The translations under genes and the position numbers were made by a program. Positions 1-64,000 of a stretch of 64,000 bases of DNA are shown here, piece after piece; position 1 is the first letter of the stretch, and each line of letters begins with the position of its first letter. The stretch is from Tetraselmis striata (lineage: Eukaryota > Chlorophyta > Chlorodendrophyceae > Chlorodendrales > Chlorodendraceae): the NCBI GenBank assembly GCA_006384855.1, contig VCJN01001123.1:1-64000 (forward strand), read 5' to 3'. The notes beneath the pieces are model-generated. The model did no database searches. It saw only the letters and a list, made by a program, of their open reading frames with translations, and had not been told where the DNA came from.

Positions 1-779
1 GGGAGGAGACGCATCGGTACCATTCTCCGGACGGCACTCGACGGCTGCGTCCTGGCTGCGTACCTCATTGCCAGGCTAATGAACCAATGCGGGGCAACTC
101 GCATCTACAACGGGTGCGGGAGATTCCGCCACCGCCTCACGCACATGATTGTTGGTAGGCTTGAGGGGATTTCTGTCACGCTGGTGGGTCGTAAGATGTT
201 TGGCCCGCCTAGCACGGCTCGCGCGGGTGACCCGAAGATCCGGCATGTTTTGTTAGTGTTTTCAGTGACAAGGACGCGAGGGAAGGCGCGGTCTGTGACA
301 TGTAGGGCTGTGCAACACATGCAGGGTAGGTGGGCCCACGGGGCGGTCGAATCTTCCGCTGGCGCCGCAATTTGGCCGCAATTTGGCCCAGGGGGAATCT
401 AGGGTGGGCACATGCGAACCGTAGTACATCGCACAAACTACAACGTCACTTATTTGTACATTCGTACAGTGGTGTATCCCTCTTTTTGACGAAAACGGTG
501 TTTGTCGCAGTACATTCGTACATACGGAAATTTCACTCGGAATTGCGACCATTTTAGCGTCGTTTTGACCCCGGCCCCCAACAATGGGTCTTTTCCCAGT
601 TGCGTATTTGGACCAATTTCACTCAGTATTGCACCTAGTCCCAAACACAGTGTGTATGAGGGCAAGGGCGGGGGGGCGCACTTGAACCCACGCCAACCCC
701 ATCAAGAGCTTTGAGTCGCGGGCAGTGCTGCCCCTGGCCGCCCCCCGAGCCCTGACTCGGCAGACCAGACTGTGCGGGT
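1..779. other. No gene recognised
   Basis: Only short overlapping ORFs occur on both strands, none with a recognisable domain. The stretch has moderate GC and may be the outer part of the decayed transposon that follows. Confidence 0.4.
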
Positions 780-3540
780 TCAGTTTCATCATCTCAACAT
801 GCAAATGCATGTGCATGCAAGGCGTTGCACATCTCCGCATAGCCCAGGAAGCAGTTGGAGCCCTCCTCTCGCTCCTTCTTGATGTTCTCGTTGACACGCT
901 GGCACTCCTCACTGCCAGCATGAGCGTCGCAATCCTCGCAATCCCTCACATAGTGGATGATTGCTCTCTGCGGCATATGCAACATGATTGGCAGAAGTTC
1001 ATGCCCTGCGCTGTCAAACACATCCTTGCATGAGTTGCCACGCATGCCACGTACTCTGTAGACAGAACATATCTACAGCGGAGACGGCATGTGCGAGTCC
1101 TAGTAATAGCCGCGAGAGGCCCTCACCCAAGGACCAGCACTGCCACAGTCTCCGCGATATGCAGGAAGTCCTCGCATGTCTAGTTGGCACACACCACATC
1201 GCTAGTGTCGGTTGACGGCAGCATCGGCCGGACTAGCCCGCCAAAGTCAATGGTCAGGGCGATCAGCGCCATCCGCTTGTCCATCTTCTTCATCTTGGGC
1301 CGCATATCATGTGAGGGCACACGTATATGATCAACGCCCCTTGCGGCGGGAACCATGGGCAGGCAGCAACAACGATGTAAATTGTCACTAACCTTCAGGG
1401 TGCTGACATACTCCAAATAGTCCTTGACTACCCCCAACAGTAGTGCATGTGCAATCGGCATCGGCCAAAAGCCCACATAGCTTATCCACGCACGGCAGCA
1501 AGCGCACAAATGAAGACATGCCCATAGTGCTGGCTATCGCCTGCACAATGCGCCCGGCGCCGGCCTCCACTGCCACGCCAAACATATATGCGCTGGACAG
1601 CTGCAGGTGGGCATCCGGTATCCCCGCGAAAGGAAATGCTGGGCTCCTACGTAGTCACCGTCGGCAGTCGTTCGCGGCGTCCGTCACCACTACCATGTGC
1701 ACGCCGTCTGTATAGCCGTCGCAGTTAGGGGCGTCTGGACGGCAGACTCCGAAGTAGTACTTGCCTGCACCCGAAGCCGCCCATCTATGACCAGCATCAT
1801 CCATAGCAGTAATACGCTACATGTATCATCTGCATGCAGACACATAATGGATTCACGGTCATACCTTTTTTCTTGTCCCTGCCATCTTAGCCAGTAGGAG
1901 CAGCCGTGCCACGATGTAACTCCACCACGCTTCATAGCCTTGAAGCGTCTTGGCATGTCAGCAAAGAAGGCGCCAATGTATATATGTAGTCCATCATCCC
2001 ACATTGTGCATGTCAGTGATATATGCCGGCAGCAGCCAATCACAGGCCAGCATGCCCACTTCAAGTTGACAGTGGGTGCACACCTGATGCTGCAGGTCAC
2101 GGCGCGCTCTGGACGTAGTTCTTGCCATCGCTGTCAGTCACCTCATACACACCCGGAACAATCAGTGCGCCCTCCGCGCTCTGCGTTCTGGCCATTTCCT
2201 TGAGTATCTCCTACACATATATGTCAATGTGCTTTGGTGCAAAGGGGCCTGGGATGATGACCAACACCCTCATGTTGCGCTTCTCCCCCCGATTTGATGA
2301 TGACATGTCTTGACACCTGCAATAATAGGCCACACCGCACAGTAGGTCAACATCACCCAACTATAATTATACTCATATATCTGACTCACAGCATATAACA
2401 ACATTGGGTACGAACCTAATGTCAAATATCCAGCAAGAAATACTTTGCCGTAGTGCAGCCCCACCCATCTCCATTTAAATCATCCAGCGAAGCGTCGGTT
2501 TTTCGGCGGTGAGCTTTATTGCCGTATGTACGGGTACCTGTATAGTGCAGCGGATCGGGCCTATAGGTGCATGACTAAAGCGCTTATCTACTGACATATA
2601 CTACTAAGTACTATAATCCACCCGCCCGCCCGCCCGCCCGCCCACCCACGGTCCTTAATTACACAGCCGTCCGATTACGATCTCACGGTTGGGAGGCTAT
2701 GAGTACTGGTACTCGCTACTCGCTGCTGGTAATGGAAAAAAAACTCTGGTACTTCAAAGAGCTGGCAATGCAAACGCTCGCTGCTTGTACTTCAAAGCGT
2801 TGGCAATGCAATTGATGGAAATGTAGGCCAGTGATATAGAACCCGTTCTTTTAAAATTTTCTGAAAAATCGACGCATCGCTGATTCAATTGTCAAGTTAC
2901 GTCATACACCCCCGTGTCTTTGTCTCTGCCCGTTTGTGAAAGCATCCATGGCCTTGGATGCTTCAGAGTTCCAAAACCCATTGATATATTGGTCTCTGCA
3001 TGTGCTCCGGCGCAGAGCCCATTCCTTATCCCAAAAGAATTGTTTCACCACATGCATATTGTTTCGTGCAACAACAACAATAACTCAATTACGCTATGCG
3101 CTGACAATGCTGTATGTCGGGTGGGGGCAAACAAAAGGGGGGCATCACCTCACAGACGTTACAGTCGTTGTAAGACTTGCGCGGTTGAGGCGTGGGGGGG
3201 CGCGGGTGGCGCAGTGACTCGGTTGTCTAGCGTGTCAGATTGCAGCGAGGGCAGCGATCGTCGTAACTCTAGTCACCATCGAAGGAGTGGATGTACCGAT
3301 GCTCATCGCACGGGCATCAAGGAACGATATACCTCTTTATTGTATCCGGGGCGTTCAGGCACTGCTTCAGCTGGTACCACGTCTCGGTAATCTCTGACCC
3401 GTCCTTCGGTAGCATGTGTTTCTTTAGCAGCTTCAACAGCCTGTTGAACGCCGCCGTGTTGATGTTGTGCTTCAGCTTCCACTCGCAGAGATTGAGCGCA
3501 GCCTACATCAGGGTGGCCTCGGCACTGGTGTACAATTGAC
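780..3540 (-). mobile_element. Decayed tnp2-type transposase (CACTA/EnSpm-like DNA transposon)
   Basis: Read on the minus strand, several blocks in family order resemble tnp2-type transposases. An N-terminal cysteine motif (CPCDEHRYIHSF, then DRCPRCNLTR) lies near 3360-3220. An RVLVIIPGPFAPKHIDIYV block lies near 2280-2215, and GAFFADMPRRFKAMKRGG followed by HGCSYWLR near 1990-1900. PMPIAHALLLGVVKDYL, with DFGGLVRPMLP downstream, lies near 1470-1215. The order and the PGP..P.HID and ADMP..F signatures fit tnp2 or the related KDZ families. The blocks fall in different frames with in-frame stops (for example TAG right after the HIDIYV block), so the copy is dead. No clear terminal inverted repeats were found, so the ends are approximate. 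The family call is inference from remembered motifs. Confidence 0.5.
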
Positions 3541-3599
3541 GGCGTCTATTGCGAAGGGGTTCGAGGAGGAGGTGTTAGCAACGGACTAGTAGGCGCCAC

Positions 3600-4950
3600 A
3601 CATGGGGGAGGGGGAGTCAGCACGATACAGGGTCACCTCTTTCCGTCGTCGTACTTCCCTCGAGCGCTGTTGGTCCCGATACTACTGAAGTCAAACCTCG
3701 CCCCAGCGTCTCTTTCACCATCGCTGTCGCTGCGGCTGTCGTCCGAGGGGTTGCTTTCCACAACCCCCGCGACAATGCCTTCGGCGTCCCTATTGGCGTC
3801 GCTGTTGGCGTCGAGAAGTTCGCGTAGCTCCTGCCAGGTGCACATGCGCGCAAGCATCTAAACGAATGCGCGTGCTGTAATAATTAGGAAGCAAAGCAAA
3901 ATTGACAATCGTTTGCACGTTGCCCGGGCGATACTCTCACCAATACCTAAACTAAAGGGCGACAACTCGGGCAAGCACCCCCCGAAAGCACTGGCAGTGG
4001 ATGCGCAAGGGGCGCACCGCTGGTAGGGCGTCAATGGCGCATCAGGCAGCGTGCGAGCAAAATCGCTCATATGCTCCGTCGTTTGTTATAGCGGTTGTAT
4101 CTCCGACTCAGTTAACTCTTCCGAGTCGCCGTCGTCGTAAATCACCTTCATTACCAGCTCCCTGTCCGCCGGGTATTCTCGTTATCCCATCTCCAGCTGA
4201 CGACCTGGATGATACACACGATTGGCTATCATTGGGCGGCGGTGGGCCTATGGCAGGTGTAACGGGACGTCAGGGAGGGCATCGAAGGGGCGGGGGGGGG
4301 AAGACATGGCCGAGAAAACTCCCCCGAGTCCCGAACGTCTTGCTTATGATAGCGCCCACGTGAAGTTCAGCGTTCATCTCTTGCGTTGTCATGCTTGCTG
4401 GTAGGCCACCATCACACGACACCGAACGCCCCTCCCCGCCGATGGGTGCGGAGCTCGCTTATTCATTTCGGGGAGACGAGAGCGGGGGAGAGGGCGGCAG
4501 GGACGATGGCGGGGGCGACGGTATCGATGCACCCGGCTCGCCCCGCGTCTCGGTCTGACCCGGTCCGGACGGAGCGGAGGTGTGACGGCCGTCCGGTGTA
4601 GCAGCTACCGCAGGGCCGCCATCACCACCGGCTGCGACATGCGCGGCGGTGGGCGGAGGCGGCGGCTCGGCGCGTGCCCATATGTGCGTGTCGTAGAACA
4701 GAGTCCTCGTGAAGCAGGCGTCACACGCGCGGCAGCGGATTTTGTTTGAATCCGGTTCCGGAACCCCCCCCGGCAGCAGTCCAGCCCTCCTTGCCCGCTG
4801 GAATACGGCGCTTGGAGTTGCGACGCCCCATGACACACCACAACTCGGCGCCAGCGGCTCGCAGCGGCGGGGGTTGGTAGGGGCCGGTGACTGGCGCTGC
4901 TGCGATGCATGGTCAAGTGTCCGCACGACTGCAACGTAGCCGCGTGAGCA
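3600..4950 (-). other. Possible upstream exons of the same transposon, or an unknown gene
   Basis: Two minus-strand open stretches look less random than their surroundings. One at 3857-3633 has a TWQELRELLDAN helix followed by an acidic DSRSDSDGERDAG tail. One at 4926-4459 carries a cysteine/histidine cluster (CRACDACF then DTH) followed by a Pro/Ser/Gly-rich tail. Their position directly upstream of the transposase blocks makes 5' exons of that element plausible. No splice model was established, and no function is assigned. Confidence 0.25.
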
Positions 4951-4979
4951 GGGCTCGAGACCTACGATACCGTTGGGCG

Positions 4980-5400
4980 TTGCGTCGTCACGGAGCTTTT
5001 GAGGCGTTTAAGTAAAGTGTGGCGAAACCCGGAGCGATGACGGGTACACGCACGCGCGAAGCGCGATGTGGGTCCAATGTATTATGGGGATGGCACAATA
5101 AAGGGTAGCAGGTAGCATTACGGCATGCGGGCGAGTCGGGCACGTCATTACGACTACTAAGCCTACCAGTAAAGTGGCGATTACACGGTAGACGCATGGA
5201 TTACGGGCCGTCGGGTATGTTCCATGGGAAATCGCGAATACGGGCCATTACGGTGTAATTACGGGAGGCTAGTGGCTCCGCGAGTTCCTCATCGAGTAGC
5301 GTATGGTAGGCGCATAATTGCCTGACGCTTAGCTCCGCGAGTGCAGCGGTCGATTGCTTCTGCTCAGCCACTATATTAGTTAGCACCGGCTCGCCGTTAA
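4980..5400. repeat. TTACG/GTAAT-rich stretch, possible subterminal repeat region
   Basis: The pentamer TTACG, or near variants, recurs many times in about 400 bp, spaced irregularly (for example around 5117, 5147, 5200, 5248 and 5258). A similar stretch occurs near 22,050-22,170. Clusters of short motifs like this are typical of the subterminal regions of DNA transposons. Linking it to the relic at 780-3540 is inference. Confidence 0.35.
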
Positions 5401-6395
5401 TCCTGGGTTGAAGCCTAAATCGCAGCCATTATGATGGCCTCGAAGTCGGCCATGGCGACGGAAAGTCGGAAAATAGCCAATAACGCTAAAACCAAGTCGA
5501 CATGTGCTGAAACCCTACCGTAGACGTGCGCTTCCGCGGTATCACAAGAGCCGTGAGTTAGCAACAAACGCGCCGGCCCTTCGCCTTGTGGGCATCCGTG
5601 CTCTCTCTTGACCCTTTCGGAAAGGTTGGACGCCGTCTCACCTCGTCACAGAACCCAGGCTAACAATGACGGCTACCCTAGAACGTTGTACGGTTGATGA
5701 ACCGAGCTTGCGTGCAACATGTTGTGAGCCGCGCGCACCCCAACTTGTGCGCCCACTTGTTGCTGCTGACTATGGCCATGGCTCTACCATGGGTGGGTGC
5801 GGTCATTGTTGGTTGGGTGGTAGCATCGAGGGTCCATCTCCCGCCATTGTTGATCCATGTTCCCACCACTGGTCCACGATGTGGGCCCGTTCGGGTGTGG
5901 CTTTATTGGGGGTTAGTAATATCACAAATTACTACTTCCTTTGATCCCTTCCGGGACCTTCTCCATATGGATTGGATGATGTTTATCCTGATGCTTATTT
6001 CCGTACTCGTTCGGGCTGGGCGCTAGTCTGCCCCTCTCTACGTCTATTTTCGTCCCCGCCTTTTTTAATGTGCGTTTTGCACACGTACTATTGGCGACTC
6101 TATAATTAAACTGCTATATAATCCATCACTTGTCGCGCTTGCGGTGGAGGTTGTTGCAGCGAGTCTCTGTTTGCGTGCATGGTCCCTTGGGTGGCTTATT
6201 TGGCATTCTCTCTGCCGGAGTGCAGACGGCAAAGTATGATGCGTCTGCCCGTGCTCATTTCGCACCGTCTTTTGTCGCTGCTTCCACCTCACAGTTGCTG
6301 TAGTGGACGTTTCCTATTGCCTTTTCGGGTGATTTCATGATCGCCTTGTTTTAGCTTGCACATGCAACTATATCACACAACAAAAACGACAAAAC
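5401..6395. other. No gene recognised
   Basis: Only short ORFs without recognisable domains. Overlapping frames at 5666-6026 run through a low-complexity stretch rich in GTTG and CCAC words and are not convincing. Confidence 0.4.
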
Positions 6396-6594
6396 GTGTT
6401 TTAGACGGTGATCCAACAGTGTTGGAAATTCCGTCACTGACTTTCAATTAGTCTTGCAGAATGCTTCGGCAATTTGCTTGATGACTATAACGGAGCGTCG
6501 CCTACCCAGGGCTTTCCGTAACTGGATTGCTGCCTAAACGGCCGTCGTAGAGACGCTGCAAAGGTTTCACTGGTGCCAGTCCTGTCCCGGGGGC
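6396..6594 (+). mobile_element. 5'-truncated LINE 3' tail (same family as 46.2-50.5 kb)
   Basis: About 200 bp match the 3' untranslated end of the near-full-length LINE, from GTGTTTTAGACGGTGATCC through the shared CCTGTCCCGGGGGCG terminus. An A-rich decayed tail follows (GGACAAAAACGCCAAAACC). The copy is on the plus strand and lacks all coding sequence. Several substitutions relative to the full copy indicate an older insertion. Confidence 0.85.
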
Positions 6595-7688
6595 GGACAA
6601 AAACGCCAAAACCCTACAGGTACAGGTGTACCTGTGTAATCATTAACGTTAAAGTACTATGATTACATGAGCTAGCAGCAGAAGGCGATATCAGGAAATC
6701 ACCAAAAAAAAAGTACAATCAGAAAGGTCAAGTGCAACAGAAATTACTTGTCAAAGGAATACTGCAAAACTGAAATTATCCTTGCTTAAGTGATGGTACT
6801 CCTGCGCCTGCGTCGCGTCGCTCGTCGGCATGTGTTGCTATGACCCGGGTCATTGGCTGCAAGCGTCCTCGCCGCGGCTGATAGCCTACCCCGGGGCGGG
6901 GGTCCCTTTGGTCCCTGGCAGCTAAGTGACTTCGTGGTTCCCTTGGCTCCTTCTTGGTTCTTGGCTCCCTGTCCTCCTGCTCGACCTTGGTTTCAGGCTT
7001 ATGTCTCTCTTTTGTTGGCAACCTTTCACAGTTGAAGTTAGTTCTGTTTGTAGTGCGCTTTTGTGAAAGCCCTTATGTAATAAATAGTGATCCTTGCTTA
7101 AAACTACCAGTACCGGTACCTGTACCTTGCATCTACCTACTACTGTCAAACCACTACAGGTCTTACTATTGTCGTCCGGCGCCGGGGACGAAAAATACAT
7201 CATCGGCTCGCCGCAGTAGCGTCCGCCAACAGCAGCAAGCAGTACCCGTAGAACTACGGGCCGGCAGCAGAGCGCGCGGCGCGCCCGGCCGCCCCCCGCC
7301 CAGGGCAGGCTGGCGGCCAGTGTCCAGTAAATGCAACAGCAGCGGGGTCGACCAGGAGTCCAGGACACAGCATTTCGACAATCAGCCCCGACAACCTGGC
7401 CACCTCTGCGCGAGCCAGCCAGCCGGTGCTTGTAGCCGCAGTAACGGCAGGGGCAGCAGCACGCACGTCGCGGTTGTGCAGGCCTTGAAGGCAGGCATTC
7501 CCCGTACCTCCCTGCACCCTCCTGCGTCCGTGTTCCCCCAGCCGCGTGGCTCTCGCGGGCGCCGCAGCCCCGGCGGCTTCCGGCGCGGCTTCCGGCGCTG
7601 TCGTGTGCGTTTATCCCGATTGGTCGCTGGACGCCGCAGTAGCCGCCGCAGCCCCGTCTCCGACGAGACTGGCGAGCTGCTAGCCGTC
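6595..7688 (+). promoter_or_regulatory. Upstream/5'UTR region of the DUG fusion gene
   Basis: The region before the amidotransferase start stays open in frame from 6954 (245 codons) but looks low-complexity and GC-driven. Class II amidotransferases need cysteine directly after the initiator methionine, so translation should begin at 7689 and this segment is probably promoter and leader. No clear TATA box was identified. Confidence 0.4.
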
Positions 7689-10600
7689 ATGTGCCGCCTG
7701 CTGGGCTACATCGGTTCGCCGGCGCTTCTGGCGGAGGTCGTGCTCTGGCCGGACCGCTCCATCGTCATCCAGTCCTTCGACGCGCGCGAGCGGCTGCAGG
7801 ACCCCAACCTCCCGCACCACGTCGGCTTTGGCAACCTCAACGGCGACGGCTTCGGCATCGGCTGGTTCAGCGACTCCATCCTTCCGGATGACACCAAGCC
7901 GTGCGTCTTCACCAGCGTCACGCCCGCCTGGTAGGGAGACCCCCCCCCCCCCCCCCGCCGGCCCCTTTTCGGAAAAAAGAATGAATAAAACCCACCTCGT
8001 GGAACACCCAGGCCAGCCAGTCAGGCCGCGCAACTTGAGTAGCGCCGCTTTTCTCCGTCTCGGCGCTTGTGCGTGCGGTTATGCTGGCGCTGAGTGTACG
8101 AACAGTACGCGCCGCAGAAGCGCAGGAACGCGCATCAGGCTGCCGCGGGTATGACATGAGAATGCGGTAGGCAGGTCCCAGGGGTGGCAGCCAGAGCCCG
8201 GAAATCTCGGAACTAACCCCCCCCTCCCCCCCCTGCCCCCTGTCCCTCCGGGGTCTCCTGGGCTCGCGATGTGCTGTCCAGGAACAACGAGAACCTGAAC
8301 CGCCTGGCACTGAAGATCCGCTCGCCGCTGATGTTTGCGCACGTGCGGGCTGCGTACCCCGGCATGCCCGTCAGCGAGCAGAACTGCCACCCCTTCATGT
8401 TCAACAATTATCTCTGGATGCACAATGGGGTCATTGCCGGCTTTGCCAAGGTGCGCGCGCCCGGTGGCGGCGCTGGGTCCAGGCATCCCTCACCATGTTT
8501 ATGGCTGACGCACAGGCGGTGCGCGTTGACAGGTGCGCCGCAAGCTGGCCATGATGCTGTCGGACGAAGCGTTCAACGCCGTGCCCAGCCTCATGAACTC
8601 GGACTCGGCGATGGCGTTTGCGCTCTTTCTGAACAACCTGCCCGACATGGACAGCAATCTGCCCAGCAGCACGCTTCTGGCAGCCATAAACGTGAGCAGC
8701 TGGAGGCTGGGGGGCGGCAGGGGGTGGACGCTGCAAGGGGCTCTGCCTGCCAGGCTGACGCCAACGCAAAGAGGCTCTCCGCCGCGGGCCTTTGGCATGG
8801 CGGTACCTCTCTATGCACCGAGCACTGATATGTCAGCTTACCCACATGCAACGGCAGGCCACAATCGCGACCATCTGTGCCGCCACGGAGGAGGCAGGCG
8901 TGGTGGGCGACTCGTCACTGCTCAACTTTGTGGTGTCGGACGGGCAAACCATGATTGCCACTCGCTTCGTGAGCCGGGATGGCGCCACGCCACCGTCGCT
9001 GTACTACGCGGAGGGCTGGTCGTTTGAGAAGGTCGCCGACCATGCGGTGGACCCACCCTCTACGCCGCCAAAGGGGCCCAGCAAGCAGCCCATTGGGTAA
9101 CCCCCCTCCCTCCCCCCCTCCCCCCCAACCACACACACACACGCACACACACACACACACCTTATGGGAGCCCTGCTGTGCATATTTACATTCATGCTAC
9201 GCTACTGGAGGTTTGTTACTCGCGAATAGACAGTCTTTGTATATATCTGTATTCTTATCATTGCAATAAGAATGCCGGGGGTTTTAAGGGTTTTTCCGTA
9301 GCTGTCATGCTCATTGAGGTCATGTGGATCCCAGCATCTGGGTTTAATATTATTTACACATGGTGAAAGAGTTTCCAGATTGCTGGGGGAAGTGTGTATT
9401 ATGGGGCGGCCCCCGCTCGGACAGCATGGCCCTCACGCAGGATGCTGCTGCTGCTGCTGGGCCAGGTCCCTGTCCGGGAAGGCGGAGTACGCGCTGACGT
9501 ACGGCGCGACGGGCTCCAAGATTGTGATGGTCGCAAGCGAGCCCATCACCAAGAGCTGCACCGACTGGGTAAAGGTGCCGCCCAACACCGCGCTCGTCGT
9601 CACGCGCGAGAAGGGTGACTTCATGAACGTCGTGCGCAGCCCGCTCACCGCGTCGGGAGCGCATCCGGTGCAGGTGTGGCCAGGCTTCCGGTAGCCGCCC
9701 TGCCTGCGTGCCTGTGGCTACGGGCGCCCAGTGGGGGGGGGGGGGGGGGGGGATGAGTGGGCAGCAGGCGCACAGGGGGGCAGAGGGGCAGTCCGCTGCC
9801 CTGGGCTGGCATGATGCGAGCAAATGCGTCGCAGGATGAGATTGCGCGTTGCCTGGAGGCGGTGGCGAGCGGCCGCCGCACGGCTGGGAGGCTATGGGAG
9901 AGGCGGGAGGGCCGCACCTCAATGGCGGGGGGTGCAGACGAGCAGCTGGTGTCGCCGCGCAGGTGCGCGCGACTCTGCATTGCTTCCGGCGTGCAATCTG
10001 CTTTGGGCAATGCCAGACAGCCGATGCCTGCTACCGCGGCGATGCGGCATGGCACCTGACGACTGACTGGCTGGCTACCATGCCCCTGCTTTCCCCTGCC
10101 GGTGCATGCGCGAGCAGCCGGTACCCGGTGCCAAATGGCGCTGGCCTGCCACCGCTAACGCCCCCACCAATTCTGGTGAGTCCCTTACCACCCCCACCGT
10201 ACTCCGGGTATTGCATGGATGGCTGGGCTCAAATGCGCCCAGGGCTGCCCCAGCTTCCCCGTAGGGATCGTCCTGTATACTACTCGCTGAGTGCCCCCCC
10301 CCCCCCCCCCCCCCCCCCCTCTCGACTTCCTTTTTCCGCCAGGCGGAACCGCTGTTCCTCCCCAACCATACCGTCGTCGAGCATGATAAGCCGGCCCACA
10401 CCCTGACTGGCCACAACAGGGCGGTCACATGCCTGCTTTGCTACGGGGGGCGACTATACAGCGCCTCTGCGGATGGCTCCATCCAGGTGCGGCGCTCATT
10501 GCATATCCGTCTACAGCCCGCTCATTCGTGACATACAATACAGTGTTTTCTTCTGATGGGAGGGCCCATTCACGGTGACATGTTGCATCCCTGGCCAAGG

Positions 10601-13600
10601 CAACGCTTCGGCGTTCTGTGTGCGGGAGTCAAAGAGTCGATGTGACTGTGTGCGTCTGCGGCAGGTGTGGGAGACGCAAGACCTGCGGTGGCTGACTCGC
10701 CTCGAGGGCCACCAGAAGCCGGTCACCGATATGAAGATCATCGACGGTCGCCTGCTATCCGTCGCGGGACGCACCGCGCGGCTGTGGGACCTGAAGACGC
10801 TGGAGAATGTGCAGGTGGTGCATCTGGGGCAGCTCCTCAAGATGGGCAGCTGCAACTACACAGGCGGCGTGTGCCGTGCCATCGCTGTCAGCGACAACAA
10901 CAAACTCTTCATCGGCTCTCAGGACAGCAACGTCGCCATGTACGATACTGCCGACTGGGTCCCAGAGTCAGCGGCTGCAGCCGCTGAAGCCGACACGATC
11001 AGTGAAGTCGCCAAGGCGGTGGCGGCCTCGTTGCCCTGCGTGATGGAGCAGGAGCCCGTCAACTGCTTTGGCGGCTCCATGAGCGTCAACTCCGAAATCT
11101 GCACGGCCGACCCGAGCTTCCCGCCGCCAGCCGCCGATGGCGCTGGCTCCCACAACCACACCATTGGGCACGCAGCCGCCGTCAACGATCTGGTGACTGC
11201 GAACGGCTACCTGTACTCTTGCGGCGGCGACGCCATGATCCGTGTGCTGTGCCCAAAGACGCTGCAGACAACGGTACACATATGAGCCCCCTCTTCCCAT
11301 TCAGCCCCTGGATCCGCCATGCTGCTCAGCCAGCCACACGATCCACTCACGCCTGATTTATCCTGTCTGGAATCGGGCACGCCAGGCTTTGCCCCCATGC
11401 CTGCGCACCTCCTAGGCAGAGAACCAATGGGCCTTTCTCACACCACAGGGCCATCACTCCTCCTAGCTGGCGTCTTTGCCCTCACATCGCACTCTACCTT
11501 TGCTTAGCTCATCAATAGCTCGTGAGGGGCAGGCTACTGCCGCATGTGCCGTCACGCACTCCTTCTGACTGGTGTGTGCCTCCGGCAGGCGACGCTCCGA
11601 GGCCATCGCGGTAGCGTTCTCTGCCTGGCGGCCGCGGGAGACCTGCTGCTATCCGGAGGCCGAGACAACACCATCCGCGTTTGGGACACCGACACGCTTG
11701 CCTGTCGCCGGACGCTGCAGGGCCACAAGCATGACGTGCTCAGCCTCGCCACGCTGGGTATCTCCCCCAATCTTGACAAGAGCGGCGCGGCGCCGGTGGC
11801 TCAAGGCAGCCGCACCCCGTTTCTGTTTGCGTCTGCCTCTGCGGACGGCACCGCTCGGCTGTGGTGCAGCCGCGACTGGGTGTGCTTCCACGTCTTCACC
11901 CCCGCCGACCCGGTAGTCAACGGAATGCGCTCGCCATGGGTGACCACCAACCGGCTGGGCCACAACCCGTCGACATGCATGAACTGCTACACTGGGCTGC
12001 CCGTGGCCGCCGCCACGTCGCAGGCGCTCACCCGCCACCAGCGGTCCAGCGGCAACGGCAACGGCGGGTCACTGCCGCCCGTAGAGCGCAGCCTGCACGC
12101 GCTGAAGGGCCTGGTGCTCACGCCGCGGAGCCTGGTGGTCGCCAACATGGCGGGGCTGATCCACATCTTCCCTATGGACAGCATATATGAGCACGCCGTG
12201 AGCGAGTTCCTGAAGGCTGCCAACCATGGTAGGCGGACGCGACCCGGGCATTCTGATTATTCCTCTGCTCAAGCCACTTTGCTCAAGAGCCTAACTTCGC
12301 ATGCTGGTCGATCCTGCAGATGACAGAAAGTGGGAGACAGCGAATGCAAATGCCGCGGCGGAGAGCAAGCCCACGGCAGAGAGCAAGCCCACGAAGAAGC
12401 GCAAGTTTCTGGTCCAGGTACGTCAGTGAAGCACAGGCACTTCCTTGCCTGCAGCATTGGCACGTTCCCCTTTTTTGGCACTTTCCGTCGGCGCTGCCCA
12501 GCACGGCCTGATACAGCCCAGCTTGGTGTTTCCCGGACTATGCAGAACACAAGTGACGCGGCGCTGCTGGAGACCCTCCGTGAGCTGATCGCCATCCCGA
12601 GCGTCAGCGCTGATCAGCGGTTATCGGACGAGTGCTATCGCGGCGCAAAGTTCATCGCCAAGCAGCTCGAGACGCTCGGTACTCGCCGAACATTGCCTGG
12701 CATCCCAACGAATCGTGAACACGCCGCCTGTGACAGAGGTCACGATGCAATAATTTACCGCATGCAGACTGACACTTGGTGCATGGCGGCGTGGCAGGCG
12801 CAGAGGTGAAAATGACACAAGTTCTGGAGGGGAAGAACCCGGTGGTGATTGCCCGGCTGGGGCGCAATCCCAACGTGCCCACCGTCACGTTCTATGGCCA
12901 CTACGACGTGCAGCCCGCGCTGGAGGAAGGCTGGAAGACCAATCCCTTTGAGATGACGTCCATTGACGGCTACCTGTACGGCCGCGGCACCAGCGACAAC
13001 AAGGTCTTGCGACGCTCTCCCCACCAACAGCGACCGCTACTCACCCCACCCCTGACTTGCCGGCACATCCCCAACCGCACCCATCTAGGCGGCAGGCTGC
13101 CTGACGTTATGGTGACCCTGCGCAGGGGCCCATCCTGGGCTTCATCTTCGCTGTGAAGGAGCTCGTCGAGGAGTGCAACAGCGAGGGGCGCGACCTGCCC
13201 GTCAACTGCGCGTTTTGCCTGGAGGGCGAGGAGGAGAACGGCTCGCATGGGTTTGCCGCCACGCTGCAGGCCAACCAGCACTGGTTTGCCGGCACCAAGG
13301 TCCGCAGCTCCAGCTGCCCCTCTGTTTCATTGCTTGCAGTGTCAATGCTTGCCATATGCGTGGCACGTGTCCGGAGGGGGAGGGGGGAATTCGTGTCTGA
13401 CACAGCCATGCGGCTGCATGCTGCTGTGCTCGACGGCGCAGTGCATCGTGGTGTCCAACACGCTGTGGATTGGCGAGAACAAGCCCTGCCTGACGTACGG
13501 CATGAGGGGGCTCATCTGCCTGGATGTGCGCGTCAGTGGCCCCCAGCGGGACCTGCACTCGGGGAACGATGGCGGCGTCTTCAACGAGCCCATGGTCCGC

Positions 13601-15088
13601 ATGCCTGCTCCTCACCAAGTTTCCCCCTGCCCTGGCCCCCCTTGCCCGCCGCGTCAACTCTCCCATTCACCAACTGACAACAGTATCAGCGCGGCATCTG
13701 TAGCACTGTTGCCAATATCGCACTTGTCGCCGTCATTGGGACCCCCCCCCTTCCTCTCCTCCCTTTGTGCCGCGCCAGACACCCCTGACACTCTCTTCCG
13801 CTCGTCCCAGGTGGACCTGGTGAATGTGATTGGAACTCTGGTGGATGGGAGGAATAACATCACGGTCCCCGGCTTTGCGGATGACATTGAGGAGCACCAG
13901 GAGGACAAACAGATATGGCGCAGCATCGAGATGGTGCGCCTCCAGCGCATCCCCGCATCCCAACTCGCCGCCTCCAGTCGAGCCATCCGCGAGTGGCCAT
14001 GCCAGTGATGTGTTGTGCGGTGTGATTGCTGACCCCAATTGCTGACCCGCATTGCTCTCTGTGCCGCTCTTGTCAAATAAGGCGGACGAGTTCAACATCC
14101 GCCGCTACAAGGAGCACCTCGGCGTGCCCGCCCTGAAGGAGATGCGCTCCACCGGCGACCTGCTGTACGAGCGCTGGTGCATTCCGTCCCTGTCCATTGT
14201 GGACATCCGCGCAGGTGGGGCCACCTGCCTCATGTCGCCGCCATCATTGACGCCACCGGCCTCGTGTGGATACGGCACCACGTCCCGGGTAGCGCTCACA
14301 GCCTGCTGCCGATCGCCCTCGCAGGGGACATTGCGAACGAGGAAGTGGAGAAGGAGAAGAACGGCTGCTATCGCTTTGGCCCCACCCGCTTCTCCGTCAT
14401 CCCGCACTGCGCGGTCGGCAAGATCAGCATCCGCTTTGTCCCCAAGCAGGACGCCGAGACTCTGGTGTCATGCGTGCAGGTACCCGCCACCGCCACCACC
14501 CCAAGCTCCTTCCCAATCCACACCACGCGTAGGCAGTTGCGTTGCCTCCTGACTAACGGTGCTGATTCCCGTCGCCGCCATCGCCGCAGAGCCACCTGCA
14601 GCACGAGTTTGCAAAGCTGCGCACGTCCAACAAGCTGGAAGTGCGGCTGATCCACTCGGGAGACTGGTGGGAGGCGGACACTGCGGGGCAGTTGTTCAAC
14701 ATTGCAGACATGGCCATCGAGCGGGAGTGGGGGCAGCGCCCGCTGCATGTCAGGTGCGGCAACATCGGCGCATGTGTCAGCGCCCCGCATGTTTGATGGT
14801 TGCGAAAGAGCTATTTGAGGATGATGCTGCTGGCTGCGAAAGCCGTTAATACATGCGGTGGATGAGCTGTGTCGCTGGTGACCTGTTCGCCTCAGGGAGG
14901 GCGGCACCATGCCTATGGTCGCCACCCTGGAGAAGATCCTGAAGGCGCCGGCAATCCTGTTGCCGTTTGGCCAATCGTCCGACAACCCTCACCTGGAGAA
15001 CGAGCGCATCCGCGGCATGAACCTCATGCGCGGCAAGAACATGATAAAGCACTTCCTGGAGGAGGTGGCGGAGAAGCTCAGCCCGTGA
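7689..15088 (+). CDS. DUG3-DUG2 fusion: class II glutamine amidotransferase + WD40 + M20 peptidase domain
   Basis: Predicted single-chain glutathione-degrading enzyme. Exons: 7689-7930, 8282-8450, 8533-8691, 8858-9096, 9466-9673, 9835-9861 (donor uncertain), 9963-10175, 10343-10486, 10665-11273, 11589-12228, 12320-12417, 12546-12678, 12798-13003, 13126-13299, 13442-13594, 13811-13933, 14082-14214, 14325-14479, 14590-14753, 14896-15088. They join in phase to 4,182 nt, 1,393 residues. Residues 1-339 are DUG3-like: MCRLLGY with nucleophile Cys2, NGDGFGIGW, FAHVRAA, NCHPF, MHNG and SDSAMAFALFL. About 80 linker residues follow. WD40-type repeats (TGHNRAVTCL, LEGHQKPVTDM, LRGHRGSVLCL, LQGHKHDVLSL) span about 420-900 and end in a basic KKRK. 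The remainder is M20: GHYDVQP, GRGTSDNKGP, EGEEENGS, SGPQRDLHSG and a late SSDNPHLENE. Yeast Dug2 is WD40+M20 and partners the separate Dug3 to cleave the gamma-glutamyl bond. No internal terminator or new start is visible between the parts. Confidence 0.88.
9131..9162. repeat. (AC)n microsatellite
   Basis: A near-perfect AC dinucleotide run with one GC interruption lies inside intron 4 of the DUG fusion gene, just after a C-rich run. Confidence 0.9.
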
Positions 15089-16274
15089 GGCCCGGGGAAA
15101 CATGCACCAGAAGATTCGATCGATTCCGGATGGAGTATACAATGCTGTCTTGTGACGGGTAGACGGGAGCCAGATGGCCTATGTGTGGTCACTTTGAAAC
15201 GCATGTCGCCGCAGTGCGTCACCGCGCTGTATTTTAAGCACAGTTTTGGCGGTCAAGCATGTCAGGATAATTACAAGCCGGGTATCAGCTCCGAAAAAGG
15301 CAAAAAAATTGCTGGACAGCGAGAGATGTCGAACACATATATCCTCAGGCCTATGTTATAAACACGGATACTGGCTGCCTGAGGCGGGCCGAGGACCACG
15401 CCACGGGACTGAGAGAAGTACGGATGGCCCCTACACACCTCCTTGTCCGAGCAGAGGGAGGGGGCGTGACGCCTGGGTAGAGATTGATCCAGGGACCTGA
15501 GCACATCGAGTCTGGTATCATGCAATCATGCGCACTTAGGCCTTGAAATCGGAAGTTTGATTGCCGGGAACCATGTGTTGGTAGCGGAGCGGTAAAGTAA
15601 GTAATCAATATAGCGGCCGGATGGGCGTAGCCTAGTTATTATTATGTGGCGCGATGGCTGACCGGAAACGCCGCGTTCTGGGATGGATCAGCGACTAAAG
15701 CCATTCATTTAAAGTTCACTAATCATATAGCCGCTTTCGCGGCCCAAGCAGGCGCGCGATGCTGCAATTGTGAGGTGATATGCTGGCGTGATGAGCATGA
15801 CTGAGGGTCCAATTACGACATTACATTTCCAGTGGTGTGCAATTTAATGACCACTATATAAATAATATAGAAACCGGAGGCAGCGCTCTGGGAAGACAAC
15901 ATATTCCAATAACGTTGACGCTGCTATAGTTATAGTACATGGCTGTCTTTCCTAGTACCTTAATAAGGGAGAAGACAGGGTAATCAACCTACTATGGGTA
16001 TCTACCCTAATACTGCAAGTAAGCCCCCCCCCCCCCCCCTTTCGGAAATGGCAGCTTGCGGTTATTTTCATTATTTTAGGTCATTTTCATTTTCATCCAT
16101 AAGGATGGATGGTGCAACATAGCGGCAAGATGTAAATTCCGGGCTGACGCCGGCCATGCTGACGAGTGCGGCATCAGCTAGTACCCTAATGTGAACGCGT
16201 CCTGCGACGTCACACACTGCCGATGGATCAGCAGACCATAAGCAAAATGAATAAGATTAAACGCGTGGCCTCTT
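15089..16274. other. Intergenic region between convergent genes
   Basis: No gene is visible. The DUG fusion ends on its left and the amidohydrolase ends on its right, so it should hold both 3' ends. TGTAA, the chlorophyte poly(A) motif, occurs on the plus strand near 16,131 and TTACA (minus-strand TGTAA) near 15,821, but both are far from the stops. A 17-C run lies near 16,023. Confidence 0.5.
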
Positions 16275-19142
16275 TCAGAAGGTGTGAGCACTGTTGAACG
16301 CCCACTGGAAAGGGCCAAACGAGGGACTGCCGGGCGACTTGTAGAGGACACCTCCCTTCCAGACGTGCGTCACCATGGAGGCGTCCGCAATGACGCTGAT
16401 GTTGACGAGCGGGTTGCCGGAGAGCGCAATAACATCCGCTTCGTAGCCCGCCTTGAGTTGCCCTGAGCGAGGGGCCAAGCCCAGGCGGCCCAGGCAGAGG
16501 GGGGCGTTGCCTGTCGCGGTCTCGATCGCCGCCAGCGGCTCCATGCCGTAGAACTCCTTCAGTGTGGCCACCTCGCTGCCGACCTGGGCGCATCCGTGCC
16601 TGCATGCAAGGCATCGCACCATCAGCATAGAGGCAAGGGCTGCTGACCACCCGGGCCAACGAAGCCAGGGGCTCACGCTTGCATCACGTTGACCAGTACC
16701 ACAGAGTCAAATCACACTCCACTCCGAGGCAAGGGAAGCTTAACATAGGGGGGGGGGGCAAGTCGCTCTGAGCGGGGTCCCCGTAGGCAAGTGGGCAAGC
16801 GGCTCAGAGAGGAGAAGGAGGGGTGGGGGGGGGGGGGGGGGGGGAGAGAAAGGTTGTGATGCGAGCATGAGGTCTCGGGATCATGAGAGGAGCCGCGGCG
16901 GTGTTCTACTGCACGCAGGGCGGGGCTCACGGGGAGTCGGTCCCGGCCACGATGGTCACGCCTGCCTTGATGGCGCGCTGCACCGCCTTGTGGTGGTCGC
17001 CCAGCAGCGACTTGCCCTTCCTCCATGAGACGTCCGGGATGTTGGGAGGCCGCTCGGTAGCGTTGAACACTTGCGTGACAGTGCACGTCGGGACGTAGAT
17101 CAGGCCTTTCTCCTTGATCTGGGAGGCCTGGTCCTCGCTCATGGAGGAGCCATGCTCGATGGAGAACACACCTGCGCAAAGCGGGGCAAGCGTCATCGTG
17201 AAAGCGACTCCGCAGCGGTCGCCCTGCCGTGACGGCATGACGAGCCATTGCCTGGGAGGCGAGCTATGGTGGACGGTGCGGGAAGACGTACCGGCGTCGA
17301 TGGCGGCCTGGATGCCCCCGCGGCTGTGCGCATGCGCCGCGACGATCCTCCGCGCGCGCGCCGCCTCTTGCACCATCGCAGCGATCTCCCCGTGGCTGAA
17401 CTGGTCGTCGCTCACTTGGTCGTAGAGCGACAGCACCCCGCCCGATGTCATCACCTGCGCCATCGCAACAACATCCCCACCCCTTTTCACTCCTGCGGCA
17501 CAGGTCTCCCCAGACTCATGGCAGATTAACGTGTTCCGAGTGTTCCGAGTCCGCCAACCGCTGCCAGCCGCGCGGCCGGACCTTGATGACGTCCGCCTGC
17601 AGCCGCATGTTGGCGCGCACTGCCTGGAGGCACTCGGGGACCCCGTCGCACATGACCCCGTATGACTCGTAGCTGGAGCCAGCGACAACGCTCAGAGGCA
17701 GGTTGTGCTCGTCTGTGTGCCCCCCCGTCATGCCGATCATGTGCCCTGCGTACTATGAGGCCGAGTTGAGCGAGGGTGAGGAGCCCCCCCCTTGACAGGC
17801 ATGACCCAGGCTGGCCCCTTCACACGTCCCGACCCCGCAGCAAGCGCCTGGGATCCTCAGGGGGCATGGCGGCCTACATGGAAGTTTGGACCCTCCACCT
17901 CCCCGCTGGTGATGAGCCTATGGAGGGCTTGCGAGAAAAACCCGCCGAGCTCCCGGACACTCGTGACTCCCGCGTGCCTGGCACAGACACACCCCATGTG
18001 AGGAGCGCCCTGGCCGGAGCAATCAGCAAGCCGCCCGGCAGGAGCTCGCTGACATTGACATGATGGAATATCAAGTGGCCGGTGGTAGTAGTGGGGGGGG
18101 GGGGGGGGGAGGGGGGGCGTACAGGGCTTCCTTGAGCTGCTTGAGAGCGGTGGCGAAATGAATGTATTTCTGAGGGGCAATGGCGGGCGGAGCGAGGGAT
18201 GAAGGAGTAATGGAGGTGGGGCAGAGGGGGCGGGATTAGCGGCGCATATCCCGAGGTGCTACACGGGGGAGGAGCCGAGGTGTCCCCGTGGCTCGCAGGC
18301 ACGCAAGCCACGCATTCACCAGCTGCCAGGTCTCCAATGCGCCGGGGGCGTTGTCATCCCGTCATATGTGGCGCTGCGTGGAGTGACGGCCAGGGAGAAG
18401 GAGCCGCCCCCTCACCTCTGGGGAGTAGCCCTGTACCAGCTCCATGCCAGGCGTGCCCTGGCCGAAGAAGTGAGTGTGGCAGTCCCAGAGCCCCGGCATC
18501 ACCACCTCCACCTGGGGGCACCCCGGGGAGCTCAGTACCCCCCGCCCGTGTGGCCAACTTGGGTGACACGCCTTGCGGGGTCTGCAACCCGCCTCACCTC
18601 GATCACCGACTCCTTGATACCATCGGCCGGCAGGGGGGCGTCCTCCTGTGCTCCAGCGTACTCGATCGTGCCGCCCTGCCAGACAGGCCGACCCCGCAGT
18701 ATACGTTTAGCGTATCTTCGCCGACCAGCCGACTGACACTACGTGCGCGTGTGGAATGAATAACTCGGATGCCAGTTACGGCGCGCAGTGCTATCGCGAG
18801 GGACGCACTGGCAGATCGGGGCGGTCTGACCTTGATGAGCACGACCCCGGGCCCGTTGATCGGCGGACCCCGCCCCGGGATCAGCACAAGCGCCTTGATT
18901 CTGGTCACCGGGGGCTCCGACTCAGCGCAGGTGTCGCGGGGTGAGGCGAGGGAGGAGTTGTTATTGGCAGCGCTGCTGACGGTGTGAGCGGGGGGCTGCT
19001 CTGGAGACCGGGCGGCAGCCTCGAATTGATGCCCCGGCTTCACCAGCAAGTCGGCGGCTCCGTTGCGAGCTGCGACGAGAATGATGGTCGAGCAAAGCAG
19101 CACGGCGGCTATGATTATCGACCGGACGCCTTTCGGAGACAT
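16275..19142 (-). CDS. Metal-dependent amidohydrolase (imidazolonepropionase/prolidase-like) with N-terminal anchor or signal
   Basis: Exons in transcription order: 19142-18831, 18732-18598, 18511-18416, 18169-18123, 17977-17878, 17752-17582, 17454-17292, 17171-16931, 16599-16275. They join in frame to 529 residues. The start is followed by a basic then hydrophobic segment (VRSIIIAAVLLCSTIILVAA), a signal peptide or anchor, and a Ser/Ala-rich stretch. The Amidohydro_1 fold then appears in order: MPGLWDCHTHF (HxH metal ligands), AGVTSVRELGG, TGGHTDEHNLP, AHAHSRGG, SIEHGS, AGTDSP (metal Asp) and a C-terminal AGYEADVIAL hairpin. All expected metal ligands are present. The order matches secreted or membrane amidohydrolases that cleave Xaa-Pro dipeptides or related amides; the substrate cannot be told. 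Exon 2 could start six bases earlier at another AG. It is convergent with the DUG fusion. Confidence 0.87.
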
Positions 19143-20400
19143 ATCGTATCGCGACGAGAGCAGAGCGCGCGGTGAGACCGCACGACTCGACGACGGGCCA
19201 GTTGGGCGCCAGGTATTAGCGACTTCACTGTCGGCCGATCGTCGCGACGGCATCGGCAGCGCTGCTTGGCCTTGTATGATGGCGGGGCGCCGCACGATCC
19301 GGTATGTGTTGGCGGGTTGTGCGCCGGAGCCATACTGTAGCAGCAGCAGCATGCCTCGCCGATGACGGGATGAGAGCAGCAGCGCTGCCGAGGACCCCTT
19401 GTCAGCAGAAGCGGCCGCGCGCGCCAGGGGCGGCGCTACTACGACGACGACACGACGTACAACCTGCTGTAAGAATTTTAAATACTGCTCTTTGGACCCA
19501 ATAATTAGAATTCAGGGGTTTCCGTAATATAATTGTTTGTTATACGTGATAAGTTCGGGAGCTTCCGCATGTACCCGCTCAGCGGCCTGCTGTTGCGCGG
19601 TTCACGCCGGCGAGCAACGCGAGACGACGTCCCGCATCACCTGCCAGCGGCGCGCAACATATGAGCAACATGCGGTAATCGCTACATCGCTACTACTATC
19701 ACTAGTAGTAACCGCCGTGACCGCTGGTGCCTATATTTGGACCGTTGGGCAGTTGGTCATGCCGCATAATGGACCAGACTCTAGGGCAGTTTGCGGACCA
19801 CATGGAAGCGCCTGAGGACTTCGTCTAGGGAAACCTACGAGGCGTCGCTGGCCATTTCTAGAGGTTATGTAACGCCAAAGGTCTATCACCCTCCATGTAA
19901 TGGTGGGATTGTGCCCCCGCCACCTGGACAGACTGCGAGGTGGCGATTGCTAAGTATTGTGAAGGAATTAGCACACTGGACCCTGAGCCGGCCTGGAAGG
20001 AGGAATATGATGCAAGGGGGCTCGACCCCCATGATATCAAGTGAACCCCCTTCCCCCCGCCCCTCCCGGCCCCATGCCGCCCTCAGCTACCTTCCAATGC
20101 TGCTGAAATCGTAACGCACGTCACATGTCATAATCCTAAAGCAGCATGCATGTTCCGGGTATATACTCAACTTCCTACTACCATGTGAACCGCCTATTTA
20201 CTACAAACCCTGCTACGCTGCCCCGGCCGCGGCGCGCTGGCGCCCCGCTGCCCCGCCCTGGTTAGCAAAGGAAATGCGGTTTGTGAAATCGACGGACATG
20301 ACTCGATTTCACTCTTATCTGCGGTCAGGAACAATGAATTAACAATCTGATTGTTAATTCTGATTAATGAGGTTGTTGCACAACCCCGCAGGTACAACCT
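19143..20400. other. No gene recognised
   Basis: This is the upstream side of the amidohydrolase, so its promoter should lie at the left edge. ORFs here are short overlapping shadows of GC-rich sequence. No TATA element stands out. Confidence 0.35.
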
Positions 20401-21119
20401 GTATCACCTGTGCAAGATAGGGGAGGGGACATCATTCCTGGCTACCTCTGTATCGTACACCAGGACATAAGGACGGAAGCGCAACTACGGGATAAAGGCA
20501 ACCCCCCCCCCCCCCCCCCCACCTTCCCCCCACGCCTGACTCCAAACTGCCTACATAGGGTCGCCCTGCTGATTTCTGGTATACACACACACATGCAGAT
20601 CGTGCATGAGAAGCCCGAGACACGGAGGCATGTGGTGTTCAAGCAATAGACATGGGACGAGCAGTGGGTGCCCTCTGATGCGTACGGCAAGCAAGCCATA
20701 CTGCGAGACAGGCGTGCCGAGGTAGGTGGAGCAGCATGACAACGACGTGTATGTTGGGGAAGTGTTGTACTTCTTGGAGGTGACCCACACCAGCCCTTCG
20801 GTGCCGGATCTCACCCTCGCCGTGTGCCGACTGCACGCAGCTGAGCGCATGGTGATAGGGTCCCCCCCTCGGCACTGGTGTGTGGCAGAGCAAGGCGCAT
20901 GTTCTGCCAAACATTCGCAAGGGGCATGACGCCTTCCTTGTCGCGCTGAAACACATCGAGGAGAAACGGTGCTGCTTCTATGCTGATCCGGACATAGTGA
21001 CAAAACAACACTTATCCAAGTTTAGCATGTCCTCACACAATGTGGGACATTATGTGTGGTGCACATATAACACTGACAATAATCCTGCACTACTAGCAGA
21101 ATTTCCGTATAGCTTGTAA
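20400..21119 (+). other. Unassigned decayed coding remnant
   Basis: Plus-strand fragments in more than one frame look like eroded protein: VLYFLEVTHTSPSVPDLTLAVCRLH near 20,766-20,840 and ALKHIEEKRCCFYADPDIV near 20,944-21,000. A 17-C run near 20,503 resembles the intronic C tracts of other genes here. This could be the 3' part of a transposase gene, but no family was recognised with confidence. Confidence 0.25.
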
Positions 21120-21394
21120 ATGTAATCGATCAAACTTCTGTTGCCCAACAATTCCGCGCAGCGCCCCGGCGCCGCTGATGCCATGCGCACCCACCGCCCA
21201 CCGCCCAAAGCTAGCCCCCTTGCGGGTTTGATCAGCGGCGGCTGCCAGGTCTCCACTATCCAAAGCCCCATGTTGGCAGTCTGTTGTGTACGAGTGGGAC
21301 TGCCACGGAAGGTGACACAATAGGGACAGTCACATGCATGGGTACAGCTCGTCATATATTACACATGCTAAAACTACAGCACTTCTGCGTGCTG

Positions 21395-21940
21395 CTACTC
21401 GCTACTTTTCTCGCTATGGACAGCTCTAGAACGTTGTAGAGCGTACACCGCTGCAACGTAGTCATACTCGCTGTAGAACGGCGGGGGGGGGGGGGGCAAG
21501 ACAGCAGGAGGCGTCACAAGATCGCCTCGCTTGTACGTAGGCACATATGGTCGCCTACTCCATATGTCCTCTTGAACCCGCCATCTACTTTTTTGAAGCT
21601 TGTGTGCTCTTGGAGGGGCAGCCAAGCCTTAGACCACGCGCGGCTCACAGTCCTTCTAGGGAGCCATTCCTTTAGGGCGCCAAACACTACGGGGCAGCTG
21701 TTAGCGGCCTTTTCCAGATTGTTGGCCCACACGTCCTCAGGTAGATCGTCCCACGGGCAGTGCAACACCTCGCCGGGTGCGGGCGCGGGAGCTGACGTTT
21801 CCTCCACCGACTCGTCGGGTTCGGTCCGGGGGCACCCCGTTTTGCCACGGCGTGTGGCTTCACTTCCGGGGCTGCATCCATCGCGTGGAGTTGGGCAGTA
21901 CGACTTGTGTTGTTATGACCTACCCCACCGTTGGCAGTAG
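21395..21940 (-). other. Hypothetical coding fragment
   Basis: The minus-strand open stretch 21807-21514 reads APAPAPGEVLHCPWDDLPEDVW, then helical text including FGALKEWLPRRTVSRAWSKAW. The end of the reading frame meets a G run (C on the sense strand) near 21,483, typical of introns here. No function recognised; it may belong to a transposon with the TTACG-rich stretch upstream. Confidence 0.25.
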
Positions 21941-22049
21941 CCCTGACGTATAATCAGCCGCTTGTCTGGCTGTTTGGGCTTGTGCGGACGCGTACAGTCG
22001 ATTTAAAAGCGGAGTACGCCAGATTACACGACCATTCCCCGTTAAGGGG

Positions 22050-22170
22050 TAGTTACGGCCAAATTACGGTTCTATCGCAAGTGTGTGTCAAATGTGTCCT
22101 CATGTAAACGCTAAATACGGGATGATATTTACGGGACATTACGCGATGGTTACGCAGCAAGCCGGAGAGC
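22050..22170. repeat. TTACG-rich stretch
   Basis: Short run of TTACG or TTACGG motifs (near 22,051, 22,062, 22,118, 22,129 and 22,139), resembling the stretch at 4980-5400. Probably transposon subterminal sequence; inference. Confidence 0.3.
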
Positions 22171-22326
22171 GCTAACAACGCGGAGCGCGATGAGAAGTCG
22201 TCTAGGCGCGCGGCGCCGGACTTAGTATTTTTTGAATAAAGCAGCAACTGTGCCCACCAGACGCACACTCGCACCCGCTAGATAGTACCGTACCTGCTCA
22301 TCCCCCATCACGCACTACCCTCCATC

Positions 22327-23834
22327 ATGGCCACCCACGCCAAGCTAATTCCAGGCACCCCCTACGGCAAAGCTGTCAGGCCTAAGGGCATGACCATACC
22401 ACTCGGTTCTCTGTGCAGTACGGGCCGCATCGTTGAGGACGTGTGGCAGACGCTGTTCCGCGGCCAGGCGACCCACAACCATATCCGCGTTCACCCACAG
22501 CAACCCCAGGGCGAGGACGCGTTCGGCTGTGCTTTCGCGGACATACTGAACAACTGCGCTGAGCCAAAGCAGTACGACATAGCCGGCAAGAAGCACCTGC
22601 TTGAGGCAGGTTTTCAAGTGTCCGATTTGGGTGTCGTCACGCTGTATTTTACCTCGTGCGTACCCGACGCGACGCGTGCCCAGATCTTGAACCCAACACC
22701 CGAGCCCCCCCCCCCCCCCCCCCCGCATGATATGACATGGGCACTCGCGTTAAGAACGCCTCAGTCGACGTTCCATCCCTTGCTTTCAGTAAGATCCAGG
22801 GGCGGGCGTCCACCTTGAAACGTACAGCACTGAGTCGGCGGGTGGCTGACATGACTGCGTGGAGGATTGAAATTTCACAGGCGTTGACCGCCCCGTGCCG
22901 CGTTTTTGCTGTTGCTCCTGCAGCCGAGGACAAGGCGGTGCTGTCGGATGTCTTTGACGAATGCTGGCCGCGCGACACTCAAAAGGGGATCCCTCAACCT
23001 CTGAAGAAGACGCAGAGGTTTCCCATCGCCGCGCCCCCGTACATCGAGCGGATATGCTACGCTACCTTGAACTACCGTGCTGGCTACACAGCCGACAACC
23101 ACGTCTACGCCAAGGAGACCGTCATGGCCGAGTTCCGAGAGTACACCCCCTCCCCCTTCCTCCCCACCCCACTGCGACCATCCTTGTGGGTTGTGGTGAC
23201 GGTGCACCTTGTGATGTACAGGAAGCAGGGGAACGTGAGGAACTACCTCGCTCGGCACTACTTCCAGGATAATGACAAGGACAGCCACGGAGATAGGAAG
23301 AAGGTAACATTGCCGAGCACGGACTGACTCGCGAAGGCCCGCGACCTTGCAGAGGAATGGCCCCAGAGCGAGTTGGGGAGGTACCACTACCAATCCGGCA
23401 AGTGCCCCCCTGCTAACGTGATGTTCAAGGGCGAGGGGGGTTTCTGCGAGGTGACGCCGCATAAGGAAGCCGCAGGTGAGTCGCGTTTGTTCGCGCACTT
23501 GTTCGATTGCACAGCCACCGCCGCCGAGCGCGACAAGCAATCAACACGCATAATGACTTTCGCAGTCGCTGTTTCAAACCCCCGCCCAGTCCGTACCGTC
23601 GGCGGTAAGCCGATCGTATCGACTGTTCAGCGCAACAAGATCGTGTCTCTACTGCCGCTAGCTGCTGGTGGGCACCGCTGCGTCGCCAAAGCTCCACGGC
23701 TTGGTGGGCGTGCTGGCGCAACAGCAGAAGAGGGGGGGCGGCATCAAATACCGGCGCCACCCAAGATCGGGCCACACGCAGCCAAGCCCCTACGCTTCAA
23801 AATTAACGGTAAGCGAACCGTACTCCAAGGGTAG
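22327..23834 (+). CDS. Unknown gene, probably several exons
   Basis: Not recognised. An ATG at 22327 opens a clean protein (MATHAKLIPGTPYGKA...) to about 22,700, where a C tract interrupts the frame. A second segment continues about 22,790-23,137 (TADNHVYAKETVMAEFRE), then after a pyrimidine-rich candidate intron (about 23,138-23,219) QGNVRNYLARHYFQDNDKD, a likely AAG/GTAACA donor near 23,303, and WPQSELGRYHYQSGKCPP onward to 23,834. The last 14 residues are encoded by the inverted repeat of the TIR element starting at 23,790, so the original 3' end may have been replaced. The protein text is protein-like, but no domain matched. It could be transposon-derived. Exon boundaries are provisional. 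Confidence 0.4.
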
Positions 23835-24581
23835 TTGGTGAGCATGTTTCGAGTATCAACGCATTACGAACACCCTCCGAGCTGGGGACGCGGGGTGACC
23901 TGACTGTGTTTTAAAATAAGTTTGGGGTGCGAAAACTAATGCTCAAATCGTAGAATTCTGACGGAAACACAACCGATCTATGTCGAATTCGGACTTACGG
24001 GGGTTTTTAGGATGCTCTTACGGCGCGCGCCGCAGGAAAAACCATTAAGAGTTGGATACGTGCTTGCCCCACTGTGTAGAGCTAGTAGCGCGCTACCATA
24101 TGAACCGGCTGCCAAAAGGTTCGCAGACTCATTACAAAACAATTCGCCGCCTACACGAGTACGTGCGTCGTGATGATAGGTGTAGCACTTGTGTAACGCT
24201 GATGTACGTGGGCATTGTGAGCGGTTGGAAGGCGCGATGCGGGATCACTCGCGGTATGGGGATACCATGCGAGCACATACATGGGCAGCCGATTACTATA
24301 GAGCCATGCCAAAGACTCCTCATATGTTCTGCGCGCAGGAATATTTTTCTGAATATTTGTGCTAGTGTAAACTCGAGATATGCGAACTTCGTGCCTCGTT
24401 CTTACTACACCTACATACATCTCAATGTACAAGGCCAAATCAATTCAATCTAAAATATGGGGGGTGTAGCCAGCACTCCTACCCAACATCCCCCCATATT
24501 AGGATTGGCGCCACGCGCTTCGATTGCGCGTGAGCACAGACCCTACCCAAAGTAGGGATTGCCATTTATTTTGAAGCGTAG
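23790..24581. mobile_element. Non-autonomous TIR element, copy 1
   Basis: The element begins CTACGCTTCAAAATTAACGG and ends with the imperfect inverse (GCCATTTATTTTGAAGCGTAG), giving terminal inverted repeats of about 20 bp. The interior matches the copy at 29,753-30,582 over most of its length, with scattered differences and small indels. No transposase is encoded. Target duplication is not clear. Confidence 0.75.
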
Positions 24582-26514
24582 TGTATTTTACTAGAACGGC
24601 AGGGGCCACTTCGCCGAGCAAGAAACACAGCACTACAGTACTAGTAATGTTTTCGGGTTTGTAGGTTTAAAAAACTTAACACCCAAATGTAGTACGGGTG
24701 CCTACAGGGTACAGGGTAGTAGTAACAAATCCACCTGCTAAAAGTAGTACTAGAAAAACAAGACATCAAGCCGCCTAAAAGCGGCCAAGGCCAGGGTACG
24801 CACTTATTTAAAGAACGCATTTTTGGGAACGTGAAATGCCGTTTCTGGCTCAAATATGGGCGACATGATCACGCATATATTACGAGTTTAATAAAAAACG
24901 CGATGACGGCACCCCGATTTCTGCATCAGATAGATATGCATCAATCATTACATACTACATCAATATAGTAGTCGCACTCACATTCCAATAAAAGTGCGTC
25001 GGCACCTGCACACGTACTGCTTCTAATCATGACATCCTATCAATTAGCGACTATTTGATTGCGGTGCCCCGCCAGCCACTCCAAAAATGCGCTGCGCGCG
25101 CGTCGCGCTTCAGTCGTGACGCGGCCGACATCGCGCGGCGGTCCCCGCCGCGCGGCGTCCCCGAACCGCGGTCTGCGCGGGTGTCGAAACATAGTCGTCG
25201 TCACATCCGCGCCACGCACCAGGTACCTGTAGCTACTCGCAGTCACTCACCCCAATCATTAACTCTCCAGTTCAGCACGTCACCAACTACCTGTGGTGAG
25301 CCACTTCACTTCATTCCGCCCTATCCCTGTTTCGAGGTGGAGCGCGTCGGATGCCTAGATTTCCTACCCATTGCGCTGTAGATAGGTGTGTTGTAAAAAA
25401 TTACGGGCGGCGAAAAAGCGAATAGAACCAGTACTGGTAGTGTACATTAGACAGAGACTGATATCGGTTATTGGAAGTGGGGTGTCGGGCATCGCGTCGC
25501 CCAGCATGCCCCGTCCTGCTACCTCCCCCCCCCCCCCCCCCCCCCCCCCCCAACACACACACACTGTGGTGACCACGATATCACTGCAAGGCGAATCACA
25601 CAGAACTAGTCAACGTCGAATGCTGTGAAGCTGTGCCAGCCCTTTTATCGCCTCTGCTGTGTATTCAGGTGAGGTCGCTGTAGTGGGCCGCTGCCTCCAA
25701 CGGAGGGTAGCTTTTTCCGCTTTACGCCGCCGCGGCTGATGTACCCTCTCGTCAAGCGATCCGACACGGCACCACTGACCGAACTGAAGGTTCAGGTCCC
25801 AACCAGCCCTCGGCGGCGAGAATAGCGGTGTTGTAACCACGCTACAGGCTATGTGATTGGTAGGCAAGCAACTCATAACGCTTTGCGGGTTTGCCAGAAA
25901 CTCGCGCGCGGTCCGCTCCTGCCCCCCACCCCTCCCACCCCCCCCCCCCCCCCCCCCCGCGTCGTTCCGGACTGCTGCTGGCCGCAACCGTCGGTACTCG
26001 TGCTCATACCTCCAAAAACGGCGGACAGCGCTAAAGTTAGAGCGAGCGTAGGGGCGGGGCGCGGCACAGACTTGCGCCACTCGCCTGTCCGCGGTATGCC
26101 GGGTCGGGCAAGGGCATCTGTGCTGTCGCCCTTCTCAGGAACCTGCTCGGTGGGGATACTGCCCAAGTGGCCGGGGTCGAGGCCTACGCGAAGGCCTACC
26201 CAGTCGTCGTACCAGGCGTTACCCCTGGTCGTACTATTCGCGTTGTATATATAGCCGCAAACTTGCGGACCGCGGTGACAGATTTCCCTCTCGATGTCCA
26301 GATGCGGCACACCGTGCCGCGTGCATCGGGACGTGTTCGTGAGCGACTCGGCTACTGCTGGACTTGCGGGGCCACGTTTCGAAGGGTAGCCGGTAGTGAC
26401 ACGCGGCGGCCGTTGCTGCGCGCGTCCGCTGACGTCAACTTGCGTTGCCCTCCGCCCAGGAAGCCCCCACGCCCAACACACAGCCTCGCACAGCCCGACA
26501 GCCACCGCAGCACC
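24582..26514. other. No gene recognised; promoter side of the next gene
   Basis: Two long C runs (near 25,527-25,551 and 25,937-25,958) occur, of the kind seen inside introns of plus-strand genes here, so an unrecognised upstream exon is possible. ORFs on both strands lack recognisable domains. Confidence 0.3.
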
Positions 26515-27450
26515 ATGGCCAGAGCGCACGACACCTGCCCCTGGGCGGCCGACACAGAGTGCGTCGCTCCGCCCCGAAGGCACCGCCACTGCCTTGAACG
26601 CGCCGTGGAGTAAGACTGGCGCCGGGAGGGAGGCGGGAGGCTGCGCGCCTCTTGTCCGCCGCTGCCCGATGCTGCCTGCTGCTGAGTACTGAGCTGGGCC
26701 TCGCCACCACCATATAGGGAGGATGCATACCACCCCAAGAAGGGGTATGGTCACCCGCAAAGCAGCGTGCAGTCCCTGCTGTACGGTGGCAGCATCGATG
26801 CGCGCGACGCACCATTCAAGTCCGGCAAGAAGGGTATGCTACTGATGCTCGCTCACATGTGTACGGCATGGCCATCACCAGCTTACTCGCTCCCATGCTT
26901 TCATGCGCACAGGTCAGCTGTCATCCACGCCTGGTCTGCCGCGGACGCGAGGCTAACATTGCGCACGCCTGCTTCTGTGCTCACAGCCTCGAACATGGCG
27001 CACGAGGTCAAGCCTTCCCCCTTTGCGCAATGGAACGTGGAGAGTGAGGAGGTGTATCACCAGATCCACAGCCGCAAGAAGCACGGCGAAGCCACGCAGT
27101 CGGCTGGGCAGTACAAGGTGGGCGGCACAGGCGGGTTCGACCCCGCCGTATACCGCGCCAACATCGAGAACAATCTCCACAACCGGAACTCTTCCCGCGC
27201 GCGCGCGCACGGCGGCGGCAGCCTCCTGTCGCACTACGGTCAGGAGTCCCCCGGGGACTGCCCTCATGCGAGTGGCGAGAAGGTGGGCCGCAAGACCGGG
27301 GGTCCGGTGCAGCCTGTGATGGTGCATGCGATGGCGCCCGCGGACATGATGCCGCCGCCTCAGGCGGCTGCCCCCCACGGCGTAGAGTCCTACCCCGTGG
27401 ACGATGGCTACGCGGAATACTTGATGAGGATGCAGCAGCAGGAGGCGTAG
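26515..27450 (+). CDS. Small three-exon protein with HN1/Jupiter- or SPIRAL1-like motifs
   Basis: Exons 26515-26609, 26718-26833 and 26987-27450 join in phase to 224 residues. The start sits in a good context (CACCATGGCC). Exon 2 encodes HPQSSVQSLLYGG, and exon 3 encodes NRNSSRARAHGGGSLLSHYG. The pattern N-S-S-R-x(4)-G-G-G-S resembles the short conserved motif of the microtubule-associated HN1/Jupiter family. The SS...L.YGG motif resembles that of plant SPIRAL1 proteins. The rest is Pro/Gly/His-rich and probably disordered, ending in an acidic GYAEYLMRMQQQEA helix. No membrane segment is present. A cytoskeletal role is inference from two short motifs and may be wrong; the gene model itself is well supported by phase. 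Confidence 0.6.
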
Positions 27451-27580
27451 TCCAGCACTTCCGGATTAAACCCTGCCCGCGCATTGTAGTGCACATTGCG
27501 TTTCGGCACTAGCTCACGGGATATTGTATGTGTTCCTTGTTCTGTATATTTGTTAGTTCATGACTGGCGGTATATGCAAT

Positions 27581-27585
27581 TGTAA
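27581..27585 (+). promoter_or_regulatory. TGTAA poly(A) signal
   Basis: TGTAA lies about 130 bp after the stop of the gene ending at 27450. This is the usual chlorophyte polyadenylation motif and supports both the gene end and the algal assignment. Confidence 0.55.
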
Positions 27586-27599
27586 CACGCCAACCATAG

Positions 27600-29752
27600 C
27601 ACCTGTGTAGACGGATCTTTGCATGTGACCCCTGTACGCATCTGGTGTGCCTGTTAAGGGCGTGCATCCCTAGCCTCCAATGACCTACTCATACCTGTGT
27701 TTGGCTCCCCCCAATGTAGAATACGGCAGTGCATCCCCATAGAACAGGGCATGCGAGAATCGGGCACAGATGTGGCAATCCTTCTAGATGGCAGCCCTAT
27801 TGGGCACAGGCTGCTTCTGTCTGGATGTGCTTGTTGGCTGTTGCGGGATGTCAAGTGGTTCGACATTTGGCTTCGGCGGTTTTATGTTGGGTGCCATGAC
27901 TACCACCCCACAAGTGCAGGCGCGTGAGGAGTTGGGGATCATACAGCTTTTGCTGTTCGCTCCTCTGCCTGTTGTTATGAGGAACTATGTCTATTGCTCT
28001 CTTTGTTGTGATGGCCAAGTCTGGCACCTCAGGCAACAATTTGGAACTAATTTCAACCAGTTCAATCTGGTTTGCATCATATTACCATGACACCGGTACA
28101 CCTCGTAAATGCCATAGGGAATAATAGTGCCATGAATGCCATGGCGCAGCGTCACTACTGCTTGATGTGATGTCGCATGCTGCTGCTGTCGCGAAACCAC
28201 CTCCTACCTGTACTGCCACATACAACCACGACAGTCGCACGGTGCGGCAGCAGCACGCGGCGTGCGTGGACATGCCTTAACTACTAGTATGACGCATGAC
28301 CGTTTTAGTACTTTAAGCTCAAGCACAAATAAGGGTAGTATTCTTTGCAGTGCATTTATGTTTACACCCCTCCACATATGTTTGGGGTCCCTTTTCGGCA
28401 GTCTCAATACTTCAGAAGTCTAGGGTACTTGAACGTAGGGTATAGGAGATGAAACCCTGGAATCTCAGAGGGTTTTATAAGACCTGCATGACGAGTGGCT
28501 CAAACAGAAGCTTAAAGACCTTTGACTAGATAGGGTGTCACGCTGGCACGCTGCACTTGGTGCGTGGATGGGCGTCGTCTGCAACTGCACCAAAACCAGG
28601 GTCGGTATCACGCACACGCCGACGCGCGTGAATAGACAACCAAACGGCGGGATGGCCGTGAACGCGTGAGGAAACACATTGGCGAGGGCTCGGGTGCATT
28701 TGGTTGGGGTGCAGCCGTGTGGGCGGCGGCTAGTGCATGTCGCGTTACGATTTAATATTGGCATGGCATTAGTGTCGGCCACGCTCAGCAACACCCCCTT
28801 GGCTTTAAGACGCTGTAACTTATCAGGATTTGCTCAGAAACTCTTTAAAAATACCACGCAATTTCTCGTTCCAATTTGCGTCGAAACCAATCTTCCAAAA
28901 TCAAAAACTCTATTTTTTGGGGCCCTGGAAAAAATCCCAAAGATGATCATCCAAGTTGCCCCTCACTGCCTCATGTGCCCACCCATGTCGGGCGCGTGGC
29001 TTTGCGCCAAGTGCGTGTCTAAGCCCCATACTCGGTTGCGCGAGAGCGTTATGTGTGTGGATGACCAGGGACCACCAACACTTGGCATGTGCCGCCTCCT
29101 AGCGATACACGCATCTACCAGCCAAAATGCCATTTATTTCCACAGCATTTTTCAAGGAATTTTATATTTATTAAAGTCCACGCCCCTACCGCGCCACCCC
29201 GCCCACGAAACGGTGCAACTGGCACTCCACCACGCGCCCCCATAGTAGAGCATTGCCCTACGCCAAGGGGGCCATCGAGCGCCTCTCCTATGTGCGTTCG
29301 CCACAGAAACAGCAGCATTTTCACCCCAAAACTTCTCCCCACAGCGGCCAACTTGTCGTTGCCTGGGGTGTCATGTCGTGCCTATAGCGACATGCTTTCA
29401 GTGGCCTACACGCGCGGTGTGTACAACTTACGCCAAGGGCCGTATTCACCGAGTTTGGTGCGACGAGTGCCGCTATTTCCATAGGTTTGGACGGTTGGCG
29501 CTACCCACAACTTTCTAGCGCCGACGCATCATGCACCGATTTCGCGTTTTATAAAGGGCGCCCACAAATGGTCGTGTTGTCGCGCGGGTGGGTATAAAGC
29601 GCACAATAGGCGTTTGCCCGAACTATTCCCACTACTGTATTTAGCATGTATGCACATGCAGCCGGCGTTATCCTCGCCCATGCATGCGCTTTGCGAAATG
29701 CAAAACCCGGACTTATGTGGAGAGGTGTATCTTGGCGGCACTGCTCGTATAC
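27600..29752. other. No gene recognised
   Basis: Short ORFs only. The longest (28679-29245, plus) has no recognisable domain and atypical composition. Lower-GC stretches suggest old repeats. Confidence 0.4.
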
Positions 29753-30582
29753 TACGCTTCAAAATTAATGGTAAGCGAACCGTACTCCAAGGGTAGTTGG
29801 TGAGCATGTTTCGAGTATCAACGCATTACGAACACCCTCCGAGCTGGGGACGCGGGGTTGACCTGCCGGTGTTTAATATAAGTTCGGGGTGCGAAAACTA
29901 ATGCTCAAATCGTAGAATTATGACGTGAGTATTACCGATATATGCCGATTAAGGACTTACGCGGTTTTGAGATGCTCTTACGGCGCGCGCCTGCGTCGCG
30001 TGCCGTCCCCGTAGGGTTGGATACGTGCTTGCCCCATCGTGTAGAGCTAGTAGCGCGCTACCATATGAAGCGGCTGCCCAAAGGTGCGCACGCTCATTAC
30101 AAAAAAAACGCCGCCTACGCGAGTACGTGCCTCGTGACATGTGTAGCACTTGTTTAACGCTGATGTACACGGGCAGTATGAGCGGCTGGATGAAGGCGCG
30201 AGGCGGGATCACTCGCGGTACCATGCGAGCACATATATGGGCAGATTTTTATATTACATTAGGGCTTTCAAAAAAGCGCATTACATCTATGGGCAGTCTA
30301 TTGCTATAGAGCCCTGCCAAAGACTCCTCATGCGCTGCGCGAAGGAATAATTTTCTGAATATTTGTGCTTTTGTAAACTCGAGATGTGCAACATCCATGC
30401 CTCGTTTTTACATCTAAATAGACCTCAATGTACACGGCCAAATCAATTCAATCCAAAACAAGAGGGTTGTAGCCAGCACGCCTACCCAACATACCCCTAC
30501 ATTAGGATTGGCGTCACGCGCTTCGATTGCGCGTGAGCAATGACCCTACCCAAGTAGGGTTTGCCATAAATTTTGAAGCGTG
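29753..30582. mobile_element. Non-autonomous TIR element, copy 2
   Basis: Starts TACGCTTCAAAATTAATGG and ends TTTTGAAGCGTGA. It shares most of its length with 23,790-24,581 in the same orientation, with substitutions and indels (for example extra sequence near 30,240-30,300). Non-coding. The two copies lie about 6 kb apart and flank the HN1-like gene. Confidence 0.75.
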
Positions 30583-30956
30583 ATGTAGAACGGGTATCAG
30601 TACCGTACCGACCCTGAACGTACCGGCGGTACCCGTAGCGGGGTGCTAGAGCCTGCGCCCCCGGCCTTCCAGACATGCGCCGCGGTACTTCTGACAACCA
30701 TAATACAGCCCCGACCCCCCCGTTGCCTTCGACCACAAACAGTCCCCGGCCACAGCACCGACTGACACGGGAAGACTATCCACCTACCAGCTTATAATCG
30801 TTGCGTCGCGAGAAGCGCCTTCAGTGGCGACAATTGGTTCGTGATATACAAGTATCGGACAGTCGGCCACGCAGCGGTACCGTGTATTCCTGTACGTACG
30901 ATTACCGTACGGTAGCAGCTACTTTTGCAGCTGCTGATCCTACATTATCAAGAACG

Positions 30957-33185
30957 ATGACTTCATTGGCTCCCTCGGCACCCCCAGCCAAGCATGGATA
31001 CGAGAGCATGGAGCGCGGCGGCGACGGGGGCGGGGAGCTGAGTCAGGGCGGGCCACCCTTCCGGTGGGGTAAAGCCGTTTGGGCAGCTCTCGCTCACGCG
31101 GAGAGAGTCGCCATAGTTTACTCTGCGTTGCTCTTCGTGGCGTGCGTCGCCATCATTGCTGTAGAGACGGACAGGGCATACATGGGTACCGGCTTCACCA
31201 CGGTCAGCAGCCACACTCTGAGCGTGTGGGCTGCGATCCTTACAGGCAAGCTCCCACCCAACACACGCCCAGTGAAATAGTCCGAAAAGTGTCGTGACGA
31301 ACGCAGCTGCCTGTCCCGGAGCTAGACCTCCCTGCCCTCGTAGCACCGCCTGCGACGAGAAGATGGAGCCCGGCACGGCCTAGCACTGAAGCACAATAAT
31401 TACGCGGGCCGGCATCTACTACTGGGTGCTGTCCTTGATGGCCGCCTTATTTCAGAGAGCGGTTCGGCTTCGGCGCGTTTTGCGAACATTCCGCGTTGGT
31501 ACGAACCACAGACGTTGTTGGCTCACTTGGCAAAGCGACGCAAAATTGGCACAGGGATAAGCAGGATAGAGCGGTAGAGCCAATAGTGGCACGCCCTCGC
31601 ATATGGACTATCTATATAATAATACGGATAGTAGCTTGGCAACATTGCACAAGGGGGTCTATTTGAAGCGGAGTACACAATGACACTTTTTATAGAGGCG
31701 GGCCTTCAGTCTGGGCCGCCGACACACAAAGCTCACCCATGCTTTTATTCGTTCATTCCCTCAGGTTGTGTCGCGGTCGAGTGCATCTGCGTGTTACTTT
31801 CACCGCATCCGCCGCCGCCTGATGGAAAGCGGCCGTGGCGCGCGTGGTGGCATGCCGCCTACGACGCCCTCCTGCTGCTCTTCGGGTTCATGACCGGCAT
31901 CTCCTACGCCGTCCTCCCGGCGTCCTCCACCAGCGCTGTCGCGGCCGCCCTGCCATGGCTGTGGCTGTTTCCGTGCGGTGTCTGCATGTGGGCGCTGCTC
32001 AAGCGCGAGGCCAGCCCCATCCTGCTAGCCATCCACATGGGGCACTGGGGCAAGGACGACACCTGCTGCGAGCGCTGCAAGGGGACCTGCTGCGAGTGCT
32101 GCCGACCCGTGCGCTGCTCCAACTGCTTTCAGCAAACGCTCCGTGCCTTCCTCTTTATATTTGCGTTGGGGTGGTTTGCCCAGGGGATGATCCTCCTCCG
32201 GGACTTCAACTCCTTCTACCTTCCCCCAGGTGACTTTGCAGAGGTCACTGCCGGGTACCCCGAGGGCCGGAGCGCTCAGCTGCACTACTACTGCTCCGGG
32301 CAGAAGGCCGACCCCAGCCAGCCAACAGTTCTCCTGGAACACGGCGGCGGCTCCGGGAAAGCGAGCTTTCTGCCCCTACAGGCCATCCTGGACCGCAGCA
32401 TGCGTGTCTGCTCCTACGATCGCGCAGGGTACGGCTACTCACAGTCGGGCATGCTGCCCCGCACGGACGCCCAGAACCGCGGGGAGCTGCTGCAGGTGCT
32501 GGAGGCTGCCGGGGAGACCGGCCCGCTGGTCTGCGCTGGGCATAGCGCCGGTGGGCACAAGTGCCTCGACCTCAACAAGCACACCGACCGGGTAAAGGGC
32601 GTCGTCCTGATGGATGCGTACTGCAACAACGGGGACTGCGACATTGAGAAAGCGTGGTTTGACGCCTCGGACTCCCCGGAGGCCTGGTATGACGGCATGA
32701 GGCAGAGCAGGCTCGGCCTGACTGATATGCTGAGGTGGCTCCAGGTGTTGGGGCTGACCAGCGCAATTGGCACCGCCGACTTTGAGGGCAACGGGTACTT
32801 CAGCTACAACTACCACCAGTGGCGGGTCTGGGACGCCCAATTCCTGGAGTTCCGCTACGCCTTGACGCATGACTGGACAGATGAGGAGTTGTCTATCTGG
32901 AAGGAGGCAAACCAAACGTCTACGCCCGTTGTGGTGTTGGGGGCTGGCACCAACGACGCGTGCGCCGACCGGGCGGAGCTTGCGGATGATGCTGAGAAGT
33001 GCGAATCCTTTCTGGAGACTCAGCTGGTGACACAGGGGGAGATGCAGATGTATGCAGCAACCTCCATTGACGGCGAGATCATCCACTGCTCTGACGGGTG
33101 CTACCATGGGTTCGTATGGGAGAAGCCTGAAGCTCCCGCTGAAGTCATCTCAGACCTCGTGGCCAAAGTCACGTCGGCATCTTGA
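30957..33185 (+). CDS. Multi-pass membrane alpha/beta hydrolase with a cysteine cluster
   Basis: Two exons, 30957-31245 and 31765-33185, join in phase (569 residues) through an apparent GC-AG intron (ACAG/GCAAG donor). About five hydrophobic segments precede the enzyme: VAIVYSALLFVACVAIIAV, LSVWAAILTG with the start of exon 2, AYDALLLLFGFMTGISYAV, ALPWLWLFPCGVCMWALL and FLFIFALGWFAQGMILL. Between the last two lies a cysteine-dense loop (CCERC, CCECC, CSNC). The C-terminal half is an alpha/beta hydrolase: oxyanion HGGGSG, CSYDRAGYGYS, nucleophile GHSAGG, acid near LGAGTNDAC and histidine in GCYHGF, so the triad looks intact. The product is probably an integral membrane esterase, lipase or peptidase; substrate unknown. 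An in-frame upstream ATG at 30801 is possible but less likely. A TGTAA lies at 33566. Confidence 0.82.
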
Positions 33186-34125
33186 GCAATCAGCTCTTGG
33201 AAACCGAAAGCCCTGACATCCGACAGCACTACCGGTTGGTAGCTAATCAACTTGAAGATACGGTGATGCAGGTGCTTTGGCGCGTATGAAGAGCGATTTT
33301 ACGGCACGCGTCGAACCGTGTGAGATCCCTGGCATTCCAAACCGCATGCGTCTGGCAGCCCCGGAAGGCCTTATTCAATAAAGCCCCCGTGCAACGGCGC
33401 GCCATGTCCTCACTTGCACTGCCCAGGAAGCGCTGTCACCGTAGATACCGTTGGCGGCGACATCCAGCGGCAGGAGCTTCACCAGCTGACGAGCCCCATG
33501 GGATAATTCTTTTTTGCTAGCACCTGCTCCGTCAGCATCATTTGCACAACCAGGTGCTCATTCTGTGTAATTCATGTACCGTTATTCAAACCATCGATTT
33601 TTTCCGCACCGCGACGACAAGAGCGGAGATCTCATCAATAACGGCTTTAATCATCACTATAGCAAGCAGGGCAGTTCTAGCGACTGCTCCTATTCAGTTC
33701 CTAGCAACTTGCCGGCAGCACTACCATTTTGCTGGTAGTCTGTGATTTCATCGTACGAGCGTATAATGAAAACTTGAACATTCACTTGTGATATGTTGAC
33801 AGATAACCTCGCAGCAGCAGTTTGACATGCTAGTACTTCGTACTCCGTACTCTTTACCCGATCTGCCCTGGAGTGCGCGAGTGCGGACCCAGCAGTATCT
33901 GCAATGAACCACTCTATACTATGCACAGCATCTCCCCATAATACCATGCTCATACCTTTTCATTCCTTTCTTTCCCCGAATGTTGCCAGTTTCTATTCCC
34001 ATAAGACTATCATGCCCAGTGCACTGGAGTATGCAGCGTCTGCACCTCTGTGTGCGTGTTACATATGATGGCCAAACTTGCTACGAGTACTGCAACCTGA
34101 TCGCCGCTGGATATAAACTTCATCC
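33186..34125. other. No gene recognised
   Basis: AT-richer intergenic DNA with short ORFs only. It should contain the 3' end of the hydrolase transcript. Confidence 0.45.
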
Positions 34126-34382
34126 TATATGCTGCATTCTATGGAAGTTGTCCACAATATATCATCTTGGGATAATGTCACAGTCCTTAATTGGGGATAA
34201 TGATCTTGTATCCCTAGAATAGAGAGACACAAACTGTGCGTGCTCTATCCTATGCTTTATTCTCTTTATATGCTTTATTCTATGGAAGTTGTTCGCAATA
34301 TATCATCTTGGGATAATGTCACAGTCCTTAATTGGGGATAATGATCTTGTATCCCTAGAGTAGACACAAACTGTGCGTGCTC
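34126..34382. repeat. Two-copy tandem duplication, 141-bp period
   Basis: About 117 bp starting TATATGCTGCATTCTATGG (34126-34242) recurs at 34267-34382, with few differences and a partly shared spacer. The high similarity indicates a recent duplication. Non-coding. Confidence 0.9.
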
Positions 34383-35374
34383 AAAGTACCTGATGTCAGC
34401 GCTATCCCACAGGAGCGTACATAGCTACATACCGGGGAAGAAACGTTTAAACAGCTATTTAAACGATAAGCCGCCATGGGCGGAGTTCTCTATACAAAGT
34501 ACGGACTTCTGGTGCAGGCATGCTTTGTACATGTATTGTAGGGTACCGCTGCGCTGCCGCATACTGCAATGTGACAGAGATCGCAATTGTGTTGCAATCA
34601 ATTTCGTAAGTGACGTTAAGTATGGCCGAGCGTGACGTTGCCGTGATGTCCTGCTTCCATATTTTGTTCATGCGCTCATCCGAATGTACGCATGCAATGG
34701 CACGGTGCCTATGATTACCGTTTCGATTGCCAGCATCCAGGCATGGTATGCACATTCTGCGGTGATGCGGTCCACTGTAGAACAGAATGGGACGCGCGGT
34801 GGGTTGGATATACATTACCTGGTCAACAGTGGAGAGGCTACGTGAGGTGCGAATCACGGCGCCACAGCCGCCACTTACTTCCTGGCCAAGCATGGCAAGT
34901 GATATTCGCGTCTTGTTCCTAAGCCAAAAGACTGAACCACAAAAGGCTGCCGTGCGCTGCCTGCCGCCACAGCAGGTGCTTATGGTGGCCGGTAAAGAAG
35001 ATGTCATTCAGTAGCAGCGCGGTCATGGATAGGTTAAGGCTAGTGACGGAAGCATTTTGCCGGATGTGAGATAGCGTTGTTGGTGGACGGATAGCAGCCC
35101 GGTGGAGTAGTGGCCGCAAACGCCGCGTTTGGTCTGTGACGTAATCGCTCCGACCCAATAGAAACAACTTTATCTGATTTGCCCGCATGGCCGCTGATCG
35201 TTGTTGCCAGGTCACAGTAAGAGCATCTTCCAGTGAAACTGTGAATACAGTCCCCCTCGAAGGTCTTGCCACGTAGGTATCTGTCCGTATCGCCACATCA
35301 GCATCGGCGCCGCCGACCGCCGACCGCCGAGTGGTACAGTGTAACTAAGAATATTCATCAACGGCTTGCGATGT
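34383..35374. other. No gene recognised
   Basis: Short overlapping ORFs on both strands, none with a recognisable domain. Confidence 0.4.
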
Positions 35375-35490
35375 GATAGGTGGCGGAGGGGGGGAGGGGG
35401 GGGAGGGGGGGAGGGGAGGGGGAGGGGGTGGCTGCCTGTTACGCTCGTGATTCCGCTATGCGCAGGTTCGAATCCTGCCGGGCCCCTCGG
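35375..35490 (+). other. G-rich tract followed by a tRNA-like B box
   Basis: A purine tract of repeated GGGGGAGG units (35,384-35,428) precedes GCAGGTTCGAATCCTGC, a perfect T-arm stem-loop with the pol III B-box core GGTTCGAATCC. No matching A box or acceptor stem was found, so this is not a complete tRNA. It may be a tRNA-derived SINE relic or a tRNA pseudogene. Confidence 0.35.
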
Positions 35491-35499
35491 TGGAAATAT

Positions 35500-38400
35500 A
35501 ACCGAGGGGGGCAGGGGGGCCGATGCAAATACATTTAGGTTCTCCTACCAACCCTAATACAGTGGCTCACCGCGCGACCCGCATCCCGATAAAAAAGCGA
35601 TGTACCCGCCTTGTGCGGGCGGATTTCCCCCGCGTAGGGGCCCGCTAGACGCAGCCCAATAGCAGAGTATGGGAGCGTATTGATGGCCAGCCCTACCACA
35701 TACCCTGGACGATGCCCTAGCAGGTGACCATATGGACCCACCCGCTGACCCGGGGGCTGCACCCCTGCGCAGCACGGGCTGAAGTCCGGCTCTGCCAAAG
35801 GCGCATTGAATGCGAAAAGCAGCTGTAGGTGGGCTGGTTTTAGAGCAACCTTAATTGCAATATTGGCCGTTTTGCGGGAACTGCTCACTTGCTTGCATGC
35901 CGACGGCGGGGAAAGCGCGCCTTTGTGAATGTGTTCCACGATAGATGGTAGAGCTAACTCTTGGCGTGCAGCTGTACACATAGGACACATTTACGCGCTA
36001 CATTAAAAAAATCGTGCCCTCGTGACATTGGGTTATCAAATTCGTTACTAACCCTGAACTATGACACGCACACTAATGGCTTTTACAACGAGAGCAAAAC
36101 AAACGCCACTTAGGGCTGCCGCTACGCATGATGTGATGTTTACGTACGGCACATGGAAGGGCGCGGCCGGAAACGAAGGCGAGTGCTGATAATGGCGCAA
36201 TCTACAATTGATGCTTGACAAGGGGTGCAAGACTTTTGTGGGCGGGTGTATGTTTTGGACCGCCACAATGGCCGAGGAGTCGGCGGGGCGGATCGCTCGC
36301 GGCAGCATATGTAGTAATAGCTGCATGCCTCCGCACCAGTCTTTGCACATGGAAATCTGCATTTTTCACCGCGTTGATGCGCAAGCGATGTTGGGTTGTG
36401 GCCTTGAGTTCCACCGTATGCAAGCCTCCCACGCCGAGGAGGTGGCTGTTTCGAGCGGTTATCGTGCTTTTTAGGGACGCCATTTTTGAGCACATAGCTA
36501 AAGCGATGATGTAGGGATGTGGGGTCCATTAGTTCGCGGCAGCCCGAAGAGTCCATGCTGTCGTTGCATGGCATTCCGTTTCCATTAGAGTGTGTCCACA
36601 TAATAATGCAAAACAGTCAGTGTTTATTTGGTCCAATCACCAATCAATTATCAAAGGTACACGATGGGCCGCGCTGGTACAATAATTACATAATAATAAT
36701 GCATCATTATGCTGAAACGGCGAATTGTTGGTAGTAAACAAGTAACTGCAGCATTTCTACTTTTTGCAGGGCGAACAACCATATTATGCATTCCGCATAA
36801 ATCCCGCTAGCTAACCATTGACTGACAACTCCCAAACCATGTGCCAAACCTCATATATGGCCATATAATTCATATATTTCGGCGACCATGGAATAAAAAC
36901 TTGCCCATTCACATCGAAATATCGGCGTTCCACACATACGATTTTGTTTTCAAGAGCTTCAAATTCACCACATGTTGTGCAATTGCCCATGCATGTCGCA
37001 TTGTATTTATCGCCTAATCGCTGCATTGTAGGTGCCCTGTGCAAGCCCCGCACACGTCGCATTGCTCCTAGAATCACACCACACGCTACCTTATCTTATG
37101 CTCTCTTGCAATGGCTGTGGACATTTGGGCATAGAACATATGCGAGGGTTTGTATGCAACCTAGAAATGGCGCCCAATTAAAATCACGCCTATGAAAACC
37201 TGCGAAGAGCTTGTGGAAAACTGTACGTAGCTGCAAGATCAAGCGACCTCAATATATGTATATATGTATACAAATATGTATATTGGTAATTATCGATATC
37301 AGAACATATGTATGTATACATTTACATATGTATATGTATCCATCTACATACATACATACATACATACATACATACATACATACATAATAAGAAGACACGC
37401 ATACCGTTCTACTATGAAGCGGGGAGAAACGCCGCTTCATCGCGGCTCGCCGGCTCACCTGCTACCGACCCACGCGCCTATATATGCTTCCGCGTTGAGA
37501 TGGCCAGCTCCCGCAGCACGTGGCCTACTCGGCAGTATGACACCCTTGCATGTCGCTCCTTGCTTGCCATCATACCGTCGTAATATCGCGTCCCTGCTCG
37601 TTTCATCCACACCGGGTACTTGCGATGAAACTGCCATTTATTCCAACCGGATATATAATTGCAAGTGATGCGACCGCCGCAAGACCGAAAAGTTGTCTTA
37701 GTCGACCGCAGACACACCCGGCCGCCGCACCCCTTCCCCCCACCCTATTGCACGGTCTGGTGGCGAGAGCTTCCGGTCTTTGTCGCCATTGGCAACATAC
37801 GTCCCGCACGAAAACAAATATTGTGAAGCCCAAAGCGGCTCACACTGCGCATCATCCAGTGAACACCCTCCCAATAGCCCCCTTACGAAAGAAATCGAGC
37901 TTGCATAATCACATGTATGGCCATGCACATTGGTTGGAGCGAGGACGGGGGTGATTGACTTGCGGCGGAAGCATGTGTAGCCCTAGATAACAATGACTGA
38001 GATTCGCTTCCATGTTTGGTGCGACCCCCACGTACGTCACCGACATGGGCTCCGGCTTGTAGTTGTTGGGGTTGTTCTTCACAAAATCAATTGAATACCC
38101 AACGAGCTTTAGCTTGATCTCGCGCTTTTGCTTGCTCTCTTGACAACGTGTGCCGAAATCAGCATGGTTCGTTGAGGAGGCAGGGACAGAATGGCAGTAG
38201 AAAATCCTGGACGCCGAGATTCCACTACTGGAGGCGCTCCGGCGCAAGTTACGGGTTCTCATGAGCTGCCGACCGCCCGGCCGTCATCGCGACAGTGCCG
38301 GAAACGCCAACCACCTCTAGCCTCACTCCCCGAGGCCGCTCGTGCAACCGCTGCACGCACGACATGTTAACCGGGGAGCCCTGGGGTACCGCGGATTTGC

Positions 38401-39788
38401 CGGTAGTGACCTTGGTGCCGTCGCTGATAAAATCACGGAAATGTACCAGAATTTCCTCTGCATTGGCGCAGGGGGTATTTTAAAATTGAAATTTCTTGCA
38501 ACTTTATTCTGCCGGTCTTTCGACCACACATGCGATCTGTCTTACCGCCCGATCATCACACGACCACATTGGTCAGGGGTAAACATAGCAATTCATATTG
38601 ACATTATAGTGGCATTATTTCATGATATGGCTCAACATGCCAAACAGCCTAATTGACTAATGCTATGGTGGGCGGGTCTGAATTATCTAAATTCAGTACG
38701 GGTACACATGCAATATTGCCTTGATAAACATGCAATATTGCCGTGACGCTTTCCAACACGGATAAGCAGTCGTTTGTAGATAAAACGCATCAAAATACAA
38801 TGATAATATCTTGCTTTGATAGCGCGCCCTAAAGCGCGGGTCTGAAAACAATTATTCCCAATCCAATGAAAGTGTGCTTTATGCCACGTCGCGCCATGCC
38901 TTTGCCGGAGGATTCGCTGGCGCAGCTTATCTCTACATTCCTCCGGGTGCTTGTCTAAACGCGCCAGATTCTAGATTTGTTGCATATCGAGTTGGGCGGA
39001 ATTGTCACCGTCATGCTGCATTTAGAATCGCTACGAATCCGGCATGACGGCATTGACATGTGCTTCGCACGGCAACTGCATACGGGTCGTGACGAAGGTT
39101 AGGAGGCCATAGGGCAACATGACTAGCATGCCTCGGGTACTCCTTGGGAACGAAGGATGCCTTTGGCAAAATGGCGGGCTGTTTGGCGGTGTCGCGGAAG
39201 ACGATGTTCAGCAGCCGCGCGATCTGGACATCGTAGTGGTCGTTGTCACATGTCATTATCTAAACCCAATATCGTAGTAGGAATGCGACACATATGCAGG
39301 AATTTGATGGATTCGAACATGCGGCAGGAAGAATAGTGTGCGGCATCCCAACTATCAATGCTGGAAAAGCTCTCCGGGCTGCGCGGTGACGGTATGCCAT
39401 CCTCCTCTGTGTTGCTGCCAGTGCTCGCCCTCTCACGCTCCATCGCAATCCAGCCGCTCCTCATCTACGCAATCTACGCAATCGCCGCTCCTCAGCACGC
39501 AACATCGCAGCACGCTCGCGCAGCTCACGCTGCTCCACTGGGCGCACTGCCCAGAATGATAGCGCCCCTCTCCAGTTTGTCCGCTACATTCTCTCCTACT
39601 GGCGGCCCCTCTCACCTAAAGAATGAGCGCCCCATTTGCCTGGGAAGCATTGGGGAAATCGGCGCGCGGCAATCCCCATCAAGAATGGCCTGCAATGCAT
39701 CGCTTTCATCCGAGGCACCAACCATGTGCATGAAGTGCGCCTTCACTAGCTCATGCAGTTCCCGGTTAGCGAGTGCATGGGGATCATC

Positions 39789-39819
<31 letters not shown>

Positions 39820-39888
39820 GGGGGGGCGGCGATTCGCACACGACAGAGGGGACTGCGTATTAACCCCGAATTGCTTTTTACATCTCAG
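35500..39888. other. Gene-poor region with scattered coding-like fragments
   Basis: Several short open stretches look more protein-like than expected, such as minus 37077-36811 (TTCGEFEALENKIVCVERRYF) and minus 38262-37909 (NNPNNYKPEPMSVTYVGVAP). None has a recognised domain or forms a gene model. GC is lower than in the flanking genes. This may be old mobile DNA; I could not identify it. Confidence 0.3.
37344..37388. repeat. (CATA)n microsatellite
   Basis: About eleven tandem CATA tetramers, within a wider TATG/TATA-rich patch starting near 37,255. Confidence 0.9.
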
Positions 39889-40289
39889 CCCGAAGCACTT
39901 CCCGTGATGCCAAAGGGCGAAGAGGTCGACCGAGATAATACAATATATATGAAGACGGAGCTTTGCAACACTTGCATCGTGGAGGGGGACTTCAAGTCTC
40001 TCGCGACACAAAGATTCGTCGCGGAAGCCATGTCGAAAGTTGTTGCGACCAAAGCCACAGTGTACATTGCCGGCGCGCTTTTCGGAGCTAGTTCGCACAC
40101 TTGGGATTCGAAGGATGATGCGTGGGGCACGGACGACTTCAATGACATGTTTGCTTTCGTAAGTCAAGATACCCCCCCCCCCCCCACCACCAACCGTGGT
40201 GCGGTTAAGACTTCATGTCATTTATCTGATTTCCAATTTTCCCATAGGAAGTTGAACATGTTGACTGGATTTTGTGACGTCTACATTGC
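39889..40289 (+). CDS. Fragment of an unknown gene, two exons
   Basis: After an acceptor-like CATCTCAG, an open stretch reads EALPVMPKGEEVDRDN through VVATKATVYIAGALFGASS and DDFNDMFAF. It stops at a perfect GTAAGT donor (40159) followed by a C tract. The acceptor TTTTCCCATAG precedes a short final exon (EVEHVDWIL, stop at 40288-40290). Phase is kept across the intron. Upstream exons were not found and the family is unknown. Confidence 0.4.
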
Positions 40290-40440
40290 TCTCGATGGGT
40301 GCCATTTCTTCATTCACCTGTCGGATCAATAGCTTGGATCCGCAATCACAGCCGTTCAGAAACAAGCTGATGATCTTGTTTGTCATATCTTGACTTAGGC
40401 CAAAGATTGCGGGATGAGGATGGGGCGGCATTCCTCTGCG

Positions 40441-41118
40441 TCACGACGCCGAGTACTACCTCTACGTCAAGAAGCCCCCGCCCAGCATCATAGCTGGCAA
40501 CATCCGTGCCGATGATCCGTGGTTTGATTCGCGGAAAGTAGCCGGCTTGTTTTTAGCATCACCCGCTGAGCCGGTTGTGCCTTTCCAGATTCTCTACATC
40601 CATCATGCTCGGCTATCATTTCAAAGACACCGCGAAGTTGAAGGACGGGATCAAATAGACAGTGAACAAATATCAAAAGTCTATCGCTCTCTTCTCCAAG
40701 CACCTGAAGATGGTGGCAACAGACGGGTCAACAATTGTCGACGTCACCGGGACAACCGCGGTGCGTGAGGGGTGCAACCCAATTGAGCGAAACAATGCGA
40801 TCAACAAAAAAATAGCGCCTCGTGTGGTTTGCCACGCCTTCATGTCGCTTCGGCCTTCTGTGTGTGGTGCATCCGACCCACTCGTTCATACACAAGAAAC
40901 TTGAAGACGGTCCCCATTGACAACCTGAAGACGCAAATCGCTGGGATGAAATCCAGGGTTAAGTAAAAAAGAAGCCACATGACGAGTCAGACTCATAGAG
41001 TGCGTCCAAATGACTTCGAGAAGTGGCCGGGTCTACGCCCGCCAATGACCGTGGAAGAGGAGCGGGAAGAGCGCGAAGCGGCGGAGAAGAGGAGACTCGA
41101 GGGGGCAGAGCGCTGAGG
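40441..41118 (+). pseudogene. Decayed coding sequence of unknown family
   Basis: Protein-like text appears in shifting frames: EYYLYVKKPPPSIIAGN, GYHFKDTAKLKDGIK, KYQKSIALFSKHLKMVATDG then STIVDVTGTTA, and a charged C-terminal tail VEEEREEREAAEKRR ending at 41,116. Frame changes and stops indicate decay, or introns I could not place. No confident family. Confidence 0.3.
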
Positions 41119-41141
41119 GGCTTGTGTGGTCGACCCTGATG

Positions 41142-42170
41142 TTATTCTGAAGTACACTTTTCCACAAAATTAGCCTTCTTGATCTGCTCATACATTTTGT
41201 CCCAGCTTGGACGGAATTTCAGCCCCCGACAGCACAAACTACTTGTAACTATCACGTTCCCCTCCCCCTTTTGTTTTGTCCCAGCTTGGACGGAGTTCCA
41301 ATCCCCGACGGCACACAAAGTAGTTGTAACCATCACGTTCCCCTCGCCCTTATGTTTTGTCGAAGCTTGGACGGAATTTCTATCCCCACTTGGCACAATG
41401 AACCAACCGGCATTAATATTAGCTATCATTCCCATTGCTGACACTAATAACCCTAATTTAGACCTAACCACAATGCACTTTGTGCCTCGGTGCAACACAT
41501 GTTGCTTTATTGTTATTCTAGGCATCACTGGGTCGTTGTTGTCGTTCAACTCCCCGCCGAGTAGACGACCCCACTCTAGATAGGTGTCGTAGTTCACGGA
41601 ACATACATGCACATATTGGTCGCCCATGAGCACGGAGTCGTCGCCCCTGAGTGCACGCGACTTGACGGCGCCGCAAGCCCGGACTCGCATTTGCATCACC
41701 TCGTCCGGATAATCGACCTCCAAATGCTCCTTTGATGTCTTGGTGCATATGCATCAGCCGGCCACCGGCCGGGCGACTGTCCACGTTTGCTGGTTCCTTG
41801 CCAGACTATGTAGACTGTCGGACGTGTGCGTGGTTGCCGCAGTGCGGCGCGTTACCAACCGTGCGTGAGGGCAACGCTTGCCATCCTTCTGCGGTGCGCC
41901 GCACTGAGTTGGCGGCAGGCCGTTGCCCGAAACACGCACCGTTATCGTATAGCGCCTTATCGTGTGTGTCGTTGGCTGAGATCAACGCTAGCAGTAGCTC
42001 TCGGCATGCGAGGTGGCGTGCCAACACAGTCAGCTCACTGCTGCCGCCGTCCTTGTTGCGCACGAATAGGTCCTTGTGCACTTCGGCAACGCTTACCATG
42101 CGGCGCAACTGATTAATCGCGGAGTGTCCTTTTCCCACACGCCGCAGCTCGGCCACCAGCGCTGCTGGGG
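41142..42170 (-). CDS. Hypothetical minus-strand gene, low confidence
   Basis: Two open stretches follow each other on the minus strand. At 42156-41806 is VSVAEVHKDLFVRNKDGGSS and then ELTVLARHLACRELLLALIS; at 41723-41142 is VDYPDEVMQMRVRACGAVKS. A CGAPQKDGKRCPHARL motif in another frame (near 41,900) suggests a cysteine-containing exon between them. The tail of the second stretch runs through the tandem repeat at 41,195-41,400. No recognised domain and no confirmed splice model. Confidence 0.3.
41195..41400. repeat. Tandem repeat, about 80-bp unit, 2.5 copies
   Basis: Units beginning TTTTGTCCCAGCTTGGACGG start at 41195, 41274 and 41355 (spacings 79 and 81 bp); the last is partial. Each contains a conserved ATCACGTTCCCCT core. 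Confidence 0.85.
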
Positions 42171-42689
42171 TGCCAAGGTGAGCGTCACTCCCCTTCAGTG
42201 CCTGCCGAACGACTCGGGCTGGGAGCCAGGGTACAGTCGGACAGGGGTGATGGTCGCAAGAGCGGGTAGAAGCGAAACGTAAGTTTTCTCGGCGTCGAAA
42301 AGCAACTAAAAAGCCGGAACTGAGCCGGATCTTGAAGACCTTCTAACTATTTGGAGTAGGGTAGCCGAGGTTCCTACGGCCCCCGCGGCCCACTACACCT
42401 TGACCTAGTGTCAGTAACTTGATCTTCCTCTTCCGTCGCTTCTGCGGTTGTTGCCTATTGGAGGGCAACGCTTCTCCAGGTGGATAAGCCGTCGAAGCAG
42501 TTGTCGTCGGTAGCTAGGCGTTAAATAATTACTTGAATTATTCGTAACGCCGCTTGCATAAAATAAGCGGAGAGCACGCGACGCATCACACGGCCGTGCT
42601 CCGCCCCTTTCAAAAACATCATTTCGCCTCCACTTTGTTCCCGCCGTGGCGACACTGAAACCCTCGCACCGTGAAACCCTTCTCTTCCA
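42171..42689. other. No gene recognised
   Basis: Short ORFs only, between the hypothetical gene and the next TIR element. Confidence 0.4.
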
Positions 42690-42693
42690 CTAC

Positions 42694-43616
42694 GCGCTTT
42701 TCGACACGGGTGACGAGACGGTGGAAGGGTTATGATCCCCCGGGAACGTACCGTACGGGTTTAATTCATCCCAACCACCTGGTTTTGCGGGCTGTGCTTT
42801 CGATACGGGTGGACGAGATTTTGGAGTGGACATGATGAAATGGCGAATCGCACCGCCGCGCGCGGTGACGGACTTGTTAGGATAGGATCGCCCAGTGACG
42901 ATGGTGCGAAATAAATACAGTAGCGGAGCCGCCATCAGCCGAACATGGCGACTTTTCGGAGGCTGCCCTTATGCTTCGTCTCCACTGCCGTATCCTGAGG
43001 AACCGATGCACGCAGCGCGGATGGACGAGCTGGCAGCTTGAGGGGACAAGCCGGTTCAAGGTGGCGCTTGCTGCGGCGGCTGCTCACTGGACACCCCCGA
43101 CAGCCGCCGGACAGTCTCAGTGACTGCGGCGACAACACTCCCGAGGACACCGCCGGCAGAGGGCGAGGATGCGACGGGGATATCTTGAGACGTGTCAGCC
43201 ATCTCGAGACATTGGCGAGCGTAGTAGACGGCGTGTGGGTCGCGGCGACAGAGTGGAGTGGCCAAAACTACCGACGGGCGACGGCAGCCTCGACGCAAAA
43301 GCGCAGCGCGCGTGATGCGGACGGGCGTGGAGATGAGTTATATATGATGGGGCGGCACCGCGGCGTGCGCGGTAGTAACATGCATGGGTAGGTGCATGTA
43401 AGGGTACTAAGTACTGATTGTTTAGGAATTAGTCCACTGAGCGGTGGACGAGATCAACGATTTTGGGCGATTTGAACTTGTCCATCGCTCGCGGCAGTGG
43501 ACGAGTTGATACGGGACGCCCGTAGAAGTACGCGTGGACGTGATGCTTATGTACGTTTTTTGTACGGGTTAGATTTCAACCTGTCCACCTTCTCGTCCAC
43601 CCGTATCGAAAGGCGC
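42694..43616. mobile_element. 923-bp TIR element with CTAC target duplication
   Basis: The left end GCGCTTTTCGACACGGGTGA and the right end (inverse GCGCCTTTCGATACGGGTGG) form inverted repeats of about 38 bp including a GTGGACGAGA core. Both ends are flanked by CTAC (42690-42693 and 43617-43620), a 4-bp target duplication. GTGGACGAG recurs internally near 42,808, 43,444 and 43,497. A minus-strand open stretch (MADTSQDIPVASSPSAGG) lies inside but is not transposase-like. Probably non-autonomous; superfamily unknown. Confidence 0.7.
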
Positions 43617-43778
43617 CTACTGTCACCAGGCCAGGGGTCCCCCTGCTGTCACCACAGATCCTGTCGGCGAAATAGACCTTTCATGCTTCCGCATTACTTA
43701 CAGTAAATACATGCATCCACCCATCACAAGTACCGGTATTACCGATTTACCGTCACTTCGCAGTCCGGTACATGTATA

Positions 43779-44386
43779 TGTGAGGCTATATCCTATACCC
43801 TCACTAGACCTAATCATCATAGCACAGTAAGCGCGTAGCGCGCGCCTGTCAAGTGACGGGCTGCGCCCGCGCCCTGTCGGCCACATCGCGTCGCCTGATG
43901 TATCAGGCCCGGCGCGAGTCGGCCTGTAATCATATATATCATCATACACCATCCCTCAGTGGAATAGCACTCACCCTCTCCACCACGCGCATCTTTCCTC
44001 ACATTTGGTGCTTCTACGCACGCATCGGATCCGGGTTCGACCCCGCGGAGAAACATATAATATGATATGACATCCCGCAATGTTGGACGACCCGGCCAAT
44101 GCGGATCGCCACCGAATCCAAGCCGAAACTTTATACTGCGATCGAGACGCCGTAGAAGCACCAAATGTGAGGAAAGGTGCGCGTGGTGGACAAGGTGAGT
44201 GCTATTCCACCGAGGGATGGTGTATGATGGTCTAATTACAGGCCGACACGTGCCGTGCATGATATATCAGGCGACGCGATGTGGCCGACAGGGCGCGGGC
44301 GCAGCCCGTCACTTGACGGGCGCGCGCTACGCGCCTAATGTGCTATGGTGATTAGGGCTAGTGAGGGTATAGGATATATCCTCACA
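43779..44386. repeat. 608-bp inverted structure of two terminal-repeat modules
   Basis: A 225-bp module (43779-44003, ends TGTGAGG/CCTCACA) and its inverted copy (44166-44386) flank a 162-bp spacer. The spacer itself begins TTTGGTGCTTCTACG and ends with the inverse. The right module is the outer part of the left repeat of the Ginger-like element that follows. The spacer contains a tRNA-like B-box sequence (GGGTTCGACCCC) near 44,032. It could fold into a long hairpin. Confidence 0.8.
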
Positions 44387-44599
44387 TTCCACCCCGCTTT
44401 GATGAATCTGAGCCATCGGATTCACTGTGGAAACCTTTGCGGGTGGCTCGCCTTGGCAGCAATGTATGCTCGCTAGGTCTAGATATGTTTGAAACGTTCA
44501 GTCAGCATAAAATGCTGCATGGGCGGTGAATACCGCATAGTTTCATAGGGCATCCAATCATCTCCGGTTGCCGGGAAATTGTGAAACCTTACTTTCAAC

Positions 44600-45645
44600 A
44601 GCAAGGTTTTGCCCTTTGCATATAGTCTGGGATATAGTAGTGCCAACTTACAGTCTGTGGTCTGGCCGCACATGCACCAAAATATAAAAACATATATCCG
44701 AAACTGTAAAGTATGTAAGCTGACAAAACAACATACACAGGCTCCAGCAGCGGCTTTACAGCCACTGCCAACACCAACTCTACCATGGGAATATTTCAGT
44801 CTCGACTTTATCACAAATTTACCATCCGTGGATGGTTATGACTGTATTGCCACTTTTGTGGATTTACTCACAAAGCAGGCTCACTTTGTACCCTCACTGC
44901 CAGGAAGCCAACACGGCTCCTGAACTGGCACAATTGTACATCAAAAATATATACAGACTCCACGGTCTCAGTACCTACATGGTAGGAGACCGGGACACAA
45001 AATATACATCATCATATTTCCAAGAACTGTTCAAACAGCTTGGTACAACATTAAACCTCAATACTGCTTATCATCCGCAGACTGATTGCCAGACTGAAAT
45101 ATCAACAAAATAATTGAGTAGTTGCTGCGAGCTTTCTGCTACAATAACCAGGAGGACTGGGTGAACTACCTGTCACTCGTTGAGTTCAATTATAATAACA
45201 CAGAATCGTCAACCACAAAGTTTACTCCATTCCAGGCAATATATGGCTTCCATCCTCGGTTGCCAATAGATATTGTAAACCCCAAAACTGGAGTGAGAGA
45301 GACTACCATAGACATTCTGTCGAAAATACACGATATGCACAATCTGGTGCATGAAAATATTATAATAACCAAAGACTGTCAAAGACATTGCTATCATAAG
45401 AATAGTAAGCAACCGATAACTTTTCAGATCGGTGATAAAATAATGATGATATGATATGTTATGATATGATTATATGCGGACAAACATGTCCTAAGCTCAA
45501 ACAACAATATGCAGGACCATATGAGGCCATCGAGCAGGTGAGTCCTCAGGCCTACAAAATACAACTAAGCTGCCGACGCGACATCTTTGCGCTTCCACCA
45601 TGGAAACTGTCAAGATTCACACAGTCATTGCGTCATTGTGATTAA
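44600..45645 (+). pseudogene. Broken Ty3/gypsy-type integrase relic
   Basis: Recognisable parts in order are a zinc-binding segment ending CKVCKLTKQ, the catalytic core (YFSLDFITNLP, TAYHPQT), a VNYLSLVEFNYNNT helix region and a C-terminal PPWKLSRF segment like the end of gypsy and Ginger integrases. The gene has about three breaks and is treated as a fossil. It sits between inverted, not direct, repeats. Confidence 0.75.
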
Positions 45646-45986
45646 TCATACCGGTTTCTGCGGAAAACTGACACAACGCCTGACTATAAATTTTTGCGGA
45701 CGCCGCAGACTGTAAGTTGGCACTACTATATCCCAGACTATATGCAAAGGGGCAAAACATTACTGTTCAAAGTCAGATTCCAGAATTTCACCGGAAACAT
45801 GAGATGACTGGATGCCCTATTAAACTATGTGGTATTCACCGCTGATGCAGCATATCATGCTGACTGAACGTTTCTAACATATCTCGACCTCGCCAGCATA
45901 CATTGCTGCCAAGGCGAGCCACCCGCAAAGGTTTCTACAGTGAATCCGGTGGCTCAGATTCATCAGAGCGGGGTGGAATGTGAGGA

Positions 45987-46100
45987 TTTTTTTTTTCGCT
46001 CCCGGGACAGGACTGGCACCAGTGAAACCCTTGCAGCGTCTCTACGACGGCCGTTTAGGCAGCAATCCAGTTACGGAAAGCCCTGGGTAGGCGACGCTCC
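45987..46100 (-). mobile_element. LINE 3' tail, 5'-truncated, with 10-bp target duplication
   Basis: On the minus strand it matches the terminal 105 bp or so of the LINE family plus an A tail (T run 45987-45996 on the plus strand). ATGTGAGGAT flanks it on both sides (45978-45987 and 46102-46111), a clear target-site duplication. It is inserted at the junction of the inner and outer modules of the Ginger-like right repeat. Confidence 0.9.
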
Positions 46101-46223
46101 TATGTGAGGATATATCCTATACCCTCACTAGCCCTAATCATCGTAGCACATTAGGCGCGTAGCGCGCGCCCGTCAGGTGACGGGCTGCGCCCGCGCCCTG
46201 TCGGCCACATAGCGTCGCCTGAT

Positions 46224-49200
46224 TTTTTTTTTTTTTTTTCGCCCCCGGGACAGGACTGGCACCAGTGAAACCCTTGCAGCGTCTCTACGACGGCCGTTTA
46301 GGCAGCAATCCAGTTACGGAAAGCCCTGGGTAGGCGACGCTCCGTTATAGTCATCAAGCAAATTGCCGAAGCATTTCGCAAGACTAATTGGAGGCCAGTG
46401 ACGGAATTTCCAACACTGTTGGATCACCGTCTAAAACACTGCCATCAAAATACCCGGCACTGACCACGAAAGGTCCGCCCTACCCGTTTGGGCGTCGGCC
46501 CATTCGAGTAATGCGAGTTGGGGCAAGCCCCAACCCGCGGAGCAAAGCATTTCGGGAGTGCGATACATGTGCAACAAAAAAGGCAATGTGAGGGAGGGCC
46601 TGACGCCATAGCTGGAAAAATTTCCCATTCCCAGTAAAATCCAGGGCGCCGTGAAGGGAGGGGGGGACCCCGCCCAAAATAAAGGCAGTTAAGTCCTCAG
46701 GTGTTGACGCACTAACCTGACTACTAATAAAATCCCTGAACTCCGGAACTAACAACCCAAAATTATGACGGTGATACCCCCACCGCGGGCACTCCACCAA
46801 CATATGTTCGATAGTCTCAGATTCACCTCCGCCACATGCAGGGCAGTGTTCAAGGAACCGCTCAGGCATGGCATGAATCCGGGCCAATCGGCGGGCAGTG
46901 GGAAATACTCGGGTGCGTAATTGTATCATAATGTGCAACCCGGCCACAACCCCCGCGGGGACACCCACACCGTACTGTGGCAACGGGTTTGACGCATAGG
47001 ACGCCTGGACATATATACCCCAGGTGTTATTGCGTGCTAACGATACCGACGATTCGTAACGCGCCCACACCGATGCCTTTACTAGTTTAGCGGCATCGCG
47101 CGCGGCTAGTGACCTCCACTCAAGTGGAAGGTGCGCCCCCTCAGCTAGCCCTACGTTCGCCCTAGCTAGTCGATCTAACCACCGCACAGTCCCCGACGTC
47201 CACGTGTTAGGGCGCGCCCGACTTGGCTGATCTACTAAATGGGTTATACATGTATTCAAGTCGGATGCTTTAAGGAACGCCCGAGCCCGTGCCGCAGCGG
47301 CCGTAGCCTCTATGGGCGCAATATCCAATTCCCGCATCATCGGTGCAGTGGCTACCCCAGGGGAGTTTTTACCTACCCCAATGAGGCAACGCAAGCACTG
47401 ATTGAGTACAGTTTGTAATTTATTTGCGCCGCTAGTTCTATCCATGCCCCATACTTCACACCCATAAGTTAAAACCGGCAGTACACAGGTTTTAAAAACC
47501 GACACACGCACATTAATAGGGATTATGTCCCGTCCACCGACTAATACCGAATCGAGCGCCTCAATAGCGCGTTTACCCTTCTTAACCCGGTCGTCTACTA
47601 TGTGTTGCATACCTAAATCCGACTTAATGACCGTACCCAAGTACCTATATTCATTTACAACCGGTACCCGTTCCCCCCCAAGCTGCCATCGGGCAGCTTG
47701 TTCGCGTAACGCGGTCTCGTCGGAATATCGGCCTAATGCCATCACCCCACACTTAAGTACCCCAAACCCCATAAAATGATCCTCCGCCCACTGCGAGAAG
47801 TGGGCGAACATGGCATGCAGGTTATCGAACGAGCCTGTGATACCAACAGCGTCGTCCGCGTATAACTGACCTGGCACCCTTAGTGGTTGCCTTGCCGCTA
47901 ATGTGTCAGTGCACCCTGGAACATCACATCCTAGATGTTCTACCCCATCGAATATATCGTTAATAAATATGTTAAATAGGATGGGGGAAGCGGGGCATCC
48001 CTGTCGGAGGCCACGCTCTATGGGTATGGGGTCTGATAGTGTTCCCGGGGCCACCCCTGTCTTGACCCGTACCATACTATCCCTGTATAAAGTTTTAATG
48101 AAGGTAAGCATATGACCCGAAACTCCTATGGCTTGTAGTTTTAGGAATAAAAGCTCATGAGGTACGGTGTCATATGCCTTCCTAAAGTCAATAAAACCCG
48201 CGTACGTGGGTAGACCTGCCGCTTGGCGACGAGCCGCGATATCGAACAAGCTGGCGACTTGCATGGGGCCCTCCTCATTCCGCATAAAACCCGCTTGCCA
48301 ACGGCGGATTATCCCTTTAGCTTGGCAGACGTCTTGCAAGCGTTGGGAAATGATGGTCATAAGGAGTTTCATAGCGGCACCCATAATCGAAATACCCCTA
48401 TAATTGTCCATAACGGTCGCGTCGCCTTTCTTGGGCACCGATACTATGGCCGAGCTACGCCACTGCTGGGGGATATAGTTCTTAGTCCATATCCCGTTAA
48501 TTAAGGCCAGCAATGCCTTGCCAAAATGGCTATTCGGGGCGTATATCGCCAATTTTAAAGCCTCTGCAGTGATCCCATCCTGCCCCTGGGCCTTATTATT
48601 TTTTAAACGCCTAAGAGCCTTGACTAGTTCCTCCCATGTTATATGCCCATTAATCCCGTTTAGTGCGGGGGCAATGGGTGGGGATGTACCGTGTCGGTGT
48701 TCCCACGCCGCACGGTATATCGCCACCCGTTGTGCTAGGGGGTGGGGGTCACGCAGCAGCTCCCGATAGTGCCGCGCCCAGCACGCATTGATTTCGCCCG
48801 GCTCGGTATGAAGTACCCCCGATACCGGATCGCGTACTGGCTGGTCGTTCGCGCCCTCGAATGAACCCTGCCCCTTACGGAGAGAGCGCGCCCACTTCCA
48901 GAACTCCCGTCTCCCACCACCCTTCTTAAAATCCTGAACCGCTTTTAGCACGGCCCGCTCCCTCTGGCGGCGGCGGTTATTACGTACTAGTGTCCGGACC
49001 CTATGCCGTGCAGCAGCATAATGTGCCGACGCTAGAGCGGCATCCCGAGGGCCCCTAGTCCCCCGGCACGCCATAAAGGCCATGCGCCGACGATTAATCG
49101 CACCTAGGATAGACCGTTGGAGCGGCGGCCCTAGGCCACGACGCCTGGGCTTGGTAACAGCCCCTACCCCACGCGCCGCCGACCATATTGCCTGGATAAA

Positions 49201-50486
49201 GTGGTCGGCGCCGGTGTCTAGGTATCCCCCCCCTCCCGAGGGCCCGCCGTCTACAGGTGGGTCATCTAGAGGGGTGAGCACCGCGAACGGATTAGCGGTG
49301 ACAAAATCGTGGAACGGCTTGGGCCATTCAGAGGGAGAGTCACCGTGGGCCGGTTTGGGAATGGACCTTGCAGACAGGCGTTCATGCAGGGGAGGTGGAC
49401 AGGCATCCTCACGGATGGCGCCCACGGGGAAAGAAGACAGGACAGGGAAGTGATCGGAGGTGTCCCAAGAGTAGTCCACCCATGCCGAGGGCGAGAGAGG
49501 GGGGGGAGGGCCTATGGTGGGAGGCCATGCGATGAAGTGGTCGAGAACGCGGCAGCTGCCCCTCCGGCAAGTACCCCGTTCGCGCGCCGATGCATCCCGC
49601 GGCCACATGGGCTTACCGCCGGGAAGGCACCGCCAACGCCTGAGTAGAGCCGTCAACTCCCTTTCATCCATGTTCCAATCCCCCCCCACCACAATCATAT
49701 CCCTCGGATAACTCGTCCGAAGCCGCGCCAACTCTTCGCGCAGGCGGTCCCGATACGGTTCCCCCTGTGAGCCGGTGGGCAAATAGGCCGAGATAAATAT
49801 AGTGGCCGCGGAGTCACTGCAACCTCCCCCCACCCGGACACAGGTCCAACATGGGTGGGGCGCGCCGACTGCCCGCGCCCGGTACGGCGACCGGACTAAT
49901 ACACAACACCCACGTTCCGATGCAACGCGGTCCCCGAACGAATAGTAGTCAGAGTACCCATTAAAACGCACTCGCATATCGGTCGCCCTAACCGTGGTCT
50001 CCTGAATGAGCAGAACATCTACAGATCGCTCGATCAGCAACGCGCCAACATCCTCCACCTTAGAAGACAACCCATTCACATTAAGCGTCGCAACGCACAG
50101 GTGGGCGGGCATGGGAGGGAGGGGAAAGGGCAAGGGGTGGGAGGGAGGGGGAGGGCGGGCGGCGTGGCGATCCCAGTACGAGCGGTGTTCCCGCAAGTAC
50201 CAACCCCACCGGCATGCAAAACGCTGTAAACGCTCGCGGACATGCGCACCCTGCCCTTGGGTATAATACACATCAAAGCGCACTAGCCCATCCCGCTGCA
50301 ACACACGATCGATCTTCGGAATGGCCGAGGGCCGGCCATTAAACGCCCGATCGACGCGGCTCCAAAAGGCAGGTAGTGGCGACGGGTCCCCCCAACAACA
50401 CACACGACGCAGGGACGCCCCAGCGCCCTCAGCCAAGTGCCCAACCGTCCAAGGGCGAACCCCCGTCACTATGACGGCTGCACCCG
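46224..50486 (-). mobile_element. Near-full-length LINE (non-LTR retrotransposon)
   Basis: The poly(A) tail (T run to 46238 on the plus strand) marks the 3' end. The 3' UTR shares CCTGTCCCGGGGGCG with three truncated copies in the window. The element interrupts the outer module of the Ginger-like right repeat. The empty site is readable from the copies at 43,779 and 44,166 (CGCCTGATATATCAGG), and GAT flanks both ends, at most a very short duplication. The large reading frame is intact. The 5' end joins host sequence inside an open frame with no start codon of its own, so the copy may be slightly 5'-truncated. The intact frame suggests a young insertion. Confidence 0.9.
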
Positions 50487-50556
50487 GATATATCAGGCAC
50501 GGCGCGTGTCGGCCTGTAATCAGATCATCATACACCATCCCTCGGTGGAATAGCAC
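46480..50556 (-). CDS. LINE ORF: APE endonuclease + reverse transcriptase + CCHC
   Basis: 1,358 codons open without a stop. The first 24 or so residues come from the flanking Ginger-like repeat. The first methionine inside the LINE is at 50112 (residue 149), just before the endonuclease (VATLNVNGLSSK). Endonuclease motifs are LLIQET (about residue 183), VGGDWNMD and DTSDHFPV (about 368). Reverse transcriptase motifs are KAQGQDGIT, YRGISI, FIDFRKAYDTVPHELL, RQGCPASPILFNIF and LYADDAV (about 899). A C-terminal CPACGGGESETIEHMLVECP zinc knuckle is near 1237. The segment before 50112 (YTQGQGAHVRERLQRFACRW) may be the end of an N-terminal domain. The domain order fits APE-type single-ORF LINEs of the L1/Tad type; exact clade not determined. 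It encodes the nicking and copying activities for the family. Confidence 0.92.
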   Translation of the reverse strand: MLFHRGMVYDDLITGRHAPCLIYPGAAVIVTGVRPWTVGHLAEGAGASLRRVCCWGDPSPLPAFWSRVDRAFNGRPSAIPKIDRVLQRDGLVRFDVYYTQGQGAHVRERLQRFACRWGWYLREHRSYWDRHAARPPPPSHPLPFPLPPMPAHLCVATLNVNGLSSKVEDVGALLIERSVDVLLIQETTVRATDMRVRFNGYSDYYSFGDRVASERGCCVLVRSPYRARAVGAPHPCWTCVRVGGGCSDSAATIFISAYLPTGSQGEPYRDRLREELARLRTSYPRDMIVVGGDWNMDERELTALLRRWRCLPGGKPMWPRDASARERGTCRRGSCRVLDHFIAWPPTIGPPPPLSPSAWVDYSWDTSDHFPVLSSFPVGAIREDACPPPLHERLSARSIPKPAHGDSPSEWPKPFHDFVTANPFAVLTPLDDPPVDGGPSGGGGYLDTGADHFIQAIWSAARGVGAVTKPRRRGLGPPLQRSILGAINRRRMAFMACRGTRGPRDAALASAHYAAARHRVRTLVRNNRRRQRERAVLKAVQDFKKGGGRREFWKWARSLRKGQGSFEGANDQPVRDPVSGVLHTEPGEINACWARHYRELLRDPHPLAQRVAIYRAAWEHRHGTSPPIAPALNGINGHITWEELVKALRRLKNNKAQGQDGITAEALKLAIYAPNSHFGKALLALINGIWTKNYIPQQWRSSAIVSVPKKGDATVMDNYRGISIMGAAMKLLMTIISQRLQDVCQAKGIIRRWQAGFMRNEEGPMQVASLFDIAARRQAAGLPTYAGFIDFRKAYDTVPHELLFLKLQAIGVSGHMLTFIKTLYRDSMVRVKTGVAPGTLSDPIPIERGLRQGCPASPILFNIFINDIFDGVEHLGCDVPGCTDTLAARQPLRVPGQLYADDAVGITGSFDNLHAMFAHFSQWAEDHFMGFGVLKCGVMALGRYSDETALREQAARWQLGGERVPVVNEYRYLGTVIKSDLGMQHIVDDRVKKGKRAIEALDSVLVGGRDIIPINVRVSVFKTCVLPVLTYGCEVWGMDRTSGANKLQTVLNQCLRCLIGVGKNSPGVATAPMMRELDIAPIEATAAAARARAFLKASDLNTCITHLVDQPSRARPNTWTSGTVRWLDRLARANVGLAEGAHLPLEWRSLAARDAAKLVKASVWARYESSVSLARNNTWGIYVQASYASNPLPQYGVGVPAGVVAGLHIMIQLRTRVFPTARRLARIHAMPERFLEHCPACGGGESETIEHMLVECPRWGYHRHNFGLLVPEFRDFISSQVSASTPEDLTAFILGGVPPSLHGALDFTGNGKFFQLWRQALPHIAFFVAHVSHSRNALLRGLGLAPTRITRMGRRPNG

Positions 50557-50643
50557 TCACCTTCTCCACCACGCGCACCTTTCCTCACAGTATAGGAATA
50601 TCGGTACGGGTAAGGTGCACTCTGCTGTGTAATCCTTACATCA

Positions 50644-52110
50644 TTGTCGTACTGTACCCAAACCCATCACCCGGCCCGGGCCGCCCGCTCGCGGGGTCGC
50701 TCGCCTTTCGGCTTCTTGGCCCGGTATACGGAGCTCCGCGGGCGCCGGGCGGAGCTCCCAGGACGAGGCGGCCGAACGGATGGCTCGCAGAAGCAGCTGC
50801 GTACCGTTGCGTTGGCCACCGGCGAGGCGCTGAGCGACGGCGACGTCAGCCCGGGCCCCGAGCTAGCCGAGCGACCGGAGCTGAAGGCGAACCGGCGGCG
50901 GTCGGTGGCGGATCAGCTTGGCGCCATCGCCAAGGGACCGGGGGGCGGGTCGCAAGGCCCACAAGCAGCTCTCACGACGAGGCGGTCAAAGATGGCGCAG
51001 GAGCAGCTGCATACCGGCGTGCCTGCGGGTGCGGCGCTGAGTGGCGGCATTGGCAGCCCCAGCGTCGAGGTCCTCACCGAGCGGCCGGAGCTTACGGCGG
51101 ACGAGTGGCAGGCGGTTGCGGAGCAGCTAGGGGCCACGGAGGGTGGGGGCAGCTGGAGCGGGGTGCTGCGACACGTCTGCACGGCGGCGCGCGAGGGCGT
51201 GGGCGGCGCGGCCGGCACATGCCGGATGGATCCGCGCGATTTCGCAGCAAGGTGGGAGCTGCTGGCGTGGGCGGCGGCGCAGACCTGCCCTCTGGTGGAC
51301 GACGAGCGAGTGCGCGAGGCGGCGGTGGAGAGAGGCGGGCTGGAGGCGATCCGGTGGGGAGTGGAGTCGCGCCGCTGGACGCTGTCCTCGAAGATCTGCG
51401 AGTGGGCGGCGATTGCGGGGCGGCTGCCGGTGCTGCAGTGGGCGAGGGCGTGGGGCTGCAATTGGGGCGAAAGGACCTTCGCTGCGGCCGCCCAGGGCGG
51501 GTGTCTGGAGGTGCTGCGGTGGATGAGGGCGCAGGGCTGCCCCTGGAACGAGTGGACTTGCGCCATGGCAGCCCAGGAAGGCCACCTTGACGTTCTGCAG
51601 TGGGCGAGGGAGCAGGGCTGTCCCTGGGACGAAGTCACCTGCGCCGAGGCTGCCGGAGAAGGAAACTTGGAGGTGTTGCAGTGGGCGCGGGCGCAGGGCT
51701 GCCCCTGGGATGCGCGCACCTGTTTGCGGGCGGCTGGGGGAGGGCATGTCGAGCTGCTGCAGTGGGCGAGGGCACAGGGCTGCCCCTGGGACGACCGAAC
51801 GTGCTTCTGGGCTGCCAAGGGAGGGCACCTAGCGGCGTTGCAGTGGGCGAGGGCGCAAGGCTGCCCCTGGGACGAATCGACCACCTTTGGCGCAGCTAGG
51901 GGAGGCCATCTTGAGGTGCTGCAGTGGGCGTGCAGGCAGGGCTGCCACTGCGATGAGTGGACCTGCATCGGGGCGGCTCAGGGGGGGCACCTTGGGGTAC
52001 TCCAGTGGCTGAGGGCGCACGGCTGCGTCTGGGATACGGTAGCCTGCACCTGGGCCGCACATAGTCATCCACGTCTTGCGGAATGGATCGAGGCAAACCG
52101 GCGCCGCTGA
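50644..52110 (+). CDS. Ankyrin-like repeat protein, 27-residue unit, intact
   Basis: Open single exon of 488 codons. An alternative start at 50992 (AAGATGGCG, 372 residues) is attractive because a degenerate copy of the following segment lies upstream. The N-terminal module LTADEWQAVAEQLG then SWSGVLRHVCTAAREG is shared with the gene at 61,195 and may be F-box-like. A degraded duplicate (LSDGDVSPGPELAERPEL then VADQLGAIA) precedes it. About ten repeats follow with the consensus GHLEVLQWARAQGCPWDERT C..AA. The period is 27 residues, not the usual 33. Such proteins are predicted scaffolds for protein contacts; the partner is unknown. Long reading frames on the opposite strand are shadows. No introns needed. 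Confidence 0.8.
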   Translation: MSYCTQTHHPARAARSRGRSPFGFLARYTELRGRRAELPGRGGRTDGSQKQLRTVALATGEALSDGDVSPGPELAERPELKANRRRSVADQLGAIAKGPGGGSQGPQAALTTRRSKMAQEQLHTGVPAGAALSGGIGSPSVEVLTERPELTADEWQAVAEQLGATEGGGSWSGVLRHVCTAAREGVGGAAGTCRMDPRDFAARWELLAWAAAQTCPLVDDERVREAAVERGGLEAIRWGVESRRWTLSSKICEWAAIAGRLPVLQWARAWGCNWGERTFAAAAQGGCLEVLRWMRAQGCPWNEWTCAMAAQEGHLDVLQWAREQGCPWDEVTCAEAAGEGNLEVLQWARAQGCPWDARTCLRAAGGGHVELLQWARAQGCPWDDRTCFWAAKGGHLAALQWARAQGCPWDESTTFGAARGGHLEVLQWACRQGCHCDEWTCIGAAQGGHLGVLQWLRAHGCVWDTVACTWAAHSHPRLAEWIEANRRR

Positions 52111-52369
52111 ATCTGTCCTGGGAATACTTGTATGAACAGTTGCAGCAAGTACGCACTTCATACATGTCGAGGATCGGCGCATCCGTTGGACAATCCGCTG
52201 ATCATCACTGGCTTCCAGATGCTATAGGATCTGCAACCCTGGGCAATCGGAACTTGATTTCTGCTTGTCAAGCAGATGCAAGATCCATAATCTGGCCGGC
52301 CAGCGGCCAACAAGCGGCGCCGTGTGACAACCCTCACGGTGTCTTGGTGACCACCACCATCACTTTTGC

Positions 52370-53660
52370 CACTTTTCCCATCGGCCTCACCACCATCATC
52401 ACCACCCTCACCCTCGCAGTTATCACTGCCATCACCATTACGATCACCACCACCCCCACCACCATCACCCTCAGCTTCACCGTCGTTACCGCCATCGCCA
52501 TCACCATTAGGCGCATCCTCTCGCTCACCCCCGGCACTACCGTCACCGTCACCACCTTCACCCTCACCAACACCACTCCCATCACCACCGTCATCACCAC
52601 CACTACCATCATCACCATCACATTCACCCTCTCGCTCACCCCCAGCACTACCGTCACCGTCACCACCTTCACCCTCACCAACACCACTCCCATCACCACC
52701 ACTACCATCATCACCATAACATTCACCCTCTCGCTCACCCCCAGCACTACCGTCACCGTCACCACCTTCACCCTCACCAACACCACTCCCATCACCACTA
52801 CCATCATCACCATAACATTCACCCTCTCGCTCACCCCCAGCACTACCGTCACCGTCACCACCTTCACCCTCACCAACACCACTCCCATCACCACCGTCAT
52901 CACCACCACTACCATCATCACCATCACATTCACCCTCTCGCTCACCCCCAGCACTACCGTCACCGTCACCACCTTCACCCTCACCAACACCACTCCCATC
53001 ACCACCACTACCATCATCACCATAACATTCACCCTCTCGCTCACCCCCAGCACTACCGTCACCGTCACCACCTTCACCCTCACCAACACCACTCCCATCA
53101 CCACCACTACCATCATCACCATAACATTCACCCTCTCGCTCACCCCCAGCACTACCGTCACCGTCACCACCTTCACCCTCACCAACACCACTCCCATCAC
53201 CACCGTCATCACCACCACTACCATCATCACCATCACATTCACCCTCTCGCTCACCCCCAGCACTACCGTCACCGTCACCACCTTCACCCTCACCAACACC
53301 ACTCCCATCACCACCACTACCATCATCACCATAACATTCACCCTCTCGCTCACCCCCAGCACTACCGTCACCGTCACCACCTTCACCCTCACCAACACCA
53401 CTCCCATCACCACTACCATCATCACCATAACATTCACCCTCTCGCTCACCCCCAGCACTACCGTCACCGTCACCACCTTCACCCTCACCAACACCACTCC
53501 CATCACCACCGTCATCACCACCACTACCATCATCACCATCACATTCACCCTCTCGCTCACCCCCAGCACTACCGTCACCGTCACCACCTTCACCCTCACC
53601 ATCATCACTCCCATCACCACCCTCCCCCTCAGCACCACTATCCGCATGATGATGATCATC
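52370..53660. repeat. Minisatellite with higher-order L-M-S organisation
   Basis: Eleven CACCAT/CACCGTC-rich units of three lengths, about 114 (L), 99 (M) and 96 bp (S), differ only at the CATCACCACC...ATCATCACCATAAC end. From about 52,514 the order is L M S L M M L M S L plus a variant last unit, giving a trimer period of about 310 bp. All unit lengths are multiples of three, so the array stays open in several frames: Thr/Ile-rich on plus, and Gly/Asp/Glu-rich or Val/Met-rich on minus. The upstream 140 bp (52,370-52,510) is a diverged version. Coding status is unresolved. Confidence 0.9.
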
Positions 53661-53784
53661 ATCATCAGCGAGCATCAACATCCGCAGAAGGTAGTAGAGG
53701 CTGATACTACCTACTGTTGCACGTTGCCACTGCCGATGTGGCTGTGGCCACTGACACACAAAAGCACAGCGATCACGAGCTTGA

Positions 53785-53789
53785 TTACA
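53785..53789 (-). promoter_or_regulatory. TGTAA poly(A) signal of the carboxypeptidase gene
   Basis: TTACA on the plus strand (TGTAA on the minus strand) lies about 180 bp past the stop of the carboxypeptidase gene, the spacing expected for the chlorophyte signal. Confidence 0.5.
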
Positions 53790-53968
53790 CCATTCACGCC
53801 CAATGGCAGGCTAATCCATGATGGCTTCATACTCGACGAGATGCCCCGCCTATAGACGGGCCCTTTTGGTCGCATCCCGCACACAGGAAAGCGGGGGGCG
53901 TCAAGTCCCGGCTGAGCCCACCGCCGACGTTCCCGGGATCAGATGAAACACCCCTCTCGAGGAGATGC

Positions 53969-56900
53969 TCAGAGAGGGTCTCCATTGATGAACTTGATGA
54001 TGAGGTCAAAGGCGCGCTGAGGCTGGGTGTATGGCACCATGTGCCCCGCGCCGCGCACCGTGGCAAAAGTGAGGCCCTGCGTGAATTTCTGTCGCAGGAT
54101 GGGGCGAGGCCGGCTCAGGGGGGGAAACCGCCAGAAGGGGGGGGGGGGGGGGGAAGACGGCCTGGAAGGTGCTTTGCATGTAAATGATTCGCGGTCACAG
54201 GGCTGGGCATGACACGATGTGGGAATCACCTCGGTCCAGCCTGCAACCTGTCCGTCGAGGGAGGAGGTCCAGGGTCGCCACGGCTCCGTGACCTCCAGGC
54301 CCAGCGCCTCCACCCAGTTACGTGTGCCAACCTGCGGGGGAGGAGCAGCAGACCGGCCCCACGCGTGAGCGGTGCACAACCAGCCAGCTCCAGACACGGG
54401 GCTTCTCCGCTCACGGGGTACTGGTGCGATTTTATTGGGCTGGCGGGTCCCCACACCAGTGGGTTAGTTCACCACATCGCGTCCAGAATTCAGTGGCGCG
54501 ATCGTGGTTTACTCTGACGTTTAGTTGAGTTGCGTTTCCCTCGGGGTGTGTGCGCATGTGTGTGTGTGTGTGTGGGGGTCAAAAACAATAACAGTGCACA
54601 AACTCAAAGCACAGCGGGCCTTACCAGGGGAAGGATGGCGTCGATGTCCCCGCTGTACACCTATCGGCAAAGCGAAAAACGTCAAGGCCATGCCGGTGGT
54701 TCCCACGCGTGCGTGCGGCAGTGTGTGCGCACTTCCTGCACGGCCGCCCGCCCTTCACAGGACAGCAAGCAGGGGTCACGCCGCAGCGGCCGACGCGCAC
54801 CAGGATGCGGATGCCCTTCTGCAGCAGCCGCTCGTAGGTGGGCATCATGCTGGACAGCAGGTCGGCGCGCGAGTAGACCAGGCGCGGCGCGTCCGCGCAA
54901 TCCGCCCACGCGTACGGCAGCATCCCACTGACGTTGGCGTGGATCGCCGCCTGGGCACAGGGACAGCGGGACATGATGAGACAGGCCAGGGCAGGGCATG
55001 CACCCCAGGCCGGCTGCCAATCCGCCGGCTGCTCGCCAGAGAGCGGAGCCTTGGCTGTTCTGCCGCACCTGCACCTCCGGCCGGTTGAAGTACTGCTCCA
55101 CCTCGTTGTCCACGCAGGGGTCGTACTTGCTGGAGTCGGCACCCGAGACTGCGGCACAGCCCCATGTTGAGTGCCATCAGTACGGTGCCCCCATCAGGCT
55201 GTGCGCACATCTCTTGTTGTGGCGGGAGAGGCAGGGAAGGGGGAGGGTGTGCCACGCACCAGGGCCCTTGGCCTTGGACAGCAGGTGCTTCTGGCTGAGA
55301 AGGCCGAGCGTGGGGCCGCGGGCAGCGACTCGGGCCATTGCCTGTGTGACTGCCTCCACCTTGGGCAGGCAGACGTCGGCAAAGATGTCGTAGATGTTGA
55401 TGTTGCCCACTGGGGCAACAGATGGCAGTCAAGGGGATGGGGGGGGGGGGGGGGGGGGGGGTTCAGCACCCAGAACGGGGGCAGCTGCAAGGGTGTGACG
55501 AACCAGTAGGGTGGCAAGGGAGGGGATGCCGGGGACCAGAGGGCGGGAAGGAACTCACTCTCACGGAATGAGTCGTTGACAAAGCCATCGCAAAGGTCCG
55601 GATCCGGCTCAGTACCCGTGCCCTGTTGCATTGGGCAAGCACGCACAGATTCTCAGCGTGGCAGAGTGACAAATGTGCCTGCCTCTGACTTGCATGGCAG
55701 CCGACGGGGTCACGGCGGGGAGGGTATGCCGCACTCCTGGTACAGAGGCGCAGCTACATGGGGAGACTGGACGGGTGGGCTGGTGGGTTGGCTTGCGGGG
55801 AGGCTACCGTGTTGCTGGCAAGCAGCGGGCCGATGGTGTTGAAGTCGCAGTACTTGCTGATACCCTGCGCCAAACGAACGGCAAGGCGTGCAGTGAGTGG
55901 TCACTGCCTCAGCGGGGACAAGCCTGCGGAAGGGCCCTGACTGCCCCGCACTGCGTAGAGTGCATGCGTAAGGCCAAGCAGGCTGAGGGGCACCATCAGC
56001 TGAGGGGAGGGATAAAAAGAGGGGGTGGGGGTGGGGGGGGGGGGGGGGAGCGACCTCGAAAGTGGCGGTGGAGATGATGCCGTGTGTGTACCAGAACTCC
56101 AGCGCGCCACGGTTGTCGATGGCCGTATCTGTTAGGGGATTGCCTGGGGCCCACGCCAACAGAGTGGCAATAGCCACACCAGTCAGTCTCATCAGCGCCT
56201 TGCAATCGCGAGTCACCAAGGCTGCGGGTGGCAGGCGGTGCCATTCATGGCCGTAAGAGCGCACCCGCCATGAAGCCCTGCAGGTTCAGCTTTGGGTTGA
56301 TGCCAGCCTCGTTGCCCTGCCAGGGGCAGCGACACAGAGCATCAGCATTGCCATCGCAACCGGGGTCAGTGCTGAAGAAGCCTGGAAAGGGGCCCGCGCA
56401 GGCCTGTCTGGCAGAGCGCGGGCCGCACCTTGATGATGGCGTCCGTGAGGCCGGGCACGTAGTGTCCGCCGTAAGACTCCCCCGAGATCCACAGCGGCCG
56501 GCCCGCCAGATCGGGGAAGCGCTCCATGATGCCCAGCAGGAAAAGATACGAGTCATCAGCGGTGCGCTCATCGCCTGAAGCAGCCGGGGCGCACTGTCAG
56601 AGCTGGCGTTTGAGGAGGCACGGCAGAGCTCAGGCGCCTGAGCATGCAAGCAGGAGGCAGAGTGGTGGTTGTGTGTGTGTGTGTGTGTGTGTGCGGCGGG
56701 GGGGGGGGCGGGGGGGGGGGGCTCTCACCAACCACCCCATCGCTGGTGGTGTTGGAGTAGCTAAAGCCGACAAAGGCTGGGCTTTCCAGGAAGATGACGG
56801 TAGCCTACATAGCCACACACATTGCGCGCACCGCTGAGCAATGATCCCGCTGGGCGGGGGGGGGGGGGGGGGTGATCATTACGGTCGTGTGCGGGCAGCA

Positions 56901-58123
56901 GTCCAAGGGGAGGTGGGCCAGGGGGTCGAGGGCATGCGTGCTTGCCTGCCGGTTCCAGCTGTAGGGATTGGACTGCAGCATGCCCTCCACAGTCTGCGGG
57001 AAGTAAGGCCCCAGCTCGCTCAGGAAGCCTCCCAGGCTGGAGCAGCCGGGGCCCCTTACCGACCACGCATCGCCAGCATCACAGGTACTCAGTGGTGCTT
57101 CACAGAACAGCACTATGGTGCATCCGCCCAGCCCCCCGCGTGCAAACCACTGGAGGCACTCATTTTGGCGTTGCAGACTGGGAGGACGCTGACGGGGCAT
57201 GGCAGTGCACAGCCACAGTATCGCTGGGTGTGCGCCGGCGGGCCACCCACCCGTTCAGCCACAGCAGCACCGGCGCGGACTCCGGCTGCTCCATGGCCTC
57301 GGCCATGACGTAGAACAGCGCGCGCCCCGCGGCCTCATTCACTGTCACGTACCTAACGGGCAGCGCATGTGGCAGAGGCGCCTCAGCCAGAAGGGTCTGA
57401 CACCAAATAAAGCGTGTATTCGTGGCCAAAGACATGCGGGCCCTCATGTACAGCAACTGACATTATCAACACGCGGGCGCGCATGACTGACCCGCGTCTA
57501 GAAACAGAACGCCACCCTGATTTCCTTGTTCAGTGTCAAGCAGCAGGGAAACTGCCAGTTGCCAAAGCGATATCCGGAATGGGCATATCGGCAGACAGGC
57601 GCGGCGAGCCGATGATACACCAAAATGGCTGATATCGGTGGCTTATATATGGCCGCCACCTAAATTATGGCACCCATACTGCCCAGGCTTCCCCAGTGAC
57701 TAGCCGACTATGCACCAGTAGGCGCTGACGAGGCGACGGCGTGGCCAAGGCCCGGCCGTGTGATATGCGTGTGGGGCTGCTGGACGCGTGGAAGGGAACT
57801 ATCAGTGTTGCCAGCAGATGTCTTTTGACACCGCTGCAGCGCGCGCGCACTCACCCGGCGTACATGCCGAAGTGCGGCTCGCCCCAGCCGGGCAGGTAAC
57901 CCACGCGGTCCGCCAAGCCAGCGGGCGTCGGCTCTGCCGCCCTGCGCCCGGCGACCTCGTCCACGCGCAGTGTGGCGTAGTCATCGCCATCGGAGGGGCG
58001 TTCGGGGAACTTTCGGAGAGGGGCAGCCGCGGCAGCTCCGAAGACGAGAGAAAGCAGCACCAGGGCCGCCCAGGGCGGCGAAGGACGGCAGTCACGCGTG
58101 CTACGCGGAGCCGCCAACATCAT
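53969..58123 (-). CDS. Secreted serine carboxypeptidase (S10 family)
   Basis: Fifteen exons in transcription order: 58123-57855, 57352-57251, 57054-56946, 56804-56729, 56574-56429, 56316-56265, 56143-56055, 55864-55808, 55622-55559, 55409-55260, 55148-55069, 54950-54801, 54660-54625, 54331-54230, 54088-53969. They join in frame to 533 residues, near the usual S10 length. A signal peptide ([18 protein letters not shown]) is followed by GYLPGW, FYVMAEA, LLWLNG with [22 protein letters not shown], nucleophile [17 protein letters not shown], ICxDVC-type [12 protein letters not shown], Asp in [11 protein letters not shown] and His in [11 protein letters not shown], so the triad is intact. Intron 3 (56945-56805) has a GC donor (CAG/GCAAGC) confirmed by phase and conserved flanking protein. 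Expected to act in vacuole or secretory space, removing C-terminal residues or as an acyltransferase relative. The two starting ATGs are adjacent. Confidence 0.92.
54553..54575. repeat. (GT)n microsatellite
   Basis: GT dinucleotide run (CA on the sense strand) inside intron 13 of the carboxypeptidase gene. A second run lies at about 56,668-56,692 in intron 4. Confidence 0.9.
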
Positions 58124-58405
58124 AATCTATGTGTCGTCGTCGGCGGCGGCGGCGGTATTATATATATGGGTAGCGCGAGGGAGGCGCGTGCGGTTGCCGC
58201 GGGTTGCGACAGGATGCGTTGGCGACTGGATGCTGCGCGAGGCTGCGGTAGCTGGGACACGCAGGCCTCTGTAGCTGACGAAGTGTCAAGGCAGCAGGGC
58301 TCTGATCGTCGTCACCGCTTTCCGTGATCCGGTTTGAGCCGCGCGAGAGAGTACGGTGAGAGACGCTACTGGTATGAGCGTGAAGAGCGAATCAGAAGCG
58401 CACAG

Positions 58406-58440
58406 GCGGCGACTATTTATACGTCGTCCGACAGATGACG
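58406..58440 (-). promoter_or_regulatory. TATA module upstream of the carboxypeptidase, copy 1
   Basis: On the minus strand a TATAAATA box (58421-58414) lies within GACGTATAAATAGTCGCCG, about 290 bp before the carboxypeptidase start. The surrounding 35 bp are repeated 91 bp further upstream. Confidence 0.5.
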
Positions 58441-58496
58441 GTGACGACGATGACGACGACGACATCAGTAGCGCGGGGATGGCGACTAGCGCACCG

Positions 58497-58531
58497 GCGG
58501 CGACTATTTATACGTCGTCCGACAGATGACG
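58497..58531 (-). promoter_or_regulatory. TATA module upstream of the carboxypeptidase, copy 2
   Basis: Near-perfect direct repeat of 58406-58440, with TATAAATA at 58512-58505. The two copies are separated by GAC/GAT-rich sequence, which may have driven the duplication. Confidence 0.5.
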
Positions 58532-58607
58532 ACGATGACGTGGCGGCAGCCATCGCGTGAAAACGACCACAGGTACCTACCTACCTGTACTACGCCGGCC
58601 ATCAAAA

Positions 58608-58684
58608 TGCTGCCTAAACGGCCGTCGTAGAGACGCTGCAAGGGTTTCACTGGTGCCAGTCCTGTCCCGGGGGCGAAAAAAAAA
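58608..58684 (+). mobile_element. LINE 3' tail, extremely 5'-truncated
   Basis: 68 bp of the LINE 3' terminus (TGCTGCCTAAACGGCCGTCG to CCCGGGGGCG), nearly identical to the full copy, plus a nine-A tail. ACGCCGGCC occurs near both edges (58592-58600 and 58690-58698), a possible target duplication with a few extra bases. Confidence 0.85.
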
Positions 58685-61194
58685 CAACGACGCCGGCCCC
58701 GAATTAACAGCGACGGAGAGCGCAATGAGAGCGCGCACGAGAGCGCAAGAGAGAACGCACGGAGAGCGCCGAGCTGGGCTCGGGTGGGGCTTTCTTTTCT
58801 GTTTGTTTATTTATACTATTAATCCTCAATCCTCGTCAAGGATTAATCCTTACATATGCTCCTGTCGGGTACCTATATATCGGTGAGAAACAAAATTGTT
58901 GTTGATTATACTATAAGTAACGAGCTGCCTGGGAGCTACGGGCACCCAGGGTATGCACAGGGCTCTGGCGACACACCCCACCGGGGCGGACGGATCCCGT
59001 ATCCCCGTTGCCACCTGCAGCTCCAGGTATCAGCATACGGGTAGTACCTGGTAGCGCCTGGTAGTAGTGCCTGATTTGCCTATAGTACTGGGCCCACATT
59101 TTTCTTGTATGCATATACATATATCTACATGAGCTATATACATACACATAATTTGTTGTATATATACAGCACATCCGGACGAGGCACTAGCGACCAGTTT
59201 CGCTACGGATGATGTTTCTTCAGCATAGAGCTCTTCCGTCTCTCTCTGTGGAGCAACAAGGATTTAAAGTCAGGTAGGATAATGCCTGCTTCCGCCTCCT
59301 CTTTCGCTAATGTATGTGCCGGCGCTGTATCTAGGAAAACGCACGTTGTGGCTGTGTATATTTTCTTGTCCAGCGCGGCGCATGGTGGATAAGAGCGGCG
59401 TTGCATATTCTAGCGCGTTGGTCATCCCGGTGGTAGCTTGCAGCTGCTCACCGATGCCCGGACAGCTCTACTTTGTAAAGCACCACATCAGCGACCGTGT
59501 ATCAGATACGATTCTTGTCCGAGCTGTCGCTCCCCGCTCCCTTTGATATGCGCGGTGGCGCCCTTTCTGACCATCTGCCTTCCTGTGGGTGTGCCGAATT
59601 CAGTAGGCGAATATAGCGGCGTTGCGTCCCCGCAGGCACCGATAGGAGCTCGCGAAAGCTCCCCTCATCCGACCTCCACTGTACGCTACCACCACATCCT
59701 CTGCTTCCTCCCACCAAAGCCCCCCCTCCGTTATCCCCACCACACGCAGCTGTCGTAGTCTCCCATCTCGCTGCATCATGCCGCTATATGCAGGCAAACT
59801 ACACCGTACAAATCTGTCTGATGTGCAGCCTTCTCTCAAAACAGTGTACACACAGCCACCCATATATACTTATACATAGGCATAGTCTGCTTTTTTTAGT
59901 AGACGAAGGCTTAGCATCAGCCGTTGCTTGATCAGTACGACTAGCTAGCCGTTTCATCATAGTATTGCATGTCTCGCAGTCTCAACATGGTTTGTTGATG
60001 GTCACCACAGCGGCCCCGCCAGCACAGTAGGGCTGGCCTGCATTGCACTTCCTGCCCCATATCTATATTATAGGGAACGGCCGAGTTACTTGACCGCCAT
60101 CCAAGCACGCTAGTACGAGTGCGAGAATATAATAGGCTCACTCGTCGGTGTGGTCTTGTATCTGTTCCTGTCCTATACTCCACTACTCCAGTGCAGTGAG
60201 CGCGGAGCTTGTGGCCGCCCTGCCAGTGTGGGGGCAAAACATGGCAAAACCTGCTGCTGCCACCACAAAATGTAATTGTTCCGCCCGATCGCGCGTAGTT
60301 GGACTCATCAAAGCTCCGCGCTTATCATACGCTCCGCTGCTAGCAACTAGCGACTATTGCGACTCACTAATAATATTATGTCCGATAGCAACACGCATGT
60401 GGAACTCATCGTAGAAGCATAGCGGCAATACTGCTGCCTTACAAATACTAGTATTCTGCGGTTGCAGGCCGGGTATGCGACAGTATACGCGACATGTCAA
60501 CGTGCTGCGCAGTCACGCATTAATCATACTTTTTCGCCGTCTGGCCTGTGCAGTGTGAATTAGCGCCGTCTGACAGTGTGTCCAGCCGCAGCGACTAGCT
60601 GTCTCTACATCATGTGCCAGGATAAATCACCTCTGCCAATTCACACCACCCTCGAGATACACTGGAGTACACGCCAGTTTATTCCGGGCCTCTATGTGTC
60701 CTGCACGCCGGTTGACGCGTGCCTTGCAATCTCCCTTGGCAATCCCCCTACCCACTCCTTTCCCCGCGCCCCGCTCGCGTGCCTTCCCTCTATTCGAGCC
60801 AGGTTCAGTTTTCACTCTTGATAGCCCGATAGGAGGGCAGTGCTCAAATCTGGTCATGCGCTGGAGTGCTGCCAGCCTATTTCTATACCGCGGCAATATC
60901 CACCATTATCCAATCATGGTCAGGATGCAGCAATGGGGTCGAGCTCTACCTAGAGTATTGAACACCCCGATGACAATATGATGAGACATTGCCACTATAT
61001 TATGGCTTCCCCCATCCTATGCCGTACGCTGGAGATGTCACCGCAATGCCTAGTGGGTCATACAGGTGGTGTGATCTTGGCAATGTTGCATGGGCGTGCA
61101 GGCCTTGCGTACTAACCAGTCTTCTCTGTGTTTCTCCCTGCTGGTGCCCCCGGGACGAGCCTGGCTGCACGCCACAACCAGTTCTGAGGACAAC
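58685..61194. other. No gene recognised
   Basis: Intergenic DNA with short ORFs only, moderately AT-rich around 58,800-60,500. It holds the upstream region of the ankyrin-like pseudogene. Confidence 0.45.
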
Positions 61195-64000
61195 ATGACT
61201 TTTTCACCCTGCGAGACTCCGGTGAGGGCGGCCGGCAACGAGTGCGCCACACTGTCCGCCGACGAGTGGGAGGTGGTGGCGGATCAGCTGCTTTGCGAAG
61301 ACGGTGGCAGGACCTGGTGTGGCATTCTGCGAGGCGTGTGCCATGCGGCACGCGATGGCGTGGAGCGCACTGCAGCTGCGCTGAAGCCGGATGGCAGTGG
61401 CTGGCTGGCGAATCGACCACCGAGTGCTCACACTGCCGCCCGGGGCTGAGCCGCCAGAGTGGAAGCTGCTGCAATGGGCGGTCGAGCAGGGCTGCGCCTT
61501 GGTCGGCGACTCGCAGGTGCTGAGGGCGACAGCGATGGGCAGCAGGCTGGAGGTGCTGCACTGGGGTGCGCAATCTCGCGGCTGGCCGCTTCAACACATC
61601 TCTGAGTGGGCAGCTGAGGCAGGGCAGCTGGCTGCGCTGCAGTGGGCGAGGGAGCAGGACTGCCCCTGGAATGAGCGTATTTGCATGGCGGCAGCGAAGG
61701 GTGGGCACCTGGAAGTGCTGCAGTAGGCAAGAGCGCGAGGCTGCCCCTGGGACGCCTGGACTTGCTTCAAAGCAGCGGAGGGAGGACATATGTAGATAAT
61801 TCAGTGGGCAAGAGCGCAAGGCTGCCCCTTGGATGGAGCCACCTTCACTTGTGCAGCCATGAGTGGGCATCTGGAGGTGCTGCAGTGGGCTAGGGAGCAA
61901 GACTGCCTCTTGGATGAATTGGTCTGCCATGGGGCAGCCAATCACGGGCACCTGGGCGTTCTTCAGTGGGCGAGAGCACACGGCTGCCCTTGGGACGAAG
62001 ATACCTGTGCGTGGGCGGCCAATGGCGGGAACCTTGAACTGCTGCAGTGGGCGAGAGAGCAGGGCTGCCCATGGGACGAAAGCACCTGCACGGCAGCAGC
62101 CTGTGAAGGGCACCTGGCGGTACTTCAGTGGGCGAGAGCACGCGGCTGCCCCTGGGATGAGATGACATGCGGTGAGGCCGCCAGGGGAGGGCATCTGTCG
62201 GTGCTGCAGTGGGCAACAGAACATGGCTGTCCCTGGGATCTGAGACGCACTTGCGCTCCAGCAGCGGAAGGAGGGCACCTGGTGGTACTTCAGTGGACCA
62301 AGGCGGAAGGTTTTCCTTGGGATCAGTACACCTTGACAATCAGCGCGGGAACGGCAGGGCGTGGAGGGCAGCAAGCAGTGCTGCGCTGGCTCGAGGAGCA
62401 GCCTGGCTGCCTTTGGAACAAATTCATCTGTGCCATGATAGCTAGTGGAGGCCATCTGGCCACGCTCAAATGGGCGAGGGAGCAGGGCTGCCATTGGGAT
62501 GAGCGGACATGTGCGTATGCAGCCAAGGAAGGTCATCTGGCGGCGCTGCAGTGGGCGAGGGAGCAGGCCTGCCATTGGAGTGCAGACACGTATGCTGGTG
62601 CAGCCTTCGGAGGTCATGTGGAGGTGATGCAGTGGGCCAGGGAGCGCGGCTACCCCTGGAACGCGGAGACATGCAGGGTGGCTGCCTGAGGAAGGTCACC
62701 TGGCTGTGCTGCAGTGGGCACGCGCTCAAGGCTGCCCCTGGGATGAACGAGCTTGCGTTGCTGTGGCTGTCCAGGCCGGGCACCTGGCGGTGGTCCAGTG
62801 GTGCGTGGAGCAGGGCTGCCACTACGATGCGAGAGCCTGTGCTGCTAGGGCAGCTGCGGAAGGCCACCTGACAGCGCTTCAATGGCTGAGGGAGCGGGGC
62901 TGCCCCTGGGATGCCGAGACCTGCATGATGGCAGCCAGGCGTGGGCACCTGCAGGGGCTGCAGTGGTGCCACCAGCAGGGCTGCCCTTGGGATGCGCGCA
63001 CCTGCATGGCCGCCGCCCACGAAGGTCAACTGACAGTTGTGCAGTGGGCGCGGGCGCAAGGCTGCGCCTGGGATGAGGAGACCTGCAAGTCAGCAGCGGA
63101 GGTCACCTGCATGTCTCATGTCTCATGTCTCATGCAGTGGTGTAAGCAGCATGGCTGTCCCTGGGATGGAGACACCTGCAGCACTGCAGCCGGTAAAGGG
63201 CACCTGGAGGTTCTGCAGTGTGCGAGCAGGCAAGGCTGCCCCTGTGATGAATCAACATGCACATCCGCAGCCCAAGGAGGGCACTTGGAGGTGCTACAGG
63301 ACCTGAGGGAGCAAGGCTGCCCCTGGGATGATACTAGTTGCGTCAGGGCCACCGCGAAAGGACATCTCGAGGTGCTTCAGTGGGCTGAGGGGCAAGGCTG
63401 CCCCATGGGATCGACGAATGCCCTGCATGCTGGCAGCCCTGGGCGGACACTTGGCGGTGCTGCAGTGGTGCTAGCAGCAGGGCTGCACCTTGGATGGAGG
63501 CACTTGCATGGCGGCCGCCTGGGGACGAAACGACTTGGCGAGGGTGCACCAGCAGGGCTGCTCCTTGGATGAGAGCCCCCGCATGCCGCTGAGAGTGGTC
63601 ACCTGGAAGTGCTGGAGTGGGCACGACAGCATGGCTGCCCTTGGGATGGGCGCACTTGCACGGTGGCAGCCCAAGGGGGACACCTGGCGGTGCTGCAGTG
63701 GTGTAAGCAGCACCACTGCCCCTGAAATGAAGACACCTGCATGGCCGCAGCTGAGGGTGGTCACCTGGAAGTGCTTCAGTGGGCACAGCAGCAACGCTGC
63801 CCCTGGGATGAGCGCAGTTGCACGGCGGCAGCCCAATAAAGGCACCTGGCGGTGCTGCAGTGATGTAAGCAGCACCACTGCCCCTGAAATGAGGACACCT
63901 GCGTCGCAGCGGCAGCCCAATAAGGGCACCTGGCGGTGCTGGAGTGATGTAAGCAGCACCACTGCCCCTGGAATGAGGACACCTGCGTCGCAGCGGCAGG
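61195..64000 (+). pseudogene. Ankyrin-like repeat pseudogene, runs past the window end
   Basis: The start at 61195 (MTFSPCETPVR) leads into LSADEWEVVADQL then CGILRGVCHAARDG, the same N-terminal module as the gene at 50.6 kb. Between about 61,391 and 61,449 the frame shifts by one. In the new frame the 27-residue repeats continue to 62,689, with in-frame stops at 61,724 (TGG to TAG in a conserved QW) and 61,793. Another shift lies between 62,689 and 62,706. The third block runs to about 63,410, broken by a CATGTCT triplication near 63,110-63,140. From 63,420 on, stops recur in almost every unit. A long minus-strand reading frame (62617-61112) is a shadow. Alternatively, some breaks could be introns, but no splice sites fit. 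Confidence 0.8.
63690..64000 (+). repeat. Recently amplified dead ankyrin units (81-84 bp)
   Basis: The word GTAAGCAGCACCACTGCCCC recurs at 63703, 63865 and 63949 (spacings 162 and 84), carrying the same stop codons in each copy. The non-coding units have therefore continued to duplicate after the gene died. Confidence 0.8.

Follow-up and report, generated by a model that had tools for sequence, protein, structure and literature searches.

The window, a 64,000-nucleotide stretch of Tetraselmis striata DNA, carries on its + strand (7689-15088) a single reading frame spread over 20 exons and 19 GT-AG introns. The frame opens at ATG 7689 and closes at TGA 15086-15088, in agreement with an earlier note on this DNA; the coding sequence given there as 4,182 nt is 4,128 nt long including the stop. 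Since the intron lengths occupy all three classes modulo 3, the frame is not one long chance open frame. The product is one chain of 1,375 amino acids (aa) in which a class II amidotransferase, a WD40 part, and an M20 part follow one another. Exons 1 to 5 (7689-7930, 8282-8450, 8533-8691, 8858-9096, and 9466-9673) encode the Dug3-like amidotransferase (aa 1-339), assigned from the exon model, GATase_4, its residues, and PDB 3mdn. Exons 6 and 7 (9835-9962 and 10118-10175) encode a linker (aa 340-401; exon model, homolog alignment, and second copy), and exons 8 to 10 (10343-10486, 10665-11273, and 11589-12228) encode the WD40 beta-propeller (about aa 415-868; exon model and Pfam). They are followed by a short linker in exon 11 (12320-12417; aa 866-898; exon model and homolog alignment) and by the Dug2-like M20 part (aa 899-1375; exon model, Pfam, and residues) in exons 12 to 20 (12546-12678, 12798-13003, 13126-13299, 13442-13594, 13811-13933, 14082-14214, 14325-14479, 14590-14753, and 14896-15088). 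All Pfam matches lie above cut-off: GATase_4 (PF13230) at 42.9 bits, with a curated cut-off of 23 bits, WD40 at 98.5, and Peptidase_M20 at 83.5.

Ahead of the WD40 part and behind the amidotransferase, a single in-frame ATG was found, that of Met369 in exon 6 (9922-9924, + strand); nine aligned homologs have no methionine in this column (alignment inspected by eye). Met472 is in frame inside the WD40 part. TGTAA, the green-algal poly(A) signal, is absent from the + strand between 7500 and 16130, and an AATAAA occurs at 7984, within intron 1. The earlier claim that no start separates the parts has to be qualified for Met369 and Met472. The two weakest exons, 7 and 11, are both linkers: of the nine homologs, the four whose alignment was printed have gaps at exon 7 (top identity, 30%), and exon 11 is weakly conserved in the nine-homolog alignment (top identity, 18%). 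The first part of the exon 6-7 linker, DEIARCLEAV, is alignable with other green-algal fusions, and the linker between amidotransferase and WD40 ranges from 23 to 268 in length (median, 68.5) in 86 fusions.

An in-frame Met369 ahead of the WD40 part and the poor conservation of linker exons 6, 7, and 11 would suit two adjacent genes, or two transcripts, joined as one by the exon chain. We regard this as extremely improbable. A second genomic copy, on contig C2722, has all 20 exons in frame, no indels, and 38 of 38 splice sites; it differs from the window gene at 36 positions, 4 of them amino-acid changes, and its linker (aa 336-414) stays in frame with 2 amino-acid changes in 79 codons. According to this copy, the fusion gene is under strong constraint. 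Among the homologs, P0015 encodes 1,397 aa in one contig frame (longest contig, 4,279 bases), and one frame fills 98% of the contig in P0015, 97% in P0040, and 94% in P0153. Seven full fusions (P0074, P0129, P0130, P0133, P0148, P0157, and P0167) bear transcript-assembly headers, and the absence of TGTAA within the gene also speaks against separate units. The second copy and the single-contig homologs rule out an assembly or exon-chaining artefact. The exon model and the C2722 copy agree with the earlier description of 20 exons in phase from the amidotransferase start through the M20 domain, and the gene truly joins a Dug3-type and a Dug2-type module in one chain, with the amidotransferase in front.

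There is no in-frame ATG upstream of the gene before the in-frame stop at 6927; therefore, the frame can start no earlier than at MCR, and Cys2 would be exposed after removal of the methionine. Cys2, Arg103, Asn129-Gly130, and Asp161 form the residue set of class II amidotransferases, and these residues were compared across 107 fusions. Over aa 1-241, the domain matches PDB 3mdn with 97.3 bits, against 48.9 bits for EgtC; this difference and the fusion to WD40 and M20 parts set the window protein outside EgtC. The amidotransferase fold also serves another gamma-glutamyl substrate, an observation that counts against the best explanation proposed below.

To place the gene among its relatives, we used 289 sequences, comprising 288 database rows and the window protein. 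All three domains occur in 107 of them, invariably in the order amidotransferase-WD40-M20, so the fusion occurs well beyond this genome. The 106 further full fusions answer the earlier call for other algae with both domains in one chain; they span green, streptophyte, and red algae, one amoebozoan, and transcriptome rows. The green-algal relatives listed have one gene, so the refuting condition named in the earlier note, two genes in every close relative, does not hold. The invariant order is consistent with the proposal that placing the amidotransferase first keeps its N-terminal cysteine free. Some fusions are named “Cys-Gly metallodipeptidase DUG1” or “Glutamine amidotransferase type-2 domain-containing” in the databases. 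In the named fungal rows, Dug2 and Dug3 are separate proteins, and P0279 is a standalone Dug3-like transcript beyond the fungal clade. In the best 80 of at least 577 confirmed bacterial stretches, the amidotransferase stands alone at every locus (median frame, 299 aa), with no WD40 or M20 match within the fetched flanks, several of which end at contig edges; on these 80 loci, a bacterial origin of the fusion is ruled out.

The window protein has the WD40-then-M20 layout of Dug2. In structure searches with a model of homolog P0044, predicted residues 342-642 match WD40 propellers and the predicted M20 fold matches Dug1, the matches covering these two parts and barely reaching residues 1-341. 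The roles of the M20 site residues (metal ligands and general base) are those of Dug1 and CN2. The metal ligand equivalent to D195 is Asn1075 in the window protein, which thus lacks the full Dug1/CN2 set of five metal ligands plus general base, and its metal site is altered as in separate Dug2. Of the 107 fusions, 106 have N or S in place of this Asp, and 42 lack the general base E166; all 22 separate Dug2-type rows have N or L at the Asp position. Because of the lost Asp in both groups, the M20 part looks like a scaffold. The H228 equivalent, present in every one of the 107 fusions, hints at a dimer formed via M20, though this is suggestive only.

Would the chain nevertheless be a complete degradosome, in which M20 still cuts Cys-Gly and glutathione is taken to its three amino acids? 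The window M20 keeps the equivalents of H99, D101, D132, E166, E167, H228, R343, and H445; since the general-base Glu is intact and one of the five metal ligands is changed, the inferred loss of peptidase activity hangs on one substitution here, and the modelled homolog fold also agrees with Dug1. Against this stand the replaced D195, the general base gone from many fusions, and a separate M20 gene on contig C764 that keeps the Asp and whose matches lie in separate pieces, as if intron-bearing. We consider a working M20 peptidase very improbable. The M20 domain that the earlier note called complete is so in fold, but not in active site, and “degradosome” was too strong a word, given that Dug1 and CN2 keep the Asp lost here. 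Judging from these residues, Dug1 activity is probably missing from the chain, and Cys-Gly cleavage would need another enzyme.

In our trees, the amidotransferase half groups with fungal Dug3, apart from bacterial amidotransferases, and the M20 half groups with fungal Dug2 on a branch apart from Dug1/CN2 (100/100). The concatenated tree places the window protein with Bryopsis, Scenedesmus, Chlorella, Coccomyxa, and Myrmecia (95/88), core chlorophytes, leaving the Pedinophyceae row outside; the M20 tree alone places it beside that row (88/76). Two histories may explain the fused and separate forms. The one-chain form may be ancestral and older than the divergence of amoebozoans, opisthokonts, and the plant-algal lineages, with the fungal pair a product of fission; we hold this tentatively, at somewhat below an even chance. 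Alternatively, a single later fusion event, with the two-protein fungal form as the original state, has about an even chance. Fungi fall outside the fusions in the concatenated tree (91/83, not starred), the WD+M20 tree unites the fusions (68/86), and standalone P0279 lies outside the fungal clade, all in line with later fusion. Yet one change in either direction explains the tree, two of the four fungal rows in the concatenation combine different species, and the single-gene amidotransferase and M20 trees do not settle the order. Moreover, the fused form is common to one amoebozoan and the algal lineages, with fungi between them in the species tree. Approximately unbiased (AU) tests rejected neither a single clade of fusions (p 0.418 for the amidotransferase; p 0.25 for M20) nor, for M20, a single clade of separate Dug2 (p 0.187). 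A group of fungi with transcriptome rows P0129, P0130, P0157, and P0074 was rejected in the concatenation (p 9.5e-28); in the M20 tree alone, P0074 lies near fungi (86/78). These four rows have a header style used in choanoflagellate transcriptomes; if they are choanoflagellates, they argue against simple vertical descent with fission.

The protein is best read as a one-chain gamma-glutamyl hydrolase of the (Dug2-Dug3)2 type and of ancient origin. Starting from the observed gene structure, conservation, order, and residue losses, we infer its substrate, dimer, and WD40 contact: the chain is probably a whole (Dug2-Dug3)-type gamma-glutamyl amidohydrolase, acting on glutathione as a homodimer with an M20 scaffold. 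After methionine removal, Cys2 would attack glutathione at its gamma-glutamyl bond, so that Cys-Gly leaves first and glutamate follows; related gamma-glutamyl peptides are probably attacked in the same way. The WD40 propeller would hold the amidotransferase of the same chain, the catalytically degraded dipeptidase would serve as the dimer scaffold, and the working unit would be a homodimer equivalent to (Dug2-Dug3)2 of yeast. Splitting of Cys-Gly would fall to a separate dipeptidase. The fusion would fix a 1:1 stoichiometry, as the earlier note proposed.

The assignment of glutathione as substrate comes from yeast, and the same architecture could mainly act on another gamma-glutamyl compound (dipeptides or conjugates) or in gamma-glutamyl transfer. 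According to passages in PMC6508711, yeast (Dug2p-Dug3p)2 also uses glutathione as a gamma-glutamyl donor for valine and Val-Gly, and passages in PMC7617739 give it a part in gamma-Glu-Met use. The genome has three ChaC-family matches, counted over algal and any bacterial contigs together; such proteins could be alternative glutathione degraders here, giving glutathione another route. No feature of the sequence suggests a different substrate; its conserved residues are the amidotransferase family's own, and we consider this alternative unlikely.

Passages in PMC6508711, PMC9012958, and PMC7214794 call the Dug2-Dug3 enzyme or pathway fungal-specific. A term search found no DUG in the main text of PMC8464934, a plant review with two glutathione breakdown pathways, and we found no description of a one-chain Dug3-Dug2 fusion in the literature searched. 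If the one-chain form holds across green, streptophyte, and red algae, it would give algae a further, so far unrecognised way to recycle glutathione and sulfur, and some database names would need correcting. The ChaC route passes through 5-oxoproline; the one-chain route would avoid it. If the form is ancestral, the “fungi-specific” pathway would be widespread among eukaryotes, with losses in land plants and animals and a break into two in fungi. Among the PDB rows listed, Dug1 is named and Dug2 is not; a single gene to express could reveal how amidotransferase, propeller, and degraded M20 cooperate.

Compared with known systems, the window protein shares the N-terminal Cys and the Arg/Asn/Gly/Asp set with 3mdn and EgtC, bacterial GATase_4-type class II amidotransferases; in contrast to its three domains, the bacterial proteins are standalone in the loci sampled. 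Dug1 and CNDP2, the M20A Cys-Gly and carnosine dipeptidases, keep the Asp and differ from the fusions also in the general base and in that the fusion M20 is joined to two other domains. In yeast, Dug3 is a class II amidotransferase, Dug2 combines WD40 and M20, and the propeller binds Dug3. These three modules are common to S. cerevisiae (Dug2p-Dug3p)2 and the window protein, and separate Dug2-type rows have lost the M20 Asp as the fusions have. Yet the yeast complex consists of two polypeptides that assemble, as do named fungal rows with separate proteins, whereas the window protein is one frame and one chain, a form also present in other green algae, in streptophyte and red algae, and in one amoebozoan. 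The window protein is therefore a one-chain variant, not a yeast-type two-protein complex.

The predicted fusion gene occupies positions 7689-15088 of the forward strand and comprises 20 exons separated by 19 GT-AG introns. Our exon model and Pfam searches agree with the coordinates, exon number, and domain order proposed in the earlier note; its CDS length of 4,182 nt looks like a slip, as the computed value is 4,128 nt, encoding 1,375 amino acids. All three parts of the product score above the Pfam cut-offs: the class II amidotransferase (GATase_4) with 42.9 bits, the WD40 region with 98.5 bits, and Peptidase_M20 with 83.5 bits. The start used is the first in-frame ATG downstream of an in-frame stop at 6927; therefore, the catalytic Cys2 lies directly behind the initiator Met. 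The sole candidate for a separate start before the propeller is the in-frame Met369 in exon 6, and an alignment of nine homologs, inspected by eye, has no Met in this column. TGTAA, the green-algal poly(A) signal, does not occur between 7500 and 16130. On the opposite strand, within 16200-17600, a reading frame that ends near 16.26 kb includes a segment similar to the C-terminal region of amidohydrolase-family enzymes and is a putative neighboring gene. Elsewhere, the 2-kb block 52001-54000 has a GC skew of -0.546, far from the rest of the window, and is probably a strand-biased repeat.

Contig C2722 of the same assembly carries a second, collinear copy of the region (96.8% identity over 11.1 kb), either the other haplotype or a duplicate. 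In this copy, the 4,128-nt CDS has no indels, and all 38 splice dinucleotides are intact. The two CDSs differ at 36 bases, 4 of them protein-changing (dN 0.0013, dS 0.033); identity is 99.1% in exons and 96.9% in introns, and 2 of 79 linker codons are changed. The lack of indels, the intact splice sites, and the few protein changes point to constraint across all parts of the gene, weaker in the linker. Near window position 5970, C2722 has about 8 kb extra between its matches to 5620-5966 and 5973-6380, which is an insertion or deletion between the copies. A whole-genome search with the amidotransferase recovered both copies plus an intronless 38% match on contig C2159, where the G+C of the fetched stretch (0.67) suggests a bacterial contig. 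Apparently intronless M20 or amidotransferase frames, with G+C of 0.65-0.67, were seen on C1610, C2159, and C731 (loci L096, L097, and L098), that on C731 with an internal stop; these stretches are perhaps from associated bacteria. As for other pathway genes, the ChaC family has three matches in the assembly, on contigs that may be algal or bacterial, and contig C764 holds an M20 dipeptidase-type gene, matched in separate pieces and with the metal Asp kept, which is only a candidate Dug1 ortholog.

Three protein database searches returned 200, 148, and 5,451 matches; the best 120 of each gave 288 distinct proteins, which we scored together with the window product using profiles built from 15 fusions, calling a domain at >60% profile coverage and >60 bits. 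Far from being a local novelty, full three-domain fusions make up 107 of these 289 sequences, every one in the order amidotransferase, WD40, M20. The others show WD40 plus M20 (30), amidotransferase plus WD40 (13), amidotransferase alone (121, including some truncated algal models), or another pattern or no domain (18). Full fusions occur in green algae (Bryopsis, Raphidocelis, Coccomyxa, Myrmecia, Chlorella, Auxenochlorella, Scenedesmus, Trebouxia, Chlamydomonas, Volvox, Pleodorina, Elliptochloris, Prototheca, Picochlorum, Pedinophyceae, Chloropicon, and Cymbomonas), streptophyte algae (Chara and Closterium), red algae (Gracilaria and Cyanidium), and the amoebozoan Planoprotostelium; by locus-tag style, we take further rows to be from Mesostigma, Chlorokybus, and Spirogloea. 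Among the named rows of the best 120 matches per search, none is from land plants or animals. Some rows are annotated "Cys-Gly metallodipeptidase DUG1" or "Cndp1," names that are misleading here. The cDNA check proposed in the earlier note is answered in large part by seven full fusions with transcript-assembly headers and by several rows in which one frame fills almost the entire contig (4,194 of 4,279 nt in the fusion P0015), yet these come from species other than T. striata. The fusion described in the earlier note is confirmed, and its reading as a one-chain architecture is borne out. Volvox africanus has, besides the full fusion P0020, a protein with WD40 and partial M20 domains lacking the amidotransferase (P0082). 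Outside the clear fungal clade, P0279 is a standalone Dug3-like row, and P0096 and P0083 (the latter perhaps cut) are standalone Dug2-like rows; Dug2 and Dug3 may be separate genes in eukaryotes other than fungi too.

In a tree of 73 amidotransferase rows rooted on bacteria, those from eukaryotes fall on one side (100/98), fungal Dug3 forms a single clade (100/100), and green and streptophyte algae group with two further rows (99/94). The M20 tree (58 rows) separates Dug1/CN2 from Dug2-type rows (100/100) and recovers a single streptophyte clade (100/99). In the concatenated tree (36 rows, 1,066 columns), green and streptophyte algae group together (100/99), and the fusions cluster at 91/83, with the amoebozoan and one further row deepest among them. 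The fusion thus goes back at least as far as the green lineage itself. Separate fungal Dug2 and Dug3 could have arisen by the splitting of an earlier fusion, since the fusion is present on both sides of fungi in the eukaryote tree; yet fungi branch outside the fusions in the concatenated tree, and placing fungi together with four transcriptome rows, possibly from choanoflagellates, was rejected (p 9.5e-28). AU tests on the amidotransferase and M20 singled out neither order, and a single event fits the tree whether fusion or fission came first. The idea that eukaryotes acquired an already joined gene from bacteria found no support: none of 80 bacterial loci fetched with their flanks, the best of at least 577 confirmed stretches, contained the other domains. 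Standalone Dug3-related amidotransferases of about 300 aa (L012-L091) occur in many bacterial groups, Legionella, Streptomyces, and Acidobacteria among them. We left out of this argument P0160, a full fusion labeled Batrachochytrium salamandrivorans BASA81 (a chytrid fungus). Together with P0159, it sits on a greatly elongated branch of about 2.2 changes per column, and it is either contamination or a very fast relative.

We found no description of a fused Dug2-Dug3 form in the literature searched, with most subscription papers outside that search. One paper shows gamma-glutamyl transfer by the Dug2-Dug3 complex and places it in a fungal-specific pathway (PMC6508711); another terms the pathway fungus-specific (PMC9012958), and a third lists a single transcript contig from Euglena under "GSH degradosome proteins" (PMC6351624).

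The amidotransferase residues Asn129, Gly130, and Asp161 are present in all 107 fusions and Arg103 in 104, the other 3 being gaps; Cys2 is present in 72, with 35 gaps in truncated or late-starting models, and 67 models begin with MC. M20 alignment columns were tied to CN2 and Dug1, with numbering and residue roles (H99 to H445, general base E166) following CN2. H99, D101, and H228 are kept in 107/107 fusions, D132 and E167 in 106 each, H445 in 103, R343 in 100, and E166 in only 65. At D195, Asp occurs once (N in 100, S in 6); the window product has Asn1075 here and retains all other listed M20 residues. The same position in 22 separate Dug2-type rows, of which 20 are from named fungi and the others are P0096 and P0105, carries N 21 times and L once, and E166 is retained in all 22. 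The shared loss argues that the M20 part of the fusion is a scaffold, and the proposal of a whole degradosome in one chain is accordingly not borne out. By its sequence, the window gene encodes a Dug2-Dug3-type enzyme in a single chain, an ancient form that is widespread outside fungi. In yeast, according to a 2012 abstract by Kaur, Dug2p reportedly has no peptidase activity, dimerizes via its M20 domain, and binds Dug3p through its WD40 domain. Loss of D195, common to the fusions and the separate Dug2-type rows, ties the fusion to Dug2 and not to Dug1.
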